Below, piece by piece: positions 1 to 64,000 of a DNA stretch of 64,000 nt. Origin of the DNA: Halobaculum gomorrense (GTDB lineage Archaea > Halobacteriota > Halobacteria > Halobacteriales > Haloferacaceae). Under the pieces are notes generated by a model that ran no database searches, had not been told where the DNA came from, and was given only the letters and a program-made list of their open reading frames with translations. Where the stretch lies: positions 207,780-271,779 of the forward strand of contig NZ_FQWV01000001.1 in the NCBI RefSeq assembly GCF_900129775.1. The letters are read 5' to 3'. The stretch's first letter is position 1. Every line of letters begins with the position of its first letter. Made by a program: the position numbers and the translations under genes.

Positions 1-2837
1 TTGTCGACCTCGGCGGGGTCGTAGTCGTCGGCCAAAGAGCGGAGCGCCATGGAGTAGACGTTCTCCACGAACGTCTCGCGGTCGAATTGGCGTGCGTCTT
101 GGGCGACGAGTCGTTGGATGCGGGTGATCCAGTCGTCGACCTCGGCGGGGTCGTAGTCGTCGGCCAAAGAGCGGAGCGCCATGGAGTAGACGTTCTCCAC
201 GAACGTCTCGCGGTCGAATTGGCGTGCGTCTTGGGCGACGAGTCGTTGGATGCGGGTGATCCAGTCGTCGACCTCGGCGGGGTCGTAGTCGTCGGCCAGA
301 TTAGCGAGCGCCATGGAGTAGACGTTCGCCACGAACTGTTCCTCGTCCGACTCGGTCCGTTGGACCCATACCGAGACGAGGTCGTCCACGTTCGGGTCGG
401 AGCCGTCCCTCTCGACGTGGTTCGAGAGGAGGCGTGCGGCGACGTTCCCCAGTATGGTCTCCGGGTCGTGACCTGTCCGTTCGACGTCCGCCGCGACGCC
501 CGAGGCGAGCGTCTCCGCGTCGATTCTGTCGGGTGGGACGGGAACCCCTGCAAAAAGCAGCGACCGGATCGACTCGAAATAGGTCTTGTCCTCGAACTCT
601 CCACGACCGAGTTTGTTCACGAACGCCTCCGACGTGTTGACGACTTCTGCGCGCAGGTCGGGCTTCTCTGATTCGACTGCGGCCCGAAAGACGGTCCCGG
701 TCCGCCCGGCCAGTCGCGGAAGCAGCGTCGCGGGCGCGTGTTCGGCGGCGGTGACGTATGTCCTAATCGGGTCCTGCGACTCGGTCGGTTTGTCGGGGTT
801 GAACACGAAATTCCGGAACAGTACGTCCGCGTAGAGGTCCGGGAGGACTGTCCACCGCTCTTTCCCCAGTGCGATGTCATCGTCCTCGATCGGGTCGTCC
901 TCCAAGACTGCCCGACCCTCGCCGCCGATGTACTGTACGATTTCGGTCGCGCTCGTCGGGTCGCCACACATCTCCCCGAGCTGGTCGGTGGTCAGGACGC
1001 CGAACGCGCTCAGTCTGCGCAGGACGCATCCCGCCGTCGTGTCGTCGTCCAGGTCGAGGCTGTTCTGCACGTCCTGCCAGACCAGTTCGTCGATCGTCTC
1101 GACGTCGGACAGTGGCGTCTCGCCCTCGGCGACAAGTCGTGCGGCGATCTTGGCGAACTCCGGGGTTCCCTCGGCCAGGCCGACGACGGCTTCGACGGCT
1201 TGTTCGAACGACTCCTCGTCCTCGGAAGCGACCCCGACCGTTCGGAGCGCCCGTTCCGCGATCCGCTCGATCTGTCCGCCGTCGTGCTCGAACCGCCCGA
1301 ACTCCACGTCGACTCTGTCAGACCAACTCAAGAGGTCCGATCGGGCCTGAAGCGGTTTCTTCGCCGTGTCTTTGAATTGCTTGTATCGCTCTGAGCGCAC
1401 CTCCACGACGACCGTCGAACACACCCCCTCCGCGAGGAACGCGTACAGGTCCTCGAACGCGTCCCTGTTCCAGACCGTATACTCGCCGTACTCGTACTGG
1501 AGGTAAACGATCGGTTGGCCGTCCGTCCGTCGGAGGGCGTCCTCGATGTACGGCGCGTCGCCCGATTTGAAATCCACCGCGCGGATCGGGTGCTTCGTCT
1601 CGTACTCGCGGAGCGCGTCGTACGCGGCCGTCGTCTTCCCCGTCCCGTCGGGGCCCTTGAGGACGACGAGATCCGAGTCGTCGAGCGCGTCTTTGATCGC
1701 CTCTCGCCTGTCGCCGCGGTCGTCCGACCGCGTCTCGTACTCGATTTCGCCGACCGGAACGTCGCGTCCGAGAAGGTTCGACTCCTCCCGTTCGACGGTG
1801 ACGGCGAGTTCGGAGAGGTCGACGACCGCACGGGACGTGCGTCGCTCGATCATCGCTTCGATATCGGACACCGTCTCGTCGAAGCGGTCGAGTTCCGTCT
1901 CGTACTCCTGAATGACTTCCTCGAACTGGTCGTCCGTGAGCAGGTCCGACTCGACCACGTCGGGGAGTTCGCCGCGCGAGAGGCTTCCGATCCGGTCGAG
2001 CGTCGACGGCGGAAGACGGAATGCCTGTTCGACCCGTTCCCTCTCGTGTGGGAGCGCGCGTCGCTCGAACAGTTTGCCGTACGCATCCGATGTCTTCCCG
2101 TCTTGCAACCGGAGATAGCTAAAGAAGCCGACCGCCGCCATCACGGGATCAGTTATCTGGACCGCGGTCCCGCTGAGAGCGCTCCTACCGACCCCTTTCA
2201 CCCCCTCCACGAACCCATCCAGACCGACGTCCGAGCCCACTGACCGTGCGGACTCGACCAACCCTCCGTCGTCCGATACACTCCCCGCCGCGTACTGAAC
2301 GACGTCCGGGAGGAGCGTCGCCTCGTACTCCCCGACAGCGTCTCTGAGTTCGTCGCTCACCGGATCGTGGCCCGTGTATTTGAACCGGGGCTCCTCGATG
2401 AAGTCGGACCGAACGTCGTCCCGCGAGCGTCTCCCGTCGACTTCGAGCGCCCGATTCACAGCGGCTTCGATGTCCTGTTCCGGGTCGTACCGGAGGTGAA
2501 GCGCCGAATCGAACCGTTCGAGGAAGTCGGGAGAGAGGTCGCCTTTCACCAGTAGCCAGTCGAGTCGCCACGGACGGGCGACAACCGCGATGGCGGTCTC
2601 GTCGGACTCCAGCGCGTCGAGAAACGCCTCTCTGTCGGACTCGGACGCGCGCTGCCATCCGTCGTAGAACTCGGTTACGACAGCGTTCTCGCCACCGGTC
2701 GGGAGTCCTTCACCCCCCCACGGGTCGGCGGAGAGTCCGCGCTCCACTTCGAGGCCGGGTGCGGCGATACAGAGGGCGTCAGTCTCGGTTTCCCACTCCT
2801 CGCCGAATTCCCTGGGCAGGATGCTGCTCCGGTCCAT
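1..2837 (-). CDS. STAND-type P-loop NTPase with C-terminal tandem repeats (3' end beyond window)
   Basis: Reading begins at ATG 2837, directly preceded in frame by TAA GAA, and stays open for 945 codons to the left edge. A region of about 390 residues of unknown fold, with a hydrophobic patch near residues 232-245, precedes a Walker A GPDGTGKTT (residues 395-403). A hydrophobic strand ending LQYEYGE (about 440), an arginine-bearing VVVEVRSER strand (about 480), a GTP motif within EGTPEFAKIAARL (557-559) and a helix-rich winged-helix-like stretch (VLRRLSAFGVLT) follow. This order is that of STAND ATPases (NB-ARC/NACHT relatives). The C-terminal part is built of about 44-residue helical repeats, two of them identical at DNA level. 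In known STAND proteins such repeats recognise ligands and ATP drives oligomerisation. A role in phage defence or signalling is inference; the effector is not recognised. Confidence 0.7.
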   Translation of the reverse strand, partial: MDRSSILPREFGEEWETETDALCIAAPGLEVERGLSADPWGGEGLPTGGENAVVTEFYDGWQRASESDREAFLDALESDETAIAVVARPWRLDWLLVKGDLSPDFLERFDSALHLRYDPEQDIEAAVNRALEVDGRRSRDDVRSDFIEEPRFKYTGHDPVSDELRDAVGEYEATLLPDVVQYAAGSVSDDGGLVESARSVGSDVGLDGFVEGVKGVGRSALSGTAVQITDPVMAAVGFFSYLRLQDGKTSDAYGKLFERRALPHERERVEQAFRLPPSTLDRIGSLSRGELPDVVESDLLTDDQFEEVIQEYETELDRFDETVSDIEAMIERRTSRAVVDLSELAVTVEREESNLLGRDVPVGEIEYETRSDDRGDRREAIKDALDDSDLVVLKGPDGTGKTTAAYDALREYETKHPIRAVDFKSGDAPYIEDALRRTDGQPIVYLQYEYGEYTVWNRDAFEDLYAFLAEGVCSTVVVEVRSERYKQFKDTAKKPLQARSDLLSWSDRVDVEFGRFEHDGGQIERIAERALRTVGVASEDEESFEQAVEAVVGLAEGTPEFAKIAARLVAEGETPLSDVETIDELVWQDVQNSLDLDDDTTAGCVLRRLSAFGVLTTDQLGEMCGDPTSATEIVQYIGGEGRAVLEDDPIEDDDIALGKERWTVLPDLYADVLFRNFVFNPDKPTESQDPIRTYVTAAEHAPATLLPRLAGRTGTVFRAAVESEKPDLRAEVVNTSEAFVNKLGRGEFEDKTYFESIRSLLFAGVPVPPDRIDAETLASGVAADVERTGHDPETILGNVAARLLSNHVERDGSDPNVDDLVSVWVQRTESDEEQFVANVYSMALANLADDYDPAEVDDWITRIQRLVAQDARQFDRETFVENVYSMALRSLADDYDPAEVDDWITRIQRLVAQDARQFDRETFVENVYSMALRSLADDYDPAEVD
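3..398. repeat. 132-bp in-frame tandem repeat inside the STAND gene
   Basis: Copies lie at 3-134, 135-266 and 267-398. The first two are identical over all 132 bases; the third matches for about its first 30 bases and then diverges. The period equals 44 codons, so copy-number change keeps the reading frame. The encoded unit contains YSMALRSLADDYDPAEVDDW and RIQRLVAQDARQFDRET. Perfect DNA identity, including third codon positions, shows a recent duplication or gene conversion. A more degenerate related unit can be seen upstream in the protein (DPNVDDLVSVWVQRTE). Confidence 0.95.
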
Positions 2838-2926
2838 TTCTTACCGAAGGATTGACACACGAATTATGTAAAACTATTCGAACATTCGGCAGTCTTGATC
2901 CCGATTTATCGACTCCGTGTTCGACT

Positions 2927-3898
2927 TCACGCCGCGTCGACCGCCGCCACGAGTTCGCACTTGCGACAGATGTCGCGCGCGGTCTTTGACCCGCACCGCT
3001 CGCACGGCGACAGGTCCGGTCCGTCGCCGTCCTCTTCGCGGTACTCGTCGGCGAGCACGCCCGCCAGCTCCTCGTAGCCGGCCATGATCGAGTGACGGAC
3101 GCCCGGGTGGCGCTCCTCCATGTCGAGGAGGAGCTCCTGTATCTCTCCGCGGTACGCCTCGCTGGCGTGGGGGCACTCGGCCACGTGCGAGGGGAGGTCC
3201 CGGAGGTGGCAGTACAGCGCCACCTCCTTCTCGGGCACGTCCCGCAGCGGCTTCGCGCGCGGGACGAAGTGGTCGCTCTCGCGGCGCTCGGGGAACGGGC
3301 CGATGGAGGCGTCGAAGTGTTTGGCCATCTGCTCGGTGTTCCCCTCGAAGAAGTTCATCAGCGCCGTCTGCGCCTCGTCGTCGAGGTTGTGGCCGGTGAG
3401 GAGCTTGTCGGCGCCGAGCTCCTCGGCGTACGTCTCCAGCAGATCACGGCGGAACACGCCGCAGTAGGCGCAGGCGGCCATGTTCTCGGGGTCGTCTTCG
3501 ACCACGCTGTCCATGCGGACGCCCAACTCCTCCTCGTAACTCACCGTCTCGTGGCGCATGTCCAGGTCGGCGGTCAGCTCCTCGCAAGCGTTCAGCGAGG
3601 CGTCGCGGTAGCCGTCGATCCCCTCGTGGATCGAGAGCGCGACCAGCTCGATTCGGGGGTCCTCGGTGAACGTCTCGTCGAGCACCGTCGCGAGGACGAC
3701 GCTGTCTTTCCCGCCGGAGAGGCCGATAACCCAGCGCTCGGGGTCCTCGGGCGTCGCGTCGTCGGGGAGGAGGTCGTCCTCGCGGACGCGCCGGCGGACG
3801 CGCCGCTCGACCGACTCCCGGAAGTGCGACTCACACAGATGTGCCCCCGAGTAGGCGGCGTGCATCACCGCCTCTGCGCCGCACCTGTCGCAGTCCAT
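2927..3898 (-). CDS. ncsA: tRNA 2-thiolation enzyme NcsA/TtuA family
   Basis: 323 residues. The protein starts with a zinc-ribbon CxxC (C3, C6), carries the PP-loop ATP pyrophosphatase motif SGGKDS at 61-66, a central C143-x2-C146 pair and a later cysteine in AECPH (the three expected iron-sulfur ligands of the TtuA/NcsA group), and ends with a second zinc finger, CERCG...CRKC. The family adenylates C2 of uridine 34 (or 54) of tRNA and transfers sulfur from a ubiquitin-like carrier. In haloarchaea that carrier is a SAMP activated by UbaA, which is encoded at 21813-22628. Expected to be cytosolic. It is transcribed in the same direction as the STAND gene, ending 89 bp before that start, with no sign of operon coupling. 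Confidence 0.9.
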   Translation of the reverse strand: MDCDRCGAEAVMHAAYSGAHLCESHFRESVERRVRRRVREDDLLPDDATPEDPERWVIGLSGGKDSVVLATVLDETFTEDPRIELVALSIHEGIDGYRDASLNACEELTADLDMRHETVSYEEELGVRMDSVVEDDPENMAACAYCGVFRRDLLETYAEELGADKLLTGHNLDDEAQTALMNFFEGNTEQMAKHFDASIGPFPERRESDHFVPRAKPLRDVPEKEVALYCHLRDLPSHVAECPHASEAYRGEIQELLLDMEERHPGVRHSIMAGYEELAGVLADEYREEDGDGPDLSPCERCGSKTARDICRKCELVAAVDAA

Positions 3899-3966
3899 TA
3901 CCGGCGGTTTGCGCCCCGGCGGGCATACCCGTTTCGCACCGAGGGCTCACCCCGGTGGCGGCCCGC

Positions 3967-6102
3967 TCACTTCGGGGGCGTGTCGCTCTCCCCGGGGACG
4001 CCGCGGCCCTGGAAGAAGTCGCCGCCCCACTGGCTGATCCAGATGTCCTGGTTCGAGGTGTACAGCCCCCAGGCGGTCGTGAACATGTCGTCGACGGTCG
4101 ACCACTCGCCGGCGGCGGTGTCGTACTCGACGGCGTCGTTGTAGACGGCCGCCTGGCCGAACTCGCCGCCGGCCTTCGGCGGGAGCGGCAGGGTGTACTC
4201 GGCGCTTCCGTCGCGGCTGGGGGGCCGTTCGGCCCGCTGGAGGCGCCCGCGGTTGAATGTCTGGTTGAAGAAGCGCGCGTACTGCGCCTTCACGTCGCGG
4301 CCGACGACCGCCTCCAGGGCGTTGATCCCGCCGGTGATGTCGCCGGCGTCACGGGAGGTGATCCGGTAGGTCGAATCGCCCGTCCCGCTGGCGTACGTGC
4401 CGGCCTCCTCGTCCCACAGGTCCTCGACGAGGTACGTGAGCACGTCCTCGGCGAGTCCCGCGTGGTCGACGCCGTCGATCTGTGAGGCCCACAGCAGTCC
4501 CTGTCCGACGGCGCCCTGTGTCGCCGCTTGGTTGCTCGCGCCGCCGCCGACGCGCCCGCCGGACTCGACGTTCGCGTCGACCTCTGCAGCCAGCGCGTTC
4601 GCGTACTCCGCCGCCCGCGACCGGAGGGAGTCGGAGCCGGCGTGCGTACCGTACCAGCCGATCGCCCCGAGCATCTGCCCGAGGTCGCGCGTCGACCCCG
4701 CGGAGACGACGTCCGACGGGGAGAACAGGGTCATCGTCGTCTTCGCCATCCCGTCGGTCAGCATGCCGATCTTCTTCGCCGGGATGAGCGGCTCGGGGTT
4801 GACGTAGCCGAACCATCCGTTCTCGGCGAGGCTGCGGAGGTCGGCGAGGAACCACAGCATCGCGGAGTGGTGGTTCGGTCGCGCCGTCGCGTCGACGACC
4901 GTCCCCTTGCCGGGGGCGAACCCCGAGACCAGTTCCATGGAGTCTCCCTTGGTCAACGCGCCGTTCCCCTCCGGACCGCCGGCCACGAGCGTCGCCTTGA
5001 TCCCGATCTGCGCGAGCGTGGTGAGCATCTGCGCGCGGAACTTCGCGGCGAGGCTCTTCGGCAGGACGTCGAAGTGCGCCTGGAAGTTCTTCGCCCACGT
5101 GACGCCCTTGAGGTGGGTCCACGCGACCGACGACGGCGACACCACCTTCGAGGAGGCGCTCATGTCCCACGCGAGCGTGGAGGCGTCGGGCCGGCCGTCG
5201 CCGGCGTCGAACACCGGCTTCTGGGTGAAGTGGGGGTCGCCCTTCGTGAACGGCGCCATGTTCAGGTTGGGGTTCACCACGGGCGGCTTGCTCACGTCGG
5301 CGTGCTTCAACATCGCCGGGACGCGCTTGTCGAACGCCTTCTGCTGCTGTTCGTTGTGCGGGAACAGGACCCCGTTGCCCGACAGGGAGATGTTGGTGCT
5401 CATGTTGTACAGCGAGTACCAGTAGGAGTCCCACGTCGCCGCCTGCCAGCCGTACGCGTTCGCCGACCCCCCGCCGCCGGCGCCCTTGACGCCGGCGAGT
5501 TCGAGCAGCCGCGTGAGGTGTTCGGCCGGCGTCCCGCCGACCTCCGAGGGCGCGGTCGTCCCGGGGCCGCCCCGGGGGCCGTCGACGATCACGAGGCCGA
5601 CCATCCCGAACGACTGGTGGGGCGTGCAGTAGTAGTTGTACACGCCCGGCGTCTCGAAGGTGTGTTCGAACGTCTGCCCGGAGGAGAGCACCCCCGAGTC
5701 GAACGCGCTGGCCGCCTCGGGGATCCGGAGGGGGGCGCCGTTGTCGGGGTGGTACGCGGTAACCGAGTGGCTCCCCTGCTCGACGGTCCAGGTGACGGTC
5801 GTCCCCGACTCGACCCACACGACCGCCGGCGAGAATACGAACTGCCCGGCACCCTGGTCGGACTCCAGCGTCAGGGCGCTCACGGACGCGCTCGACCGGA
5901 GGCTCTCGGGCCCGCCGAGCATGTCGGCACCCGGCGGCGCCGACGCGGGAGTGGCCGTCGACGCCGACGCCTCGGTCGCCGTCGGTTCGTCGGCTCCGGC
6001 CGCCGTCGGCGTGTCCTCGGTGTCACTCGGGGCCGAACAGCCCGCGAGGCCGCCGACGAGTGATGCGCCGCCCAGTTTCAGGAACCGTCGTCTGTTTCCC
6101 AT
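3967..6102 (-). CDS. Exported halocyanin-domain protein fused to a large unrecognised C-terminal domain
   Basis: 711 residues. The N-terminus has an RRR-FLK Tat-like motif and lipobox LAGC (C22), so it should be exported and lipid-anchored on the cell surface. A Thr/Ala/Pro/Glu-rich linker (25-75) leads to a blue-copper halocyanin domain (about 85-176) with ligands H112, C159, H162 and M167 visible in SHS and YCTPHQSFGMVG. Residues about 185-711 form a second domain I do not recognise. It is rich in Trp, Tyr, Asn and Gly, and its alternating helical segments suggest an alpha/alpha barrel or quinoprotein-like enzyme, but I cannot tell which. Typical halocyanins are only 130-200 residues, so this is a fusion. 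The copper site suggests electron transfer to or from whatever the large domain does; that is inference. Confidence 0.75.
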   Translation of the reverse strand: MGNRRRFLKLGGASLVGGLAGCSAPSDTEDTPTAAGADEPTATEASASTATPASAPPGADMLGGPESLRSSASVSALTLESDQGAGQFVFSPAVVWVESGTTVTWTVEQGSHSVTAYHPDNGAPLRIPEAASAFDSGVLSSGQTFEHTFETPGVYNYYCTPHQSFGMVGLVIVDGPRGGPGTTAPSEVGGTPAEHLTRLLELAGVKGAGGGGSANAYGWQAATWDSYWYSLYNMSTNISLSGNGVLFPHNEQQQKAFDKRVPAMLKHADVSKPPVVNPNLNMAPFTKGDPHFTQKPVFDAGDGRPDASTLAWDMSASSKVVSPSSVAWTHLKGVTWAKNFQAHFDVLPKSLAAKFRAQMLTTLAQIGIKATLVAGGPEGNGALTKGDSMELVSGFAPGKGTVVDATARPNHHSAMLWFLADLRSLAENGWFGYVNPEPLIPAKKIGMLTDGMAKTTMTLFSPSDVVSAGSTRDLGQMLGAIGWYGTHAGSDSLRSRAAEYANALAAEVDANVESGGRVGGGASNQAATQGAVGQGLLWASQIDGVDHAGLAEDVLTYLVEDLWDEEAGTYASGTGDSTYRITSRDAGDITGGINALEAVVGRDVKAQYARFFNQTFNRGRLQRAERPPSRDGSAEYTLPLPPKAGGEFGQAAVYNDAVEYDTAAGEWSTVDDMFTTAWGLYTSNQDIWISQWGGDFFQGRGVPGESDTPPK

Positions 6103-6402
6103 ACCGTATTACTCCTCGGACGCCGGCAAAGCGTCTCGCCGCCAGTGTGTCCCCGACGCATATCCTCAAGTATCACACAACACCGGAGGCGATTTACTAT
6201 CGAGGCGATTCACCGAGCGTGAACACTGACGGGTAATAACGACGCAGCGGTTTCGTTCCCTGGCCGAACAGCGGGCGAGATCGGGCCCGTCGCTCCGGCG
6301 ACGGCCTTCCCGACCGCGCTCTGAGTCCGCCGGCCCTCGGAGTGACCTGCCGTCGGTACCCCGACGCGTAAGACGCTTCACCCCCGCCCGCCGATCCGAC
6401 CC
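6103..6402. other. Divergent intergenic region
   Basis: This 300-bp spacer separates the divergent halocyanin-fusion gene and the 6403 gene. It is AT-richer than the surroundings between about 6155 and 6240 (tatcctcaagtatcacac, ggcgatttactatcg), which is where promoters for the leftward gene would lie. No convincing ORF, RNA gene or repeat is seen. Confidence 0.5.
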
Positions 6403-7050
6403 ATGGAGCGCGAGGCGGCCCTCGACCGCGTGGAAGCGATCATCGACGCCGTCGACGAAGGGCCGATGCCGGTGCCGGTGCGGGAGGTGTGGGTGTACGG
6501 CGACGTAGCCCTGGGCCTCGATCCGATCGACCGCCTGGATGTGTACGTGACGAAGGACCTGCTGCTTCGCGGTGACGACCCCGACGCCGCCGAGGAGTTC
6601 GAGCGCTCACACGGCGTGAACGGGATCGGGAAGTCGGTCTCGGCCGAGTGGGCGCGCGAGCATCCCGAGCACCTCCGCGCGAACGATAACGGGTACGCTG
6701 CCCCAGAACAGTGCCTCGCGGCCCACCTCCTGCCGGACGGCGAGCCGATCCACCTGGAGGTATGCAACGCCCCCTTCGATCAGAACGTGAAACAGCGACT
6801 TCGGGGGGCGCTCGACCGCGGCGCGTACGAGCAGGTGCTCGACCCGCGCGGCGTGCAGTTGTACGGCGAGGGGCAGCGGGCGTCCGAGACGATGACCAAG
6901 CTCCGGAACGGTGAACTGCCGTTCCCGACGCTGTCGGGGGCGCTGGAGATGCTCGGCGTCGACGGCGACGAGGCAGCCGAAATTGCCGAGGCGATGACGG
7001 ATTTCCGCGAGCGTCAGGAGGGCGCGACCGTCCGCGGCGACGTGGTGTGA
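6403..7050 (+). CDS. Conserved-looking haloarchaeal protein of unknown function
   Basis: 215 residues, acidic, no signal peptide or membrane segment. The first third contains VREVWVYGDVALGLDPIDRLD, which loosely recalls the helix-G-S-x-D-x-D strand arrangement of minimal nucleotidyltransferases, but the usual serine and paired aspartates are not clear. The C-terminus is helical and charged. The ATG is preceded by a short GC-rich leader with no obvious Shine-Dalgarno. Codon use and acidity match the neighbours, so I take it as a real gene. I cannot assign a function. Confidence 0.8.
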   Translation: MEREAALDRVEAIIDAVDEGPMPVPVREVWVYGDVALGLDPIDRLDVYVTKDLLLRGDDPDAAEEFERSHGVNGIGKSVSAEWAREHPEHLRANDNGYAAPEQCLAAHLLPDGEPIHLEVCNAPFDQNVKQRLRGALDRGAYEQVLDPRGVQLYGEGQRASETMTKLRNGELPFPTLSGALEMLGVDGDEAAEIAEAMTDFRERQEGATVRGDVV

Positions 7051-7084
7051 GTGTGAGACGGGTCCGCGGCCGTCCCGCGGCGAC

Positions 7085-7909
7085 TCAGACCCGGCCGACG
7101 GTCACGTCGAACGGCACCCGCTCGACGCGCTCGTACTCGCGCTCTCGCGCCTGTCGCGCCGCCTCGCGGCCCATCTCGCGCCACTCGCGCCGGAGCGCGT
7201 CGTAGCGCTCGTCGCCGCCGTCGAGCGCCCGCCGGAGCTCGGTCTCGTGATTGGCGATGCCGTCGCCGCTGGCCTTGCGCGCGATCCCCGTGAGGTCCGC
7301 CTCCGAGTACGGCGGCTCGACCCGCTTTTCGTGACAGTAGCGGCCGGAGTCGATGTCGTCGAGGCCGGCGTCGGCGAACAGGTCGCGAACGCGGTCGCCC
7401 ATCGCCACGTCCGTCTCCACGCCGGCGATGTACGCCTCGCGGACGCGAGCCTCCAGCGACGCCTCGGCGTCGACGGTCGACTCGACCGCCACGTCGGCGT
7501 TATCGGGCTCCACGGCCGCGACCAACTCCGAGGAGACGCGCGCGAACTCCCGCACCGCCGCCGCGGGGTCGGGGAGATTGATCAGCAGCGCCTGACAGAC
7601 CACGAGGTCGAACGCGCCGTCGGGGAACGGCAGGCGCGTCGCGTCGCCGGCGCAGTAGTCGATCGGAGCGCCTTGACCCGCGACGGGGTCGGTGTCGCGC
7701 GCTGCCGCCAGCAGATCCGTGTCCGCGTCGACGCCCACCACCGCCGCGTCGGGCGCCTCCTCGGCGAGCACGCGGGTGAGTTCGCCAGTGCCGCAGCCCA
7801 CGTCGAGGATCCGCCGGCGCCCGCCGAGATCGAGCGGGGAAAGCGCCGCGCGCGACTCCCACATCCCGCGGCGCGTGCGTTCGAGGTAGTCGGCGGTGAA
7901 GCGACGCAT
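7085..7909 (-). CDS. Class I SAM-dependent methyltransferase
   Basis: 274 residues from ATG 7909 (MRRFTADYLE). The Rossmann SAM-binding motif I is ILDVGCGTGELT (about 35-46), followed by motif II acidic VVGVDAD and the motif IV-like FDLVVCQALLINLPDP. The C-terminal third is helical and charged (EWREMGREAARQAREREYERVERVPF). This is the UbiE/Methyltransf_11 type, and the substrate (small molecule, lipid or protein) cannot be read from sequence. The frame stays open upstream, but that extension overlaps the divergent gene and has no conserved features, so I use the internal ATG. It ends 34 bp from the convergent 6403 gene. Confidence 0.85.
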   Translation of the reverse strand: MRRFTADYLERTRRGMWESRAALSPLDLGGRRRILDVGCGTGELTRVLAEEAPDAAVVGVDADTDLLAAARDTDPVAGQGAPIDYCAGDATRLPFPDGAFDLVVCQALLINLPDPAAAVREFARVSSELVAAVEPDNADVAVESTVDAEASLEARVREAYIAGVETDVAMGDRVRDLFADAGLDDIDSGRYCHEKRVEPPYSEADLTGIARKASGDGIANHETELRRALDGGDERYDALRREWREMGREAARQAREREYERVERVPFDVTVGRV

Positions 7910-8011
7910 CGGCTGTTCGTGTGTCCCTGACCGACCGGCAGTGATAAGTCGGGGGATCGGCGCCCGCGGTCGCTGTCTGGATTCATGCCGGCCGCGCGCG
8001 TACCGACGCGA

Positions 8012-8908
8012 ATGGATTATAAGACGCAGCGCGACCGCGCCGAGACGTTGCGCGCGCTCCACGCCATCGGCGTCGACAACGCCGCCGCCGACAACGCCGC
8101 CGACGATGACGGGCCGCTCGTCCTCCCGAACGCGTGGGACGCGGGGAGCGCGATCGTCTTCGCTGACGCCGGCTTCGACGCGATCGGAACCACGAGCGCC
8201 GGCATCGCCGCCTCGCGGGGCGTTCTGGACGGCGAAGTCCTCTCTCGCGCCGAGCTGCTCGGGGCCGTCGAGCGCATCGCCGGTGCGGTCGCGGTCCCCG
8301 TCACCGCCGACATCGAAGCCGGGTACGGCGACGCGCCGGAGGAGGTGTACGACACCGTCGCGAGCGCCATCGACGCCGGCGCCGTCGGCGTCAACCTCGA
8401 GGACGGCACCGGTGACCCCGCCGACCCGCTGGCCCCCGTCGACGACCACGCCGCCGTGCTCCGGGCCGCACGTGCCGCCGCCGAGGACGCGGGTATCCCG
8501 ATCGTCGTCAACGGCCGCACCGACGTATTCTGGCTGGGCGTCGGCGACGAGGGCGATCGGCTCGACCGGGCGGTCGCTCGCGCGAACGCCTACGCGGACG
8601 CCGGCGCCGACTGTCTGTTCATGCCCGGGGTGTCCGATCCCGACACGGTCCGCGCGCTCGTCGACCGCCTCGACGCCCCGCTGAACGTCCTCGGCGGACC
8701 GGGGGCGCCGCCGGTCGAGGCGCTGGCAGAGGCGGGGGCCGCGCGCGTGTCGGTCGGCTCGGGGCCGATGCGGGCGACGCTCGCGCTGGTCCGCGACATC
8801 GCCGCCGAACTCCGCGACGACGGGACGTACGACGCGATGGCCGGCGGTATCCCGTACGACGATCTGAAGACGCTGCTGGAGGCGGCCGCGGCCGGCCGGG
8901 AGGCGTGA
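8012..8908 (+). CDS. Isocitrate lyase / phosphoenolpyruvate mutase family enzyme
   Basis: 298 residues from ATG 8012 (MDYKTQRDRAETLRALH). ATG 7985 in the same frame would add nine residues, but the family usually begins near the 8012 start. The TIM-barrel motifs are visible: LVLPNAWDAGSA, GTTSAGIAASRG, VPVTADIEAGYG (metal-binding acidic residues), GVNLEDGT and VNGRTDVFW. The family cleaves or forms C-C or C-P bonds next to a 2-oxoacid (methylisocitrate lyase, PEP mutase, oxaloacetate hydrolase). The lyase KKCGH-type motif is absent, so the subclass closest to 'isocitrate lyase/phosphoenolpyruvate mutase family protein' of unknown substrate fits best. It is divergent from the methyltransferase with about 100 bp between starts. 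Confidence 0.88.
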   Translation: MDYKTQRDRAETLRALHAIGVDNAAADNAADDDGPLVLPNAWDAGSAIVFADAGFDAIGTTSAGIAASRGVLDGEVLSRAELLGAVERIAGAVAVPVTADIEAGYGDAPEEVYDTVASAIDAGAVGVNLEDGTGDPADPLAPVDDHAAVLRAARAAAEDAGIPIVVNGRTDVFWLGVGDEGDRLDRAVARANAYADAGADCLFMPGVSDPDTVRALVDRLDAPLNVLGGPGAPPVEALAEAGAARVSVGSGPMRATLALVRDIAAELRDDGTYDAMAGGIPYDDLKTLLEAAAAGREA

Positions 8909-8978
8909 CCGCAGAATCGGTCGGGGCGGTCGCGCGTCGCGTGGGCGGTGACGCGTCGGTCAGCGGGCGACCGGCCGC

Positions 8979-10508
8979 TCAGACCGACGCTTCGAGGTCG
9001 TACAGGTCGCCGTACTTCGAGCGCACGTAGTCGACGAAGTAGTCGGCGGTGAAGTCCTCGCCGGTGGCCTCGCGGACCAGGTCGTTCGTCTCGTAGCGGG
9101 AGCCGTGTTCGTGGACGTTCTCGCGGAGCCAGGTCTGGAGCGCCTCGAAGTCGCCCTCGCGGACCATCCCGTAGATGTTCCCGATGTCGTCTTCGGCGGC
9201 GTTGAACAGCTGGCTCGCCATCACCGACCCCAGCGAGTACGTCGGGAAGTAGCCGAAGTTGCCGTGACTCCAGTGGATATCCTGCAGGCAGCCGTTCGCG
9301 TCGGTCTCGGGTCGGATGCCGAGGTACTCCTCGTATTTATCGTTCCAGACCTCGGGCACGTCCTCCACGTCGAGGTCCCCGGAGATGAGGGCCCGCTCGA
9401 TCTCGAAGCGGATCACGATGTGGAGGTGGTAGGTGAGCTCGTCCGCCTCGACGCGGATGAGGTTGTCCTCATACACCTGGTTCGCGGACTCGTACGCCTC
9501 GCGCGCGCTGGCGTCGGTGTCGAAGCGTTCCTCGAACTTCGGCGTCACCAGCTCCCAGAAGGCGGGCGAGCGCCCGACGTGGTTCTCCCAGAGGCGGGAC
9601 TGGCTCTCGTGGACCGAGAGGTCGCGCGACTCGCCCAGCGGCGTGCCGAAGTCCTCCTCGGGCAGCCCGAGGTTGTAGAACGCGTGGCCGAACTCGTGGA
9701 CGGTCGCCATCAGCCCGCCCAGCGGGTCGGACTCGTCGTATCGGGTGGTGACGCGGCAGTCGTACACGTTCCCGGAGGTGAACGGGTGCGAGGAGATGTC
9801 CAGGCGCCCGCGGTCCCAGTCGTACCCGAGCGTCGAGAGCACGTCCCGCGAGAGGTCCTCCTGGGCGTCGGCGGGGAACTCCCCGTCGAAGGCGTCGGTG
9901 GTCACGTCCGCGTCGGACTCGCGGATCTCGTCGATCATCGGGACGAGCGTGTGCTTCAGGGTTTCGAGGATCTCCTCGGCCTGCGAGAGCGGGAGGCACG
10001 GCTCGTAGTCCTCGAACAGCACCTCGTAGGGATCGCGGTCGGGGTCGATGTGCTCGGCATACTCGCGCTTCAGCTCCACCAGCTTCTCCAGGTACGGCGC
10101 GAACTGCTCGAAGTCGTCCTCCGCCCGCGCGGACTCCCACGCGCCCAGCGCCTCGGTGGAGGTCTCGGAGATCTCCTCGACGAGTTCAGTCGGCACCGCG
10201 TCCGCGCGCTCGAACTCGCGGCGGGCCTCGCGAAGCAGAGCCTCCTGCTCGTCGTCCAGATCCATCGACTCGACCTCGTCGAGCAGCTCCGCGGTGCGCT
10301 CGTCGGTGAGGAGTTCGTGACTCAGCGACGACAGCACCGACAGCTGCTGCGAGCGGGCGGGCGTGCCGCCCTCGGGCATCATCACCTGCTGGTCCCAGCC
10401 GAGGACGCCCGCGGCGCCCTGCACGCCGTTGATGCGCTCGAATCGCTCCTCCAGCTCGGCGTACGCGTTGGCCGGATCGGCCTCGCTGCCGTGTGCGTCG
10501 GTAGCCAT
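8979..10508 (-). CDS. M32 family metallocarboxypeptidase (paralogue 1)
   Basis: 509 residues, the usual length for Taq-type carboxypeptidases. The zinc motif HEFGH occurs in MATVHEFGHAFYNLG (about residue 264), with the downstream family blocks ESQSRLWENHVGRS, RVEADELTYHLHI and CLQDIHWSHGNFGYFPTYSLGS. These enzymes trim residues from peptide C-termini in the cytosol, using Zn or Co. A second full-length member is encoded at 37617-39152. The two share the conserved blocks but differ widely elsewhere (for example EQQVMMPEGG region against DQQVTMPEGG), so they are old paralogues and not a recent duplicate. The stop lies 70 bp from the convergent lyase gene. Confidence 0.93.
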   Translation of the reverse strand: MATDAHGSEADPANAYAELEERFERINGVQGAAGVLGWDQQVMMPEGGTPARSQQLSVLSSLSHELLTDERTAELLDEVESMDLDDEQEALLREARREFERADAVPTELVEEISETSTEALGAWESARAEDDFEQFAPYLEKLVELKREYAEHIDPDRDPYEVLFEDYEPCLPLSQAEEILETLKHTLVPMIDEIRESDADVTTDAFDGEFPADAQEDLSRDVLSTLGYDWDRGRLDISSHPFTSGNVYDCRVTTRYDESDPLGGLMATVHEFGHAFYNLGLPEEDFGTPLGESRDLSVHESQSRLWENHVGRSPAFWELVTPKFEERFDTDASAREAYESANQVYEDNLIRVEADELTYHLHIVIRFEIERALISGDLDVEDVPEVWNDKYEEYLGIRPETDANGCLQDIHWSHGNFGYFPTYSLGSVMASQLFNAAEDDIGNIYGMVREGDFEALQTWLRENVHEHGSRYETNDLVREATGEDFTADYFVDYVRSKYGDLYDLEASV

Positions 10509-10567
10509 CGCGCAATCCTTGCCGCCGGCCCGTCTTCAACCAACCGTTACGCGAACGCGCCCGTGGC

Positions 10568-11725
10568 TCACGCGAACGCTTTCGCGTCCTCGGCGACCCG
10601 CCGGTAGATCCGGTAACAGCGGTCGAGCACCGCCCACGAGACGCTCTCGGAATCGGTGTGCGCCTCGCCAGACTCGGCGGCGCCGCATATCACACAGGCG
10701 GTCCCCGCGTCGGCGAGCCAGCCGGCGTCGGTCGCGTGCGGCTTCACGACGTGCTCCGGGGTGCCTGACTGCGACTCGCGAGCGGCCGCCAGCGCGGCGT
10801 CCGCGAACGCGTCGTCCGAGCAGGCCATCGGCGGGAGGTCCTGGTCGACGCGCCACTCCACGCCCGCGATCGATTCGGCGCGCTCCAGGGGCGCGCGCTC
10901 GCCGGGGACGGTCCGCTCGTCGATCGTCACCTCGCACTCGTCGGGGACGACGTTCCACGCCGTTCCGCCGTCGATCTCCGTGACCGCGAGGCTCCCGCGG
11001 ACCGGCTCGCCCATGACCGTCGTCTGGGGGAACGCCAGCTCGCGGACCACGTCGACGGCGTCGCAGGCGCGGTAGACGGCGTTGACGCCCTCCTCGGGGA
11101 TGCTCGCGTGCGTGCTCTCGCCCGTGGCGACGAGCGTGCTCGCGCGCCGGCCCTTGTGCGCGACGACCACGTCCGTGACGCCCGCGCCCGAGTAGTTCGT
11201 CGAGCCCTCGCCGACGACGGCGTACTCGGGGGCGAACCCGTCCTCGATGGCCGCACGGGCGCCGACGCCGCCGACCTCCTCCCCGACGAACGAGGCGAAA
11301 CACAGTTTTGCCCCGTCGGGGTCGGCGTCGCGGAGGGCGCACATCGCGGCGGCGACGGCGCCCTTCATGTCGGCGGTGCCGCGGCCGTACAGGCGGCCGT
11401 CGCGCTCCTCCAGCACGTACCGCTCCTCGCCGTCGTCGCCGACGGCCGTCTGTGACGCCGCCGGCGGCACCACGTCGTGGTGGCCGACGAGCGCGAGTGT
11501 CGGCGCGTCCGGGTCGCCCGTGCGGGCGAAGACGTTGCCCTGCTCGTCGCGCTCGACGGCGGCGTCGGTCTCCGCGTGCAGCCACGACTCGATGGCGTCG
11601 CCCGCGGCGGTCGCGTCCTCGTGGCTCGGGATCGACACCAACTCGCGGACCAGCGGGCGGAGGCCGTCCGTGGCCGGAGCATTCGGGCCGCCGTCGCGAC
11701 CCCTGCTCGCGTCGTGATCGGTCAT
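10568..11725 (-). CDS. M20 family metallopeptidase / deacylase (ArgE/DapE-like)
   Basis: 385 residues from ATG 11725 (MTDHDASRG); the frame is open upstream, but the extension is low-complexity and lies in the divergent promoter area. Metal-binding motifs are GHHDVVPP (first His-Asp), GRGTADMKGA (bridging Asp) and SFVGEEVGG (catalytic Glu pair), with a dimerisation/lid domain between and a late His in GEAHTDSESV. M20 enzymes hydrolyse N-acyl amino acids or dipeptides, e.g. acetylornithine or succinyl-diaminopimelate. Specificity cannot be decided here, because no arginine or lysine pathway genes are adjacent. It starts 60 bp upstream of the M32 gene on the same strand's downstream side, so co-transcription with it is possible. 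Confidence 0.88.
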   Translation of the reverse strand: MTDHDASRGRDGGPNAPATDGLRPLVRELVSIPSHEDATAAGDAIESWLHAETDAAVERDEQGNVFARTGDPDAPTLALVGHHDVVPPAASQTAVGDDGEERYVLEERDGRLYGRGTADMKGAVAAAMCALRDADPDGAKLCFASFVGEEVGGVGARAAIEDGFAPEYAVVGEGSTNYSGAGVTDVVVAHKGRRASTLVATGESTHASIPEEGVNAVYRACDAVDVVRELAFPQTTVMGEPVRGSLAVTEIDGGTAWNVVPDECEVTIDERTVPGERAPLERAESIAGVEWRVDQDLPPMACSDDAFADAALAAARESQSGTPEHVVKPHATDAGWLADAGTACVICGAAESGEAHTDSESVSWAVLDRCYRIYRRVAEDAKAFA

Positions 11726-11879
11726 ACCCGACCGAGCGGTCGGCGCGGGCATAACTCCGGCGTCGAGGGTGGCGCCCCGCGTCGGCGGGCCCGACGGTGA
11801 GACGGCGCTCGGGTGGGACCCGCCAGGCTTCCCAACCGCGTGCAAGCAGTCTTAAACGGCTCGCGGACGCACCACCGGT

Positions 11880-13763
11880 ATGAACGTGGTGCCGGACACG
11901 AGCGCGGTCATCGACGGCCGCGTGTCGGAGCGCGTCGCGGACGGAGACTATCAGGGGGCGACCGTCTACGTCCCGGAGGCCGTCGTCGGCGAACTGGAAG
12001 CACAGGCCAACGCCGGCCGCGACACCGGCTGGGATGGGATCGGCGAACTCCAGCGCATCGCCGAACTCGCGAAAGAGGGCGCGATCACCGCCGAGTTCGT
12101 CGGCCGGCGTCCGACCGTCGCAGAGCAGGAGGGCGCCGGCGAGGGGGACATCGACGCGCTCATCCGCGAGTTGGCGGTCGAACACGACGCCGTCCTCCTC
12201 ACCTCCGATTTCGTCCAGGCGGAGGCGGGGAAGGCGACCGGCCTCGACGTGGAGTACGTCGAGCCGGTCGCCCGCGGCGTCACCGAGGACGACGGGCTCG
12301 ACATCGAGCGCTTCTTCACCGACGATACGATGTCCGTCCACCTCAAGACGGGCACCCACCCGAAGGCCAAGCGCGGCGACATCGCGGACCTCCACTACGT
12401 CCGCATCGACGACGCGGGCGGCCCTACCGACGAGGAGCAGATGGGGCAGTGGGCTGACGAGATCGAGGCGACCGCCCGCACGTCGAGACAGGGGTTCATC
12501 GAGCTGTCCGAGCCCGGGATGACGATCGTCCAGTACCGTAACTACCGGATCGCGGTCGCCCGCCCACCGTTCTCGGACGCCGTCGAGATCACCGCGGTTC
12601 GGCCGATCGCGAAGACGACGCTCGACGACTACGAGTTCGCCGACGAACTGCGCGACCGCTTCACCGAGCGCCAGCGCGGCGTGCTCATCGCGGGCGCGCC
12701 CGGCGCCGGGAAGTCCACCTTCGCGCAGGCGGTCGCGGAGTTCCTCAACGACAGCGACTACGCGGTGAAGACGATGGAGAAGCCGCGCGACCTCCAGGTC
12801 TCCGAGGAGATCACCCAGTACACCGCCCTCGGCGGCGACATGGCCAACACCGCGGACTCGCTGCTGTTAGTCCGCCCGGACTACACCATCTACGACGAAG
12901 TGCGCAAGACCCACGACTTCGAGGTGTTCGCCGACATGCGGCTCGCGGGCGTCGGGATGGTGGGCGTCACCCACGCGACGCGCGCCATCGACGCGCTCCA
13001 GCGGCTCGTCGGCCGCGTCGAGTTGGGCATGATCCCGCAGGTCGTCGACACCGTCGTGTTCATCGAGGCCGGCGCCGTCGACACCGTCTACGACGTGACC
13101 ACGCAGGTGAAGGTGCCCGAGGGGCTCACCGCCGAGGACCTCTCGCGGCCGGTGATCCAGGTCGTCGACTTCGAGACCGGGACGCCGGAGTACGAGATCT
13201 ACACATTCAACAATCAGGTCGTCACGGTGCCGCTCGACGGCGCCGAGGGCGGCAGCAGTGAGACCGGTGTCGGCAGAATCGCCAAACAGGAGATCGAACG
13301 CGAGATCCGCTCGGTCGCCCGCGGCCACGTCGACGTGGAACTGCAGGGACAGAACGACGCCGTGGTCTACGTCGAGGAAGACGACATCAGCTACGTCATC
13401 GGGAAGGGCGGCGGCCGCATCACCGACATCGAGAACCGCCTCGGCATCGACATCGACGTGCGCACCCACGCCGACCGTCCGGGCGGCGCCGGGGCTGCGG
13501 GTGGCTCCGGAGACGCCGGGGCTGCGGGCTCGCCGAAGCCGCAGGGCGAGGTCGTCCAGCCGGAGATCACCAGCCGCCACGTCGTCATCCGGATGGACGA
13601 GCACGTCGGCGAGACCGTCGAGGTGCGCGCGAACGACGAGTACCTGTTCACGGCGACCGTCGGTCGCGGCGGCGACATCCAAGTCTCACGGGGGAGCGCC
13701 ATCGCCGAGGAACTGGAGGACGCCATCGACCGCAAGCAGACGATCACCGTCGTCCCAGCCTGA
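11880..13763 (+). CDS. PIN domain - ATPase - KH domain protein (conserved archaeal)
   Basis: 627 residues. An N-terminal PIN nuclease-like domain (1 to about 140) has the acidic residues D6 (VPDTSAV), those of GDIDALI and those of LLTSDF. A PilT/VirB11-like ATPase follows with Walker A GAPGAGKSTFAQ (about 271-281). A C-terminal KH-type RNA-binding loop VIGKGGGRI (about residue 503) precedes a glycine-rich linker and a basic end. This architecture is widespread in archaea and combines predicted RNA binding, ATP hydrolysis and nuclease parts; its substrate is not established to my knowledge. It is divergent from the M20 gene with 154 bp between starts, and ATG 11880 sits just after a TTAAAC box near 11851. 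Confidence 0.9.
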   Translation: MNVVPDTSAVIDGRVSERVADGDYQGATVYVPEAVVGELEAQANAGRDTGWDGIGELQRIAELAKEGAITAEFVGRRPTVAEQEGAGEGDIDALIRELAVEHDAVLLTSDFVQAEAGKATGLDVEYVEPVARGVTEDDGLDIERFFTDDTMSVHLKTGTHPKAKRGDIADLHYVRIDDAGGPTDEEQMGQWADEIEATARTSRQGFIELSEPGMTIVQYRNYRIAVARPPFSDAVEITAVRPIAKTTLDDYEFADELRDRFTERQRGVLIAGAPGAGKSTFAQAVAEFLNDSDYAVKTMEKPRDLQVSEEITQYTALGGDMANTADSLLLVRPDYTIYDEVRKTHDFEVFADMRLAGVGMVGVTHATRAIDALQRLVGRVELGMIPQVVDTVVFIEAGAVDTVYDVTTQVKVPEGLTAEDLSRPVIQVVDFETGTPEYEIYTFNNQVVTVPLDGAEGGSSETGVGRIAKQEIEREIRSVARGHVDVELQGQNDAVVYVEEDDISYVIGKGGGRITDIENRLGIDIDVRTHADRPGGAGAAGGSGDAGAAGSPKPQGEVVQPEITSRHVVIRMDEHVGETVEVRANDEYLFTATVGRGGDIQVSRGSAIAEELEDAIDRKQTITVVPA

Positions 13764-13863
13764 ACTGAGCTGTTGGCTCGCAAGGGAGGAGGCTATCACC
13801 GGAATCGCTTCGATCCGCGCGCCGTCCGATTCCGGAGTTTCGCCCGACGGCGCGCGGCGGCGG

Positions 13864-13908
13864 TCACCGCACGCGGGGCCGTGGTCCCGGCTTCAGGTAT
13901 CAACCTTC
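13864..13908. repeat. 45-bp dispersed element, copy A
   Basis: Lies in the 218-bp spacer between the convergent PIN-ATPase and winged-helix genes. It shares about 36 of 44 positions with 50868-50911, including TCACCGCACG and TGGTCCCGGCTTC. Both copies sit between convergent gene ends, so a bidirectional terminator or a small RNA is possible. No ORF covers both copies in a consistent frame that I trust. Confidence 0.5.
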
Positions 13909-13981
13909 ACAGCGGCCGCTCGGCGGACCAGCGTCGGAATCCGAATGAGTCACAGCTCGCGGTCGGCGTCGAGAATCCGGC

Positions 13982-14260
13982 TTATTCGGCGCAGCAGGCT
14001 TCCTGACCGCCGTCGGCCTCCGCCTTTCTGGGGCCGTCGAGCTGATAGAGGTTCTGTCGGGCGTCGGCGAAGTATACGTCCTCGTCGACGATGCCGATGT
14101 TTTCGAGTCGTTCGAGCGCGTAGCGCACCGTTCGCGCGGAGAGCATCGATTCCTCGACGATGCCCTTCTGCGTTAGCGGCCCGTTGTACTCCAGTACCTT
14201 GAACACGAGCTTGGCGCTGGGAGGGAGATCATCGAGGGATTCCTCGTCGGTTCCGGCCAT
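13982..14260 (-). CDS. Small winged-helix DNA-binding protein (MarR/TrmB-like)
   Basis: 92 residues from ATG 14260 (MAGTDEES); the adjacent ATG 14263 would add one Met. A helix-turn-helix is visible in LTQKGIVEESMLSARTVRYALERLENIGIV, followed by a beta-wing (VYFADARQNLYQL). The C-terminus ends QEACCAE, with adjacent cysteines that could be redox- or metal-sensitive. It resembles small haloarchaeal transcription regulators that are only a winged helix. It is divergent from the EMC6-RLI pair (116 bp between starts), so control of those genes or of itself is plausible but not shown. Confidence 0.85.
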   Translation of the reverse strand: MAGTDEESLDDLPPSAKLVFKVLEYNGPLTQKGIVEESMLSARTVRYALERLENIGIVDEDVYFADARQNLYQLDGPRKAEADGGQEACCAE

Positions 14261-14376
14261 CATTACGAATCGAAACTCTACACCCTGATAAAGGTTCACG
14301 GAACACTGTTCGGTGTCGACGCCGCTCGCATCGGCCAAGCGAACCCCTTTTGTCGCCGGCTGGCGGACGTACGGTC

Positions 14377-14688
14377 ATGGCTACGGAACAAGCTTCGGGG
14401 CTCTCTGACCATCTACGCGGGGTGACGGTCACCACCGTCGCGTGCCTTGCGGGGATCGCCGCGGCGCTCGTCTCCACGGCGGTCGTCGGGATCGAGCCCG
14501 CCGACGCGACGAACCGGCTGGCCCTGCTGGTGGTCGCGGCGGCGGTCTTCGTGCAGATCCCGCTGCTGAAGCTCCTCGGGGTAGCGATCGAGGACTTCGG
14601 GATCAAGGACAATCTCTACGTGGCGTTTATGACCTTCACGCTGTGGTTCATTTCCTACGGCGTCATTCTCTCGGCGTACCTCCAATAG
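14377..14688 (+). CDS. EMC6-like small membrane protein
   Basis: 103 residues from ATG 14377 (MATEQASG). Three hydrophobic helices are visible: VTVTTVACLAGIAAALVSTA, LALLVVAAAVFVQIPLL and VAFMTFTLWFISYGVILSA. This is the size and topology of archaeal EMC6-like proteins, related to a subunit of the eukaryotic ER membrane protein complex that inserts membrane proteins. The stop codon abuts the ATG of the ABCE1/RLI gene, so the two are co-transcribed. That pairing of a membrane insertion factor with ribosome recycling fits a link to translation, as inference. Confidence 0.8.
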   Translation: MATEQASGLSDHLRGVTVTTVACLAGIAAALVSTAVVGIEPADATNRLALLVVAAAVFVQIPLLKLLGVAIEDFGIKDNLYVAFMTFTLWFISYGVILSAYLQ

Positions 14689-16518
14689 ATGGCCGACGAC
14701 AGCATCGCAGTCGTCGACCTCGACCGATGTCAGCCCGACCGGTGCAACTACGAGTGCGCGAACTTCTGTCCGCCCAACCGCACCGGGAAAGACTGCATCG
14801 TCGAACGCGGCGACCACTACAGCGAGGACGAACCGTACGACGGCGGTTCCGACCAGATCTGGATCTCCGAGGAGATCTGTCTGGGCGAGACGTGCGGGAT
14901 CTGCGTCGAGAAGTGCCCGTTCGACGCCATCGAGATCATCAACCTCCCCTCGGAGCTGGAAGACGCGCCCGTCCACCGCTACGGCGACAACGCCTTCGGG
15001 CTGTACGGCCTGCCGGTCCCCGAGCCCGGCACGGTGACGGGCATCCTCGGTCCCAACGGGATCGGGAAGTCGACCGCGGTGAAGATGCTCTCCGGCGAGC
15101 TGATCCCGAACCTCGGGGAGCACGACTCGGAGGCGAACTGGGACGCCGTCCTGGAGCGGTTCAAGGGGACGGCGCTCCAGAACTACATCGAGCGCGTCAT
15201 CGACGGCGAGGTCACCGTCGCCCGCAAGCCGCAGTACGTCGACCAGATCCCCAAGCAGTTCGACGGGAACACCCGCGAGCTGCTGGAGCGGACCGACGAG
15301 CGCGGCGTGCTCGACTCGCTGGTCGAGCGCCTCTCGATCGGCCCGGTGATGGACCAGGACATCAACTCCATCTCCGGCGGCGAGCTCCAGCGCGTCGCGC
15401 TGGCGGCGACGCTCGCGCGCGACGCGGACTTCTACTTCCTCGACGAGATCACACCGTACCTCGACATCGGCCAGCGGATGACCGCCGCGAGACTCATCCG
15501 CGAGCTCGCCGAGGACGGGGAGCGGTCGATGATGGTCGTGGAGCACGACCTCGCCATCCTCGATCTCCTTGCGGACACGCTGCACGTCACCTACGGTGAG
15601 CCCGGGGCCTACGGCGTCGTCACCGACCCCAAGTCCACCCGCAACGGCATCAACGAGTACCTGAAGGGGTACCTCAACAACGAGAACATGCGGATCCGCC
15701 CGAACGCGATCACCTTCGACGAGCACGCCCCCCGAGAGATCACTCGGAGTCAGGTGCTGTTCGAGTACCCCGACCTCGCGAAGTCGTACGGCGACGGCGA
15801 GTTCTCGCTGGAGGTCGACGGCGGCGCCGTCCACGAGTCGGAGGTGCTGGGCATTGTCGGTCCCAACGGGATCGGGAAGTCGACGATGGCGAAGCTGTTC
15901 GCCGGGCAACTGGAGCCCGACGAGGGCGACCTCGACTTCAGGCTCGACATCGCGTACAAGCCGCAGTACATCGAGATCGACCAGCCAATGCGCGTCGACG
16001 CGTTCCTCTCGTCGATCGCCGACGACTTCGGATCCTCCTACTGGGACACCGAGATTGCGCGCCCGCTCCAGCTCAACCCGATCATGGAACAGAACCTCAC
16101 AGACCTCTCTGGCGGCGAGCGCCAGCGCGTCGCCATCGCGGCGTGCCTCTCGGAGGACGCCGACCTCTACCTGCTGGACGAGCCGTCGGCCCACCTCGAC
16201 GTGGAGCAGCGCGTGCAGGCGACGACCGCCATCCGCCGATACGCCGAGAACCACGACGCGACGGTGATGGTCATCGACCACGACATCTACATGATCGACC
16301 TGCTCGCCGACCGCCTGATGGTGTTCGACGGCGAGCCGGCCGTCCACGGGCACGCGACTCAGCCGCAGGAGATGCGCGCAGGCATGAACGAGTTCCTCGG
16401 CGACCTGGACATCACGTTCCGCCGCGACGAGCGGACGGGACGCCCCCGAATCAACAAGCCTGGGTCGCAGTTGGACCGCGAGCAGAAGCGCGAGGGCGAG
16501 TACTACTACAGCGGGTGA
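14689..16518 (+). CDS. rli: ABCE1/RLI ribosome recycling ATPase
   Basis: 609 residues, normal for the family. The N-terminal ferredoxin-like domain has CQPDRCNYECANFCP and CLGETCGICVEKCP, supplying ligands for two 4Fe-4S clusters. Two ABC domains follow. The first has Walker A GPNGIGKSTAVK, signature SISGGELQR and FLDEITPYLD; the second has GPNGIGKSTMAK, signature LSGGERQR and LLDEPSAHLD. ABCE1 splits the 70S ribosome after termination, with Pelota or aRF1, and contributes to initiation. It is essential in the archaea studied. It directly abuts the EMC6-like gene. Confidence 0.97.
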   Translation: MADDSIAVVDLDRCQPDRCNYECANFCPPNRTGKDCIVERGDHYSEDEPYDGGSDQIWISEEICLGETCGICVEKCPFDAIEIINLPSELEDAPVHRYGDNAFGLYGLPVPEPGTVTGILGPNGIGKSTAVKMLSGELIPNLGEHDSEANWDAVLERFKGTALQNYIERVIDGEVTVARKPQYVDQIPKQFDGNTRELLERTDERGVLDSLVERLSIGPVMDQDINSISGGELQRVALAATLARDADFYFLDEITPYLDIGQRMTAARLIRELAEDGERSMMVVEHDLAILDLLADTLHVTYGEPGAYGVVTDPKSTRNGINEYLKGYLNNENMRIRPNAITFDEHAPREITRSQVLFEYPDLAKSYGDGEFSLEVDGGAVHESEVLGIVGPNGIGKSTMAKLFAGQLEPDEGDLDFRLDIAYKPQYIEIDQPMRVDAFLSSIADDFGSSYWDTEIARPLQLNPIMEQNLTDLSGGERQRVAIAACLSEDADLYLLDEPSAHLDVEQRVQATTAIRRYAENHDATVMVIDHDIYMIDLLADRLMVFDGEPAVHGHATQPQEMRAGMNEFLGDLDITFRRDERTGRPRINKPGSQLDREQKREGEYYYSG

Positions 16519-16554
16519 CTCGGTCGGTCGCTCCGCTCCGGTTCGCCCGAGTTG

Positions 16555-17007
16555 CTACTCTCGCTTGTACTCTTTGCGGTACCCCTTGAACTCCGTGCGG
16601 TGAGCCTCCTCGTCGGAGAGGATCGTCACCGCGAGGTCCTCGGTCACCGGATCGTTCGCCTCCTCGGCGGCGTCGATGAGATCGCGATACGTCGCGATGG
16701 CGTCCTCCTCGGCGTCGATGACGCCGTCGATCACCGACAGCACGTCCGTCGAGTCCTCCGGCGGCTGCAGAGAGTCCTGGTTCGCGGTGAACTCGGCGGA
16801 GCCCGGCGGGCGGGCGTCGAGCTGCTTGAGGCGGTTGCCGAGCTGTTCGGCGTGGGTGAGCTCCTCCTGAATGTCGGTCTGGAGGCTCTCTTTGATTTCC
16901 TCGGCGCGAACGCCGTCGAGGACGATCGCGTTCGTCTGGTAGTTCATCACCGTCTCGATCTCGTCGCTGTACGCCGTTCGCAGCAGGCCGATGACTTCCT
17001 CGGACAT
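16555..17007 (-). CDS. Ferritin-like di-iron domain protein
   Basis: 150 residues from ATG 17007 (MSEEVIGLL). Four-helix-bundle signatures are DEIETVMNYQ, EELTHAEQLGNRL (ExxH), EEDAIATYRDL and SDEEAHRTEF (ExxH), giving a full set of Glu/His di-iron ligands. The spacing is that of small ferritin-like or bacterioferritin-type proteins used for iron handling or peroxide removal in the cytosol. It has no C-terminal rubredoxin domain, so it is not a classic rubrerythrin. It faces away from RLI (convergent, 36-bp gap). The longer open frame upstream overlaps the amzA end and is rejected. Confidence 0.85.
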   Translation of the reverse strand: MSEEVIGLLRTAYSDEIETVMNYQTNAIVLDGVRAEEIKESLQTDIQEELTHAEQLGNRLKQLDARPPGSAEFTANQDSLQPPEDSTDVLSVIDGVIDAEEDAIATYRDLIDAAEEANDPVTEDLAVTILSDEEAHRTEFKGYRKEYKRE

Positions 17008-17149
17008 GACGACTCGATGTCGTCGCCCCGCGGTGATATAGCTGTCCGCCGGAGCGGGATCGAACCGAGAGATCGAACGAAGCCTGCGGGCCGGATGCGG
17101 GGTCCGCGACGGGGCACCGCGGGCGACGGGAACTACAGAGGTTCCGTCC

Positions 17150-17671
17150 CTACAGGTACTCGCGGGCGCAGGTACCACAGAGGTGTTCTTCCTTCACGTC
17201 GACCTCGCGCACAGTCGGCGAAAAGGACATCACGCACTTGCTGTTGTCGCAGTGTTCGAGTCCGAGGGTGTGGCCGATCTCGTGGACGATCTCCTTGCGG
17301 ACGCGGTCAGCGAACACTTCCGAGGAGGGCTTGGAGGTGACGCCGCCGTCCGAGGAGGTCTGGAGGCGGTACGTGGAGACGACCGAGCCGTTGCCGTTGA
17401 GGTAGGCAAGTCCGAAGACGTAGTTGCGTCGGCGGTAGTACAGGTCCTGCGGGGTAATGCCGATGTTCTTCTCGCCGCTGCCGGTCCGCGAGACGAGCTC
17501 GATGAACTGCTCGGCGCGGTACTGGTTGCGGCTGCGATCGTACGCGCCCTCGGGGATCGACTGCTCGTCGTGGACCGTCACGTCGCAGTCGTACACCGAG
17601 CGGAGACCCGCCGACGCCTCCCGCTTCACCTGCGCGGAGACGTCCCCAATGGGCACGATGTCGACAAGCAT
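17150..17671 (-). CDS. amzA: Archaemetzincin
   Basis: 173 residues from ATG 17671 (MLVDIVPIGD); an in-frame ATG at 17698 would add nine residues but reaches into the divergent promoter. The zinc protease consensus HEIGHTLGLEHC matches HExxHxxGxxH, and the second, structural zinc site of archaemetzincins is supplied by CDNSKCVM and CGTC near the C-terminus. Members are cytosolic metalloproteases (AMZ family) whose natural substrates are poorly known. The gene is divergent from the UPF0146 gene with only 40 bp between starts, so the promoters overlap. Confidence 0.95.
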   Translation of the reverse strand: MLVDIVPIGDVSAQVKREASAGLRSVYDCDVTVHDEQSIPEGAYDRSRNQYRAEQFIELVSRTGSGEKNIGITPQDLYYRRRNYVFGLAYLNGNGSVVSTYRLQTSSDGGVTSKPSSEVFADRVRKEIVHEIGHTLGLEHCDNSKCVMSFSPTVREVDVKEEHLCGTCAREYL

Positions 17672-17711
17672 GACCGTGTTTATGATGGGTGCGACCATAA
17701 GTTACCCGCCC

Positions 17712-18182
17712 GTGTCAGACGATCGTCGCGCCGCAGTACGCCGGAAACTCGCCGCATTCGGACGGCTCTGTGAGGTCGGAATCGGCCGCCGACACGGGGT
17801 GGCGGCGGCCCTCGCGAGCGACGGCCGCGCGGTCGCCGCGACCGACGTGATCGAGCGCGAGACGCCCCCGGGAGTCGCGTTCGTCCGCGACGATATCGTC
17901 GCCGCCGCAGACCGCGCGGCCGCCGGCCGAACCGCCCCACGCGATGACCCCGGCGAACCCGGGGCTCCCGGCGACCACTACCGCGTCGACTGCGTGTACG
18001 CGCTCAACGCCCCGCCCGAGCTACACCGCCCCCTCCTCCGCGTCGCCGACGCCGTCGACGCGGCCTGCTGTTTCACGACGCTCGGCGGCGACCCGCCTGC
18101 GGTCGACGCGACGCCGCTGGCGCTGTCGGGCGGCGATACGCTGTACGTCGCCCGCGACCCCGACGGCGTGCTCGTCGGGTGA
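17712..18182 (+). CDS. UPF0146 family protein
   Basis: 156 residues from GTG 17712 ([13 protein letters not shown]), chosen because upstream codons overlap the divergent amzA start. The body reads [15 protein letters not shown], then TDVIER, then a Pro-rich stretch and [13 protein letters not shown], which is the arrangement of the archaeal UPF0146 proteins. Those have a methyltransferase-like Rossmann fold but lack a known activity. The next gene (HAD hydrolase) starts 107 bp downstream on the same strand. Confidence 0.8.
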
Positions 18183-18288
18183 GCCGGCTGTCGCCGCGTT
18201 CGCCGAGGAAGCCAGCCGTCACCGCGGCGGAGACGCCTCTCCGCCCGGAGTCGCAACGCCCATACGCGGGCCACCCCCTTCCGTCGGT

Positions 18289-19155
18289 ATGCGAGTCGAC
18301 GCGGTCGTGTTGGACGTGGACGGCGTGCTCGTCGACGTGGCCGACTCCTACCGTCGGGCGGTCGTCGAGAGCGTCGAGCGGCTGTACGGCGACACCCTCC
18401 CCCGCGAGGACCTCCAGCCGTTCAAGGACGCCGGCGGCTTCAACAACGACTGGGAGCTGAGCGACGCGGTCGCGCTGTACGTGCTCGCCCGCGATCGCGG
18501 GCTCGCCGCCGATATCGAGACGTTCACCGACGCGATCGCCGCGAACGGGACCGGTCTCTCTGGCGCCCGCGCGACGATCCGCGACGCCCTCGGCGACGAC
18601 GCGGCAGAGACGATCGAGACCGAGTGGGACCCCGACGCGCTGCGCGAGACGTTCCAGGCGCTGTACCTCGGGGGCGAACTGTACCGCGACATCGAGGGCG
18701 GAGAGCCGCCGTTCGAGGCGCCCGGGTTCATCCACGACGAGCCGGTGATCCTGACCGAGTCCACCGCTGAGGCGCTGACAGAGCGTTACCCGGTGTGCGT
18801 CCTCACGGGCCGGCCCGCCGCGGAGGCGGACATCGCCCTCGACCGCGTCGGCCTCGACGTGGCCGACGACCGCCGGTTCACGATGGACGACTGGGAGGAG
18901 GGCAAGCCGCACCCCCGGGCGCTCGTGACGCTCGCCGAACGCACCGACGCCGACGCCGTCGCGTTCGTCGGCGACACCCTCGACGACGTGCGTACCGCCG
19001 TCAACGCCGACCGCGAGGACGACGCGACGACCTACTACGGGATCGGCGTTCTCACGGGCGGACTCACCGGCGACGACGGCCGCGCGAAGTACGCCGATGC
19101 CGGCGCCAGTGCCGTCGTCGAGAGCGTGAACGACCTGCCGGAGCTGCTGGAGTGA
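18289..19155 (+). CDS. HAD-superfamily hydrolase
   Basis: 288 residues from ATG 18289. HAD motif I is [12 protein letters not shown] (nucleophile Asp at about 9), motif II is VCVLTGRP, motif III's lysine lies in EGKPHPRAL, and motif IV is [11 protein letters not shown]. The length and a helical cap of about 120 residues between motifs I and II match the archaeal HAD subfamily related to phosphoglycolate and histidinol phosphatases (the TIGR01548 type). The substrate is unknown. It probably forms an operon with UPF0146 upstream and the small membrane gene 7 bp downstream. Confidence 0.88.
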
Positions 19156-19162
19156 CCACCCC

Positions 19163-19435
19163 GTGAGCGAGCGCGGCAGCGACGACGGACAGGGTGACCG
19201 CAGACGGGGTGAGGACGGACAGGGCGACGACTGGCGGACGCGGATCGTGCGGATTGTTCAGTTTCTCACTTTCGTGGCGATGCTCGACCTGTTGGCGCTG
19301 GCGCTTTCGACGCAGTTCGTCCCGCCGGACCGCCTGACACTGGCGCTCACGGTCGGGCCGATGCTGGTGGTGTCGCCGGTGCTGGCGTACTGGTTCGTGT
19401 ACAAACGCGGCGGTGGCGTCCCGGCTCGCCGCTGA
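19163..19435 (+). CDS. Small membrane protein, two predicted helices
   Basis: 90 residues from GTG 19163, 7 bp after the HAD stop, so co-transcribed. The N-terminus is hydrophilic (Asp/Gly/Arg-rich). Two hydrophobic helices follow (VQFLTFVAMLDLLALAL and LALTVGPMLVVSPVLAYWFV), ending in a basic tail KRGGGVPARR. No family recognised. Confidence 0.7.
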   Translation: MSERGSDDGQGDRRRGEDGQGDDWRTRIVRIVQFLTFVAMLDLLALALSTQFVPPDRLTLALTVGPMLVVSPVLAYWFVYKRGGGVPARR

Positions 19436-19513
19436 GTACCGGCCACCCCGCCGCCTCTGGCAGCCCTGTCCGGTCACGCAACGCTTACCGCGCGCGCGAA
19501 CCCACGTTCGTCC

Positions 19514-20182
19514 ATGCGAATCGCGCTACTCGGCGGCACCGGCGACATCGGCGAGGGGCTCGCCGTGCGCTGGGGCCGCGACACGGACCACGAACTGCTC
19601 GTCGGCTCCCGCGACCCGGAGAAGGCCCGCGCCGCGGCCGACGACTACGCCGAGACAGTCGCCGACGCCGGCGGCGACGCGACGGTCAAGGGCTTCGACA
19701 ACGCGATGGCGGCCGACCGCGCCGACGTGGTCGTGCTCGCGGTGCCGCCGTACCACGTCTCGGACACGGTCGAGGCGGTCGAGGCGAGCCTCGACGCCGA
19801 CGACGTGGTCGTCACACCCGCCGCGGGGATGAAACGCGAGGACGACGGCTTCCACTACCACCCGCCGAGCGCGGGCAGCGTGACCGCGCTCGTGCGGGAG
19901 GCGGTGCCCGACGAGGTGCCCGTCGTCGGCGCGTTCCACAACCTCGCGGCCGGCCGGCTCTCGGACCTCTCACAGGAACTGGGTATCGACACGCTCGTCC
20001 TCGCGGACGACGACGCGGCCGCCGACACCGTCTCGCGACTGGCCGAGGAGATCGCAGGGCTGCGCGCGCTGTCAGCGGGTGGGCTCTCGAACGCCGCCGA
20101 GGTGGAGTCGCTGACGCCGCTGCTCATCAACGTCGCGACGAACAACGACGACCTGCACGATCTGGGCGTCCGGTTCGACTGA
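19514..20182 (+). CDS. npdG: F420-dependent NADP oxidoreductase (NADPH:F420 reductase)
   Basis: 222 residues, the family length. The Rossmann motif is IALLGGTGDIGEGLA, followed by a NADP-specific VGSRDPEKA loop, where the Arg and Ser bind the 2'-phosphate. VVLAVPPYH and GAFHNLAAGRL complete the Fno/NpdG pattern. It moves hydride between coenzyme F420 and NADP in the cytosol and supplies reduced F420 or NADPH. Haloarchaea contain F420, and its users here are not evident from neighbours. It is transcribed alone, 78 bp after the small membrane gene. Confidence 0.9.
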   Translation: MRIALLGGTGDIGEGLAVRWGRDTDHELLVGSRDPEKARAAADDYAETVADAGGDATVKGFDNAMAADRADVVVLAVPPYHVSDTVEAVEASLDADDVVVTPAAGMKREDDGFHYHPPSAGSVTALVREAVPDEVPVVGAFHNLAAGRLSDLSQELGIDTLVLADDDAAADTVSRLAEEIAGLRALSAGGLSNAAEVESLTPLLINVATNNDDLHDLGVRFD

Positions 20183-20233
20183 CCGCCGCGCGGATCGGGT
20201 CGGCCGTCGCCGCGAACCGGGTCGGCGGTTGAG

Positions 20234-21247
20234 TTACTCGCCGTCCGCGTCCGCGACCTTCACCACCTGCTTGCCGACGTTCTCGCCCTCGAACAGCCCG
20301 AGGAAGGCGTCGGGCGCGTTCTCTAGCCCCTCCGTGACGGTCTCGCGGTACTGGAGGTCGCCGGCGGTGACCAGCGCGGCGAGGTGCTCGGTCGCCTCAC
20401 GGAAGCGCGGGGCGAAGTCGCGCACGAGCAGCCCCTCGACGCGGGCGCGCGTCTCGATGAGTTTGCCGAGCTTTCGCGGCCCGGTGGGGATCTCCTCGTC
20501 GTTGTAGAGGGCGATCTGCCCGCAGACCGCGACCCGCGCGTCGACGTTGAGCCGGCCCCAGACGGCGTCCGTGACGGGGCCGCCGACGTTGTCGTAGTAC
20601 ACGTCGACGCCGTCGGCTACCTCGTCGAGGCGGGCGCCCACGTCCTCCTCCTTGTAGTTGATCGCGGCGGTGAAGCCCAGGTCGTCGGTGAGCCACTCGC
20701 ACTTCTCGTCGGAGCCGGCGACCCCGACGACGTTCGCGCCCTGGTGTTCGCCGAGCTGGCCGACGACCGAGCCGACCGCGCCGGCGGCGCCGGAGACGAC
20801 CATCCAGTCGTCGGCCTTCGGCTCGGCGACCTCGCGGGTGCCGAAGTAGGCGGTGCGGCCGGGCATCCCGAGCACGCCGAGGGCGGTGGAGATGGGGAGA
20901 CCGCCGGTGTCGACGGGGGTGAGGTCGGACCCGTTCGCGGTCGCGTACTCCGCCCACGGGAGCTCGCCGACGACGGTGTCGCCGGGCTCGAACCCGGCGC
21001 CGTTGGACTCGATGACCTCGCAGACGGCGCCGCCGCGGAGCGGGTCGCCCACGGCCCACGGCTGGGCGTACGACTCCCCGGCGCGCATCCGGTCGCGCAT
21101 GTAGGGGTCGACCGAGAGGTACAGCACGCGCACGAGCGCCTCGCCGGGCGCGGGGTCGGGCCGCTCGACCGCCCGGAGGTCGAAGGTGTCCGTGCTCGGT
21201 ACGCCCTCGGGTCGCGTCGCGAGGTGGAACTGCCGGTTGTCGGCCAT
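20234..21247 (-). CDS. NADP-dependent medium-chain dehydrogenase/reductase (alkenal/one reductase type)
   Basis: 337 residues. The N-terminus SVDPYMRDRM is diagnostic for the leukotriene B4 dehydrogenase/CurA/prostaglandin reductase branch, which lacks zinc. The nucleotide site is VVSGAAGAVGSVVGQL, with the later GVDVYYDNVGGPVTDAV block. These enzymes reduce alpha,beta-unsaturated ketones and aldehydes with NADPH. It is convergent with npdG (51-bp gap), and divergent from nothing on its 5' side except 78 bp to the next leftward gene. Confidence 0.9.
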   Translation of the reverse strand: MADNRQFHLATRPEGVPSTDTFDLRAVERPDPAPGEALVRVLYLSVDPYMRDRMRAGESYAQPWAVGDPLRGGAVCEVIESNGAGFEPGDTVVGELPWAEYATANGSDLTPVDTGGLPISTALGVLGMPGRTAYFGTREVAEPKADDWMVVSGAAGAVGSVVGQLGEHQGANVVGVAGSDEKCEWLTDDLGFTAAINYKEEDVGARLDEVADGVDVYYDNVGGPVTDAVWGRLNVDARVAVCGQIALYNDEEIPTGPRKLGKLIETRARVEGLLVRDFAPRFREATEHLAALVTAGDLQYRETVTEGLENAPDAFLGLFEGENVGKQVVKVADADGE

Positions 21248-21325
21248 GGGCCGTGTGACGGGTCGGTCGCGGGTAACCGTTCGGGAACGGGCGACGACGC
21301 GCCGGCGGTTTCCCAGACGGGTCGC

Positions 21326-21673
21326 CTACAGGTGGAACACGTACTCCACGGCGTCGTCGGCGTCGTGGACCCGCAGCGCCGACCCGTCGGCGGCGATCTC
21401 CACCGCGTCGACGCCGTCACGGGCGAACTCGTGGCGGGGCATCGACCCGGAGACCGTTCCCTCACGGGTCACCACGAACCGTGCGGTCCCGTCGTCGACG
21501 GCGATCTCGTCGGTGCTGTCGGTCGCCGTCGCGTCGAGATCGCGCACGCGCTCGCGGAGCGCGTCCCACTCCCCGATCGGGAAGCGGTCGAACGCGACCT
21601 CGTCGCCGGCGTCCGACGGTCGACCCTGCGCGCTTTGCGTCTTGGACTCGTGGCGTCCGTTCCGGTCGCTCAC
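21326..21673 (-). CDS. Hypothetical protein, start uncertain
   Basis: From GTG 21673 the product is 115 residues (VSDRNGRHESKT...). The frame is open to 21838, but the extra part overlaps the divergent ubaA start and is low in typical acidic composition. The C-terminal 85 residues (FDRFPIGEWDALRERVRDLDA ... DDAVEYVFHL) look like a compact alpha-beta domain with alternating charged strands. No family is recognised. The codon third-position GC bias supports coding in this frame for the C-terminal part. Confidence 0.55.
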   Translation of the reverse strand: MSDRNGRHESKTQSAQGRPSDAGDEVAFDRFPIGEWDALRERVRDLDATATDSTDEIAVDDGTARFVVTREGTVSGSMPRHEFARDGVDAVEIAADGSALRVHDADDAVEYVFHL

Positions 21674-21812
21674 ACCGGACGAGTCGGGCCCGCGGACGGG
21701 AAAGCTCGGCGACCGTCGACCGGGGGCTGACCGCGAGTCGACGACTCCCGTCGGTGATCGAGGGGTGCCCGTCGGCAGGGCGCTTATGCCGTCACGGGAG
21801 AGACGGACACGT

Positions 21813-22628
21813 ATGACCGGACTCGCGCTCGACTCCACCCAACTGGACCGCTACTCGCGCCACATCATCCTCGACGAGGTCGGCCCAGCGGGCCAGCAGG
21901 CGCTGTTGGAGGGCTCGGCGCTCGTCGTCGGCGCCGGCGGGCTCGGCTCGCCCGTCATCCAGTACCTCGCGGCCGCGGGCGTCGGCCGTCTCGGCGTCGC
22001 CGACGACGACGAGGTGGAGCGGTCGAACCTCCAGCGGCAGATCGTCCACGCGGACGCCGACGTGGGGCGCCCGAAGGCCGAGTCGGCCGCCGAGTACGTC
22101 CGTCGGCTCAATCCCGATGTGGACGTGGAGCCCCACGAGACGTGGCTGGACGCCGGCAACGCCGAGGATCTGATCGGCGGCTACGACATCGTCGTCGACG
22201 CGTCGGACAACTTCGGCACCCGCTACCTCGTCAACGACGTGGCGCGCCTCACCGACACGCCGGTGGCGCACGGCTCCATCTACAAGTTCGAGGGGCAGGC
22301 GACGACGCTGCGTCCGGACGGTCCCTGCTACCGCTGCCTGTTCCCCGAAGCCCCGGAGCCGGGCGAGATCCCCGACTGCGCGAGCACTGGCGTGCTCGGC
22401 GTGCTCCCCGGCACCGTCGGCTGCATCCAGGCGACCGAGGCCGTGAAGCTCCTGTTGGAGGCGGGCGAGGTGCTCGACGGCCGACTCCTCTTTTACGACG
22501 CCATGGACATGACCTTCGAGACGGTGCCGTACCGCCGCAACCCCGAGTGCCCGGTGTGCGGCGACGAGGCCATCGACTCGATCGAGGGGATCGACTACGA
22601 CCACGGCTGCAGCGTGACGGCCGACTGA
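21813..22628 (+). CDS. ubaA: SAMP-activating E1-like enzyme UbaA
   Basis: 271 residues from ATG 21813. The ThiF/MoeB/Uba adenylation fold has GAGGLGSPV (40-48), the catalytic-arginine region ERSNLQRQ, zinc-binding CYRC (172-175) and CPVC near the C-terminus, and the thioester-forming cysteine at C189 (IPDCAST). Haloarchaeal UbaA activates the ubiquitin-like SAMPs. This is needed for protein sampylation, for molybdopterin synthesis (SAMP1) and for tRNA thiolation with NcsA (SAMP2); ncsA is at 2927-3898. Many bacterial MoeB/ThiF and Uba4 relatives look alike, but the single-copy haloarchaeal form is UbaA. Confidence 0.92.
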   Translation: MTGLALDSTQLDRYSRHIILDEVGPAGQQALLEGSALVVGAGGLGSPVIQYLAAAGVGRLGVADDDEVERSNLQRQIVHADADVGRPKAESAAEYVRRLNPDVDVEPHETWLDAGNAEDLIGGYDIVVDASDNFGTRYLVNDVARLTDTPVAHGSIYKFEGQATTLRPDGPCYRCLFPEAPEPGEIPDCASTGVLGVLPGTVGCIQATEAVKLLLEAGEVLDGRLLFYDAMDMTFETVPYRRNPECPVCGDEAIDSIEGIDYDHGCSVTAD

Positions 22629-22746
22629 GCGGGGCGTCACGATCGACTGAGCGGGCGACGGAACCGCACGGGAATCCGGGGCACGCGCCCACGCCCACGT
22701 CGCCGGCTTCGGTCCGCTTTTTGTCCCCGCTGTCGACGGCGAGCGT

Positions 22747-22788
22747 ATGCACGATGCCGCAGCACACGCCGGGGCGGGGATGCGATGA
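22747..22788 (+). CDS. Possible leaderless mini-ORF coupled to the thioesterase start
   Basis: ATG 22747 opens a 13-codon frame (MHDAAAHAGAGMR) whose TGA overlaps the ATG of the thioesterase gene in an ATGA junction at 22785-22788. A T-rich CGCTTTTTGTCC box lies about 27 bp upstream of ATG 22747, as expected for a leaderless transcript. Translation of the mini-ORF could therefore deliver ribosomes to the main gene by termination-reinitiation. Its coding status is inference only. Confidence 0.3.
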   Translation: MHDAAAHAGAGMR

Positions 22789-23225
22789 CCGTCGCCGACC
22801 TGCTCAACGGGATGCCGTTCGCCAAGCACCTCGGACTCGACGTGGTGGAGGCCGCCGACGGCCGAGCGGTCGTCGAACTCCCGATGCGCGAGCACCTCTC
22901 GTCGGTGCCGGGGCGGCAGATCGCCCACGGCGGCGTCACGTACGCGCTGGCGGACACGGCCGCGGGCGCGGCAGTCATCTCGCTGCACCACAAGCCGACG
23001 CCGACCGTCGACATGCGGATGGACTACCTCGCGCCGGCGACGACGGATCTGCGCGCAGAGGCGACTGTCGTGCGCGACGGCGGCAGCGTCGCCACCGCGG
23101 AGGTTACCATCGAGGATGTCGACGGCACGCACGTCGCCGACGCGCGGGGGACGTTCAAGACGGGCGGCGGCGGCGACGGCGGCGCCTGGGGTGTCACACC
23201 GGGCGACGGCTCGCTGAACGAGTGA
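22785..23225 (+). CDS. PaaI-type hotdog thioesterase
   Basis: 146 residues. A hotdog-fold core contains QIAHGGVTYALADTAAGAA (the HGG motif and active-site acidic residue on the long helix) and the MRMDYLAPA strand typical of PaaI/YbgC-like enzymes. Such proteins hydrolyse acyl- or aryl-CoA thioesters; the substrate cannot be told. The C-terminal 20 residues are glycine-rich (TGGGGDGGAWG) and probably disordered. The spacer from ubaA is 156 bp and holds its own promoter-like element. Confidence 0.88.
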   Translation: MTVADLLNGMPFAKHLGLDVVEAADGRAVVELPMREHLSSVPGRQIAHGGVTYALADTAAGAAVISLHHKPTPTVDMRMDYLAPATTDLRAEATVVRDGGSVATAEVTIEDVDGTHVADARGTFKTGGGGDGGAWGVTPGDGSLNE

Positions 23226-23270
23226 GGCGTCTTTGCCGGCGCGTGGCCGGCGGTGCGTGTGGGTTCTTCC

Positions 23271-23282
23271 CGAAAGATAACG
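23271..23282 (+). promoter_or_regulatory. BRE/TATA-like promoter of citrate synthase
   Basis: CGAAAGATAACG has a purine-rich CGAAA BRE followed by a GATAAC TATA-like core, centred about 35 bp before the citrate synthase ATG at 23313. Transcription would begin near the start codon. Confidence 0.55.
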
Positions 23283-23312
23283 CTTTTCGGCCGTCCCTCG
23301 GAATCTCGAGGT

Positions 23313-24449
23313 ATGTCCGACGAACTCAAGCGAGGACTGGAGGGCGTCCTCGTCGCCGAGTCCGACCTCAGCTTCATCGACGGTGACGAGGGTAAACTCG
23401 TCTACCGCGGGTACGCCATCGAGGACCTCGCCGAGCACGCCTCCTACGAGGAGACGCTGTATCTCCTGTGGAACGGGGAACTCCCGACCGCATCGGAGCT
23501 GTCCGCGTTCGAGGAGGCGATGAGCGCCGAGCGCGGGCTCGACGACGACACGCTTGAGACGGTCACGCGCCTCGCGGAGGCCGACGAGGAGCCGATGGCG
23601 GCGATGCGCACCGCGGCCTCGTCGCTGTCGGCGGCCGACCCCGACACAGACGCCGACCCGACCGACTCGGAGGCGAACGTCCGCAAGGCCCGGCGGATCA
23701 CGGCGAAGCTGCCGACGGCGCTTGCGGCGTTCGCGCGCGTCCGCGACGGCGAGGACCCCGTCGAGCCGCGGGAAGATCTGGGACACGCCGAGAACTTCCT
23801 GTACATGCTCAACGGCGAGGTGCCCGACGAGGTCACCGCCGACGTGTTCGACCAGGCGCTCGTGCTCCACGCCGACCACGGGCTCAACGCCTCCACGTTC
23901 TCGGCGACGGTGACGGCATCGACGCTCGCGGACATGCACTCGGCGATCACCTCCGCCGTCGGCACCCTCTCGGGGAGCCTCCACGGCGGCGCCAACGCCG
24001 ACGTGATGCGGATGCTTCAGGAGGTCGACGAGGCCGACGAGGACCCCGTGGAGTGGGTGAAGCGGGCGCTTGAGGAGGACCGCCGCGTCGCCGGCTTCGG
24101 CCATCGCGTGTACAACGTGAAGGACCCCCGCGCGAAGATCCTCGGCGACCGTTCGGAGGAACTCGGCGAGGCCGCCGGCGACCGGAAGTGGTACGAGATG
24201 AGCGTCGCCATCGAGGAGTACATGGCCGAGGAGAAGGGCCTCGCGCCCAACGTCGACTTCTACTCGGCGACGACGTACTACCAGATGGGGATCCCGATCG
24301 ACATCTACACGCCCATCTTTGCCGTCTCGCGCGTCGGCGGCTGGGCCGCCCACGTGATGGAGCAGTTCGAGGACAACCGGCTGATCCGCCCGCGGGCCCG
24401 CTACGTCGGCGAGACGGACGCCGAGTGGGTGCCGATCGAGCAGCGGTAA
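23313..24449 (+). CDS. citZ: Citrate synthase
   Basis: 378 residues from ATG 23313, the size of the short archaeal/Gram-positive type II-like class. Recognisable blocks are ELKRGLEGV, KLVYRGYAIEDLAEH, VLHADHGLNASTF (catalytic His), SGSLHGGANADVM, GFGHRVYNVKDPRAK (second catalytic His) and the Asp in NVDFYSATTYYQMG. It condenses oxaloacetate and acetyl-CoA to start the TCA cycle. A methylcitrate synthase is the alternative but no prp genes are near. Its last 66 bases are duplicated 231 bp downstream (24612-24677). Confidence 0.95.
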   Translation: MSDELKRGLEGVLVAESDLSFIDGDEGKLVYRGYAIEDLAEHASYEETLYLLWNGELPTASELSAFEEAMSAERGLDDDTLETVTRLAEADEEPMAAMRTAASSLSAADPDTDADPTDSEANVRKARRITAKLPTALAAFARVRDGEDPVEPREDLGHAENFLYMLNGEVPDEVTADVFDQALVLHADHGLNASTFSATVTASTLADMHSAITSAVGTLSGSLHGGANADVMRMLQEVDEADEDPVEWVKRALEEDRRVAGFGHRVYNVKDPRAKILGDRSEELGEAAGDRKWYEMSVAIEEYMAEEKGLAPNVDFYSATTYYQMGIPIDIYTPIFAVSRVGGWAAHVMEQFEDNRLIRPRARYVGETDAEWVPIEQR

Positions 24450-24677
24450 CGCGAACGGGGGACCGTCGGCCGCGAGCGAAGCGAGCGGGCGGCCGACGAC
24501 CGAGCGGCGGGCGGCGCGGCCGCCCACAGCGAGGAGTGCTTTCGATCCGCGATTTGCCGAGCGAGTGACCGCAGGGAACGAGCGCAGCGCAAACCGTGGG
24601 TGTGTGACCGCCTGATCCGCCCGCGGGCCCGGTACGTCGGCGAGACGGACGCCGAGTGGGTGCCGATCGAGCAGCGG
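24381..24677. repeat. 66-bp duplication of the citrate synthase 3' end
   Basis: Bases 24381-24446 (last 22 sense codons before the stop) recur at 24612-24677 with one difference (C to G, cgctacg against cggtacg). The copy lacks a start and a stop of its own. The intervening 165 bp resemble neither gene. A direct repeat of a gene's 3' end with a foreign spacer is the pattern left by site-specific integration at a gene end or by a slipped duplication. Confidence 0.9.
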
Positions 24678-24789
24678 CAGGCCGAACTCGCACTCCACGG
24701 TCGATCGGGTTTCCTCGGCCGATCTGCCCGAGACGCGTGCTCGCACGCGTCCGAGCAACGGTTATCTCCTCTGCCGGTGTATCCCGTGT
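24450..24789. other. 340-bp intergenic region with hairpin and gene-end copy
   Basis: The 24464-24473 / 24489-24498 arms form a 10-bp perfect stem (GTCGGCCGC with GCGGCCGAC plus one flanking pair) around a loop containing GAGCGAAGCGAG. The same 12-mer occurs in the tRNA-Ser downstream units (about 31915). The hairpin is 17 bp past the citrate synthase stop and may end its transcript. The citrate synthase copy (24612-24677) and about 110 bp of ordinary spacer before the next gene complete the region. No intact gene is seen. Confidence 0.6.
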
Positions 24790-25059
24790 ATGGACCTGAA
24801 GATCACCACCCCCCGAAGCGACGACTACAGCGAGTACGCCCGGAGGGTCCGCGGCGGGACCGCGGGCGTCCGAAGCCGGGCCGGCGAGCGCGGCGAACTC
24901 GTCCGCCACGAGGTCGGCGAGCGCATGTTCGACCTCGTGACGGAGTACTTCCCCGAGGAGTACCGCGAGCGCCGCCGCGCCGAACTGACCCGCGCGTTCG
25001 GGACCGGCCTCGCGGTCGGGTTCCTCGGGCGCGAGCTCGTCCGGTACGCGCGCCGGTAA
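24790..25059 (+). CDS. Small conserved-looking hypothetical protein
   Basis: 89 residues, ATG 24790 close behind the T-rich GTTATCTCCTCT. The sequence MDLKITTPRSDDYSEYARRVRGG continues as amphipathic helix (VRHEVGERMFDLVTEYFPEEYRERRRAELTRAF) and ends in a weakly hydrophobic helix (GTGLAVGFLGRELVRYARR). It is basic and acidic in alternation with no membrane span long enough to be sure. Function unknown. Confidence 0.75.
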   Translation: MDLKITTPRSDDYSEYARRVRGGTAGVRSRAGERGELVRHEVGERMFDLVTEYFPEEYRERRRAELTRAFGTGLAVGFLGRELVRYARR

Positions 25060-25119
25060 CCCCGACCGCAGCCATCGACGCTCCCGGCTCGATCCCGTTT
25101 TCCGCTCCGTGTCGACTCG

Positions 25120-26622
25120 CTACCTGTCCGAGCCGACGCTCCCGCGCTCGTCGAGCATGGCCGTCGCCCGGCCCACCCAGTCGGTCCGGACGAGCCCCCA
25201 CGCCGTCACCGCGAGCATGAGGACGTAACAGGCGAACTGCCCGGCGTAGGCCGCCTCGATCCCCCAGCCGAGCAGTTCGTACAGCCCCCACGAGACGGCG
25301 ACGTAGCCGCCGAACATCCCGACCACACGCGAGGCCAGCGGGACGCGCGTCTCGCCGGCGGCGTCGAGCGACGCCGACGCGACGACGTTCGTGATGCCGA
25401 GCACGCCCGACAGCCCCAGCACCGTGACGAACGGCGTCGCGGCCGCGGCGACGGCCGGTTCCGCCGCGAGCAGTCGCGCGATCGGCCCGGCGGCGAGGGC
25501 CACACCGCCCCCGAGGACGAGCGCGACCCCGCCGCCGAGGACGACCAGCGCGGTCGCGACCCGCGCGACGGGGAGTGCCGACTCCTCGCGTCCCTCGACC
25601 GCGGACGCCGGCGTTCCGTCGCCGGTCGCGCCGTCGGCACCGGCGTCGTCGCCGTCGCCCGCGCCCGCCGCGGCGCGCTCGCCGAGTCGCTGGCCGACGA
25701 CGATGCTCGCGCCGCGGGCGACGCCGCCGCCGACGGGCGCGAGCACCTGCGTGTACACCCGCCACGCGAGCTGATACCCCGCGTTCGCGGCCGTCCCGAA
25801 CTGGAGCACCAGCGTGTTGAACGGGAACACCGCGACGGCCGTGACGACGCCGGCGGCGCTCTGTGGCACGCCGATGCGGACGATCTGGCGCGCGATCGTC
25901 GGGTCGCGCGGTCGGACGAAGGTCACGGGGCCGCGCAGGTGCGTGTACCCGACGAGCACGAGCGAGCGGGCCGTCATCGCGACGAGCGAGGCCGCGCCGA
26001 TGCCGACGATACCGAGCCGGGGCGCGCCGAGCAGCCCGAGTCCGAACACGAGCGACGCGGCGGCGTTGAACGCGGAGGCGGGGACCGACACGTACGTCGG
26101 CGTCCGGGTGTCGCCGGTGGCCTCCAGCGTCGCGCTCGCCACCGCCGCGAGCGCGCCCAGCGGCATCGGCACGGAGACGAGCGCGAGGTAGCGCGCCCCC
26201 TTTCGGGCGGACTCGGCGTCAGCGCCGACGAGCCGGAGCACCTCCGCGCCGAGGCCGACCCCGACGAGCGCGAACGGGAGCGTCACCAGCGCCGCGAGCA
26301 GGGCCGCCTGCGTGAACGCCTCGTTCCGGTTGGCGTCGGCGCCCGCGCCGGTGTCCTGACTGGTGAGCGTCGCGGCGGCGCCGACGACGCCGCCGCTGGC
26401 GCGAAACGGGAGCGACGCGAACAGGTCCGCGATGCCAAGCCCGACGACCGCCGCCGGCGACAGCGCCGCCGAGACGACCACGTCGGTCGTCCGCATGAGC
26501 TGGCCGACGCCGTTGCGGGCGGTCACGGGGACGCCGAGCCCGACCGCCCGCCGCCACGTCGGATACCACCCGGCGGGGAGGGCGCCGTCGAGCCGTTCGG
26601 CGAGGTGGGCGCGGAGGGACAC
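25120..26622 (-). CDS. MATE family efflux transporter (1)
   Basis: 500 residues from GTG 26622 with about twelve hydrophobic helices in two similar halves, as in MatE transporters. Family features include the N-terminal MRTTDVVVSAALSPAAVVGLG block, SQDTGAGADANRNEA, and the central cytoplasmic loop between the halves, enlarged and rich in Asp/Gly/Ala (about residues 300-340). MATE proteins export cationic drugs or organic compounds using a Na+ or H+ gradient across the membrane. A second MATE gene lies 116 bp upstream on the same strand, probably an old tandem duplication. Confidence 0.92.
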   Translation of the reverse strand: MSLRAHLAERLDGALPAGWYPTWRRAVGLGVPVTARNGVGQLMRTTDVVVSAALSPAAVVGLGIADLFASLPFRASGGVVGAAATLTSQDTGAGADANRNEAFTQAALLAALVTLPFALVGVGLGAEVLRLVGADAESARKGARYLALVSVPMPLGALAAVASATLEATGDTRTPTYVSVPASAFNAAASLVFGLGLLGAPRLGIVGIGAASLVAMTARSLVLVGYTHLRGPVTFVRPRDPTIARQIVRIGVPQSAAGVVTAVAVFPFNTLVLQFGTAANAGYQLAWRVYTQVLAPVGGGVARGASIVVGQRLGERAAAGAGDGDDAGADGATGDGTPASAVEGREESALPVARVATALVVLGGGVALVLGGGVALAAGPIARLLAAEPAVAAAATPFVTVLGLSGVLGITNVVASASLDAAGETRVPLASRVVGMFGGYVAVSWGLYELLGWGIEAAYAGQFACYVLMLAVTAWGLVRTDWVGRATAMLDERGSVGSDR

Positions 26623-26738
26623 GCCGAACGGCGGGACCCCGGCGGACTTGTAGCTGTCGGGTCTCCGTCACGTCGGCGCACGGTCGGCCGGAACCGGTTC
26701 GGGTGTTCGACCTCCCCGGAGGCCGCGACTCCCGGACG

Positions 26739-28124
26739 CTACGACCCCCCCACGTCGCCGCCCTCGCCGCTCCCGCGCTCGGCCATCAGCTCGGCCGCCC
26801 GCGACGCCCACCCGGTGTAGCGGAACCCCCAGACGACGATCGCGGTCATGCAGACGTACTGGAGGCCGACCCCGAGGTACGCGCCCCACGCGCCGAAGCC
26901 GAGCACCTCGCCGACGAGGTACGTCGTCCCGAGCAGGAACCCGAAGGTCCCGACGAGCCGTCCGACCAGCGGGACGCGCGTCTCGCTGGCTCCCTGCAGC
27001 GCCCCCGAGAGGACAGTAAAAGCGACGAGGAACGCGGCGGTCGCGCCGTACACGCGCGCGAACGCGACCGCGTGGGGGACGGTACCCGGGTCGTCGGTGA
27101 ACACCGAGACGAACGCGGGCGCGCCGGCGACGAGCGCGAGGCCGATGACGCCGACGGTCGCCAGTCCCAGCCCGGTGACGGCGTAGCCGTCGTACCGGGC
27201 ACCCGCGGCGTCGCCGTCGCCCAGCGACTGCCCGACGACGACGCTGGCGGCGACGTTGTAGCCGCGCGAGAGCGGGCCGGTCACCTGCTGGTACATCCGC
27301 CGGCCGATCTGGAAGCCGGCGTTGACCTCGGTGCCGAAGCCGAGCAGGAGGGCGTTGAACGGGAACTCCGCGATCGTCGCGGAGAACCCCTCAAGCACCC
27401 GCGGGGCGGAGACGCGCACGAGCTGTTTCGCGATGACTTCGTCGCGCGGGCGCACGAGGCTCGCGTCCGCCCACGAGGTCGCCATCGCCGCGAGCAGGAG
27501 CGTCGCCGTGAGCACGTTCGCGGCGGCCGTCGCGATCCCGACGCCGACGATGTCGAGCCGCGGCGCCCCCAACAGGCCGAGTCCGAGGACGACCGATCCG
27601 ACGATGTTGAGCGCGTTCGCGAGCACGTTCACGTACATCGGCGTGCGCGTGTCGCCGGTGCCCTGCAGCGACCGGGCGGCGATGAGCGCGACGTGTCGCG
27701 CGGGCGCGGTCGCGAACACGATGGCGAGGTACGTTCCCCCCAGCGCGGCGGTGTTCGCGTTGGCGCCGAGGAGGGCGATGATCGGCTCGCCGAACGACAC
27801 TCCGATGAACACGAACGGTATCCCCGCGAGGAGGCCCATCAGGACGGCCTGCGTCACCGCCTCGTCGCGGTTGGCGTCGGCGGCCGCGCCGGTGTCCTGA
27901 CTGGAGAGCGCGATGGCGCCGCCGCCGAGGCCGAGTCCGATACGCAGGGGGAAGCGGGCGTACAGGTCCGCGAGGCCGATGGCGACGACCGCCGCCGGTG
28001 AGAACTGCGCGGTGACGATGATGTCGGTCGTCCGCATCGCCGTTCGGAACGTCTGCTCGGCCATCACGGGCCACGCGAGCGAGAACACGCGCCGCCAGAC
28101 GCCGAGCAGACGCTCGCGGTTCAT
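26739..28124 (-). CDS. MATE family efflux transporter (2)
   Basis: 461 residues from ATG 28124 (MNRERLLGVW). It shares with its neighbour the blocks MRTTDIIVTAQFSPAAVVAIGLADLYARFP, SQDTGAAADANRDEAVTQA, GTGDTRTPMYV and RPRDEVIAKQ, and has about twelve membrane helices. It lacks the enlarged central loop of transporter 1. The frame continues upstream for about 265 codons but that part is Arg/Pro-rich and overlaps the GGCT gene, so it is rejected. Substrate and coupling ion are not readable. Confidence 0.92.
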   Translation of the reverse strand: MNRERLLGVWRRVFSLAWPVMAEQTFRTAMRTTDIIVTAQFSPAAVVAIGLADLYARFPLRIGLGLGGGAIALSSQDTGAAADANRDEAVTQAVLMGLLAGIPFVFIGVSFGEPIIALLGANANTAALGGTYLAIVFATAPARHVALIAARSLQGTGDTRTPMYVNVLANALNIVGSVVLGLGLLGAPRLDIVGVGIATAAANVLTATLLLAAMATSWADASLVRPRDEVIAKQLVRVSAPRVLEGFSATIAEFPFNALLLGFGTEVNAGFQIGRRMYQQVTGPLSRGYNVAASVVVGQSLGDGDAAGARYDGYAVTGLGLATVGVIGLALVAGAPAFVSVFTDDPGTVPHAVAFARVYGATAAFLVAFTVLSGALQGASETRVPLVGRLVGTFGFLLGTTYLVGEVLGFGAWGAYLGVGLQYVCMTAIVVWGFRYTGWASRAAELMAERGSGEGGDVGGS

Positions 28125-28273
28125 ACCGGCCCCTCGAACGGCCGCAGTTTGGCGGTTCCGGAAGCGGCACGGCGTCGACGCGGGTCGCGACCGTCCCCGT
28201 GTATCTGCCGCCCCGAACTCCCCGCGCATCCGCCGCCCCAAACAGCCAAGCCCGCGGACGGGCTGTGGCCCCC

Positions 28274-28765
28274 ATGGACGTGTTCGTGTACGGAACGCTG
28301 ACGGAACCCGACCGGGTGCGAGAGGTGCTCGACTCGTTCGCGTTCGTCGGCGCTGCGACGCTCGACGGACTGCGCGTCGTCGAGGGGCGCTATCCGACGC
28401 TCGCGCCTCCGGTCGACGAGGGCGTCGCCGGCGACGATGCCGACACCGTCGACGCCCCCGGAACCGGCCGCACGGTCGACCTCGCCGCGGGCGTCGACGC
28501 GGCGGTCGGCGGCCGGCTCCTCCGGACCGACGAGGTGGCCGCGCTCGACGCCTACGAACGGGTGGACGACGGGCTGTACACGCGTGTCTCCGTTCCCCTG
28601 TTCGCCCCTGACGGCGAGCGCCGAGGGGACGCGGCAGTATACGTCGGCGACCCCGAACGGCTCGACGCGCCGGCGACGTGGCCGGGCGACGGTCCGTTCG
28701 CGGTCCGGGTCGACCGCGCGGTCGGCGAGCGAGAGATCGTGGTCCGCGAGCAGCCGCAAGGTTGA
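28274..28765 (+). CDS. Gamma-glutamylcyclotransferase-like (GGCT fold) protein
   Basis: 163 residues from ATG 28274. The family motif YGTL occurs at residues 6-9 (VFVYGTLTEP), with the expected catalytic glutamate region ALDAYERVDDGLYTRV. GGCT-fold proteins convert gamma-glutamyl-amines or -peptides to 5-oxoproline. Haloarchaea use gamma-glutamylcysteine as their main thiol, so turnover of that compound is an attractive but unproven role. Divergent from MATE 2 with 149 bp between starts. Confidence 0.85.
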   Translation: MDVFVYGTLTEPDRVREVLDSFAFVGAATLDGLRVVEGRYPTLAPPVDEGVAGDDADTVDAPGTGRTVDLAAGVDAAVGGRLLRTDEVAALDAYERVDDGLYTRVSVPLFAPDGERRGDAAVYVGDPERLDAPATWPGDGPFAVRVDRAVGEREIVVREQPQG

Positions 28766-28852
28766 AGCGCGAGACGGGAAGCCGACAAGCGTCTGACGGC
28801 GGCACGAGGTGGCTGCTGTCTTGCGATTTCACTTTCACTCCGCGTGACTTAC

Positions 28853-28861
28853 TTTTATATA
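28853..28861 (+). promoter_or_regulatory. Strong TATA box upstream of the ilvA leader
   Basis: TTTTATATA at 28853-28861 is one of the best TATA boxes in the window. The expected start point, about 25 bp downstream, falls on ATG 28882 and the first hairpin of the leader. If so, the ilvA message has a leader of about 155 nt, unusual in haloarchaea where leaderless messages are the rule. Confidence 0.6.
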
Positions 28862-28881
28862 CTCGGGGGGCCTGTGTCCTG

Positions 28882-28998
28882 ATGCACGTCACACACGTGC
28901 ATTCCCCCTCTTTCCCCACTTCTGGCCCGCGAGCCGCGCGGATCGCGTCCGCGCCAGTCGGCTCGCGGCCCCGATCTCGGTTCGGTCGGCTGCGGTGA
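28882..28998 (+). ncRNA. Structured leader or small RNA upstream of ilvA, with a possible 38-codon ORF
   Basis: The segment begins with an 8-bp perfect inverted repeat (ATGCACGT, loop CACAC, ACGTGCAT at 28882-28902). A long GC-rich hairpin follows, its outer arms near 28924-28936 (GGCCCGCGAGCCG) and 28959-28970 (CGGCTCGCGGCC) enclosing a second stem CGCGGA/TCCGCG. It also reads as a leaderless 38-residue ORF (MHVTHVHSPSFPTSGPRAAR...) that stops at 28998, 37 bp before ilvA. The ORF is Arg/Pro/Ser-rich and atypical for a haloarchaeal protein, so I favour RNA structure. A leader-peptide attenuator is the alternative. Confidence 0.4.
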
Positions 28999-29035
28999 CC
29001 ACAACCGATACACCCGCGACCGGTGAAGCCGTGGT

Positions 29036-30247
29036 ATGCTCACCTACGAGGACGTGCTCGCCGCCCGCGAGCACGTCGAACAGGTCGCCGTGCGGACGCC
29101 CGTGAACTACTCGCACAGCTTCTCGGAGCTGACGGGCGCGGAGGTCAACCTGAAGCTGGAGAACACCCAGCGCACCGGCGCGTTCAAGATCCGCGGCGCG
29201 ATGAACCGCATCGCCGCCCTCTCCGACGAAGAGCACGAGCGGGGGGTCGTCACCGCGAGCGCCGGCAACCACGCGCAGGGGGTCGCGCTCGCGGCGACGC
29301 GGGCGGGCGTCGATTCGACCATCGTGATGCCGAAGTACGCGCCGGTCTCGAAGGTGGAGGCGACCAAGCGCTACGGCGGCGACGTCGTCCTGCACGGCAT
29401 CGACTACGACGAGGCGCAGACGCACGCCCACGAGATCGAACGCGAGCAGGACAAGGTGTACGTCCACGCCTTTGAGGACGAGCGCGTGATGGCCGGCCAG
29501 GGGACGATCGGCCTCGAGATCGCAGAGCAGTGTCCCGAGGTGGACACGGTGGTCGTCCCCATCGGGGGCGGGGGGCTCGTCTCCGGGGTCGCGACGGCGC
29601 TGAAGGGCGCGCTCGACGACGTGCGCGTCGTCGGCGTGCAGGCCGCCGGCGCCGACTCGGCCGCCCGATCGGTGCGTGAGGGCCGCCGCGTCGAGTTGGG
29701 CGGCGTCGACACGGTCGCCGACGGCATCGCGGTGCGGGAGGTCGGCGAGCACACCTTCCCGTACATCCGCGAGCGCGTCGACGAGGTGGTGACCGTCGAC
29801 GACGAGGCGATCGCCGAGGCGCTGACGCTCCTGCTCGAACGCTCGAAGACCGTCGTCGAGGGAGCGGGCGCGGTCGCGCTCGCGGCGGTGCTGGAGGAGA
29901 CGTTCGAGTACGAGGAGGGCGAGGTGATCGTGCCCGCGCTGTGCGGCGGGAACATCGACATGAACACGCTGATCACGGTGATCCTCCGCGGGCTCGTCCG
30001 GATGGGTCGCTACCTCAAGGTCTCACTGGAGCTGAAAGACCGCCCCGGGGAACTGGAGCGCGTCGCCGGCATCATCGCCCGCGAGGACGCCAACGTGTAC
30101 GCCTTGAGCCACGACCGCACGTCCCGAGACATCGCCGTCGACGCCGCGGATCTGGAGATCGAGTTGGAGACGCACGGCGACGAACACGCTGCTCGCGTCG
30201 TCGCCGCGTTGGAGGAAGCCGGATACGAGGTGGAGGTGCTGGCGTAG
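29036..30247 (+). CDS. ilvA: Threonine dehydratase (threonine ammonia-lyase)
   Basis: 403 residues. The PLP-binding lysine is K51 in GAFKIRGAMN, the substrate loop is SAGNHAQG and the phosphate-binding loop is IGGGGLVSG (about 176-184). An ACT regulatory domain occupies about 325-403 (LELKDRPGELERVAGIIAREDANVYALSH). The enzyme converts threonine to 2-oxobutanoate and ammonia, the first step to isoleucine. One ACT domain resembles the biodegradative/TdcB-ACT type and the Corynebacterium-like short biosynthetic type, so the exact role is open. RidA, which detoxifies its enamine product, is encoded at 30777-31157. Confidence 0.93.
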   Translation: MLTYEDVLAAREHVEQVAVRTPVNYSHSFSELTGAEVNLKLENTQRTGAFKIRGAMNRIAALSDEEHERGVVTASAGNHAQGVALAATRAGVDSTIVMPKYAPVSKVEATKRYGGDVVLHGIDYDEAQTHAHEIEREQDKVYVHAFEDERVMAGQGTIGLEIAEQCPEVDTVVVPIGGGGLVSGVATALKGALDDVRVVGVQAAGADSAARSVREGRRVELGGVDTVADGIAVREVGEHTFPYIRERVDEVVTVDDEAIAEALTLLLERSKTVVEGAGAVALAAVLEETFEYEEGEVIVPALCGGNIDMNTLITVILRGLVRMGRYLKVSLELKDRPGELERVAGIIAREDANVYALSHDRTSRDIAVDAADLEIELETHGDEHAARVVAALEEAGYEVEVLA

Positions 30248-30254
30248 GGTCTCG

Positions 30255-30689
30255 TTACGCCGTCAACGCCGCCTGGAGGAGCGATCCGAGGCCGACGGCC
30301 CCTCGACCGACGAGGTAGCCGACGACGCCGACGGGCACGCCGATCAGCAGCGACAGTCCGCCGGCCTCGACGAGGGAGAGACGAACCGGCCCGCTCAGTT
30401 CGAACAGCGCGAGCGAGGCGTAGTAGCCCGCCGCCGGCGCTGTTGCCAGCGCGACCGACGCGAGGAGACCATCGTTGCGGACGGCGTTTGCGGCGCTTGC
30501 GAGCAGCATCGTGGCGAGCATCGGGAAATAAAACCGAACCGGGAGAGTCACCCACTCGAAGGCTCCAGCGGCCGCAAAGCCGCCGAACGACACCGCCCAC
30601 AGCACTGCCGCACCAGCCGATGTCCGTCGACTCGCGGCCGCGTCGCGCCCGAGGAAGACACGGCGGGGATCTACCGTCACCTCGACCAT
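30255..30689 (-). CDS. Small integral membrane protein
   Basis: 144 residues with four likely membrane helices: AVLWAVSFGGFAAAGAF, LPVRFYFPMLATMLLASA, LLASVALATAPAAGYYASLAL and GGLSLLIGVPVGVVGYLVG. The N-terminus is cytoplasmic-looking with VTVDPRRVFLGRDA. No family is recognised. It is convergent with ilvA (7-bp gap) and divergent from ridA (87 bp between starts). Confidence 0.78.
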   Translation of the reverse strand: MVEVTVDPRRVFLGRDAAASRRTSAGAAVLWAVSFGGFAAAGAFEWVTLPVRFYFPMLATMLLASAANAVRNDGLLASVALATAPAAGYYASLALFELSGPVRLSLVEAGGLSLLIGVPVGVVGYLVGRGAVGLGSLLQAALTA

Positions 30690-30776
30690 AGCGGAGACGT
30701 GCGAACGATCGGACCTATGCCTTGTGGCACGGCGAATCCCTGTCGATTTATGAATCAGCCGACCGCACGCTCGCGT

Positions 30777-31157
30777 ATGAAACGGGTCGTCTCCACCGAC
30801 GAGGCGCCGGCGGCGGTCGGCGCGTACAGCCAGGCGACGACGAACGGCGACGTGCTGTTCACGGCGGGGCAGATCCCGCTCACGCCTGACGGCGAACTAA
30901 AGGACGACGCCCCGATCGCCGAGCAGACCGAGCTCGCGCTCGACAACCTCCTCGCGATCGTCGAGGAGGCGGGCGCGGACGCCTCGGACGTGCTGAAGAC
31001 GACGGTGTTCCTCGCGGACATCGACGACTTCGAGGAGATGAACGAGACGTACGCCGGCTACTTCGAGGAGGAGCCGCCCGCGCGCTCGGCCGTGCAGGCG
31101 GGCGCGCTCCCGAAGGGCGTCGGCGTCGAGATCGAGGCGGTCGTCGACGTGTCGTAG
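30777..31157 (+). CDS. ridA: RidA family enamine/imine deaminase
   Basis: 126 residues from ATG 30777 (MKRVVSTDEAP), the family length. The trimer-interface and active-site blocks are GAYSQATTNGDVLFTAGQIPL, DDFEEMNETYAGYF and PARSAVQAGALPKGVGVEIEAV, the Arg in PARSAV being the catalytic one. RidA hydrolyses 2-aminoacrylate and 2-aminocrotonate formed by PLP dehydratases such as IlvA, giving 2-oxoacids. Placement 0.5 kb from ilvA supports this pairing. A GATTTATGA box lies about 30 bp before the start. The small gene downstream begins 4 bp after its stop. Confidence 0.95.
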   Translation: MKRVVSTDEAPAAVGAYSQATTNGDVLFTAGQIPLTPDGELKDDAPIAEQTELALDNLLAIVEEAGADASDVLKTTVFLADIDDFEEMNETYAGYFEEEPPARSAVQAGALPKGVGVEIEAVVDVS

Positions 31158-31161
31158 GCCG

Positions 31162-31365
31162 GTGTCGCGCGAGCGGTCTGCGCTGCTGTGGGGCGCGATC
31201 GGCCTGTTGGTCGTGCTTGTCGGTGGGCAGGCGCTGGTGCTCGTCGGGCCGGGGCTCCCGTTCGGGTTCGCGGGGCTGTTCGCGCTCGCGGTGCTCGTGG
31301 GCGTCGTCGTCGCCGCGGCGTCGTACGGTCTGGAGCATCGACTGACGCGGAAGGGACAGGCTTAA
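31162..31365 (+). CDS. Small two-helix membrane protein
   Basis: 67 residues from GTG 31162, only 4 bp after the ridA stop, so co-transcribed. Two hydrophobic helices (ALLWGAIGLLVVLVGGQALVLV and GLFALAVLVGVVVAAASYGL) lead to a basic end, HRLTRKGQA. No family recognised. tRNA-Ser follows 28 bp downstream. Confidence 0.7.
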   Translation: MSRERSALLWGAIGLLVVLVGGQALVLVGPGLPFGFAGLFALAVLVGVVVAAASYGLEHRLTRKGQA

Positions 31366-31393
31366 AACTCACAGCGGGGTAGGATCGGTGCGA

Positions 31394-31475
31394 GCCAGGA
31401 TGGCCGAGTGGTAAGGCGCACGCCTGGAAAGCGTGTTCCCCTATGGGATCCAGGGTTCAAATCCCTGTCCTGGCG
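31394..31475 (+). tRNA. tRNA-Ser(GGA)
   Basis: 82 nt without encoded CCA. The acceptor stem is GCCAGGA/TCCTGGC, the discriminator is G (31475), the T-arm is CAGGG-TTCAAAT-CCCTG, and the anticodon GGA lies in CTGGAAA (about 31425-31437). The long variable arm GTTCCCCTATGGGATCC marks it as class II, and with anticodon GGA as serine (UCC/UCU). Its 21 3'-terminal bases are repeated three times downstream. Confidence 0.97.
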
Positions 31476-32250
31476 GTTCTGACGCGATGACAACGTGAGG
31501 AGCGACGGGTGAGCGACGCGAACCCGGAGTCTCCGAACCGTCATCGCGTGAAGCTCGTACGCAGGGATTTGAACACAGAAGTCGCAGCGCCGAGCGGAGC
31601 GAGGCGACCGTCTTCAGGAGTTCAAATCCCTGTCCTGGCGTCGTTTTCGCGCGAGCAACACACGCGAGCACCGTGTAGCGTGTGCGAGCGACACCGCGAG
31701 CGCGAACGACTTGTGTGACTGGGATTTGAAGTAGACGAGTCGCAGCCCGCGCAGCGAACGGAGTGAGCGAGCAGGACCGTCTCGGCGTGATTCAAATCCC
31801 TGTCCTGGCGTACTTCTGACGGCGCCACACCGCGAGCGACGCGAGCCGTGGCTCCGTGAAGCTCGTACGCAGGGATTTGAACACAGAAGTCGCAGCGCCG
31901 AGCGACGGACGGTCGAGCGAAGCGAGACCCACGAGCGAGGCGACCGTCTTCAGGAGTTCAAATCCCTGTCCTGGCGTTTCTGACGGCGCCACACCGCGAG
32001 CGACGCGAGCCGCGGCGCCGTGACTCCTCGTCTCGGCTCGAACCCGCGGTCTTCGAGACGGCCGGTGCCGCGGGGGAGACCGCGAACGCCCCTCGCCCTC
32101 GTCCAGTCTCACCCGCTGCGACCGCACCGCGCCCACGGCCTCCCCAGCCGACTCGCTCGTCGCTCGCGGCGCTCGCGACTCGTTCGTCCCTCGCGCGCGT
32201 CCGGCCGCGACGGAGCGCGGCCGGCACGCGCCATCCGCAGCCCGTCGACC
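31476..32250. repeat. tRNA-Ser trailer: three ~166-bp units ending in tRNA 3'-end copies
   Basis: Units span 31476-31640, 31641-31810 and 31811-31976. Each ends with the last 21 bases of tRNA-Ser including the discriminator (31620-31640, 31790-31810 with one mismatch, 31956-31976). Each also holds an inverted copy of its T-arm part, CAGGGATTTGAAC, at 31562-31574 and 31870-31882 (partial in unit 2, 31719-31730), giving a 13-bp stem. A second stem per unit differs in sequence yet stays paired: ACGCGATGAC/GTCATCGCGT, CACACGC/GCGTGTG, ACGGCGCCAC/GTGGCTCCGT, and in the tail ACGGCGCC/GGCGCCGT. No credible gene lies here. From about 32040 to 32250 there is GC-rich spacer in which I see nothing more. 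Confidence 0.9.
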
Positions 32251-32943
32251 TCAGTCGTCCGCCGAGGGCGCCGAATCGGGCGCGTCTGCCAACAGCGACT
32301 CGGCGTACCCCTCAAGCATGGTCTCCACGTACTTCGCGACCACGTCCACCTCGACGTGCACGGGGTCGCCGACCGCCTTCTCCGAGAGCGTCGTCAGCTC
32401 GTACGTCGTCGGGATGATCGCCACGTCGAACTCGTCGTCGCGCTTCTCGGCGACGGTCAGGGAGACGCCGTCGAGCGCGACCGACCCCTTGTCGACGACG
32501 TAGCGGCCGAACCCCTCGGGAACGGAGAACGTGAAGCGCCAGTCCTCGCCGACCCGCTCGATCCCGGTGATCTCGGCGGTGGTGTCGACGTGCCCCTGCA
32601 CGACGTGGCCGTCGAAGCGGCCGTCCGCGGCGAGCGCGCGCTCGATGTTGACCGCGTCGCCCTCGCGGAGGTCGCCGAGGTACGTCTTCGCGACCGTCTC
32701 GGCTGCGAGGAACACGGAGAACCACGAGCGGTCGTCGCCCGGCGCCGCGTCTTCCGCGTCCTCCGGGTTGCCCGCGTCGCGCTCGCCGAACTCCTCGACG
32801 GTGAGGCAGACGCCGCTGACGGCGATCGACTGGCCGTGATGGAGGTCGTCGAGCCCGTCGACGTCGACGCGCAGGCGGAGTCCCTCGGGCGTCTCTTCGC
32901 GCCCGATGACCTCGCCGGCGGTCTCCACGATTCCGGTGAACAT
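32251..32943 (-). CDS. ribE: Riboflavin synthase (alpha subunit, bacterial/eukaryal type)
   Basis: 230 residues starting MFTGIVET, the invariant start of this family. Two lumazine-binding barrels are visible: VSGVCLTV (first) and GHVVQGHVDTTAEI with LDGVSLTVAEK (second). It dismutates two 6,7-dimethyl-8-ribityllumazine molecules to riboflavin. An acidic insertion (about 60-75, DAGNPEDAEDAAPGDD) between strands of barrel 1 is a halophilic elaboration. Most methanogens use the unrelated archaeal RibC, so this is the bacterial-type enzyme, as known in haloarchaea. Confidence 0.95.
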   Translation of the reverse strand: MFTGIVETAGEVIGREETPEGLRLRVDVDGLDDLHHGQSIAVSGVCLTVEEFGERDAGNPEDAEDAAPGDDRSWFSVFLAAETVAKTYLGDLREGDAVNIERALAADGRFDGHVVQGHVDTTAEITGIERVGEDWRFTFSVPEGFGRYVVDKGSVALDGVSLTVAEKRDDEFDVAIIPTTYELTTLSEKAVGDPVHVEVDVVAKYVETMLEGYAESLLADAPDSAPSADD

Positions 32944-33038
32944 GCCTCGATCGAGGCTCCCACAACTGGAAAGCGTTCCGAAGGCGTGACGAGCGGGCCG
33001 GCGTGTGTACTTATCTCCGACCGCCCGTGCCCGTCGGT

Positions 33039-33704
33039 ATGGACGCCTTCACGCGACTGCGCTCCAGTTTCGTCGCCGGCCTGTTCCTCGTGCTTCCGCT
33101 GGCGGTGACGCTGCTCGTGCTCGACTTCGCGGTGCACCGGCTGACGGTCACGCTCGCGACGGTCGTGAGCGGGACGGGGCTCGCCGAGCTGGTGGGCAAC
33201 GACGCGCTCGCGACAGGGCTGGCGGTCGGCACGCTCGCCGTCACCGTCACCCTGCTCGGGTTCGTCGCGTCCAACGAGGCCGGCCGGCGACTGTTCGGCG
33301 GCTTCGAGCGCGGCGTTCGCCTGCTGGCGATCGTCCGCGCCGTCTACTTCGGCGTGCGGCAAGTGAGCGAGTCGCTGTCGACACCCGGCGAGGGCTTCGA
33401 CCGCGTCGTCGTCGCGGAGTTCCTCCGAGACGGCACGTGGGCGATCGGGTTCGTCACGAACCCCGCGCCGCGTGGGGTCCGCCGCGTCGCCGGCGAGGAA
33501 CTCATGACGGTGTTCTTCCCGCACAGCCCGAATCCGACGGCCGGGAAACTCGCGATGATGTCGCCCGAAGACTACGAGGAGATCGACATGAGCGTTGCCC
33601 GCGGGCTGCGACTCCCCGTCACGACCGGGCTGTCCGTCGAAAACCCCGAGCTGCTTCCGACCGCCGTCGCGGCGGATGGGGAGTGGCCTCACAGCGAGGG
33701 GTAG
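33039..33704 (+). CDS. DUF502 family membrane protein
   Basis: 221 residues from ATG 33039 (MDAFTRLRSSFVAG), preceded by GTACTTATC about 30 bp upstream. Two N-terminal helices (FVAGLFLVLPLAVTLLVLDF and LATGLAVGTLAVTVTLLGFVA) are followed by a soluble domain with AIGFVTNPAP, MTVFFPHSPNPTAGKLAMMSPEDYEEIDMSV, the conserved blocks of DUF502. Function is unknown in bacteria and archaea alike. The gene 45 bp downstream is on the same strand. Confidence 0.88.
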   Translation: MDAFTRLRSSFVAGLFLVLPLAVTLLVLDFAVHRLTVTLATVVSGTGLAELVGNDALATGLAVGTLAVTVTLLGFVASNEAGRRLFGGFERGVRLLAIVRAVYFGVRQVSESLSTPGEGFDRVVVAEFLRDGTWAIGFVTNPAPRGVRRVAGEELMTVFFPHSPNPTAGKLAMMSPEDYEEIDMSVARGLRLPVTTGLSVENPELLPTAVAADGEWPHSEG

Positions 33705-33748
33705 CGAACGGCGACAGCGTTTCAACGACCCCCGGTGTACCCACTCGC

Positions 33749-34015
33749 GTGGCGCTCGGCATCCTCGAACAGGTCGGTCTCGCGGCGACGCTGATCTTCG
33801 CGCTCCCGGTCGCGGTCTACGGGATCCAGACCATCATCGACGGCGGCACGGTGTTCGGTGCGCTGGCGCTCGCAATCGCGGTCCTGATGGTCGTGTTACC
33901 TCGCCGCCTCACGAGCCCCGACGACGTGCCGGCGAAGGCGGCCGAAACGGCCGTCGGCGCCGTGGTGAACGGGTCAGACGGCACAGACGGCTCCGACGGC
34001 GACGGCGAGACGTAA
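33749..34015 (+). CDS. Small two-helix membrane protein
   Basis: 88 residues from GTG 33749 (VALGILEQVGLAATLIF). Two hydrophobic stretches (GLAATLIFALPVAVYGIQTI and FGALALAIAVLMVVLP) precede a PRRLTSPDDVPAKAAE helix and a low-complexity acidic tail, SDGTDGSDGDGET. Probably co-transcribed with the DUF502 gene. No characterised family recognised. Confidence 0.72.
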   Translation: MALGILEQVGLAATLIFALPVAVYGIQTIIDGGTVFGALALAIAVLMVVLPRRLTSPDDVPAKAAETAVGAVVNGSDGTDGSDGDGET

Positions 34016-34034
34016 GGTGAGTGGCGGCGGTCGA

Positions 34035-35288
34035 CTACTCGCGGTCGCGGCGCTTCGGCACCAGCGAGAACGGGTACTCGCCGAGGAGCTCGAAGCTGTC
34101 GTCGGTGACGACGACCACGTCCTCCAGTCGGACGCCGCCCTCCTCGGGGTCGTACACCCCCGGCTCGATCGTGACCACGTTCCCGACTTCGAGTTCGTCG
34201 TCGCTCCCCAGCGACGGCCCCTCGTGGAGCGAGACGCCGACGCCGTGGCCCGTCGAGTGGGTGAACCCCACCTCGGGGGAGTCGACGCGGAAGCCGTGGG
34301 CGGCCAACTCCGCGGCGGCTTCCTCGTGGACGGTCGAGGCCGGGACGCCCGCGGCGACCTCGTCGAGGGCGGCCTTGCGGGCGCGCTCGACGGCGAGGTA
34401 CGCCCGCCGCTCCCAGCCGCCGTCGGGGTCGACGGCGAACGTCCGCGTCACGTCGCCGTAGTAGCCGTCGGGCCCCCGCGGCGACACGTCGAGCAGCACC
34501 GTCTCGCCCGACCGGATCACGTCGGTGCCGGTGTAGTGGAGGTCGGCGGCGGTCGCGCCCGCGCCGATCACGGTGTTGCCGGCGTCGCGGACGCCGTGGG
34601 CCGCGAGCACCTCGTTCACCTGCCGGCGGAGCCGATCGGTCGAGAGCACGCCGCCGTTCCAGTGAACCGTCCCGGCGCCGGGGCGCTCGTCGGCCTCCGC
34701 CTCGGAGTCGACGGTCGACTCGGCGAGGATCGCCTCGGCACGGGCGACTCCCCGGATCGCCGCGCGCTGGACGCGCCGCAGGCGGTCGATCTCCGCGTCC
34801 GTCTTCGTCTCGCGGGCGCGGGCGACCGCGTCTGTCGAGGCGACCTCGTAGCCTGCGCGTTCGAGGAACACCGCCGCGTCGTGCGGGATCGATCGCGAGA
34901 CGAGCACGGTGCCCGACTCCGCGCTGCGGGCGGCGAGCGCGGTCGCCGCGCGGACGCCCGCCTGGTCGCCCTGGCCGTCCACGCGGACCTCGTCGCCGGG
35001 GAACTCCCGGCGCGCCTGCTCGTCGAACAGCGCGGGCGCACACAGCGCGGTGTGGAGCGACCCGGCGTCGGTCTCGGCACCGTCGCCGTCGGCGACCGCC
35101 ACGAACGCGTACTCGCGGTCCGGGCCGGAGAATCGGGTCAGCCACCGGAGGCCGTCGTCGAAGCGGTCGCCGACGGCGACGAAGCCGACCGCCTCGCGCG
35201 CGGCGAGTTCGGCCGCGATCGGCGCGTAGTCGGTGTCGAGCGCGTCGTCGTCCCTCGCTGGCGCGGGGCCGTCTCCCTGCGCGGGCAT
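34035..35288 (-). CDS. M24 family aminopeptidase (Xaa-Pro type)
   Basis: 417 residues. An N-terminal creatinase-like domain (about 1-170) is followed by the pita-bread domain with five metal ligands in order: Asp in LLDVSPRG, Asp in YGDVTRTF, His in [13 protein letters not shown], Glu in [10 protein letters not shown] and Glu in GGVRLEDVV. It removes residues before proline from peptides, or is a dipeptidase; the split cannot be made from sequence alone. Its ATG abuts the TAA of the helicase gene upstream (35289-37148), so the two form an operon. It is convergent with the small membrane gene at 33749. Confidence 0.92.
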
Positions 35289-37148
35289 TTACGCTTCGAC
35301 TTCGGGGTCGGGAGCCTCGACTTCCTCGACGATCTCGTCGACGATCGCCTGGGGGTCCTCCTCGCGGATCTCGTTGTGGAGCACGACCGAGATCGGCAGC
35401 GTCGGCGCGCCAGTGACGAGGTTCTGCATGAGGACGAGGCGCTCGCGGGCACGCGACATGCCGACGTAGAAGACGCGGCGCTCGTTGTCGGTGAGCACCG
35501 GCACCGGACTGGTGGACTTGGTGAACTCCTCGCCGTCGACGCCGGTCACGTCGAGGCCCTGCTGGTCGGCCTGGGCGGCCATCTGCTCGACGACCTTCTC
35601 GGTGAGGTCCGTGTTGACGAACACGTGGTCGGCCTCGCGGCCCTTCGCCGAGTGGATCGTGCCGAGGCGGACGCGGTCGGGCGCCTCGCCGGCGTAGTTG
35701 CCGGCGAAGTACGCCTTCACCGACTTCCGCTGGAAGCTGGTGATCTTGCGCGCCATGTCGGCGGCCGCGGGGCCGTCGGGCATGAACGGGACGTGCTCTT
35801 TCACGTCCTCGGGCGACAGCGGAACCTCCGCGAGGTCGTCTTCCTCGGCCGTCTCCTCGACCTCGTTGAGGAAGTCGTACAGTTCGTCGCGGTCGTTGCT
35901 GCCGAACGCCGAGTCTTGGAGGATGTCGGCGAGGCGGCGCGCCTGCAGCGCCGTCAGCGCCTCGCCCCTGTCGACGGCCTCGACCGCGCGGACGTAGTCG
36001 GTGAGGCGGTCGGTCCACATCCGCTGGTCGGTGAGACACGAGAAGGGGATCCCCTCGGAGATGAACTCGTCGATGAAGTCGAACATCTGATAGCGCGCGC
36101 GGAACAGCAGCATCACCGTCTCGTCATCGGTGCTCTGGACGGTGTGGCGGACGTTGCGCACCAGATCGAGCATTGACGGCGAGTCGACCGCCTCGACGAC
36201 GCCGCCCTCCGTGCGCGGCTTGAGGTCCTTCTCCTGGCGCTTGTCGATGTGGCGGATCTCGGTGTTGACGACGGTGAGGATGTTCGACGGCAGCCGGTAG
36301 GAGTTCGGCAGCACCTCGTCGTTGTCGACTTCGGTGTCGAGCAGCAGCGCAGGGTCGGCGCCTTGCCAGGCGTACACGACCTGGTCGTCGTCGCCGGCGA
36401 TGAGAGCCGTCTCCACGTGCGGCTTCCACTCCTGGTACACGTCGTACTGGAGCGTGGTAATGTCCTGGAACTCGTCGATGACGAGGTGGTCGACGGTGGG
36501 GACCAGCGAGCGCTGCTTCACGCGTTCGAGCATGTCGGCGAAGCCGACTAGCCCCTCTTCTCCCTTGTACGCGCGCCACGCGCGGATGGCCTCGGGCACG
36601 TCGAGACGGTCGTCGTCTGAGGGCCACGTCGGGGTGTACTTGTTCCCCTCCTGGGCGTTCGGGTCGATCTCGGGGGGCAGGCGGACTTCCTCCACGTCCC
36701 ACTGGAAGGGTACGTCGTACCAGTCGGCCACGTCGCGCTTGGTGCGCTGGAGCCATTGGGAGGTGGCGATCACCTTGTTCCCGAGCGTCGTCGACCGCGC
36801 GGTGCGGCGGCCGCCACCGGAGTACTCGTCCTCGTACTCGACGCCGTAGTCGTCGCAGAACGCCTCCTTGTCATCCTCGCCGACCACGTCACCGCGCGAG
36901 AGGTTCAACAGCTCGTACGCCTTCGCGTGCATCGTCGCGACGTTCCCCTGCAGGTGCCGGGGGGTGGTGTCGAGGCGCTCGGCGAGTCGCTCGCGCACCT
37001 CCGCCGCCGCCGCGCGCGTGTACGAGACGACGAGGATGTCGCGCATGTCGGCACCCTCGTCGATGAGCCCCTCGACGCGGTCGAGGAGCGCTGTCGTCTT
37101 CCCGCTGCCCGGGCCACCGAACAGGCGGGTTACCGTCGGGTCGCTCAT
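35289..37148 (-). CDS. UvrD/Rep-type SF1 DNA helicase
   Basis: 619 residues from ATG 37148; an in-frame ATG at 37175 would add nine. The motifs are Walker A GGPGSGKTT (11-19), Ia VSYTRAAAAEV, II DEFQD (224-228), III AGDDDQVVYAWQGADP, V TIHSAKGREADHVF and VI YVGMSRARERLV. This is the UvrD-REP group of 3'-5' helicases, shorter than bacterial UvrD because the 1B and 2B inserts are reduced. It probably unwinds DNA in repair or fork restart, in line with uvrA, nfo and UDG in the same window. It shares an operon with the M24 peptidase; the pairing has no obvious logic. Confidence 0.92.
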   Translation of the reverse strand: MSDPTVTRLFGGPGSGKTTALLDRVEGLIDEGADMRDILVVSYTRAAAAEVRERLAERLDTTPRHLQGNVATMHAKAYELLNLSRGDVVGEDDKEAFCDDYGVEYEDEYSGGGRRTARSTTLGNKVIATSQWLQRTKRDVADWYDVPFQWDVEEVRLPPEIDPNAQEGNKYTPTWPSDDDRLDVPEAIRAWRAYKGEEGLVGFADMLERVKQRSLVPTVDHLVIDEFQDITTLQYDVYQEWKPHVETALIAGDDDQVVYAWQGADPALLLDTEVDNDEVLPNSYRLPSNILTVVNTEIRHIDKRQEKDLKPRTEGGVVEAVDSPSMLDLVRNVRHTVQSTDDETVMLLFRARYQMFDFIDEFISEGIPFSCLTDQRMWTDRLTDYVRAVEAVDRGEALTALQARRLADILQDSAFGSNDRDELYDFLNEVEETAEEDDLAEVPLSPEDVKEHVPFMPDGPAAADMARKITSFQRKSVKAYFAGNYAGEAPDRVRLGTIHSAKGREADHVFVNTDLTEKVVEQMAAQADQQGLDVTGVDGEEFTKSTSPVPVLTDNERRVFYVGMSRARERLVLMQNLVTGAPTLPISVVLHNEIREEDPQAIVDEIVEEVEAPDPEVEA

Positions 37149-37260
37149 TACTGTGCCCTCTCGGCCGCGACTCATAAGCGCCGTGGCTCGCGCTCGCGAA
37201 GAGACGTGTCCGGTTGACAGAAGGTTCGTCTCGGCGCCTCTCGTGCCGCCCCCGCGGCGG

Positions 37261-37449
37261 TCAGCGGGGCGTCTCGGGTCGCCAGCCGCACACCGAGCAC
37301 TCCACGGCGTCGCCGTCGTGAAGTCCGCCGCAGTCGGGACACTGCTTTTTGTTATAGGACTCCTCCCATTGGGCCGTCTCCACGTCGTGGCCGCGGCTGG
37401 TCAGGAACTCGTCGAACAGGTCGCCATCCGGGCTCGGTGCCGACGCCAT
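37261..37449 (-). CDS. Small zinc-ribbon protein (HVO_0416-like)
   Basis: 62 residues from ATG 37449 (MASAPSPDGDLFDEFL). A zinc ribbon is formed by CPDCGG and CSVCGW (about 35-38 and 50-53). The N-terminal half contains an acidic/hydrophobic helix, LFDEFLTSRGHDVETAQWEESYNKKQ. Such single zinc-ribbon proteins are numerous in haloarchaea and often affect biofilm or stress; a role here is not known. The promoter is leaderless with GGTATATG at 37476-37483 and carries a perfect palindrome between TATA and ATG. Confidence 0.85.
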   Translation of the reverse strand: MASAPSPDGDLFDEFLTSRGHDVETAQWEESYNKKQCPDCGGLHDGDAVECSVCGWRPETPR

Positions 37450-37450
37450 A

Positions 37451-37484
37451 CATGGTATGATATACCATGGTAGCACATATACCT
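37451..37484 (-). promoter_or_regulatory. TATA box plus palindromic operator of the zinc-ribbon gene
   Basis: The TATA-like GGTATATG (rc of 37476-37483) lies 27-34 bp before ATG 37449. Between them is CATGGTAT-GAT-ATACCATG (37451-37469), an 8-bp perfect inverted repeat with 3-bp spacer that covers the likely start point. A repressor dimer bound here would block initiation. It would equally form a short hairpin at the 5' end of the message. Confidence 0.55.
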
Positions 37485-37555
37485 TCTGGCGACTCTCTCA
37501 ATCGTGAAATCGGCGGAAGGTGCTTGGATGGTCCCTCGATCCGGCGCGGATCGGT

Positions 37556-37602
37556 CGGACCACGATTTGGGTTGGCGGACCACGATTCGGGCTGGCGGAC
37601 CG
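37556..37602. repeat. 20-bp tandem repeat, about 2.3 copies
   Basis: CGGACCACGATTTGGGTTGG (37556-37575) is repeated at 37576-37595 with two changes, and its first bases recur at 37596 (CGGACCG). It lies in the 167-bp spacer before the M32 gene end. Confidence 0.8.
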
Positions 37603-37616
37603 CATGACCGTCGGCC

Positions 37617-39152
37617 TCAGCGGTCGTACAGTTCGCCGAACTTCTCTTCTACGTACTCGAGGAAGTACTCGGCCGAAAGCGGTTCGCCGGTCGCCTCCTC
37701 GACCAGTTCGTCGGTCGGGTAGCGTCGGCCGTGGCGGTGGACGTGTTCGGTCATCCACTCCCACAGCGGCCCGAGGTCGCCCTCGTGGATCAGCGCGTCC
37801 ACGCGGTCCTCGCCGAGGGCTTCCCGCATCGCGCGGTCCAACTGCGCCGCCAGCACCGAGCCGATAGTGTACCCCTGGAACGTCGCGAAGCGGCCGCTCC
37901 AGTGGATGTCCTGCAGGCAGCCCTCCGCGTCGGTGTCGGGCGTCACCCCGAGGTACTGGTCCATCTTCTCGTTCCAGACCGCGGGAACCTCCTCGACCGA
38001 GATATCGCCCTCGACGAGCGCGCGGTCGATCTCACACCGGAGGATGATGTGCAGGTGGTAGGTGAGTTCGTCCGCCTCGACGCGGATCAGGTTGTCCGGG
38101 TAGATCTGGTTCACCGCCTCGTACGCCTCGCGGGCGGTCGCGTCGGTGCCGAGGTGGTCGTTCGCCTCGCCGACGAACCCCTCCCAGAACGGCTCGGTGC
38201 GGGCGACGTGGTTCTCCCAGAAGCGGCTCTGGCTCTCGTGGACGCCCGACGACAGCGACGCCCCGAGCGGCTCGCCGAAGCGGTCGTCCGGGAGACCCAG
38301 CTCGTAGCTGGCGTGGCCGAACTCGTGGACGGTCGCGGTGAACGCGTCCATCGGGTCCTCAGGCTTGAACCGCGTCGTGATCCGCGCGTCGAACTGGTTG
38401 CCCGAGGTGAACGGGTGCGCGGACACGTCCAGCCTGCCGCGGTCCTCCGGGTAGTTCAGCAGGTCGAGGACAGCCCCCGAGAGCCCGCGCTGGGTGTCGT
38501 CGGCGGAGGGGCCGGCGGCGACGAACGGCGACGCGAGGTCGGCGTCGGACGCCTCGATCTCCTCGATCAGCGGGACGAGCCCCGCCTTCAGCTCCTCGAA
38601 GATCTCCTCCAGCCGCTCCAGCGGGAGGTACGGCTCGCCGTCCTCGTACATGACCTCGTAGGCCGGGCGGTCCGGCGCGATCGCCTCCGCGCGCTCGACC
38701 TGGAGGTCGCGCAGCGTCTCCAGCGCCGGTGCGAAGTGCGCGAAGTCGTCGTCGGCCTTCGCCTCCTTCCACACCTGCTGGCTGTGCGAGCGGTGCTCGG
38801 TGAGCTCCTCGACGAGCGACTCGGGAACCGAGCGGTTGCGCTCGTGGCGCCGTCGGATCTCGCGGACGTTCGCCGCGCGCTCGTCGCCGAGCCCCGCGTC
38901 TTCGGCGGCGTCGAGGGCGTCGGCCATCGCGTCGCTCGTCAGCTTCTCGTGGGTCGTCGCCGACAGCGCCGCGAGCTGCTTCCCGCGGGCGGCGGTGCCG
39001 CCCTCGGGCATCGTCACCTGCTGGTCCCAGTAGAGGACGCCGCTGCCGCTTTCGAGGTGCGAGATGCGCCGGTACTGCTCCATGAGGCCCCGATACGCCT
39101 CGGGGGCGTCGTCGGTGACCGTCGAGTCGAGGTCGGCCGTCGGAACTGCCAT
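37617..39152 (-). CDS. M32 family metallocarboxypeptidase (paralogue 2)
   Basis: 511 residues. Zinc motif HEFGH occurs in ATVHEFGHASYELGLP (about residue 266), and the family blocks ESQSRFWENHVART, RVEADELTYHLHIILRCEI and CLQDIHWSGRFATFQGYTIGS are present. It is the same length as the paralogue at 8979-10508. It differs at the last block, where SHGNFGYFPTY is replaced by SGRFATFQGY, and in the loop after HEFGH, so the two may prefer different C-terminal residues. Cytosolic peptide trimming is expected. It is transcribed leftward, 81 bp downstream of nfo's stop. Confidence 0.93.
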   Translation of the reverse strand: MAVPTADLDSTVTDDAPEAYRGLMEQYRRISHLESGSGVLYWDQQVTMPEGGTAARGKQLAALSATTHEKLTSDAMADALDAAEDAGLGDERAANVREIRRRHERNRSVPESLVEELTEHRSHSQQVWKEAKADDDFAHFAPALETLRDLQVERAEAIAPDRPAYEVMYEDGEPYLPLERLEEIFEELKAGLVPLIEEIEASDADLASPFVAAGPSADDTQRGLSGAVLDLLNYPEDRGRLDVSAHPFTSGNQFDARITTRFKPEDPMDAFTATVHEFGHASYELGLPDDRFGEPLGASLSSGVHESQSRFWENHVARTEPFWEGFVGEANDHLGTDATAREAYEAVNQIYPDNLIRVEADELTYHLHIILRCEIDRALVEGDISVEEVPAVWNEKMDQYLGVTPDTDAEGCLQDIHWSGRFATFQGYTIGSVLAAQLDRAMREALGEDRVDALIHEGDLGPLWEWMTEHVHRHGRRYPTDELVEEATGEPLSAEYFLEYVEEKFGELYDR

Positions 39153-39233
39153 ACGAGAGCCTGCATGGCTCGGGGTATCAAGCTCCGGATGGTTCGCCCG
39201 AATGGCCGCCTTTCGGCCGGCGCGTCGCCGCGG

Positions 39234-40082
39234 TTACTGGCGGAGCTCCCGAACGCGCTCGATGTTCCACGCGAAGGACTTGCCGTCCTCCGTTGGGGTT
39301 TCGAGGACGAGCGGCACGTCGCGAAGGTCCTCGTGGTTGATGAACGCGCGCATGCCGGCCTCGCCGATGCGTCCCTCGCCGACGTGGGCGTGCTCGTCTT
39401 TGTTCGTCCCGCACTCGTGTTTGGAGTCGTTGAGGTGGACGCACCGCAGGTGCTCCAGCCCGACGACCTCGTCGAGTTCGGCGACCGTCTCCTCGACGGC
39501 CTCGGCCGTCGAGAGGTCGTAGCCCGCGGCGAACGCGTGGGCGGTGTCGAGACAGACGTCCAGGTCCTGCTCGGAGCGCTCCAGCACCGCCGCGAGGTGT
39601 TCGAAGTCGCCGCCGAGTTTGGTTCCGGAGCCGGCGTCGGACTCGACGAGCACCGTCACGCCGTCGGGAACGTCGAGTTCGTCGAGCGCCGACGCCGCGT
39701 TGTCGAGGCCGCCCTCGACGCCGGCACCGGTGTGGGCGCCGAGGTGGACGTTCACGTACGGGATGTCCAGTTTGTCGGCGGCGTCGACCTCCGTTTGCAT
39801 GGAGTCGATCGACTTCTCGCGGAGGCCCTCCTTCGGGGTACAGAGGTTCACGAGGTACGACGAGTGGATCACCCACGGGCCGACGCCGTGCTCGTCGCTG
39901 AGGTCGCGGAACCGGTCGGCCTCGTCGCCGTCGATGTTCGGGTCCTGCCACACCTGCGGCGAGTGCGTGAAGATCTGGCCGCAGTTACCGCCGTCGTCGA
40001 CCAGCGCGTCGACGGCGTTGTCCGTGCCGCCGGCGATGGACTCGTGTGCCCCGATCCGGAGAGTGTCGCTGTCTGCGCTCAT
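39234..40082 (-). CDS. nfo: Endonuclease IV (AP endonuclease)
   Basis: 282 residues from ATG 40082 ([19 protein letters not shown]). The TIM-barrel metal-ligand blocks are [69 protein letters not shown] and the final VLETPTEDG. It cleaves DNA 5' to abasic sites in base-excision repair, downstream of glycosylases such as the UDG at 45588-46196. The frame is open upstream but that extension reaches into the divergent promoter region (162 bp to the DUF4396 gene). Confidence 0.95.
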
Positions 40083-40244
40083 ACCCGCCGGTGGTGAGCC
40101 GGGGAGCAAAGCGGCTTCGGAAGCGGCCGAGGCGTCGGCCCGGCGTTCGACCGTCCCCAGCGCCAGTGGCCCCGGACCGGCCGTCGCCGCCACGGGTCGG
40201 CCGTCGCTCATTTCAATCCCGACCGTCTACCCGGCGCACAAGCT

Positions 40245-40946
40245 ATGCAGCTGAGCACGGTCGTCAGTCGCCTCGAACGCGCCTTCGGGCCCGTCCGAGA
40301 GCTACTCGTTCCGCTGTTGTCCGACCCGCGCGTCATGGGCGCGTGGGTCGTCGTCGTCGCGGTCTCGACGGCGGTGTTGCTGTGGGACGTGCGCGAGCGA
40401 AACGAGGCCATCCCGTCGCTGATGAAGGGCGTCTGGACGCTGACGGTGCTGTACTCCGGCCCGTTCGGGCTGGCGGTGTACTGGTACGCCGGCCGCACGC
40501 AGATCCCTCGCGACTCGCTCGCGCGGCGCGGCTTCCGGTCGACGGCCCACTGCTACTCCGGCTGCGGCGCCGGCGAGGTGACCGGCGTCCTGCTGGCGCA
40601 GGGGCTGCTCGGACTGACGGTCGGCTGGGTCGCGGCGACGACGTTCGGGTTCGCGTACCTGTTCGGCTTCTCCCTGACCGTCGGCCCCCTCATACAGGAG
40701 GGCGTCGGCTTCCGCGAGGCCGTCGTCGACGCGTTCTACAGCGAGACGCCGTCGATCACCGTGATGGAGGTGACGGCCATCGGGACGGACCTGCTGCTGG
40801 CGGCCGAGGCCACCGTCGACGACCCGCTGTTCTGGGGCGCGCTGGCGTTCTCGCTGTCGGTCGGCTACCTCGCGGCCTTCCCCGTGAACCTCGCGCTCGT
40901 TCGCGTCGGCGTCAAGGAGGGGATGGCGAACCCCGCGGAGCTGTGA
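40245..40946 (+). CDS. DUF4396-type membrane protein
   Basis: 233 residues with about five membrane helices. Distinctive is RSTAHCYSGCGAGEVTGVLLAQGL in the middle, with a His and two Cys that could bind metal, after LTVLYSGPFGLAVYWYAGR. These match the pattern of DUF4396 proteins. Function is unknown; the conserved His/Cys block at the helix start suggests a metal- or redox-linked membrane protein. Divergent from nfo. Confidence 0.8.
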   Translation: MQLSTVVSRLERAFGPVRELLVPLLSDPRVMGAWVVVVAVSTAVLLWDVRERNEAIPSLMKGVWTLTVLYSGPFGLAVYWYAGRTQIPRDSLARRGFRSTAHCYSGCGAGEVTGVLLAQGLLGLTVGWVAATTFGFAYLFGFSLTVGPLIQEGVGFREAVVDAFYSETPSITVMEVTAIGTDLLLAAEATVDDPLFWGALAFSLSVGYLAAFPVNLALVRVGVKEGMANPAEL

Positions 40947-41055
40947 CGGAGCCGGCCGCTTCAACCGACGGGCGCGCTCCCGCGTCGGCTCCCGGTATCA
41001 TCCCCGACAGCCGGGACCGCACGCTTATTCGACCGACCCGCCTCGACACCGCCAC

Positions 41056-41604
41056 ATGTCACTGTCGGACCCGCCAAGCCACCCGGGCGACCCACTCGAT
41101 GTCGGCGACCCCGCTCCCGAGTTCGCCGAGACGCTCGTCACGCCGGAGGGGGACACGCGCGAGGCGTCGCTCTCGGAGCTGCTCGACAATCCGGTTCTCC
41201 TCAGCTTCTACACGGTCGACTTCAGCCCGGACTGCATCGAGGAGTGGTGCGCCTTCCGCGACTTCGACTGGTTCGCCTCCGGAGAGCAGGTGAACGTCGT
41301 CGGCGTCTCGAAGTCCGGCCCGCGCCTCCACCGCCGGTTCATCGACCGCCTCGATCTGGGGTTCCCGCTGTACGCCGACACGGACCTCGCGATATCGGAG
41401 TCGTTCGGGGTTGCCTACCGGACGTTCGGGCTGTTCCGCCGCTCCCGACGCTCGTGTTTCCTCGTCGACGAGGAGGGCGTGATCCGCTACCGGTGGCTCG
41501 GCGAGCACTGGCTCGACCCCACCCGCGACACGCCGCCGGTCGACGAACTCCACGAGGCGGTCCGCGCGGAGATCGGCGACGACCCGGAGACGTTCGGGTT
41601 CTAG
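41056..41604 (+). CDS. Peroxiredoxin-like (AhpC/TSA-Redoxin) protein
   Basis: 182 residues. The thioredoxin-fold start DPAPEFAETLVTPEG is followed by LSFYTVDFSPDCIEEWCAFRDF, in which the peroxidatic-position Cys is the first of C-x5-C (the usual T/V-x2-C of Prx is here SPDC). Later blocks are GVSKSGPRLHRRFIDRLDLGFPLYAD and SRRSCFLVDEEGVIRYRW. Typical members reduce hydroperoxides with a thiol donor. The substitution around the Cys makes thiol-disulfide exchange equally possible. Confidence 0.85.
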   Translation: MSLSDPPSHPGDPLDVGDPAPEFAETLVTPEGDTREASLSELLDNPVLLSFYTVDFSPDCIEEWCAFRDFDWFASGEQVNVVGVSKSGPRLHRRFIDRLDLGFPLYADTDLAISESFGVAYRTFGLFRRSRRSCFLVDEEGVIRYRWLGEHWLDPTRDTPPVDELHEAVRAEIGDDPETFGF

Positions 41605-41635
41605 CACCGGCACCCGACGGCGACCGCCGACTCGG

Positions 41636-42514
41636 CTACCGCTCCCCCGGCCGCTCGCGCACCCAGTCGTCGCTGCGGTACTTCGCGTCGGCGATCTCCT
41701 CGGCGCGCGCGAGTTCCGCGTCGGTCCACTCGCCCTCTTCGGCGTCGGCCCAGGCCGCGAGCGACGCCTCGAACGCGGCGACGGCCTCGGCGCGGGTCGC
41801 GTCCGCGTAGTCGGTGACCCCGCCGACGCGCTCGGCGAACCGCGCCTCGCTCACGCCGTGGTCGCGGAAGACCGCGAGGTGCTCGCGAGGCATCGCGTCG
41901 AACGTCACGGAGCCGTGCTGGATGACGCTCGCCTCCCGCCTGTACTGGGCGTTGCCCGAGAGTTTCCGGCCGGCGCCGCTGTCGGCGCACACGTCGTGGG
42001 CGGGGTGCAGGCCGCGGAGGTAGCAGGCCGGCCGGTAGATTGCCGGGCGCTCCTCGTCGGCGTACTCGGCGTCGACGCCGAGCGCGCGGAAGGCGGACAG
42101 CACCGGCTCGCACAGCAGGTGGTAGGCGTCGAGGAGTTCCCCCGGCAGCTCCTCGGCGGGCGCGGCGATCGAGTAGGAGAGGTCGCCGTCGCGGTCGTGG
42201 TAGATGCCGCCGCCGCCGGTCTGGCGGCGCGTCACGTCGACGCCGGCGTCCGCACAGCGGTCCCAGTCGACGGTGTCCGGGTCCTGCGCGTACCCCATCG
42301 AGAGGCAGGAGGGATCCCAGCGGTACACGCGGACCGTTCGCGGCCCGCCCTCGGCGGCCGTCTCGGCGGCGACCTCGTCGAGCGCCATGTTCAGCGGCCC
42401 AGGCCGGGACTCCTCGCGGATCAGCCGCCACTCGCGGCCGGCGAGCGGCCCCGGGGAGCCGCCGCCCGTCCCGCCCGTCCCGCCCGCACCGCCGTCGGCG
42501 TCCGTGTCGCTCAT
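41636..42514 (-). CDS. Biotin/lipoate A/B protein ligase family protein (LplA-like)
   Basis: 292 residues from ATG 42514 (MSDTDADGG), with a Gly/Thr-rich disordered start. The family blocks are RVYRWDPSCLSMGYAQD, RRQTGGGGIYHDRDGDLSYSI, the lipoyl-AMP lysine region GRKLSGNAQYRR and HGSVTFDAMP. It transfers lipoate or octanoate to the lysine of 2-oxoacid dehydrogenase or glycine-cleavage H proteins. Haloarchaea have such complexes. The protein is convergent with the peroxiredoxin (31-bp gap) and divergent from rio2 (136 bp between starts). Confidence 0.88.
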   Translation of the reverse strand: MSDTDADGGAGGTGGTGGGSPGPLAGREWRLIREESRPGPLNMALDEVAAETAAEGGPRTVRVYRWDPSCLSMGYAQDPDTVDWDRCADAGVDVTRRQTGGGGIYHDRDGDLSYSIAAPAEELPGELLDAYHLLCEPVLSAFRALGVDAEYADEERPAIYRPACYLRGLHPAHDVCADSGAGRKLSGNAQYRREASVIQHGSVTFDAMPREHLAVFRDHGVSEARFAERVGGVTDYADATRAEAVAAFEASLAAWADAEEGEWTDAELARAEEIADAKYRSDDWVRERPGER

Positions 42515-42650
42515 ACCGGAAATCCGGCGTCGCGGGGCAAAGAGCCCCCGATCGCGGCCGACTGGTCGCAGGGATGTCGACGCTGGCCGCGATGCCGCCG
42601 CGCTCGTCGCCACGAACGCCTTTTCACCGCGCGGCGCCGACACACGGGCG

Positions 42651-43568
42651 ATGGTCGGAAACGTCGCCGAGACGATGGCCGAGCTCGAGCCCGAGGACTT
42701 CTATCTCCTCTCGGGCGTCGAGCAGGGCATGCGCTTCTCGGAGTGGGTCAACGTCGAGAAGATCCCGGAGTACGCCGGGCTCTCCGAGGAGAACGCCGAC
42801 TACCGGATCGACCGGTGCGCCGACCGCGACCTCATCCGGCGCAAGACGATCCAGTACGAGGGCTACCAGCTCACCTTCGAGGGGTACGACGCGCTCGCGT
42901 TGCACACCTTCGCCGAGCGCGAGACGGTCACCGGGATGGGGTCGTCGCTGGGCGTCGGCAAGGAGAGCGACGTGTACGAGGTGGAGACGTACCGCCCGAT
43001 GGCGCTGAAGTTCCACCGCGAGGGGTACACCAACTTCCGCGAGGTGAACAAGGAGCGGGACTACACCAGCGACAACAACCACGTCTCCTGGCAGTACACC
43101 GCGCGCAAGGCCGCCGAGCGCGAGTACGCCGCGCTGGAGGACCTCTACCCGCAGGTGTCGGTGCCGCGTCCGATCGACCACAACCGCCACGCGATCGTGA
43201 TGGAGAAGCTCCCCGGCCCGGAGTTGGCGCAGGCGAAGCTCCGCTCGGAGCAGGTCGTCGGCGTGCTCGACCTGGTGCTTCGGGAGATGGACCTGGCGTA
43301 CCGCGCGGGCTACGTCCACGCCGACATGTCCGAGTACAACGTCGCCGTCAGCGACGACGGGATCGTGATCTTCGACTGGCCCCAGTCGGTCGAGACGGAC
43401 CACGAGAACGCCGACGAGCTCCTCGCGCGTGACGTGGACAACGTCGTGAGCTACTTCGAACGGAAGTATCCGAGCGAGATGCCCGAGGTCGACGCCGACG
43501 CGGTCGCCGACGCGATCGTCGACGGCGAGTTCGAGTCGGTGCGGGGGTTCGCCGAGCCGGAGGCGTAG
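42651..43568 (+). CDS. rio2: RIO2 atypical serine protein kinase/ATPase
   Basis: 305 residues from ATG 42651. The N-terminal winged helix (1 to about 85), which marks RIO2 against RIO1, precedes the kinase with glycine-rich LGVGKESDVYEV (100-111), ALKFHREGYTNFREV, catalytic loop YVHADMSEYN (about 221-230) and metal-binding FDWPQSV in place of DFG. RIO2 acts in the final maturation of the small ribosomal subunit. The C-terminus is acidic and helical. TATA-like TTTTCACC lies about 32 bp upstream. Confidence 0.96.
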   Translation: MVGNVAETMAELEPEDFYLLSGVEQGMRFSEWVNVEKIPEYAGLSEENADYRIDRCADRDLIRRKTIQYEGYQLTFEGYDALALHTFAERETVTGMGSSLGVGKESDVYEVETYRPMALKFHREGYTNFREVNKERDYTSDNNHVSWQYTARKAAEREYAALEDLYPQVSVPRPIDHNRHAIVMEKLPGPELAQAKLRSEQVVGVLDLVLREMDLAYRAGYVHADMSEYNVAVSDDGIVIFDWPQSVETDHENADELLARDVDNVVSYFERKYPSEMPEVDADAVADAIVDGEFESVRGFAEPEA

Positions 43569-43614
43569 CCGACGGCCGACGGGATTTAAGCCGGCTCACC
43601 GGATCGGTACCGCC

Positions 43615-43944
43615 GTGAACGAACTCCTCGCGGCGGCGCTGGTCGTCGGCGCCGTCCGGTCCCCGCGCCTCCTCGCCCGCTACCCCGAACCGCTTGCTCG
43701 CCCTCTCGTCGCGGCCGTCGGCACGCTCGCGCTCGCGTACGGCGGGCGGGAGTTCCTCCGCGGCTTCGGCGGCGGCTACTACTGTTGTTCGCACCTGTAC
43801 TACGGGCTCTCCGGGTTCGTGCTCGTGATCGCCGGCTGGGTCGCCATCGTCCCCGCGCTCGGCGTCGGACCGTGGGTTCGCCGAGACGACTTCGACGGCG
43901 CCGGCGCGCGCGGCGACGCCGACGACTCGAAACGCAGCCCTTAA
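43615..43944 (+). CDS. Small membrane protein with Cys pair
   Basis: 109 residues from GTG 43615 (VNELLAAALVVGAV). Three hydrophobic regions are visible (LLAAALVVGAVRSPRLL, PLVAAVGTLALAYGG and GLSGFVLVIAGWVAIVPAL), with a GGGYYCCSHLYYG segment between the second and third. The tail is acidic. No family recognised. TTTAAG at about 43584 may be its promoter. Confidence 0.7.
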   Translation: MNELLAAALVVGAVRSPRLLARYPEPLARPLVAAVGTLALAYGGREFLRGFGGGYYCCSHLYYGLSGFVLVIAGWVAIVPALGVGPWVRRDDFDGAGARGDADDSKRSP

Positions 43945-43992
43945 CAGCGCTTGCGGGGAACAATCGGTAACTCGCTGGTAGGTGGGCCGCCA

Positions 43993-44066
43993 GCGGGCAC
44001 CCGGTACGCCGGGACGAAATGTGACCGCTCGGGGCTCCCCGACGCGGTTGAATCGCAAGCGCCCGC
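43993..44066 (+). promoter_or_regulatory. Possible cloverleaf-like RNA leader of L15e
   Basis: Outer arms GCGGGC (43993-43998) and GCCCGC (44061-44066) can enclose three hairpins: CCCGG-TACG-CCGGG (44000-44013), CGGGGCTCCCCG (44030-44041) and GCG-GTTGAAT-CGC (44044-44056). The layout recalls a tRNA, but there is no anticodon arm, so it is not one. It would lie in the 5' leader of L15e if transcription starts near the TTAACA at about 43940. In a genome this GC-rich, chance pairing is common. Confidence 0.3.
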
Positions 44067-44077
44067 GGAGACCACCA

Positions 44078-44668
44078 ATGGCACGAAGCTTCTACTCCCA
44101 CATCAAGGAAGCCTGGCGGAACCAGGACGAGGGCAAGCTCGCGGAACTGCAGTGGCAGCGCAAACAGGACTGGCGCGACGAGGGCGCCATCGTCCGCATC
44201 GACCGACCGACCCGCCTCGACAAGGCGCGCGAACTCGGCTACAAGGCCAAGCAGGGCGTCGTGATGGCGCGCGTCTCCGTCCGCAAGGGCGGCGCGCGCA
44301 AGCAGCGCCACAAGGCGGGCCGCCGCTCGAAGCGCCAGGGCGTCAACCGCATCGGTCGCCGGAAGTCCATCCAGCGCATCGGCGAGGAGCGCGTCTCGCG
44401 GAAGTACCCGAACCTCCGCGTGCTCGCCTCTTACCCGGTGGGCCAAGACGGCTCCCAGAAATGGACCGAAGTGATCCTCGTCGACCCCGAGCACCCCGCG
44501 ATCGAGAACGACGACGAGCTCAACTGGATCTGCGACGACTCCCAGAAGGGCCGGGCGTTCCGCGGGCTCACGAACGCGGGCAAGCGCAACCGCGGGCTGA
44601 ATCAGCGCGGCAAGGGCACCGAGAAGACCCGGCCGTCCGTGTCGAGCGGCGACCGCGGCGGCAAGTAA
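44078..44668 (+). CDS. rpl15e: 50S ribosomal protein L15e
   Basis: 196 residues from ATG 44078 (MARSFYSHIKEAWRNQDEG). It is strongly basic for a haloarchaeon, with the family blocks RKQDWRDEGAIVRIDRPTRLDKARELGYKAKQG, VRKGGARKQRHKAGRRSKRQGVN and SQKGRAFRGLTNAGKRNRGL. It binds 23S rRNA in the large subunit. The next gene follows 175 bp downstream, and an oligo-T stretch (44724-44728) may end the transcript. No other ribosomal genes adjoin it. Confidence 0.98.
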   Translation: MARSFYSHIKEAWRNQDEGKLAELQWQRKQDWRDEGAIVRIDRPTRLDKARELGYKAKQGVVMARVSVRKGGARKQRHKAGRRSKRQGVNRIGRRKSIQRIGEERVSRKYPNLRVLASYPVGQDGSQKWTEVILVDPEHPAIENDDELNWICDDSQKGRAFRGLTNAGKRNRGLNQRGKGTEKTRPSVSSGDRGGK

Positions 44669-44723
44669 CCGCCGGGGTACAGTCCGCTCGCGACCGCGTT
44701 TCACGCGCGACCGCATTCCTGTT

Positions 44724-44728
44724 TTTCC
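44724..44728 (+). terminator. Oligo-T terminator candidate after L15e
   Basis: TTTTT in CCTGTTTTTCCCG, 56 bp after the L15e stop. Short T runs direct archaeal termination, and such runs are rare in this GC-rich sequence. Confidence 0.35.
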
Positions 44729-44843
44729 CGCGTCGACGCCGTCCCGCGACAGCGACGGCTCCGTGGACGACAGCCCGTCCCCGTCTTCCGCTGCCGGGCG
44801 TTCCGGCGAAGTGCTAAGGACGCCTGTCCCCGAACACCGCTCG

Positions 44844-45530
44844 ATGCAGCCAGGGGACCGACCGGCGCCGACCGCCGACTGGCGAGCGTTCGTCGCGACG
44901 CTCCGTCGGCAGTACCGCACGGCGCGGATCCGGACGACGCTGACGGTCGTCGCGCTCACGTCGGCGGTGTTTCTCCTCCAGCTGCTCGCGACCTGGGCCA
45001 CGGACGCCCCGTCGGTCCGCGCGCTGACGGCGTTCCTCTTCCTCGAAGGCGGCGACGCCGTCTTCCTGCTGTCGCCGTTTCTCCACCGGGGGACCGCGCA
45101 CTTCCTTTCGAACGTGCTCGTCCTGCTCGTGCTCGCCCCGCAGGAGCGGCACTTCTCGCCGGGCGGCTACTGGCTGTTTCTGGTCGCGGCCGCGACGCTC
45201 GCGCTCGGCGTCGGCTACGCGGTGCTGGCGGCGTACAGCCCCGCGCCGAACGTCGCCGTCTACGGGATCAGCGGGCTCGGCTACGCGCTCGGCGGCTTCG
45301 CACTGACGCGCGCGGTCGGGAACCCGGATGACGCCTCGGAGGTGGACCTGATCGCCGCCGTGATCGGCGTCTCGTCGGTCATCACCGTCGTCGTCAACCT
45401 CCTCACGAGCCTCCCGGGGTCGCCCGCCGGCGTGAACGGCGGGCACCTCACCGGACTCGCGTTCGGGCTGCTGGTCGGCGCGCTGTGGCGCGCTCGCTCC
45501 GCCGTCCCGGGGGCAACCGACGCGCCGTAG
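44844..45530 (+). CDS. Rhomboid family intramembrane serine protease
   Basis: 228 residues from ATG 44844 (MQPGDRPAPTADW). Six membrane helices are likely. The rhomboid signatures are HRGTAHFLSNVLVL (His and Asn of helix 2), the catalytic serine in YGISGLGYALGG (GxSG on helix 4) and the catalytic histidine in VNGGHLTGLAFG (helix 6). It cleaves membrane proteins within or near transmembrane helices; haloarchaeal rhomboids have been linked to surface-glycoprotein glycosylation. It is convergent with the uracil-DNA glycosylase. Confidence 0.9.
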   Translation: MQPGDRPAPTADWRAFVATLRRQYRTARIRTTLTVVALTSAVFLLQLLATWATDAPSVRALTAFLFLEGGDAVFLLSPFLHRGTAHFLSNVLVLLVLAPQERHFSPGGYWLFLVAAATLALGVGYAVLAAYSPAPNVAVYGISGLGYALGGFALTRAVGNPDDASEVDLIAAVIGVSSVITVVVNLLTSLPGSPAGVNGGHLTGLAFGLLVGALWRARSAVPGATDAP

Positions 45531-45576
45531 CGACCTCCGAACCGGGCGCCGTAGCGACCTCCGAACCGGGCGCCGT
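45522..45576. repeat. 24-bp tandem repeat, about 2.3 copies
   Basis: GCGCCGTAGCGACCTCCG plus AACCGG (45522-45545) is repeated exactly at 45546-45569 and begins again at 45570-45576. It starts in the last codons of the rhomboid gene and fills the convergent spacer before the UDG stop, so each copy also carries an in-frame TAG for the rhomboid gene. Confidence 0.9.
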
Positions 45577-45587
45577 CCCCGGTTCGC

Positions 45588-46196
45588 TCAGTAGTCGCCG
45601 AGCGACGACTGCCCGTCCGTCCCGTCGTCGGCGAGCCCCGACAGCTCCGCGGCCTGCCGGATCGTCTCCTCGAACGCGTCGGCCTGGCTCCGGTCGTACA
45701 GCGTCGCCGCGGGGTGGAGACACACAAGCAGGCGGACCGCGGCGTCGCCGACGCGGGCGTCGAACACCTCGCCGGTCTCGCTCGTCACGGCGACCGACCG
45801 GCCGAGCAGGTGCTGGGAGGGCACCTTCCCGAGCGTGACGACGAGTTCGGGGTCGACGCGCGCGATCTCCTCGGCGAGGTAGCCCCGGCAGTTGTCCAAC
45901 TCGTCGCTGTGCGGGTCGCGGTTGTCCGGGGGACGGCAGCGCACGCAGTTCGTGATTCGCACGTCGGCGCGCGCGAGGCCAACGTCCCGAAGGGTGTCGT
46001 CCAGCACCGTCCCCGAGCGGCCGACGAACGGCTCGCCCTCCTCGTCCTCGTTCGCGCCCGGCGCCTCGCCGACGAACACGAGGTCGGCGTCCCTCGGACC
46101 GGTGCCGTTGACGATCCGCGATCGCGACTCCACGAGCGCCGGACAGCGCTCGCAGTCGGACACGCACAGGTCCGCGTCCAGCGACTGCTCGCTCAT
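45588..46196 (-). CDS. udg: Uracil-DNA glycosylase (type 4/5, iron-sulfur)
   Basis: 202 residues. The uracil-binding block is VGEAPGANEDEEGEPFVGRSG and the second catalytic block is CLHPAATLYDRSQ. Four cysteines for a 4Fe-4S cluster lie in CERCPA, the TNCVRCRPPDN segment and DNCRGYL. The residue after GEAPGAN follows the family 4 pattern (GEAPGxxED). It removes uracil from deaminated DNA, the step before endonuclease IV (nfo, 39234-40082). Acidic C-terminus. Confidence 0.93.
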   Translation of the reverse strand: MSEQSLDADLCVSDCERCPALVESRSRIVNGTGPRDADLVFVGEAPGANEDEEGEPFVGRSGTVLDDTLRDVGLARADVRITNCVRCRPPDNRDPHSDELDNCRGYLAEEIARVDPELVVTLGKVPSQHLLGRSVAVTSETGEVFDARVGDAAVRLLVCLHPAATLYDRSQADAFEETIRQAAELSGLADDGTDGQSSLGDY

Positions 46197-46226
46197 ACGC
46201 GAACGCGACCCGCCGCGGAGGTAAAC

Positions 46227-46898
46227 CTACCCGTCCCGGGCGGCGTCCGCGCCCGAGTCCGACCCGGCGCCCGACGACGATCCCGTCCGGTGTTCGGCGT
46301 ACGACCGGCCGGCGCGCGCCGCGAGCCGCGCCACCCGAAGCGGTTCGGGGCGGCCCTGTCCGTCCGGGGTGTGCGCGGCGAGAATCCGGCGGGCAGCGGC
46401 AGCGTCGATGTCGATTCGCCGGACCCACAGGTCGGGGTCGGGGTCGCACTCGCGCCCGTCTCCGGGCTCACCGTCGAGGAACAGCGGGTCCCGGTCGGGA
46501 AGCGACTCGTAGACGGCCAGCCGCCGGTCGAGTGCCTCGCCGGAGAAATGCTCGTACAAGTGCGGCTCCAGCCCCGCGCTCGCCTCGAACGAGACCGCGA
46601 CGACGGGGCGGTCGGCCGCCTCGTGCACGCGGCGGAGGTCAATCAGATTGAACCACGCCGGCGCGACGCCGGCCAGCAGGAGCTGCCGCGCGTCCGGTCG
46701 GTCGAGCCGGTCGAGGCAGTCGGCGACCGCCGCGGTCGCGTCGCTGCCCCCGACGGTGCACGTCGAAAACGAGAGTCCGTCGACCACGCGGTCGGCCCGG
46801 ACGACCGCGGCCGCGACCGTCGCGCGCGCCGGCGGGTCGTCGTCTGATCGGCCCCTCGCCGAGACGGCGACGCCGAGCGCGCGGGTTCCAGAGTTCAC
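46227..46898 (-). CDS. DUF99 (UPF0215) family protein
   Basis: 223 residues from ATG 46898. The family core is LLLAGVAPAWFNLIDLRRVHEAADRPVVAVSFE, flanked by an N-terminal GVAVSARGRSDDD strand and a YESLPDRDPLF loop. DUF99 proteins are structurally related to endonuclease V, so a nucleic-acid substrate is likely, but some catalytic acids are not obvious here. It lies 30 bp upstream of udg on the same strand, probably in one transcript, which suits a repair role. Confidence 0.85.
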   Translation of the reverse strand: MNSGTRALGVAVSARGRSDDDPPARATVAAAVVRADRVVDGLSFSTCTVGGSDATAAVADCLDRLDRPDARQLLLAGVAPAWFNLIDLRRVHEAADRPVVAVSFEASAGLEPHLYEHFSGEALDRRLAVYESLPDRDPLFLDGEPGDGRECDPDPDLWVRRIDIDAAAARRILAAHTPDGQGRPEPLRVARLAARAGRSYAEHRTGSSSGAGSDSGADAARDG

Positions 46899-46947
46899 GG
46901 CGTGGTGCGGTGGTGCGGTCCGCTGTCGTCTGAGTGGCGCGCGGTCC

Positions 46948-47118
46948 TCAGTCCTTGATTTCCTCGAGCTTGTCGAGGAGTTCGTCGTTCGAGGCTTCGA
47001 ACTCGAACTCGATGTCGCCGTCGTGATCGGCGTCGCCGCCGTCGACGGTGTCCTGATCGAGATCCGAATCGAGCTGCTGATTCTCCTGTTCGGATTCGTC
47101 GTAGCTTCCGAAGCCCAT
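46948..47118 (-). CDS. Small acidic haloarchaeal protein (DUF5786-like)
   Basis: 56 residues from ATG 47118 (MGFGSYDESEQENQQL). It is extremely acidic, with a poly-Asp-rich middle and an amphipathic helix ending LLDKLEEIKD. The MGFGSYDESEQENQ start is one I associate with a conserved haloarchaeal family. No enzymatic motif is present; function unknown. It is divergent from the metallo-hydrolase gene (130 bp between starts). GAAATATTTGTG at about 47144-47155 is the likely leftward promoter. Confidence 0.85.
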   Translation of the reverse strand: MGFGSYDESEQENQQLDSDLDQDTVDGGDADHDGDIEFEFEASNDELLDKLEEIKD

Positions 47119-47248
47119 ACCGTATGTACGTAGCCGGGACCGACAGAAATATTTGTGGGCCAGCAGGGCTCGGTCGCTGGGACGACCGCGCAACCGCGTC
47201 GCTGCCGCGGCAGGTCGGCTTTTACGCACAGCGCTCCAGTGGCCGAAC

Positions 47249-47875
47249 ATGGACGCGGTTAACGTCACGGCGGACGCCGAGGAGTTCACCTGCAACGCCT
47301 ACTTCGTCGACGGCGCGGTGCCGACGCTCGTCGACGCGGGGACGATGCCCGGCGTCGTCGACGTGGTTGCCGAACTCACCGACGGTCTTGATCGGGTCGT
47401 CTTCACGCATCAACACCACGACCACGTGGGCGAACTGGACGCGGTGCTCGACGCGTTCGACGCCGAACTGTACGCGTACGGGGATCACCCGCGGCGCGAC
47501 CACGCGCTCGCCGACGGCGACGAGGTCGCAATCGGAGACGAAACGGCGGAAGTCGTGTACACGCCGGGCCACGCCGCGGACCACGTCTCGCTGGTCGCGG
47601 AGACCGCGCTGTTCTCCGGCGACGTGGTGGTGTACAACGACGGCGCCTTCGACGACGGCTCGTTCGGCCGAACCGACATGGCGGGCCAGTCGCGCGAACG
47701 ACTCATCGAGAGCCTCCGGGGGTTGCTCGACCGGCTCCCAGAGTCCGTCGAATCGCTGTACGCCGGCCACGGCGACGCGTTCCACGCCGACCCCGACGGC
47801 GACTCCGTGCGCGACGTGGTCGAGCGGGCGCTCGCGCGCGCCGAGCGCCGCGAGCCGAAGTATCCGGAGGCGTAG
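47249..47875 (+). CDS. Metallo-beta-lactamase fold hydrolase
   Basis: 208 residues from ATG 47249 (MDAVNVTADAEEFTCNAYFV). The metal motif HQHHDH is at 54-59 (THQHHDHVGE), with later ligands His in YTPGHAADHVSL, Asp in LFSGDVVV and the final His in YAGHGDAFH. This pattern is that of glyoxalase II-like hydrolases; thioesters such as S-lactoyl-thiols or other small molecules are possible substrates. A CTTTTACGC box lies about 30 bp upstream of the start. Confidence 0.9.
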   Translation: MDAVNVTADAEEFTCNAYFVDGAVPTLVDAGTMPGVVDVVAELTDGLDRVVFTHQHHDHVGELDAVLDAFDAELYAYGDHPRRDHALADGDEVAIGDETAEVVYTPGHAADHVSLVAETALFSGDVVVYNDGAFDDGSFGRTDMAGQSRERLIESLRGLLDRLPESVESLYAGHGDAFHADPDGDSVRDVVERALARAERREPKYPEA

Positions 47876-47977
47876 GGCGACGGCGGGACCGCCGGGCGCC
47901 TGGGAGGGCGGTCGCTGGTGGTAGCGGGATTCGGAACCAACCGCAGTGTCGGCGGGCGAGACGCTCGGTTGTCGACG

Positions 47978-48127
47978 TTAGGCGGTCCGCGGCTCTTTCG
48001 CCTTGGGGCGGAGATTCCCGTAGCCGCACTTGCGACAGTTCTCCGCGCGCTTCGGGTTCCGGGCGTTACACCGCATACAGACGAGCTTATCGAGCGTACG
48101 GGCCTCTGCCGCCTCGAACTTAGCCAT
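47978..48127 (-). CDS. rpl40e: 50S ribosomal protein L40e
   Basis: 49 residues from ATG 48127 ([17 protein letters not shown]). Zinc ribbon cysteines are CMRC and CRKC around [11 protein letters not shown]. The family length is about 50 residues. In eukaryotes this protein is made as a ubiquitin fusion; here it stands alone. The frame is open upstream but the extension is out of character (Arg/Pro-rich) and rejected. Confidence 0.97.
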
Positions 48128-48264
48128 AGTGTGGGAAGCGGCCGCGCCCGTGTTAACGGTTGCGAGTCGGGTCGAACCCGCAACGGCGCCGGATGGGGGT
48201 ACCGGGGTCGGACCAGCAGACCGGGTTCGGTCGTCGTCGGGGCGCGCGATTCGGCCTCCGCGCC

Positions 48265-48531
48265 CTACGCGCCGGCCTGCGCGAGCGCCTCCTCGAGGTC
48301 CTCCCGCTGGGTGACGCCGACGAAGCGGTCGACCACGCCGTCGTCGTTCTCGACGATGAGGGTGGGGAGCGAGCGCACCTGGTACTGGTTCGCGGTCTCT
48401 TGGTCCTCCTCGACGTCGACCTTCTCGAAGCTCACGTCGGGGTACTCCTCCTCGAGGTCGTCGAGGATCGGATCTTGGGTCTTGCAGGGGCCACACCAGT
48501 CCGCATAGAAGTCCTTGAGTCGGACGCTCAT
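48265..48531 (-). CDS. Thioredoxin
   Basis: 88 residues from ATG 48531 ([19 protein letters not shown]). The active site WCGPC is at 12-16, and the cis-proline lies in [11 protein letters not shown]. It is shorter at the N-terminus than bacterial thioredoxins, beginning at the second beta strand, as in several archaeal forms. General cytosolic disulfide reductase; the electron donor cannot be inferred. Confidence 0.93.
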
Positions 48532-48663
48532 GCCGACCGCTCGTTGCGACTGGCCGCGCATAAGGATTACTCACTGGCCGTCACGTCCGTCGGCGAGTCG
48601 TCGCCGCGTCCCCCGCGAGCGCCGGTCGAAAGGCTTAGGCGGTGGACTCGCGATCACCGATGT

Positions 48664-48825
48664 ATGAGCAGCGGCCAGAACAGCGGCGGCCTGATGTCCA
48701 GCGCGGGGCTCGTCCGCTACTTCGACGCGGAGGACCGCAACGCGATCCGGATCGACCCCAAGACCGTCGTCGCCTTCGGGCTCCTCTTCGGGATCCTCGT
48801 GTTGATCCTCGGGTTCGCGTTCTGA
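48664..48825 (+). CDS. secG: Preprotein translocase subunit Sec61-beta/SecG
   Basis: 53 residues from ATG 48664 ([21 protein letters not shown]). A Gly/Ser-rich cytoplasmic start and the conserved [23 protein letters not shown] lead into a single C-terminal helix, [17 protein letters not shown]. This is the archaeal Sec61-beta form, a tail-anchored subunit beside SecY and SecE. The gene stands alone between thioredoxin and pdxT. Confidence 0.95.
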
Positions 48826-48903
48826 GGCTCCGCGGACGATCCGCCACCGATCGGGCCCCGACCGAACGACACCTTTTCACTCGCCGCCCGCCGATTTGAC
48901 TCC

Positions 48904-49521
48904 ATGAAAGCGGGCGTTATCGCTGTTCAAGGCGACGTCTCAGAGCACGCCGACGCGGTTCGCCGGGCGGCCGCGAGCCACGGCGTCGACGTGGCAGTCG
49001 TCGAGGTCCGCGACGCCGGCGTCGTTCCCGGGTGTGACGTGTTGCTGATGCCCGGCGGGGAGTCGACGACAATCTCCCGGCTGTTGCGCGAGGAGGGGAT
49101 CGACGAGGAGATCCGCAACCACGTCGCCGCCGACAAGCCGCTGCTGGCGACGTGCGCGGGGCTCATCGTTGCCTCTCGGGATGCCAAGGACGACCGCGTC
49201 TCGACGCTGGACGTGCTCGACGTGAGCGTCGACCGCAACGCGTTTGGCCGGCAGGCGGACTCCTTCGAGGCGCCGTTGGACGTGACCGGCCTCGACGAGC
49301 CGTTCCCCGGGGTGTTCATCCGCTCGCCGGTGATCGACGAGGTGGGCGAGGGCGTCGAGGTGCTCGCACAGTGGGACGGCGATCCAGTCGCCGTCAAGCA
49401 GGGCTCGGTGATCGCGACCTCGTTCCACCCCGAGTTGACGCCGGACTCGCGCATCCACGATCTGACCTTCTTTGGACAGGAGCACGCGTCGACCCAAGAC
49501 GGCGAGGGGGTGGAGGCGTGA
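48904..49521 (+). CDS. pdxT: Pyridoxal 5'-phosphate synthase glutaminase subunit
   Basis: 205 residues. The class I glutamine amidotransferase features are PGGESTTISRLL, nucleophile Cys in LATCAGLIV (about 83) and the His-x-Glu pair in SFHPEL (about 176). It supplies ammonia to PdxS for direct PLP synthesis; pdxS is not in the window. The TGA overlaps the GTG of hisE (49518-49521), so the genes are translationally coupled. CTTTTCACTC about 31 bp upstream is the likely promoter. Confidence 0.95.
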   Translation: MKAGVIAVQGDVSEHADAVRRAAASHGVDVAVVEVRDAGVVPGCDVLLMPGGESTTISRLLREEGIDEEIRNHVAADKPLLATCAGLIVASRDAKDDRVSTLDVLDVSVDRNAFGRQADSFEAPLDVTGLDEPFPGVFIRSPVIDEVGEGVEVLAQWDGDPVAVKQGSVIATSFHPELTPDSRIHDLTFFGQEHASTQDGEGVEA

Positions 49522-49841
49522 GCCGCGAGCGGTCTGGGGAGTCAGGGACGGTCGAGGACGACGAGGTACTCGACGCGCTGTTCGCGACGATCGAGGACCG
49601 GAAGGAGCGCCTCCCCGAAGGCTCGTACACGGCCTCACTGTTCACCCACGAAAAGGGCGAGAACGCGGTCTTGGAGAAGATCGGCGAGGAGGCGACCGAG
49701 ACGATCCTCGCGGCGAAGGACGACGACACCGAGGAGCTGACCGCAGAGGCGGCCGATCTCGTCTACCACCTGCTCGTGCTGTTCGCACAGAACGACCTCG
49801 ACGTGGCGGACCTGCGGGCGGAACTGCGCGACCGATTCTGA
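49518..49841 (+). CDS. hisE: Phosphoribosyl-ATP diphosphatase
   Basis: 107 residues from GTG 49518, which overlaps the pdxT stop by 4 bp. The MazG-like all-helical fold shows the acidic motif EKIGEEATETILAAKD and the later EAADLVYHLLVLF, the metal ligands of HisE. It makes phosphoribosyl-AMP from phosphoribosyl-ATP, step two of histidine synthesis. hisH is 1.2 kb away on the opposite strand; the other his genes are outside the window. Confidence 0.95.
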   Translation: MSRERSGESGTVEDDEVLDALFATIEDRKERLPEGSYTASLFTHEKGENAVLEKIGEEATETILAAKDDDTEELTAEAADLVYHLLVLFAQNDLDVADLRAELRDRF

Positions 49842-49950
49842 TGGGCAGCGCCTCCGGTCGACCGAGAGCGACGACCGGTCGGGGCCGAGATCGTGTGGGA
49901 GTTCTGACGAACCCGGTGTCCTTATCGGGATTGCCGGCGCACGGCGGGGT

Positions 49951-50772
49951 ATGCAGGCAGTCACCCTCGGCCCTGCCGGTACGTACTCCCATCGCGCCGC
50001 GCGGGCCGTCGCCGACGACGTCGCCTTCCGTGAGTCGGTCACCGCCATCGTCGAGGCGGTCGCCGACGGTGAGTACGACCGCGGGGTCGTCCCCGTCGAG
50101 AACAGCATCGAGGGGAGCGTCACCGAGAGCCTCGACGCGCTCACTGAGGCGGACGTAGCGGTCGTCCGCGAGATCGTCACGCCGATCCGCCACGCGCTGT
50201 TGGCGCAGGCGGAGACGTTCGACGTGGTCGCCTCCCATTCCCAGGCGCTCGCGCAGTGTCGCGACTACCTGGAACGAGAGTACCCCGACGCCCGACGAGA
50301 GGCCGTCGCCTCCACGGCTCGCGGCGTCGAGCGCGCCCGCGAGGACCCGGCGGTCGCCGGGATCGGCCACCCTGCGAACGCCGCGACTGACGACGGCGGC
50401 GTCGACCTGCGTGTGCTCGCCGAGGACATCCAAGACCAGTCGTCGAACGCGACTCGCTTTCTCGTCGTCGCCGGCGACGACGAACGGACCGAGGCCGGCG
50501 GCAAGACCTCGGTCGTCGTCTACCCCAGCGCCAACTACCCGGGGCTACTGCTGGAGCTGCTTGAGGCGTTCGCCGACCGCGACGTGAACCTCTCGCGCAT
50601 CGAGTCCCGCCCGAGCGGCGAGCGTCTCGGCGACTACCTGTTCCACATCGACTTCGAGGCCGGCCTGTACGAGGAGCGCGCGCAGGCGGCGCTCGCAGAT
50701 GTCGAGGATCTGGTCGGCGACGGCTGGATCCGCGTTCTCGGTTCGTACGACACCGAGCACGTCGTGTACTGA
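49951..50772 (+). CDS. pheA: Prephenate dehydratase
   Basis: 273 residues. The catalytic-domain blocks are LGPAGTYSHRAAR, VVPVENSIEGSVTESLD and the DQSSNATRFLVV motif with the catalytic Thr. A C-terminal ACT domain (about 190-273) includes GLLLELLEAFADRDVNLSRIESRP, whose ESRP motif binds phenylalanine for feedback inhibition. It converts prephenate to phenylpyruvate. It is monofunctional, without a chorismate mutase part. The gene is convergent with hisH. Confidence 0.96.
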   Translation: MQAVTLGPAGTYSHRAARAVADDVAFRESVTAIVEAVADGEYDRGVVPVENSIEGSVTESLDALTEADVAVVREIVTPIRHALLAQAETFDVVASHSQALAQCRDYLEREYPDARREAVASTARGVERAREDPAVAGIGHPANAATDDGGVDLRVLAEDIQDQSSNATRFLVVAGDDERTEAGGKTSVVVYPSANYPGLLLELLEAFADRDVNLSRIESRPSGERLGDYLFHIDFEAGLYEERAQAALADVEDLVGDGWIRVLGSYDTEHVVY

Positions 50773-50867
50773 CCGCTCTCACGAACGGCGGACGTGGCGA
50801 ACAGGCGACGCCCCGCATTCGCCCCCGACGCCGGCGTCGCGCAGCCGCTTCCCGCCGGGGATCGCTC

Positions 50868-50911
50868 TCACCGCACGGGGGTACTGGTCCCGGCTTCCGG
50901 CTTCAACGTTC
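50868..50911. repeat. 45-bp dispersed element, copy B
   Basis: Lies in the 229-bp spacer between the convergent pheA and hisH ends. It matches copy A (13864-13908) over TCACCGCACG, TGGTCCCGGCTTC and TCAAC. Outside these bases the two spacers share only short patches such as TTCGCCC. Confidence 0.5.
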
Positions 50912-51001
50912 GCGAGAAGGGTTCCGTCCGCGGGCGGCAGCCGGGCATCGCTCGGCCGACACCGCCCCCGTGGGCTGCGGGCGAGGGGCCGCGGCCGACC
51001 G

Positions 51002-51646
51002 TCACTCGGCGGCGGCGACCTCGTCGGCGTGGTACGCCTCGGCGTAGTCGACGAAGTTGCTGAGGATCTTCAGGCCGGTCTCGCCGCTCTTCTCGGGGTG
51101 GAACTGCGTGCCGATCACGTTGCCCGCCTCGTTTGCGGCGACGGCGGCGAAGCGCCGGCCGTACTCGCAGGAGGCGATGGTGCGCCCGGTCACGTCCGCG
51201 CAGTAGGAGTGCACGAAGTACGCGTAGTCGCCCGCCTCGATGCCGTCCGTGATCGGGTGATCGCGCTCGGGGGTGAGCTCGTTCCAGCCCATGTGCGGTA
51301 CCTTTACCGAGTTCGGGAGGCGCTCGACGCGTCCAGGGATGAGACCGAGCCCCTCGACGGTCTCGCCTGCCGGTGCGCCCTCGGTGCTCTCCTCGTACAT
51401 GAGCTGGAGCCCGACGCACACGCCGAGGATCGGCGTATTCTCGGCCTTCTCGACCAGCACGTCGTGGAACGGCTCGGAGTTGGCCACGCACTCGCGGAAC
51501 GCGCCGACGCCCGGGAGCACCAGCGCCGCGGCGTCGCGGATGTCGTCGGGGTCCGACGAGACGGTCACCTCCGCGCCGGCCCGTTCGAGGCCGCGTCGAA
51601 GGCTCCGGAGGTTACCGACGCCGTAGTCGATGACGGTGACGTTCAT
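51002..51646 (-). CDS. hisH: Imidazole glycerol phosphate synthase subunit HisH
   Basis: 214 residues from ATG 51646 (MNVTVIDYGVGNLRS). Class I amidotransferase triad: Cys in ILGVCVGLQLMYEES (about 80), His and Glu in GTQFHPEKSG. PHMGWNEL and YFVHSYC are HisH-specific blocks. It produces ammonia for HisF in histidine and purine-intermediate synthesis. The open frame upstream to 51739 lacks conserved sequence and is rejected. Confidence 0.96.
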   Translation of the reverse strand: MNVTVIDYGVGNLRSLRRGLERAGAEVTVSSDPDDIRDAAALVLPGVGAFRECVANSEPFHDVLVEKAENTPILGVCVGLQLMYEESTEGAPAGETVEGLGLIPGRVERLPNSVKVPHMGWNELTPERDHPITDGIEAGDYAYFVHSYCADVTGRTIASCEYGRRFAAVAANEAGNVIGTQFHPEKSGETGLKILSNFVDYAEAYHADEVAAAE

Positions 51647-51780
51647 ACCGGACGTGCGGGGCGGGCGGTAAAAACGGTTGCCCGTCGCGGCGCCGCTCGT
51701 CGCCCCCGGGTCGGATATGACCGAACCCGCGTTCGTCACAGATCCGGGGCGTGAGCTGAGCTACCACGCGTTTAGCGGTG

Positions 51781-51788
51781 TTTAATAC
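51781..51788 (+). promoter_or_regulatory. TATA-like box of hsp20
   Basis: TTTAATAC lies 34-41 bp before ATG 51822, within the AT-rich GTGTTTAATACCTAAAACG. A short untranslated leader of about 10 nt follows from this spacing. Confidence 0.5.
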
Positions 51789-51821
51789 CTAAAACGACGT
51801 ACTCTGTCTCGGCGATACTCC

Positions 51822-52262
51822 ATGAGTAACATGACTCCCTTCGACGACATGAACCGGATGTTCGACCGTATGTCCCGCAACTTCGGACGGATGGACTGGG
51901 GCGACCTCGACGGCATGCGACGCTCGGGCATCGACGTCGACGTGGCCGAGTACGACGACGAGATCGCGGTGATGGCCGACCTCCCCGGTTTCGACAAGGG
52001 GGACATCGACCTGACCGTCCGCGACGGCGTCCTCTCGATCTGCGCCGAGCGCGAGATCAGCAGCGACGCCGGCGACGAGGCGGGCGCGTACCTGCGCCGC
52101 GAGCGCCGCGCCGAGTCCATGTCCCGCACGATCACGCTGCCCGCCGAGGTCAGCGAGGACGACGCGAGCGCGACCTACGCGAACGGCGTGCTCACCGTCA
52201 CGCTCCCGAAGGTCCACGCCGACGACGAGGCCGACGAGGCCCACCGTATTGACGTGAACTGA
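51822..52262 (+). CDS. hsp20: Hsp20/alpha-crystallin small heat-shock protein
   Basis: 146 residues. A Met/Asp-rich N-terminal arm (MNRMFDRMSRNFGRMDWGDL) leads to the alpha-crystallin domain from about 38 to 135: VDVAEYDDEIAVMADLPGF, then LSICAERE, then the A-x-x-x-G-V-L motif ATYANGVLTVTLPK. It binds unfolding proteins without ATP. The I-x-I C-terminal anchor is not clear (HRIDVN), so oligomer size may differ from the norm. Confidence 0.93.
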   Translation: MSNMTPFDDMNRMFDRMSRNFGRMDWGDLDGMRRSGIDVDVAEYDDEIAVMADLPGFDKGDIDLTVRDGVLSICAEREISSDAGDEAGAYLRRERRAESMSRTITLPAEVSEDDASATYANGVLTVTLPKVHADDEADEAHRIDVN

Positions 52263-52325
52263 TCCGAGGGTGGACGTGACTCCCGGTTTCCGCTGATATC
52301 TTCGCCCGTCTTCGGTCCCCGTTAG

Positions 52326-52805
52326 TTACCGCTCTCTCGTCACCTCCCGATCGATCCGATCGGCTGCGTCCTCGGCCGACTCCCGCCAGCCCTCGGGCAG
52401 ATCCCCGCCGCGTTTCGGCGGGTCGATCCCGAGCGTGACCGCCGTGAACGTCGCCGCCGGCACCGTCTCGGCGACCCGCCCGCCGACGAAGACGGCGTTG
52501 CGTCGCTTCGTGCTCACTCCCCCCGCCGCGAGGTCGTAGTAGCGACTGAACAGTTGGACGACGTGGACGGAGTCGAACGACGACGCCAGGTCCGTCTCCA
52601 CGAACTCCCGGAACAGCTTCACGGTGTTGTTCGCGGGATCGGCCCGACGCCACTCCAGTTCGACGAGCACGAGCGCGTCGCCTACGCCCGCCACGTCGAC
52701 CGGGGTGTCGCCGACGACGTGCTCCTCGTGCCACTCGTACCTGGGAAGAACACACGCGAGGCGTTCACGCAGGTGGCGTTGGACCCGTTTCGCCGCCTTG
52801 CCCAT
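52326..52805 (-). CDS. Hypothetical protein, possible nuclease-like fold
   Basis: 159 residues from ATG 52805 (MGKAAKRVQRHLRERL), basic at the start and acidic later. The stretch VDVAGVGDALVLVELEWRRADPANNTVKLFREF has the D...E-x-E pattern of a PD-(D/E)XK-like core, but the lysine position holds a Trp/Arg pair. A late strand pair (NAVFVGGRV, TFTAVTLGI) follows. I do not recognise the family. It is convergent with hsp20 (63-bp gap) and divergent from the 52936 gene. Confidence 0.75.
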   Translation of the reverse strand: MGKAAKRVQRHLRERLACVLPRYEWHEEHVVGDTPVDVAGVGDALVLVELEWRRADPANNTVKLFREFVETDLASSFDSVHVVQLFSRYYDLAAGGVSTKRRNAVFVGGRVAETVPAATFTAVTLGIDPPKRGGDLPEGWRESAEDAADRIDREVTRER

Positions 52806-52935
52806 GGTTCGCCCGCTCTAGGCACGAGCTTGAGTCCGACGATCCGACCGCGACGCGAGTCACTCCGAGTCGATCGTCAACCCCTCACCCACCACAGTCG
52901 ATGCGTCCTTTGTCCAGCGGCTCGTCCGATCGCCC

Positions 52936-53427
52936 GTGTCCGATCCCACGCCGTCGACCGAGCAGACCCCCGGAACCCCTCGCGACCGCGCCGTCACCGC
53001 GGCCGCATGGGGGCTCGCAGCGGCGCACCTCGGCGTGTCGCTGTCCGGCGTCCTCGCGTTCGTCGACGCCCCGGGCTGGCTCGGCGGGATCGCGGGGCCG
53101 TTCGACGGGGCCCTGCTCGCGGCCGTCGTCGCGCTCGCGGTCCTCGCGGGTGCGTGGCGCGGCGGCGGTCCCGCGGACGCGACGACCCGCGCGCGTCGCG
53201 TCGAAGTCGCCGGCGGCCTGATCGTCCTTCCGGGCGCGTGGGTCGCCCTGCTGGCGGCGTTCGCCCCCCGGACGGTGTTCGTCGACCTGCCCTTCTCCCT
53301 GCTCCCGCTCGTCGGCAATCTCCTCCCGACGCTTGCGGTGTTCGTGGTCGTGTACGGCTTCGGCCCGTTCGCGGCGGCCCCCGACGCCGGACGGAACGTC
53401 GATCTCGACTGGAACGAGCGGGACTGA
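52936..53427 (+). CDS. Integral membrane protein, about four helices
   Basis: 163 residues from GTG 52936 (VSDPTPSTEQTPGTPRD). Hydrophobic helices lie at VTAAAWGLAAAHLGVSLSGV, FDGALLAAVVALAVLAGAW, VEVAGGLIVLPGAWVALLAA and LLPTLAVFVVVYGFGPF. The tail is hydrophilic (DLDWNERD). No family recognised. It is convergent with leuS (25-bp gap). Confidence 0.78.
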   Translation: MSDPTPSTEQTPGTPRDRAVTAAAWGLAAAHLGVSLSGVLAFVDAPGWLGGIAGPFDGALLAAVVALAVLAGAWRGGGPADATTRARRVEVAGGLIVLPGAWVALLAAFAPRTVFVDLPFSLLPLVGNLLPTLAVFVVVYGFGPFAAAPDAGRNVDLDWNERD

Positions 53428-53452
53428 AACGCGTGACTCACCGACGACCGGT

Positions 53453-56143
53453 TCACTCCGCGATGTCGATCGCGGGGCGCCCGGGTTCAGCCTTGCTTGC
53501 CGCGTCGTCGTTCGCCTCCTCGGCAGGCAGGACGCGCACGGGCGCTTCGAACTCGCGCTCGACGAGCCAGGCGGCCGCCTCCAGCGCCTCGCGCTCGGCG
53601 TCGGGCGACAGCGTCGGCCGCAGCGCCTCGCGCTCGGCTTGCAGGTCCTTCGCGTAGTCGGCGGCTGCGGAGCCGTGCCGCTGGATGTCGGGGTTCTGCA
53701 TCAGCTCGCCGACCAGGTTCGGCGCGTCGCTGTCGATGGCGATCGAAAGCGCCCGGTGTTTCCACTCGGGCGCGACGACCACGTCGATGCGCTCGGGCTC
53801 GTCGATGCCGGCCACGTCGACGATGGTGCGCACGTCCTCGCGGGTGTTCTCGACCAGTTGGCGGCGCTTCTCGGCCTCGTCGATGTCGACGGCAGCGGTC
53901 GGCCACTCGGCGTCGACTAGCAGGCCGGCGTCCTCGCCGGTCAGTTCCGCGTACAGCTCCTCGGTCAGGTGCGGTGCGACCGGCGCAAGCAGCTTGATCG
54001 CCGTCTCCAGCCCACGCCGGAACGTGGGCGCGTGCACCGCGTCGACGTACTCGCGGTAGCTCCGGAGCGTGCCGACCAACTGCTGGGCCTCGCGTGTCGC
54101 CAGATCGAAGCCAAGGTCGTCGAAGTTCTCCGTTGCGATGGCGACGGCGGCGTCGACCTCGCTGCGGACGTATGCGGCCGTGGCGTCGGCGGCGTCTGCC
54201 TCAGCCCCGTCCCCCGGGTCCGTCCCGACCACCGCGTCGCTGCCGGCGAACGACCGCACCGTCTCGGCCAGCCGACCCAGGAAGCGGTGGGTCGACTTGA
54301 CGCCCTCCTCGGACCAGTCGAAGGCGGTGTCGGGCCGGGCGGCCTGCATCATGAACAGGCGCGCGGTGTCGGCGCCGTAGTCGTCGACGATGCGCTGCGG
54401 GGAGACGGTGTTGCCCTTCGACTTGGACATCTTCTCGCCGTCCAGCTGGACCATGCCCTGTCCCAGGAGGTTCGTGAACGGCTCGCGGTGCTCCAGCAGG
54501 TCCATGTCCGCGATGGCCTTCGTGACGAACCGGGCGTACAGCAGGTGCATCACCGCGTGCTCTAAGCCGCCGACGTACTGGTCGACCGGCATCCAGTCGT
54601 TCGCCCGCTCGACGTCGAACGGGGCGTCCGCCAGGTCCGGCGAGACGTACCGCAGGAAGTACCACGAGGAGTCGACGAACGTGTCCATCGTGTCCGTCTC
54701 GCGGACCGCGTCGGCGCCGCACTCCGGGCAGGAGATGTGTTTCCACTCGGTCGCGGCGTCCAGCGGGTTCCCGGTCGTGTTGATGAACTCGGGCAGCTCG
54801 ACCGGCAGGTCCTCCTCGGGCACCAGCACCGGGCCGCAGTCGTCGCAGTGGATGACGGGAATCGGCGTTCCCCAGTAGCGCTGCCGGGAGATGAGCCAGT
54901 CGCGCAGGCGGTACTGCGTGTGGAACTCTGCGGAGTCGATGTCGGCGGTCAGTTCCTCGCGCGCGGCGGCGCTGGAGAGGCCGTCGTACGCGCCGCTGTT
55001 GACCAGCACGCCGTCCTCGGTGTAGGCGCCCTCGCTCACGTCCGGCGCTTCTGGGTCCTCGTCCCCCTCGAGTTCGGGCGCGACGACCGGGACGATGTCG
55101 ACGCCCATGCGCTCGGCGAACGCGTGGTCGCGCTCGTCGTGACCGGGCACGCCCATCAGCGCGCCCGTCCCCACGTCCGAGAGGACGAAGTCGGCGACGA
55201 AGACGGGGACCTCCTCGCCGGTCGCGGGGTTCGTCGCGGTCAGGCCCGTCTCGACGCCGTTGGGCTCGTCGCCGTCGGGGTCGGCGACTTCCTCGACGAA
55301 GTGCGCCACGTCGTCGTCCTCGGCGGCCAGTTCCTCGGAGATGGGATGGTCCGGGGCCAGCGCGAAGAACGTCGCACCGTGGATGGTGTCCAGGCGGGTC
55401 GTGAACGCCTCCACGGGGCCGTGGTCCTCGACGGAAAATTCGACGCGCGAGCCCTCTTGCCGCCCGATCCAGTTGCGCTGCATCTCGCGGACGCTGTCGG
55501 GCCAGCCCTCCAGGTCGTCGATGGCCGAAAGCAGTTCGTCGGCGTACTCCGTGATGCCCAGCGTCCACTGGTCCAGTTCGCGCTGTTCGACGATGGTCCC
55601 ACAGCGCCAGCAGTGTTCGTCCTCGCCTTCGACCTGCTCGTCGGCCAGTACGGTCTCACAGTCGGGACACCAGTTCACTTCCGCGGCGCGGCGCTCGACC
55701 AGGTCCTCGTCGTAGAACTGCTCGAACAGCCACTGGTTCCACTGGTAGTACTCGGGTTCGCAGGTGGTGACTTCCCGGTCCCAGTCGTAGCCGAAGCCCA
55801 TCGACTCCATCTGCCCGCGCATCGTGTCGATGCAGTCCATCGTCCAGTCGCGCGGGTTGGAGTCGCGCTCTTTGGCGGCGTTCTCGGCGGGCAGGCCGAA
55901 GGAGTCCCACCCCATCGGGTGGAGCACGTCCTCGCCCTGCATCCGCCGGTACCGGGCGTACGCGTCCGTGATGGTGTAGTTTCGGACGTGGCCCATGTGG
56001 AGCTTCCCCGACGGGTACGGGAACATCCCCAGCACGTACGTCGGATCCTCGGCGTCGTCCGGCGTTCGGTAGGCGTCGGCCTCCGCCCACGCCTCCTGCC
56101 AGCGTCGTTCGACCGCCGTGTGGTCGTAACCCTCCTCGGACAT
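53453..56143 (-). CDS. leuS: Leucyl-tRNA synthetase (bacterial type)
   Basis: 896 residues. HIGH-class motif HMGH (49-52) occurs in FPYPSGKLHMGHVRNYT and KMSKS at 571-575. The GWDSFGLPAENAA block and the position of the CP1 editing domain follow the bacterial LeuRS pattern, not the archaeal/eukaryal one. A zinc-like knuckle CPDC...CWRC is near 160-185. Haloarchaeal LeuRSs are known to be of bacterial descent with an archaeal-style tRNA-binding end; the acidic C-terminal part here would fit that. It attaches leucine to tRNA-Leu in the cytosol. The promoter is at 56172-56181. Confidence 0.97.
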   Translation of the reverse strand: MSEEGYDHTAVERRWQEAWAEADAYRTPDDAEDPTYVLGMFPYPSGKLHMGHVRNYTITDAYARYRRMQGEDVLHPMGWDSFGLPAENAAKERDSNPRDWTMDCIDTMRGQMESMGFGYDWDREVTTCEPEYYQWNQWLFEQFYDEDLVERRAAEVNWCPDCETVLADEQVEGEDEHCWRCGTIVEQRELDQWTLGITEYADELLSAIDDLEGWPDSVREMQRNWIGRQEGSRVEFSVEDHGPVEAFTTRLDTIHGATFFALAPDHPISEELAAEDDDVAHFVEEVADPDGDEPNGVETGLTATNPATGEEVPVFVADFVLSDVGTGALMGVPGHDERDHAFAERMGVDIVPVVAPELEGDEDPEAPDVSEGAYTEDGVLVNSGAYDGLSSAAAREELTADIDSAEFHTQYRLRDWLISRQRYWGTPIPVIHCDDCGPVLVPEEDLPVELPEFINTTGNPLDAATEWKHISCPECGADAVRETDTMDTFVDSSWYFLRYVSPDLADAPFDVERANDWMPVDQYVGGLEHAVMHLLYARFVTKAIADMDLLEHREPFTNLLGQGMVQLDGEKMSKSKGNTVSPQRIVDDYGADTARLFMMQAARPDTAFDWSEEGVKSTHRFLGRLAETVRSFAGSDAVVGTDPGDGAEADAADATAAYVRSEVDAAVAIATENFDDLGFDLATREAQQLVGTLRSYREYVDAVHAPTFRRGLETAIKLLAPVAPHLTEELYAELTGEDAGLLVDAEWPTAAVDIDEAEKRRQLVENTREDVRTIVDVAGIDEPERIDVVVAPEWKHRALSIAIDSDAPNLVGELMQNPDIQRHGSAAADYAKDLQAEREALRPTLSPDAEREALEAAAWLVEREFEAPVRVLPAEEANDDAASKAEPGRPAIDIAE

Positions 56144-56171
56144 TTCTTACTACGTCGTTCGACCGCTTTCA

Positions 56172-56181
56172 CCTCTATACC
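56172..56181 (-). promoter_or_regulatory. TATA-like box of leuS
   Basis: Read on the minus strand, GGTATAGAGG lies 29-38 bp before the leuS ATG (56143), the spacing of a leaderless haloarchaeal promoter. Confidence 0.5.
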
Positions 56182-56282
56182 TTTCCATCGAACACGATAC
56201 TATTTGCCAGCAGGGGACACGGAGCCAGCGAACGAGCCACGACGGCGCAACAGGTATCGTATCAGCGAGCTAACTAGAGCGC

Positions 56283-56522
56283 ATGAGCACCGAAATCGAC
56301 ACGACCGACACGGACGACGACGCTGGGCTGCTGACGACCGCCTACCGGACCGTCACTCCCGGGTATCGGTCGCACTCGGACGACGAGATGAACACCATCG
56401 GCTGGGCGATGTTCCTCGGTCTCCTCGCCATCTTGCTCTCACTGCTCCCGTTCATCGCCATCGTCTGGGGCGTGAGCAAGGTGATCGAAGCGATCACCGG
56501 GGACGGCGAGGCAGAAGAGTAG
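56283..56522 (+). CDS. Small single-helix membrane protein
   Basis: 79 residues (MSTEIDTTDTDDDAGLL). A soluble N-terminal half contains TAYRTVTPGYRSHSDDEMN, followed by one long hydrophobic helix, IGWAMFLGLLAILLSLLPFIAIVWG, and an acidic tail. I know similar short haloarchaeal proteins but no function. GTATCGTATCAG lies about 25-35 bp before the start. Divergent from leuS. Confidence 0.78.
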   Translation: MSTEIDTTDTDDDAGLLTTAYRTVTPGYRSHSDDEMNTIGWAMFLGLLAILLSLLPFIAIVWGVSKVIEAITGDGEAEE

Positions 56523-56566
56523 CGTAGTCGCGCTGGCGGCGCGGCGCAGAATTCGAGCGTGCTGGC

Positions 56567-57559
56567 TCAGTCCGCGAGACCGAGCAGGTCGAACGCGTAA
56601 CCGTTGTCGCGCTCGTTCGCGTGTTCATACACGACGTGCGCGGCGGCGACGTCCTGGATCGCTAGCCCGGTCGAGTCGAAGACGCTGATCCCGTCGTCGG
56701 CCGTCCGACCAGCTTTCTCGCCGACGACAATCTCGCCGATCTGCCCGTAGATGTCGTCTTCGCCGAGGACGCCCGCGTTGTACGGGACGTTGATCTCCCC
56801 GGAGTGGGTCGTCTGGTCGTAGTCGTCGATGACGAGCTTCGCGTCGAGCAACACCTCGTCGGCGAGTTCGTGTTTCCCCTCGGCGTCGGCACCCATCGCG
56901 TTCACGTGGGTGTGCTCGCCGAGCGCCTCGCAGGAGACGATGGGATCTTCGACCGGCGTCACCGTCGACAGCACGTCACAGGCGGCGGCCTCCTCGACGG
57001 AGCCGGCGCGCACGTCGAAGCGGTCCTCGAACGCGTCGATGAACCGGGCGACACGTTCCTCCGAGAGGTCCGAGACGACGACCCGCTCGATGTCGCGGAC
57101 GGTCGAGATCGCCTCGAGCTGGGTGTACGACTGGACGCCCGCACCGACGATGCCCAGGGAGGAGGCGTCCGCGACCGCGAGGTGGTCGGTGGCGACTGCG
57201 GCGGCCGCGCCCGTGCGTTTCATCGTCAGCTCCGTCCCGTCGAGGATGGCCAGCGGGAAGGCGTTCCTCGGGTCGGAGTAGATCATCGTCCCCATGACGG
57301 TGGGGAGGTCGAAGTCGGCCTCGTTGTCGGTGTGGACGTTGACCCACTTCACGCCCGCCGCGTCCCACTCGCCCGCGTCGAGGTAGGCGGGCATCGACCG
57401 GAAGTCGCCGTTGTACTTCGGGAGGTCGATGTAGCTCTTGGGCGGCATCTGCGCGTCGCCGCGCTGGTAGGCGGCGAACGCCTCCTCGATGGCGGGCACG
57501 AGCTCGTCCATCTCGGCGTTCTCGTGCACGTCGTCGCTGTTGAGCAGCAGCGTCTTCAT
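56567..57559 (-). CDS. Ornithine cyclodeaminase / alanine dehydrogenase family protein
   Basis: 330 residues. The family blocks are MPPKSYIDL, FRSMPAYL, GVKWVNVHTDN, LAILDGTELTMKRTGAAAAVATD, the NAD-binding LGIVGAGVQSYTQLEA, and GADAEGKHELADEVL. The lysine in VKWVN and the Asp near GADAEGK are the usual catalytic residues. Archaeal members include NAD-dependent alanine dehydrogenases as well as ornithine cyclodeaminases and lysine or tauropine-type enzymes; sequence alone does not decide. The start MKTLLLNSDDV fits the family. Confidence 0.9.
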   Translation of the reverse strand: MKTLLLNSDDVHENAEMDELVPAIEEAFAAYQRGDAQMPPKSYIDLPKYNGDFRSMPAYLDAGEWDAAGVKWVNVHTDNEADFDLPTVMGTMIYSDPRNAFPLAILDGTELTMKRTGAAAAVATDHLAVADASSLGIVGAGVQSYTQLEAISTVRDIERVVVSDLSEERVARFIDAFEDRFDVRAGSVEEAAACDVLSTVTPVEDPIVSCEALGEHTHVNAMGADAEGKHELADEVLLDAKLVIDDYDQTTHSGEINVPYNAGVLGEDDIYGQIGEIVVGEKAGRTADDGISVFDSTGLAIQDVAAAHVVYEHANERDNGYAFDLLGLAD

Positions 57560-57696
57560 GATCGCAAGAATTGCGCGGGCCGATTAGAAGGCTCCGGTAC
57601 GGCGTCGTGATCGGCGGGACACCGCGCGCGGGACGGACACGTGCGGACGGATCGGTCGGTCCGGTCTCGAACCGCGTCCACGACGAGACGGCCCAG

Positions 57697-57714
57697 GATT
57701 AACCCGGCTTAATC
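57697..57714 (+). promoter_or_regulatory. Inverted repeat upstream of the secreted-protein gene
   Basis: GATTAA-CCCGGC-TTAATC, 6-bp arms with a 6-bp spacer, 85 bp before ATG 57800, directly followed by GTGCTTATCGAG. It may be a regulator site or part of the promoter. Confidence 0.35.
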
Positions 57715-57799
57715 GTGCTTATCGAGAACTGAAGCGCTCGAATTCGGCTTTTCGGTCTGCACCCCTCTTTCCCCCGGAGGCCACACGGACGAGTGCAAC

Positions 57800-58114
57800 A
57801 TGAGCCGAACCAAACTCGCCGCGATCGCACTCGCGGCTCTGCTCGCAGTGACTGGTGTCGCCGCCGCGGCCCCGGGGAACGCCCCCGCAGACGCCGGCGC
57901 GAACGGAACGGACGCGGGCCAGGCCGGCCCGCCGAGCAACCTGCCCGGCCCCGTGCCGGACTTCGTGAGCGACATCCACGACACGATCCGGTCGTTCCTC
58001 GACGGGGGCATTGACAACCTCGGCGAGGCCGTCTCGGACATCGCGGGCGGCGAGAACGCGGAGAACGCCGATGAGGAGTCCGCCGACGCGACCAGCACCG
58101 CGACGCCCGCATAA
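57800..58114 (+). CDS. Small secreted protein with signal peptide
   Basis: 104 residues. A Sec-type signal (MSRTKLAAIALAALLAVTGVAAAAPG, cut probably after AAA) is followed by a Pro/Gly/Asn/Ala-rich low-complexity stretch, a short helix with FVSDIHDTIRSFLDGGIDNLGEAVSDIAG and an acidic tail. There is no lipobox Cys. GGAGG at about 57775 lies 22 bp before the ATG, a little far for a Shine-Dalgarno. Function unknown; expected outside the cell. Confidence 0.75.
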   Translation: MSRTKLAAIALAALLAVTGVAAAAPGNAPADAGANGTDAGQAGPPSNLPGPVPDFVSDIHDTIRSFLDGGIDNLGEAVSDIAGGENAENADEESADATSTATPA

Positions 58115-58322
58115 CGTGACGCGACCGATCCGCTGACCGACGGCCCTCACGCGGTACGACCCGTTTTCTCGCGACAGTACCACCCGCTAGCGATTGGTAC
58201 ACTACGTTCGTCGCGGCTGCCGATCATCGCCACTCGTCGGCTGTAGCGTCGAAAGAAGTCGTGCGTTCGTCGGGAGCGGTGCAGCGGTCGTGGACGCGGA
58301 GCTGTTCAGTTCTCGCCGAACT

Positions 58323-59987
58323 TCACATCGCGCCGCCCATGCCGCCCATGCCACCCATGCCGCCGCCGGGGGCGCCGCCCTCCTCGTCGTCGTTGCCGCC
58401 GGTGGACAGGTCGCCCGCGGCGATGATGTCGTCGATCTTGAGGACGAGGTTCGCGGCCTCGGTGGCGCTGGAGAGCGCCTGCTCCTTGGCGTGGGCCGTC
58501 TCGACGACGCCGGACTCGAAGGTGTCCTCGATATCGCCCGAGAACACGTTCAGGCCGGCGTGTGCGTCGCCGCTCTCGTGGGCGGAGCGCAGGTCGACCA
58601 GCGTGTCGATGGAGTCGAGCCCGGCGTTCTCGGCGAGCACGCGTGGGACGAGTTCCAGCGCGTCGGCGAACGCCTCGACGGCGAGCTGCTCGCGCCCCTC
58701 GACGGAGTCGGCGTAGTCGCGGAGGCGCGAGGCAAGCTCGACCTCGATGGCGCCGCCGCCCGCGACGATGCGGCCGTCCGAGACGGCCGTGGAGACGACG
58801 TCAAGCGCGTCCTGGACGCCGCGCTCCAGTTCGTCGACGACGTGTTCGGTCGAGCCGCGCAGCAGCAGCGAGACGCCGTGGGCGTCCGCACCGCCCTCGA
58901 CGTAGAACAGCTCGTCGGCGTCGTCACGCGACACCGAACCGTGACCGAGGTCGGCCGCGGTCGCGGAGTCGAGGTCCGAGACGATTGTGCCGCCGAGGAT
59001 GTTCTTGAGGAAGCCCAGGTCGGACTTCTTCACGCGGCGGGCCGCGAGGATGCCCTCCTTCGCGAGGTAGTGCTGGGCCATGTCGTCGACGCCTTTCTGA
59101 CAGAAGACGACATTCGCGCCCGTCTCCTTGATCTGCTGGACCTTCTGTTTGAGCTGGTTTTCCTCCTGGTCGAGGAACTGCTGAAGCTGGTCGGGCGAGT
59201 CGATGGACACCTGCGTGTCCACGTCGGCCTCCTCAACCTCGATGGGGTCGTTGAGCAGGAGGACGTTCGCGTCTTCGACCGCCGAGGGCATGTCGTCGTG
59301 GAGCGGGTCCTTGTCGACGACGGCACCCTGCAGGAGCTCGGACTCGCCGGCCGACCGGCCGGTCTGCGTCTCCATCGCGACGTTCTCCAGGTCGACGACG
59401 TAGGAGCCGTCGTCCGCCTCGACGGTGACCTGCTTGACCGCGCGGTAGATGAGGTCCGCGAGGACTTCCTTCTCCAGCTCCGCTCCCTTACCGGTCATGG
59501 AGGTCTCGGCGACCTTCCTGATCAGCTCCTCGTCGTCCGGGTCGACCGCGGTGGCGACCTCGTCGACCTCGGCGCGAGCCTGCTCGCTGGCGAGGTGGAA
59601 GCCCTTGATGATCGCCGTCGGGTGGATCTCCTGTTCGAGGAGGTCTTCGGCGTTCTTGAGGAGTTCACCCGCGATGGCGACGGCCGTCGTCGTCCCGTCG
59701 CCGGCCTCGTCTTCCTGGGTCTCGGCGACCTCGACGATCATCTCGGCCGTCGGGTTGTCGATGTCCATCGTCTGGAGGATGGTGACGCCGTCGTTCGTGA
59801 TGGTCACGTCGCCCATCGAGTCGACGAGCATCTTGTCCATCCCCTTGGGGCCGAGCGTGGAGCGTACCGCCTCGGCGACCGCCCGGGCGGCCGAGATGTT
59901 GTATTCTTGCGCGTCCTTGTCCTTCACCCGCTGTGAGTCCTCACCCATGATGATCATGGGCTGACCCTGCATTCGTCGTTGGCTCAT
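58323..59987 (-). CDS. ths: Thermosome subunit (group II chaperonin)
   Basis: 554 residues. The ATP-site blocks are [27 protein letters not shown] and GDGTTT (96-101), with GDVTITNDG and the later [13 protein letters not shown]. The C-terminal tail [14 protein letters not shown] is the haloarchaeal thermosome repeat. Eight- or nine-membered double rings fold proteins using ATP. Haloarchaea usually have two or three paralogues; I cannot tell which this one is. Its upstream region has a TATA-like box at 60014-60025 and a second strong one near 60170. Confidence 0.97.
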
Positions 59988-60013
59988 GTACGGGAGTAAA
60001 TGAGGTTGTGATT

Positions 60014-60025
60014 CTACAAAAAACC
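60014..60025 (-). promoter_or_regulatory. TATA-like box of the thermosome gene
   Basis: On the minus strand GGTTTTTTGTAG lies 27-38 bp before ATG 59987. Heat-shock-type chaperonin promoters in haloarchaea have such T-rich boxes close to the start. Confidence 0.5.
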
Positions 60026-60163
60026 TTGGGTCTCGTGTGGTTGCGGTTCACCGCTGTCGCGAGGAACGGATTCGACGGGATCGCTGTACTACGGCACTGT
60101 TACGGATGTTAACTGGTGACAATATCCCCGAGACTTCTGTCCGACTAACAGCGACACGAAGGG

Positions 60164-60176
60164 TAATTTATATAGT
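60164..60176. promoter_or_regulatory. Strong TATA-like box of uncertain direction
   Basis: AATTTATATAGTC (60164-60176) is near-symmetric. Read leftward it would start a transcript near 60140, giving the thermosome gene a second promoter with a ~150-nt leader. Read rightward it would start near 60195 and run antisense to the 60192-60611 gene. No gene start fits a leaderless message in either direction. Confidence 0.4.
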
Positions 60177-60191
60177 CTCGGTCTGGCCGCG

Positions 60192-60611
60192 CTACTCCCC
60201 GATCGGGTCCTTCGAACGGAAGCCGTCGACGGACTCCTTCCAGTGCACGCGGACGGTTCCGACGGCGAACGCGTCGTCGCTGTCCGGATCGCGTGCGATC
60301 GCCAGCGTGTTGGTGCCCTCACGCAGGTCGACGCCCGAGACGGTGTCCGTCCACAGCTGCCAGCCGTCGTTCGGGGGGATGTCGAACCCCGACAGCGGCT
60401 CGCCGTTCACCAGCACCTCGTGGCCGTACTCGCCGACGTCGAACGCCTGTATCTCCAGGTACGCCTCTCGTGGGTCGTCCGTCGAGACCTCGAACTCGTG
60501 GTCGTCGGTCCGATCGCCGGCGTCGTCGGCCCAGTCGAGCTCCAGTTGCGTCTCCTCGGGCGCGAGCTGCGCCCCGAGGTAGACGGTGGCGTACGTCGCA
60601 CGTTCGGTCAT
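60192..60611 (-). CDS. Haloarchaeal protein of unknown function, beta-sandwich-like
   Basis: 139 residues from ATG 60611 (MTERATYATVYLGAQLAPEE), strongly acidic with no signal peptide. Regular beta-strand patterns (EAYLEIQAFDVGEYGHEVLVNGE, TNTLAIARD, VGTVRVHW) resemble a carbohydrate-binding-like or C2-like sandwich. The first nine residues of the longer frame are rejected in favour of the internal ATG. Function unknown; cytosolic by default. Confidence 0.8.
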   Translation of the reverse strand: MTERATYATVYLGAQLAPEETQLELDWADDAGDRTDDHEFEVSTDDPREAYLEIQAFDVGEYGHEVLVNGEPLSGFDIPPNDGWQLWTDTVSGVDLREGTNTLAIARDPDSDDAFAVGTVRVHWKESVDGFRSKDPIGE

Positions 60612-60666
60612 CGGCCGCAGTTGGCGACCGCGCGGCAAAAAGACGGCTCTTCGCGCAGTCCCGTCG

Positions 60667-60843
60667 TCACTCCGCTTCCTGCGGCGGTGCGGACAACAGG
60701 TCGGAGTCGACCTCTTCAGGCGGATACTCCGGGAGCGCGTCGTCGTCGCCGAGCGTCTCGACTTCTCGCTCGGTGAGGTGCTGCTCCAGCTGCTCGAGCT
60801 TCTTTCGCCCCTGCCGTTCGCGTCCGCGCTTCGTGTCTGGCAT
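60667..60843 (-). CDS. Small charged haloarchaeal protein
   Basis: 58 residues from ATG 60843 (MPDTKRGRERQGRKKLEQLEQ). A basic start and a coiled-coil-like helix lead to an acidic, proline-containing tail (ALPEYPPEEVDSDLLSAPP). No family function known. An inverted repeat TTGACA-ACCG-TGTCAA (60843-60858) overlaps its start codon, and TTCATAACC about 30 bp upstream is the probable TATA box. A leaderless start is implied. Confidence 0.78.
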   Translation of the reverse strand: MPDTKRGRERQGRKKLEQLEQHLTEREVETLGDDDALPEYPPEEVDSDLLSAPPQEAE

Positions 60844-60858
60844 TGACAACCGTGTCAA
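60843..60858 (-). promoter_or_regulatory. Inverted repeat overlapping the start of the 60667 gene
   Basis: TTGACA, spacer ACCG, TGTCAA. The arm nearest the gene includes the A of ATG 60843, so a protein bound here, or a hairpin in the RNA, would mask the start. It is similar in place to the palindrome at 37451-37469. Confidence 0.35.
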
Positions 60859-61116
60859 CTGCACCCATGGTTATGAATCTTTCCGCGTTCGCCACCTCCG
60901 AGGCAACTGAGGACTGCTGCGACGCGGCTCCCGTCCTCGACCGTGACCGACCGTTCGGGCGAACCCATGACGCGAGCGCTGCTCGCGGTATCGCACCCCA
61001 CAGCGCCGCGCTGCTCGGATGACGCGCCCGTTAAGTGGCTCCGACCCCAGGTCGCTCGTAATGAGTGGCAGAGCCGTGCGTCACCGATTCACCCCCCGAT
61101 CGCGGGGTGACGCGTA

Positions 61117-64000
61117 GTGCCCAAGGAGTTCATCGAGGTTCGCGGCGCCGAGGAGAACAACCTGAAGGACCTCAACGTGGAGATCCCCCGCGAGCAGTTC
61201 AACGTCGTCACCGGCCTGTCGGGGTCGGGGAAGTCGTCGCTCGCGTTCGACACGGTCTACGCCGAGGGGCAGCGGCGCTACATCGAGTCGCTGTCGGCGT
61301 ACGCCCGGAACTTCCTCGGGCAGATGGACAAGCCGCAGGTCGAGAGCGTCGAGGGGCTCTCGCCGGCCATCTCCATCGACCAGAAGAACGCCGCCAACAA
61401 CCCCCGGTCGACCGTCGGGACCGTCACGGAACTCCACGACTACCTCCGCCTCCTGTACGCCCGGGTCGGCCACCCGCACTGCCCCGAGTGCGGCCGCGAG
61501 GTGGGCGAGCAGTCGGCCCAGCAGATGGTCCGCCGCGTGTTCGAGCTGCCCGAGGGCACCCGCGCGAAGATCGCCGCACCCGTCGTCCGCGACCAGAAGG
61601 GCGCCTTCGAGGACCTGTTCGACGACCTGGCCGCGGAGGGATACGCCCGCGTCGAGGTCGACGGCGAGCAGTACGACCTCTCGATGGACCGCCCGGACCT
61701 CGACGAGAACTACGACCACACGATAGACGTGATCGTCGACCGCGTGACGGTCCGCGAGGAGGACCGCTCGCGCATCACCGACTCCGTCGAGACGGCCTTG
61801 GAGGAGGCCGACGGCGTCCTGAAGCTGATCCTCCCTGATCCGCCCGAGGGCGACGACCTCGCCGGCGACTTCGGCGGCAACGAGTCCCGCTCGACGGGCG
61901 ATCTCGCCGGCGACAGCGACGACCGCCTTGTCGTCGAGTTCTCCGAGGACCTGGCGTGCACCCACTGCGGCATCGACTTCTCGGAGATCGAGACGCGCTC
62001 CTTTTCGTTCAACTCCCCGCACGGCGCCTGCCCCGAGTGCGAGGGCATCGGCTCGACGAAGGAGGTCGATGAGGACCTCGTCGTCACTGACCCGAGCCAG
62101 CCGATCAAGCACGTGTTCGAGCCGTGGAGCTACAACCGCTCGTACTACCGCACCCGCCTCGACAACGTCGCTGACCACTTCGGCGTCAGCGTCGAGACGC
62201 CGTTCGAGGAGCTTTCAGAGTCTCAGCAGCGGCAGTTCCTCTACGGCACCGACGAGGAGGTGGAGTTCGAACAGCAGACGAAGAACGGCGTGCGCCGTAA
62301 GACCCAGAAGTTCGAGGGCGTCATCCCGAACCTGGAGCGCCGCCACGTCGAGACGGACTCCGACCGGACCCGCGAGCACATCGAGGAGTTCATGGCCGTC
62401 ACCACCTGCCCCAAGTGCGAGGGGACGCGCCTGAAGCCCCAGAGCCGGTCGGTGTACGTCGACGGTACGTCGATCACCGACGTGAACGAGCTGTCGATCG
62501 GCGACGCGCTCGACCACTTCGAGGGGATGGAAGAGACGATGAGTGAGCGCGAGCGGACTATCGCCGAGGAGATCCTCAAGGAGATCCGCGCGCGCTTGGG
62601 CTTCATGGAGGAGGTCGGGCTGGAGTACCTCACGCTCGACCGCGAGGCGTCGACCCTCTCTGGCGGCGAGAGCCAGCGCATCCGCCTCGCCACGCAGGTC
62701 GGCTCTGGGCTGGTGGGCGTCCTCTATGTCCTCGACGAGCCGAGTATCGGTCTCCACCAGCGCGACAACGACCGCCTGCTCGACACGCTGGAGGGCCTTC
62801 GCGATCTCGGCAACACGCTCCTCGTGGTGGAGCACGACGAGGCGACGATGCGCCGGGCGGACAACATCATCGACATCGGTCCCGGGCCGGGCAAGCGCGG
62901 CGGCGAGATCGTCGCGCAGGGCGACTTCGACGACATCGTGAACACCGATGAGTCGGTGACGGGCGACTACCTCGCGGGCCGGAAGGTCGTCGGGGTGCCG
63001 GAGACGCGCCGCGACAGCGACGCCGCGCTCACCGTCGAGGGCGCGCGTCAGCACAACCTCAAGGACGTGGACGTGGACATCCCGGTCGGGCAGTTCACCG
63101 CCATCACGGGCGTCTCCGGCTCCGGGAAGTCGACGCTGATGCACGACGTGCTGTACAAGGGGCTCGCGCGCGAGATGAACGACAACACGGAGGTCGACCC
63201 CGGCGAGCACGACCGCATCGCCGGGATGGACACCATCGAGGGCGTGCGCCTCATCGACCAGTCGCCCATCGGCCGGACGCCGCGGTCGAACCCCGCGACG
63301 TACACCGACGTGTTCGACTACGTCCGCGAGCTGTTCGCCGAGACCAAACTGGCGAATCAGCGCGGCTACGACAAGGGTCGCTTCTCGTTCAACGTGAAGG
63401 GCGGCCGCTGCGAGGAGTGCGGCGGGCAGGGAACCGTCAAGATCGAGATGAACTTCCTGTCTGACGTGCACGTCCCCTGTGAGGAGTGCGGCGGCGCCCG
63501 CTACAACGACGAGACGCTCGACGTGACCTACAAGGGCAAGACCATCGCGGACGTGCTCGACATGAGCGTCGAGGAGGCGTACGACTTCTTCGAGTCCCAC
63601 AGCGGCCTCGAACGCCGGCTCGGTCTGCTGAAGGACGTGGGCCTCGACTACATGCAGTTGGGCCAGCCCTCGACCACCCTCTCGGGCGGGGAAGCCCAGC
63701 GCGTCAAGCTCGCCGAGGAGCTCGGCAAAAAGGACGCCGGCGACACCCTCTACTTGCTCGACGAGCCGACCACGGGGCTGCACAAGGCCGACGAGCGCAA
63801 GCTCATCAACGTGCTCCACCGGCTCACCGACAAGGGCAACACCGTCGTCGTCATCGAGCACGAGCTCGACCTGGTGAAGAACGCCGACCACATCGTCGAT
63901 CTGGGCCCCGAGGGCGGCGACGGCGGCGGCGAGGTCGTCGCCGCGGGCACCCCGGAGGCGGTCGCCCGCATCGAGGAGTCCCACACCGGTCGGTACCTCC
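61117..64000 (+). CDS. uvrA: Excinuclease ABC subunit A (3' end beyond window)
   Basis: 961 codons from GTG 61117 ([19 protein letters not shown]); the preceding in-frame triplets are TGA CGC GTA, fixing the start. Blocks in order are Walker A1 GLSGSGKSS (33-41), zinc finger CPEC with a later CTHC...CPEC pair, signature LSGGESQR (514-521), Walker A2 GVSGSGKST (665-673), the second zinc module [10 protein letters not shown] and CEECGG, and signature LSGGEAQR (855-862). UvrA finds bulky DNA lesions with UvrB and starts nucleotide-excision repair. Haloarchaea hold this bacterial system in core form. About 20 residues are probably missing at the right edge. Confidence 0.97.

Follow-up and report, generated by a model that had tools for sequence, protein, structure and literature searches.

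At the left edge of the 64,000-nucleotide stretch of Halobaculum gomorrense DNA analysed here (the window) lies a gene that probably encodes a haloarchaeal NLR-like STAND sensor, in which C-terminal repeat units are homogenised within the gene while being held distinct at putative contact sites. Near-identical blocks differing mainly at three fixed positions suggest a modular sensor, possibly of viruses, and a role in antiviral defence is plausible.

The putative receptor gene and its setting

The 945-codon open frame first noticed in a sequence-only reading of the window was found again on the minus strand at positions 3–2837, open at the window edge, as were its motifs: Walker A at residues 395–403, R481 within VVVEVRSERY, and GTP at residues 557–559 (Table 1). 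The frame ends at the edge without biological cause, for the edge is a 161-N assembly gap inside the repeat array (G000:C5, with the Ns directly left of the window). Upon leftward extension of the contig, which that reading had proposed, the array resumes beyond the gap with two further units in which KK replaces RS, and a stop codon follows about 200 residues after the last repeat unit. The array comprises at least 5 units and probably 6, one being hidden in the gap, which is the best fit to the unit phase. Continuity of the frame across the gap is putative because the gap length is the assembler's estimate. Since the KK units sit past the window edge, the variable sites described below had been missed.

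Table 1. Features of the receptor gene and its right-hand neighbour (window coordinates).
Feature	Position	Strand	Basis or remark
STAND-like receptor gene, N-terminal 945 codons	3..2837	-	runs on past the window via an assembly gap
Repeat unit A2 (residues 923-945, gap-cut), variable sites E / RS	3..71	-	unit alignment
Sites 10-11 codons, unit A2 (Arg-Ser)	36..41	-	unit alignment
Repeat unit A1 (residues 879-922), variable sites E / RS	72..203	-	unit alignment
Sites 10-11 codons, unit A1 (Arg-Ser)	168..173	-	unit alignment
Repeat unit A0 (residues 835-878), variable sites A / AN	204..335	-	unit alignment
Sites 10-11 codons, unit A0 (Ala-Asn)	300..305	-	unit alignment
Non-repeated alpha-solenoid part (residues ~690-834)	336..770	-	predicted helices, 10-residue pLDDT means 45-83
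STAND NTPase domain (residues ~366-595)	1053..1742	-	nSTAND3 matches of relatives
GTP, GxP-type motif (residues 557-559)	1161..1169	-	translation, alignment
Walker A GPDGTGKTT (residues 395-403)	1629..1655	-	translation, alignment
Helical linker (residues ~305-350), coiled-coil-like in relatives	1788..1925	-	alignment; DUF7310 in relative
Hydrophobic Ala/Gly segment (residues ~224-244)	2106..2168	-	hydropathy
P-loop-like domain (residues ~20-180), Walker A decayed	2298..2780	-	alignment; AAA_22 in Halorussus relative
ncsA (tRNA 2-thiolation), right border of insertion	2927..3898	-	NF047749 above cut-off

The STAND core proposed earlier is supported through relatives. The window protein itself falls below the nSTAND3 cut-off (18.7 bits, cut-off 27.2) and a full-length relative from genome G159, 40% identical to it, lies above (28.3 vs 27.2 bits); membership in STAND is thus supported by homology via G159. 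Among nine members the matches, mostly below cut-off, are to nSTAND3 (8/9), AAA_16 (8/9) and nSTAND5 (7/9). G395, G398, G400, K401 and G557 are invariant across the nine aligned members, R481 and P559 vary, and no clear acidic Walker B was seen among them. The winged-helix region after the NTPase (residues 576–701) was modelled below pLDDT 50.

The N-terminal ~390 residues had been said to match no known effector. This stands as far as Pfam is concerned, which recognised no known effector, DNA-binding or enzymatic output domain in the window protein; the region is nevertheless not featureless, being composed of a decayed P-loop-like domain, a hydrophobic segment and a helical linker. At the place of Walker A the window protein reads APGLEVERG (where 8 of the 15 aligned sequences keep GK[ST]), and the domain retains FY and RPWRLDWLL motifs. 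An AAA_22 match to residues 26–96 of the Halorussus relative is below cut-off, Pfam scans of 15 isolated N-terminal domains gave weak matches, each in one member, and the N-terminal profile, run against PDB sequences, found only weak Ras-type P-loop matches (best E 0.02). An hhalign comparison of this domain with the proteins' own STAND NTPase lends no support to homology between the two (probability 1.6). The Ala/Gly segment, a possible membrane insert, is weak in the window protein (its highest Kyte-Doolittle mean over 19 residues, 1.17, starts at residue 221) and stronger in most relatives. The linker of a Halorubrum vacuolatum relative has a DUF7310 coiled-coil match, again below cut-off. 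The N-terminal domain is apparently modular, since in locus L026 it is fused to an nSTAND5 NTPase (39.0 vs 34 bits) and TPRs.

The gene was suspected of being an insertion between core genes, and comparison with 10 congeners bears this out: the spacing between ftsZ (TIGR00065, above cut-off), its left neighbour, and ncsA is 122–228 bp in 10/10 congeners vs 4,125 bp here. Its GC3 is 0.82 vs 0.93–0.94 in the flanking genes. A search of the phylum with the N-terminal profile, in which 8 candidates were scored per genome and which is no census, was positive in 7 of 392 genomes. Two relatives lie near CRISPR-cas genes, one of type I-B and one Csm3-like/Cmr3-like. There is also a sister family of ~1,430–1,500-aa proteins. 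No copy was confirmed in the viral contigs scanned; of two scans of genome contigs, the first confirmed none and the second two loci. A second Halorussus plasmid array was dropped as a probable untrimmed overlap (the record opens with 8.8 kb that match, at 99.9%, the region around the gene near its end).

Repeat units and their variable sites

As had been reported, the repeats at 3–134 and 135–266 match at every one of their 132 bp (100% identity); counted in the protein-unit register, the third copy (A0) and its neighbouring unit have different bases at 7/132 positions. No Pfam repeat family was found for the units, and TarS_linker, DNA_ligase_aden and other weak one-member matches look like chance.

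The HIC type is defined by intragenic repeats more than 85% identical in protein sequence, with a minimum of 100 aa. The present arrays show such identity, some being lower. Computed without the degenerate last unit, neighbouring units agree at 41/44 residues in the window gene (and 23/23 over the seen part), 39/46 and 42/46 in G161a, 48/51 and 44/51 in G153a, and 48/50, 47/50 and 43/50 in G153b; the lower values are those of G161b (37/48, 40/48, 39/46), Halorussus (44/52, 42/52) and G159 (34/46).

Again as in NLRs of the HIC type, a few fixed positions per unit vary. Across seven arrays, differences within the gene occur at site 2 in 7/7, at site 10 in 5/7 and at site 11 in 7/7, other sites varying in at most 3/7, so that, of the 49 amino-acid sites that vary within arrays, 19 belong to 3 of the 35 unit sites. 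Such clustering was reached in 0/50,000 shuffles, also with a top-three statistic re-chosen per shuffle, which was added because the sites had been noticed before testing; as the shuffles treat all 35 sites alike, and the arrays are related by ancestry, this shows a common location of the differences and not selection as such. The count leaves out the degenerate last unit of G161a, G159, Halorussus and G153a, codons past site 34, part of window unit B1, the lone G153a unit (contig C16), the partial unit ending C54, and the diverged G462 array. With the alternative requirement of at least 88% identity between paired units, which left 6 arrays and no G159 pair, the count was 13/28, G161b adding no variable site. 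In the G161b, G159 and Halorussus arrays many further sites vary too.

G159 and G161a come from two species of one genus. Three G161a units are 92–94% identical to one another in DNA and at most 68% identical to G159 units, the proteins being 58% identical before the array and 60% after it; G159 has 3 units and G161a 4. The repeat turnover expected from the sequence-only reading is supported, by homogenisation within genes and by this difference in unit number. Evidence from this pair speaks against its other expectation, fast change driven by the ligand: in units 0 and 1 the residues at sites 2, 10 and 11 agree in 6/6 cases between the two species. At sites 10–11 of these units all four codons differ silently, and in the rest of the units the amino acid differs in 14 and 13 of 35 codons. 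The pattern within a gene, where three sites vary, is thus reversed between G159 and G161a, where these sites are kept unit by unit and the rest diverges.

An AlphaFold model of the 945-residue protein, made with two relatives only, had a mean pLDDT of 47, residues 1–700 being mostly below 50. A model of the sensor part reached a mean of 62.5, with 10-residue means of about 53–82 over the array, and predicts a solenoid. It resembles designed repeats, HEAT/ARM and similar solenoids (best Z 11.8, rmsd 5.5 over 229 residues), matches which may reflect a mere common helical-repeat arrangement. Sites 2, 10 and 11, hydrophilic on average, fall in predicted helix A, and on a helical wheel the hydrophobic face has sites 2 and 11 at its borders and site 10 on the opposite side; the variable sites would accordingly be exposed or border the exposed face.

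Explanations for the repeat pattern

In the NLR-like sensor that we favour, the C-terminal alpha-alpha solenoid would, by analogy with STAND proteins generally, hold the resting NTPase closed. Helix A of each unit would contact a ligand, which is most likely a macromolecule from a virus or another foreign source. Binding would open the ATPase, the protein would oligomerise, and the N-terminal half, with its pseudo-P-loop, hydrophobic segment and linker, would exert a cellular effect, perhaps at the membrane. Recombination would copy units and keep their bodies near-identical, while selection would preserve the differences between units at the contact sites. The conserved site states in G159 and G161a lowered our confidence in this explanation, and raised it in the two that follow.

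The more serious of these, credible though on balance unlikely, is a STAND regulator of the MalT/PH0952 type sensing a fixed metabolite or host protein, the differences between units forming one binding surface. Equal site states in two species are what it would lead one to expect, and the window copy is flanked by ftsZ and ncsA, with no defence genes among its immediate neighbours. According to PMC6468293, the solved archaeal STAND protein PH0952, whose sensor is of the TPR type, is a homologue of MalT; like the window protein, both have a helical solenoid sensor after the NTPase. The units of the present family are not TPRs by Pfam, however, and the lack of a DNA-binding or enzymatic output domain recognised by Pfam in the window protein, together with erratic presence (0/10 congeners, an insertion), speaks against a regulator of this kind, which also leaves the homogenisation of the units unexplained.

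We regard as doubtful the idea that the residues at sites 10–11 and at site 2 make up the modular recognition code of an archaeal immune receptor, each unit reading one element of an extended ligand, which could be a nucleic acid, a filament or a peptide. Unit bodies would then be homogenised and code residues kept per position between species, and the code would be reset solely by whole-unit shuffling or by short-block exchange around the code codons.

It is improbable, and was made more so by the G159/G161a comparison, that the variable sites are just the least constrained surface of helix A, gene conversion evening out the rest with no need of selection. The small number of units and the hydrophilic character of the sites would suit this, and synonymous-only changes do cluster within two codons of variable sites (10/21, shuffle p 0.024), although short-block exchange and selection would account for that equally well. 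Yet sites 10–11 keep their residues through four silent codon changes, which indicates constraint; site 6, likewise exposed by the wheel, varies in no array; and in the window gene RS units are told apart from KK units by 6/6 bases at sites 10–11 and by 0/90 elsewhere. Variable codons are also nonsynonymous vs synonymous-only at 13:0 in the hot sites and 15:12 elsewhere (Fisher p 0.0035, five arrays), a contrast that is partly circular because the sites were chosen for amino-acid variation. That the assembler made, merged or misjoined identical units is very improbable: a gap does interrupt the window array, contigs stop inside arrays in G153 and G161, and short-read assembly of such fungal repeats is called unreliable in the portion of PMC12222747 consulted, but the pattern recurs inside long contigs (G159 C1, 3.0 Mb; G153 C43, 90 kb) and in a Halorussus plasmid record labelled complete, and unit types differ on either side of the gap, the number and order of the window units staying provisional.

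Comparison with known systems

The fungal HNWD/HIC NLRs (Podospora HET-D and HET-E; NACHT-WD40, TPR and ANK types) share with the window family the STAND switch, near-identical C-terminal repeats and few variable positions. The parts of PMC4986451 and PMC12222747 consulted describe high internal repeat identity, concerted evolution, four variable positions per WD40 repeat and, in the TPRs of one fungal gene, three variable positions on the concave side; trouble in assembling the repeats is a further likeness. Unlike HNWD proteins, the present ones are archaeal, their units are helical hairpins of 44–52 aa without a Pfam repeat match, the N-terminus has a P-loop-like domain and a hydrophobic segment and no HET, and site states are kept between two species.

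In Avs antiphage STAND proteins the C-terminal repeats sense and the N-terminus acts, and the division of labour proposed here is alike. Unlike in Avs, no known effector domain is found by Pfam at the N-terminus. PADLOC (2023 library) run on 9 members gave 20 weak families, none usable, among which no Avs model is listed. TAL effectors also combine near-identical repeats with an adjacent pair of variable residues (the repeat-variable diresidue); their units are about 34 aa long vs 44–52 aa here, where the pair lies within helix A, a third site is added and a STAND ATPase is attached. Putative sensors diversified by DGRs in conflict systems of multicellular bacteria, reported in PMC10907252, are comparable as diversified conflict-system sensors. 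Reverse transcriptase (PF00078) was found in 0/1 own genome, with 3/14 control genomes positive, which speaks against a DGR target.

Our literature search, whose coverage mostly excludes subscription journals, found no archaeal report of such a repeat pattern. Already documented in fungal NLRs, it appears here in an archaeal STAND protein with an unrelated helical repeat, which would mean that this receptor design arose more than once or predates the current view. The N-terminal pseudo-P-loop module, common to a different STAND-TPR protein, is a candidate for an undescribed effector module. Should the recognition code exist, it would be a TALE-like programmable logic coupled to a STAND switch. 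The family also offers a prokaryotic setting for studying how identical repeats gain and hold multi-base differences at fixed codons.

Receptor gene between ftsZ and ncsA

The receptor gene is flanked on the left by ftsZ (TIGR00065, 398.5 bits) and on the right by ncsA (NF047749, 623 bits). In all ten other searched genomes of the genus the best matches to these two genes are convergent neighbours, spaced by 122, 128, 138, 150, 171, 200, 204, 204, 205 and 228 bp versus 4,125 bp here, and none of the ten has a match to the receptor. This bears out the claim of the sequence-only reading that the gene is an insertion between core genes. Similarity to the congeners ends close to the ends of ftsZ and ncsA, respectively, and the short intergenic region is itself not conserved. 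GC3 is 0.82 in the receptor gene versus 0.94 and 0.93 in its neighbours. Elsewhere in the window a 711-aa protein (see the table) has an RR signal-like start, a lipobox-like cysteine and a plastocyanin/azurin domain (PF00127, residues 82–173), and about 530 of its residues have no Pfam match at E 0.001.

The frame, described as open at the window edge, proved to be so, and an assembly gap of 161 Ns coincides with that edge. Leftward extension for more of the array revealed that it goes on beyond the gap, where a frame resumes within the same array (NVYSMALKKLADDYDPAEVDDWITRIQRLVAQDARQFDRETFVENVYSMALKK...) for two units and then 197 residues, 284 in all, to a stop at L005:9764 (an extracted locus). 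The repeat unit is 132 bp. By unit phase on either side of the gap the unseen stretch amounts to ~72 + 132n bases; since the assembly gives ~170, n = 1 fits best, as do six units for the whole array, the number inside the gap being estimated from phase. The receptor with its array is probably not an artefact.

Features with their coordinates, and residues at sites 10–11 of the repeat units
Feature	Position	Strand	Content
Receptor gene, first of the window	3..2837	-	945 codons, open at edge
Plastocyanin/azurin-domain protein, window	3967-6102	-	711 aa
L026, TPR-bearing protein (genome G161)	G161:C129, 2-3394	-
Sites 10–11, window array			AN, RS, RS (gap) KK, KK
Sites 10–11, G153b			SN, SN, KR, SN, KR
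Sites 10–11, G153a	contig C54		KK, NN, KK, KK
Sites 10–11, G161a			KN, RQ, RQ, KN

Variable sites and homogenisation of the units

Taking the F/L of the motif [FL][LV]xNVY[SA]MA[LI]XX as site 0, we compared the 29 units with a complete helix A. Entropy is 2.06 bits at site 2, 2.00 at site 10 and 2.17 at site 11. There is also variation at sites 15 and 16 (2.55 and 1.65 bits), mainly between genes, and the other twelve of sites 0–16 do not exceed 1.12 bits. Between window units A1 (RS) and B0 (KK), on opposite sides of the gap, exactly the six bases of sites 10–11 differ and no others in 96 compared. In G153a, one of two receptor genes in its genome, six of 153 bases distinguish unit 0 from unit 1; every one of them lies in codon 1 (a silent change), 2, 10 or 11.

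Across seven arrays, with 35 sites examined in each, 49 amino-acid sites vary within an array; 19 of these are site 2, 10 or 11 (in 7, 5 and 7 of the seven arrays), and every other site varies in at most 3. In 50,000 shuffles such a concentration never arose, even with the three best sites re-chosen per shuffle. The shuffling makes no distinction between sites, and the arrays are related by descent, so the result demonstrates that differences fall at the same places in the arrays and not that selection put them there. Of 21 synonymous-only changes, 10 lie no more than two codons from a hot site (p 0.024), which is a weak hint that short blocks rather than single bases are exchanged. A diversity-generating retroelement as the source of the unit differences is spoken against by the absence of a detectable reverse transcriptase domain in the H. 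gomorrense genome.

Homogenisation is separate in each gene. Units 0–2 of G161a show 92–94% DNA identity among themselves and 58–68% to those of G159, a relative in the same genus whose protein is 58% identical to that of G161a before the array and 60% after it. Units of one gene have matching bodies and are told apart by the three sites. Comparing corresponding units of the two species, G159 and G161a, gives the reverse, with agreement at the three sites and divergence over much of the body. The residues at the three sites are identical in unit 0 (G, KN) and unit 1 (E, RQ), although all four codons of sites 10–11 differ, each silently; the amino acid is changed at 14 of 35 codons in unit 0 and at 13 of 35 in unit 1, for the most part at sites 17–30, behind helix A. 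That the site states are kept in this one pair of genes and two units argues that they matter at each position, and the same comparison argues against a fast change of specificity in the pair.

Domain layout, relatives and their neighbours

Relatives are rare and scattered. Any match to the receptor was found in 6 of the 170 genomes searched in the family and in 26 of the 391 searched in the class (H. gomorrense included in both), and 16 of the 26 cover only about 80–110 residues around the P-loop. Besides the window protein, alignments of at least 690 residues came from genomes G161, G159, G153 (two genes), G317 and G365, the G161 and G159 relatives both being about 40% identical to it. Further members are a gene on a plasmid of Halorussus aquaticus, which carries the annotation “MSCRAMM family adhesin SdrC,” and one in G462 with a diverged array. 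The circular plasmid record with the Halorussus receptor (NZ_CP100402.1; L054:13167-22000, L119:1-8839) has at its start a repeat of a stretch near its end (8.8 kb, 99.9% identity), probably an untrimmed overlap. A sister family of about 1,430–1,500 aa (e.g. Haloferax mediterranei WP_004061051.1) has the N-terminal motifs and weak repeats in common. Its haloarchaeal members (L092–L104, e.g. L095:3025-7320, L055:9749-13972) carry weak Y-type repeats, an N-terminal P-loop intact in some (GAPSVGKS) and an odd second P-loop, GPKASGKRR.

The N-terminus had been said to match no known effector. Relatives have a P-loop-like domain there (residues about 20–180; GAPxxGKS/T ... hhhDDFY ... TRPRxLDWLL in a 15-row alignment), a feature new to that description. 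Eight of the 15 rows have an intact GK[ST]; the window protein, G159, G161a, G161b, G153b, L026 and G337 lack it. The Halorussus member matches AAA_22, best over residues 26–96 (whole-protein E 4.9e-5; 24.1 versus a cut-off of 27 bits). A hydrophobic segment follows: in 12 of 15 proteins the 19-residue stretch of highest hydrophobicity falls between this domain and a helical linker, the exceptions being the window protein, G159 and G337. The linker leads to the P-loop NTPase. Among nine members, eight match nSTAND3, eight AAA_16 and seven nSTAND5; most of these scores fall short of the cut-off, and G159 passes the one for nSTAND3. Because L026 joins the same N-terminal domain to TPRs and an NTPase that passes the nSTAND5 cut-off, this domain looks like a movable module swapped between STAND proteins. 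The TPR units of L026 are near-identical, a second repeat type of high internal identity, and its contig ends within the array. The sensor model of the G161a relative is an alpha-alpha solenoid with helices throughout (10-residue pLDDT means about 53–82 over the array).

Neighbouring proteins in Halorussus, G364, G365, G462, G159 and G153b were considered; they were picked by eye, so no enrichment is claimed. In Halorussus a type I-B cas operon starts about 6 kb behind the receptor gene, and the periodic region between them looks like a CRISPR array. Four small genes follow the receptor in G364 (G364:C45, L105:5323-7932) before the contig ends; one is Csm3-like and one Cmr3-like (PADLOC), possibly a type III-like or unclassified CRISPR effector set. 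G365 has an REase-like protein ~3 kb upstream (PADLOC 2.1e-7) and a weak ZorA match downstream (9.5e-4), and G462 a PAAR-motif protein directly upstream (L118:11186-12025). No defence match was found beside G159 (one neighbour scanned) or G153b (three scanned).

Likeness to fungal NLRs

Two papers (PMC4986451, PMC12222747) describe Podospora NLR repeats with internal identity over 80–85%, concerted evolution and a few positions under diversifying selection: each WD40 repeat has four, and one TPR gene has three, located on the concave helices. The archaeal arrays resemble these in internal identity, 4 of 7 reaching about 85% throughout, and in having few fixed variable sites; the likeness rests on these two features. 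A partial literature search found no title on an archaeal case of such repeats; among the papers covered, the single one to combine high internal conservation, archaea and repeats was a review on fungal cell death. We are probably dealing with a patchy haloarchaeal receptor family, its sensor units homogenised within genes and kept distinct at three fixed sites. Judged from sequence, the putative receptor is probably more than “another STAND protein,” what is new here being a variant of NLR-like STAND receptors.

Follow-up and report, generated by a model that had tools for sequence, protein, structure and literature searches.

Candidate tRNA-end-specific hairpin repeats arrayed behind tRNA genes of halophilic archaea

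Behind the tRNA-Ser(GGA) gene of Halobaculum gomorrense, three tandem units each end in a copy of the tRNA's own 3' end. Based on the sequence of this array, found in a 64,000-nucleotide stretch of the genome (hereafter the window, whose numbering we follow), and on its comparison with tRNA loci of other halophilic archaea, we propose with moderate confidence that the units belong to a family of small non-coding hairpin repeats that is specific to tRNA 3' ends, has arms templated by the tRNA, and forms recombining arrays. The units share one anatomy and are associated with tRNA genes; the inner stem of the type-2 cores covaries, and arrays at orthologous tRNAs have gained, lost, and rearranged units. 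Moreover, cores of the same type stand behind different tRNAs, each with the arms of the local tRNA.

The features of the array are listed in Table 1. The initial annotation had described the tRNA, three further copies of its end, and inverted T-arm copies inside the units, and its coordinates are correct throughout. The 3'-terminal 21 nt of the tRNA recur intact in units 1 and 3 (21/21 each) and with one difference in unit 2 (20/21), which gives units of 165, 170, and 166 bp when measured as the spacing of these copies, and each unit holds one inverted T-arm copy. The near-constant spacing that had been remarked upon applies to this array (165-170 bp) but not in general, as units across the H. 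gomorrense genome range from 79 to ~226 bp. When folds were compared with those of shuffled sequences, z-scores were -4.9 for the hairpin and -3.9 for the spacer of unit 1, -4.5 for the hairpin of unit 3, and a weaker -1.3 for unit 2. The core of unit 3 differs in that a second hairpin (GGTCGAGCGAAGCGAGACC) is nested within the loop of a core of the unit-1 type. At gathering score, Rfam detects nothing in the region besides the tRNA. The flanking open reading frames presumably encode a threonine dehydratase, RidA, riboflavin synthase, and a DUF502-like membrane protein, and no integrase gene was seen among the reading frames on either side, as named from sequence knowledge.

Table 1. Features of the array behind tRNA-Ser(GGA) in H. 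gomorrense (positions within the window)
Feature	Position	Strand	Remarks
tRNA-Ser(GGA), host tRNA of the array	31394-31475	+	ARAGORN; RF00005, 63 bits
Unit 1	31476-31640	+	spacer hairpin ~31476-31555; left inverted arm 31562-31574
Unit 1, continued	type-3 inner core 31575-31619; right arm (tRNA 3' end) 31620-31640	+	
Unit 2	31641-31810	+	spacer; left arm 31717-31730; type-2 inner core 31731-31789; right arm 31790-31810
Unit 3	31811-31976	+	spacer; left arm 31870-31882; right arm 31956-31976
Unit 3 inner core, type 3 with extra nested hairpin	31883-31955	+	
Trailing spacer remnant (degraded fourth spacer)	31977-32023 (about)	+	96% identity to unit-3 spacer

The general anatomy emerged from the tRNA loci of H. 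gomorrense, which were located with RF00005 and then read one by one. From 5' to 3', a unit consists of a spacer, a left inverted T-arm, an inner hairpin core, and the cognate tRNA 3' end. Units usually start with a T-rich stretch, and the GC-rich spacer that comes next can in many cases be folded into a hairpin. The left arm is the reverse complement of the T-loop and the 3' strand of the T-stem of the preceding tRNA, and in some units (Tyr, Leu-GAG) it extends into the acceptor stem; the inner core measures ~25-75 nt; and the right arm is the tRNA segment from the T-loop through the discriminator base (~21 nt). Three main core types, drawn up by eye from the H. gomorrense genome alone, can be distinguished: type 1 (GAAGCAGGGAG...CGACCGTGGTTC), type 2 (GAAGTAGAC...GGCGTGGTTC), and type 3 (GAACACGGAAG...CGTCTTCAGGAGTTC). 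The type-1 consensus folds into a long outer stem with two G-G mismatches and an A/GA internal loop. The left arm is poor (≤8/12, against a shuffle mean of 7.1) in 22 of 80 units of the genus. In cases where the right arm departs from the tRNA sequence, the left arm agrees with the tRNA (17) at a similar frequency as with its partner arm (21); judged from these sequences, the arms look copied from the tRNA. Because the arms track the tRNA, compensatory changes in them do not demonstrate selection on RNA, and we rejected that argument for the outer arms.

Some loci depart from this layout. A compound unit behind tRNA-Arg-CCG of H. gomorrense carries two cores in succession, first one of type 2 and then a type-1-like one, and lacks the middle arms. 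Behind tRNA-Phe in another genome, the unit contains a partial second tRNA-Phe copy whose T-loop is broken by a hairpin, a possible intermediate. Finally, two tRNA-Val 3' ends behind tRNA-Val-CAC enclose a 696-bp segment with 11 nt of flank in common; this segment is gene-sized and may be a true small integrated element.

The tRNA-end copies in H. gomorrense are not due to chance. Within 700 nt, 18 of its 42 tRNAs are followed by a copy of their 3' end (at least 18 of 21 nt); the corresponding counts for the same 42 tRNAs were 0 on the upstream side, 0 once the downstream sequence had been shuffled, and 0-2 with the end of a different tRNA as query. Likewise, of 41 matches to the exact type-1 pattern across 84,980 GTDB species genomes, 40 fell in halophilic archaea (Halobacteria and Actinarchaeum-type genomes). 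A match in Prevotella was discarded as chance, having no upstream tRNA and arms that do not match. Under a strict test that called for a cognate end (at least 15/21) at most 700 nt behind a tRNA, 35 type-1 matches passed, at 31-217 nt behind the tRNA, and about four more were added by eye: two slightly under threshold (L082, L115), one behind an apparent intron-bearing tRNA-Trp (L118), and one behind a tRNA-Lys end at the locus edge (L092). Their tRNA hosts include Arg, Met, Leu, Gly, Glu, Lys, Ser, Thr, and Val. For type 2, 24 of 30 core loci pass the strict test and ~28 do so by eye, those that fail being mostly degraded or preceded by a tRNA that ARAGORN missed. Within the halophilic order, the strict type-1 pattern occurs in 21 of 146 genomes (17 of 57 genera) and type 2 in 24 of 146, and core patterns read backward as a control returned 0 matches in searches of the order's genomes. 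Behind tRNAs, core matches always lie in tRNA sense. Independently of any core pattern, an own-end copy was found at 14 of 29 tRNA genes sampled at the Leu loci of ~30 genomes, and at 7 of 30 tRNAs in Actinarchaeum.

Overall, the question raised by the initial annotation, whether the unit always follows a tRNA, can be answered for two core types, nearly all matches of which lie directly behind one. The array is one instance of a family that extends through the genome and the halophilic order, and the annotation's suggestion of a self-propagating or structured element gains support from units that are haloarchaea-wide, stand almost always behind tRNAs, and covary in the inner stem.

Outside cellular chromosomes the picture is sparse. 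The three core patterns gave 0, 6, and 0 matches in IMG/VR, and the six are unrelated sequences with no nearby tRNA; we rejected a viral origin on the grounds that this database holds no genuine copies of the three patterns. A search of a phage collection with the unit-1 hairpin gave no match, and a plasmid collection gave one weak match, on a 0.8-Mb replicon of Natronorubrum bangense. There, a core-like sequence (85%) is intergenic at ~823149-823209 of NZ_CP031306.1; no tRNA is listed at this position, and the gene table of the replicon is without any RNA genes.

The cores themselves show signs of constraint. The inner helix of type 2 forms 125 of 128 pairs against a shuffle mean of 95, and none of 10,000 shuffles did as well, in a comparison that takes the sequences as independent and leaves relatedness uncorrected. 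Change in this helix is compensatory, with C-G, G-C, A-U, and G-U all occurring at a single position. Conservation of the core exceeds that of the spacer in six of six orthologous groups, and strongly so in five (for example, 0.96 vs 0.48 at Ser-GGA), a contrast that is overstated insofar as spacers may also differ by module exchange; in the Val-TAC group all parts are ~95% identical. Conservation at orthologous loci could reflect host function rather than mobility. One form this might take is a functional RNA trailer like that of E. coli RtT, co-transcribed with the tRNA and cut at its tRNA-like 3' end by tRNase Z, with selection acting on the hairpin RNA or on its effect on tRNA processing or termination. 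Covariation of the inner stem, the constant tRNA-sense orientation, the conservation of core over spacer at single-unit orthologous loci (Gly-CCC, Lys-CTT), and an annotated E. coli rttR that stops at the tRNA-like 3' end of the repeat all speak for such a trailer. On the other hand, about half of the tRNAs have no units behind them and congeners vary; the T-rich stretch right after the tRNA may terminate transcription; and the surplus of G-U over A-C pairs that an RNA should show is weak (10 vs 4), too weak for the strand asymmetry of wobble pairs to tell RNA from DNA. We regard the trailer as a serious though rather unlikely account of the whole. Within the hairpin-repeat family that we propose, it is possible that a unit has an RNA role following co-transcription with the tRNA.

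Comparison of orthologous loci reveals how labile the arrays are. At the Ser-GGA locus, ten congeners carry 0-3 units in which spacers and core types are variously combined. At Arg-GCG, the order is tRNA-A-B-A' in H. gomorrense, tRNA-B-A' in two congeners, and different again in others, which indicates that units can be gained or lost cleanly between tRNA ends. In the Arg-GCG array of one genome (L156), units 1 and 3 have identical hairpins and differing spacers, so that hairpins seem to be homogenised separately from spacers. Related cores are also found behind different tRNAs: the cores of Ser-GGA unit 2 and Tyr unit 2 of H. gomorrense are 92% identical while their arms fit Ser and Tyr, respectively; those of Ser-GGA and Ser-CGA share 89-91% and those of Lys, Val, and Ser type 1 share 85-88%; and Leu-CAA and Leu-TAA have near-identical units in common. 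The nearest relative of 32 of 65 cores is nevertheless found at the same tRNA in another species, and much of the distribution is thus vertical; transposition between two closely related genomes is not caught among the genomes compared. In a few units, at Gly-CCC, Val-CAC, and Tyr, 17-31 nt of the flank that follows the tRNA reappear beyond the unit, suggesting that tandem duplication is involved.

Such duplicated flanks, together with arms that track the tRNA and pseudo-tRNA pieces within some units, are what one would see if the units were a neutral by-product of serial tandem duplication of the tRNA end by unequal recombination, followed by quasi-palindrome (template-switch) correction, with no mobile core at all. 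We consider this improbable in view of inner cores that are conserved across families and across different tRNAs, and of units that are confined to the downstream side. Under the tRNA-end-specific hairpin repeat that we favor, a core reaching a tRNA would join at the T-loop, at about position 53/54, and both arms would be templated by the resident tRNA: its end would be duplicated to give the right arm, and fold-back (strand-switch) copying would make or correct the left. Recombination between identical tRNA ends would then let arrays grow and shrink while the tRNA stays intact, and the mover of the core may be a dedicated enzyme or merely replication and repair.

The initial annotation had also entertained scars of ordinary attachment sites, a reading that is unsupported: the units contain a conserved core and an inverted arm, which are not expected of scars, no integrase adjoins the array, and none of the ten congeners carries, within the stretch fetched, an intact integrated element with the same ends at Ser-GGA. 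An improbable relative of this idea is an integron-like or integrase-mediated system in which a tyrosine recombinase would insert spacer-plus-hairpin cassettes behind tRNAs by recombining the T-arm (attB) with the hairpin, which would act as a (single-stranded) att site; the common segment, which runs from the T-loop to the 3' end of the tRNA (as in many integrase sites), the cassette-like reassortment of spacers and cores, and the bulged, covarying hairpins would suit it, but the units have no gene, the Ser-GGA array has no integrase beside it, IMG/VR has no genuine copies, att recombination yields no inverted copy of the target, and the arms differ at every tRNA.

Among known systems, the closest in anatomy are the 178-bp tyrT/tyrV repeats of E. 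coli, the source of RtT RNA (RF00391, rttR). Like the haloarchaeal units, they stand in tandem behind a tRNA, each closes with the last 19 nt of that tRNA, and an inverted arm (GGGGAAGGAT ... ATCCTTCCCC) precedes the inner part. In E. coli MG1655 (1286900-1288300), the inner part between GGGGAAGGAT and ATCCTTCCCC holds another tRNA-like piece. The E. coli repeats differ in that their core sequence is unrelated to the haloarchaeal cores, and they were examined behind tRNA-Tyr only. The RF00391 covariance model, which finds the E. coli units, has no match at positions 31000-32500 of the window even at E ≤ 10; the array therefore resembles RtT repeats in anatomy and is not a member of their family.

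Other short palindromes offer partial parallels. REP/BIME sequences, which are moved by RAYT (TnpA_REP) transposases, resemble the units in being short, bulged, repeated non-coding hairpins; they differ in being scattered between genes, with arms that are not matched to a tRNA. For the GC clusters of yeast mitochondrial DNA, we know of no tRNA-end specificity or host-templated arms. These clusters are mobile short palindromes (PMC4478555) and, like the units, are tiny and apparently move without a gene of their own. The tRNA attachment sites used by archaeal tyrosine recombinases are reviewed in PMC8371274; the 3' ends of tRNAs are usual sites for integrases. Integron cassette arrays and tRNA att sites share with the units an arrayed arrangement in which each member is closed by a hairpin or att-like repeat, whereas the haloarchaeal units have no cassette gene, no adjoining integrase, and an extra inverted copy of the target. 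The open-access literature yielded no account of a haloarchaeal tRNA-end repeat family, and "new" is provisional in that the check covered open-access text.

More tentatively, we suggest that the units may represent an undescribed class of mobile element, in which gene-less hairpins colonise tRNA genes, have both ends rewritten to the host tRNA, and so multiply into arrays without destroying it; E. coli tyrT would be a possible bacterial counterpart. If this is true, a hitherto unknown repeat resides at tRNA genes throughout an archaeal order, and it is the target that dictates its ends. To our knowledge, target-dictated ends occur in no transposon, integron, or retroelement. The arrays would then provide a concrete, testable system for the gene-less spread of short palindromes and may account for the old puzzle of the tyrT repeats in E. 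coli, and the annotation of haloarchaeal tRNA trailers, tRNA fragments, and integration sites would be affected.
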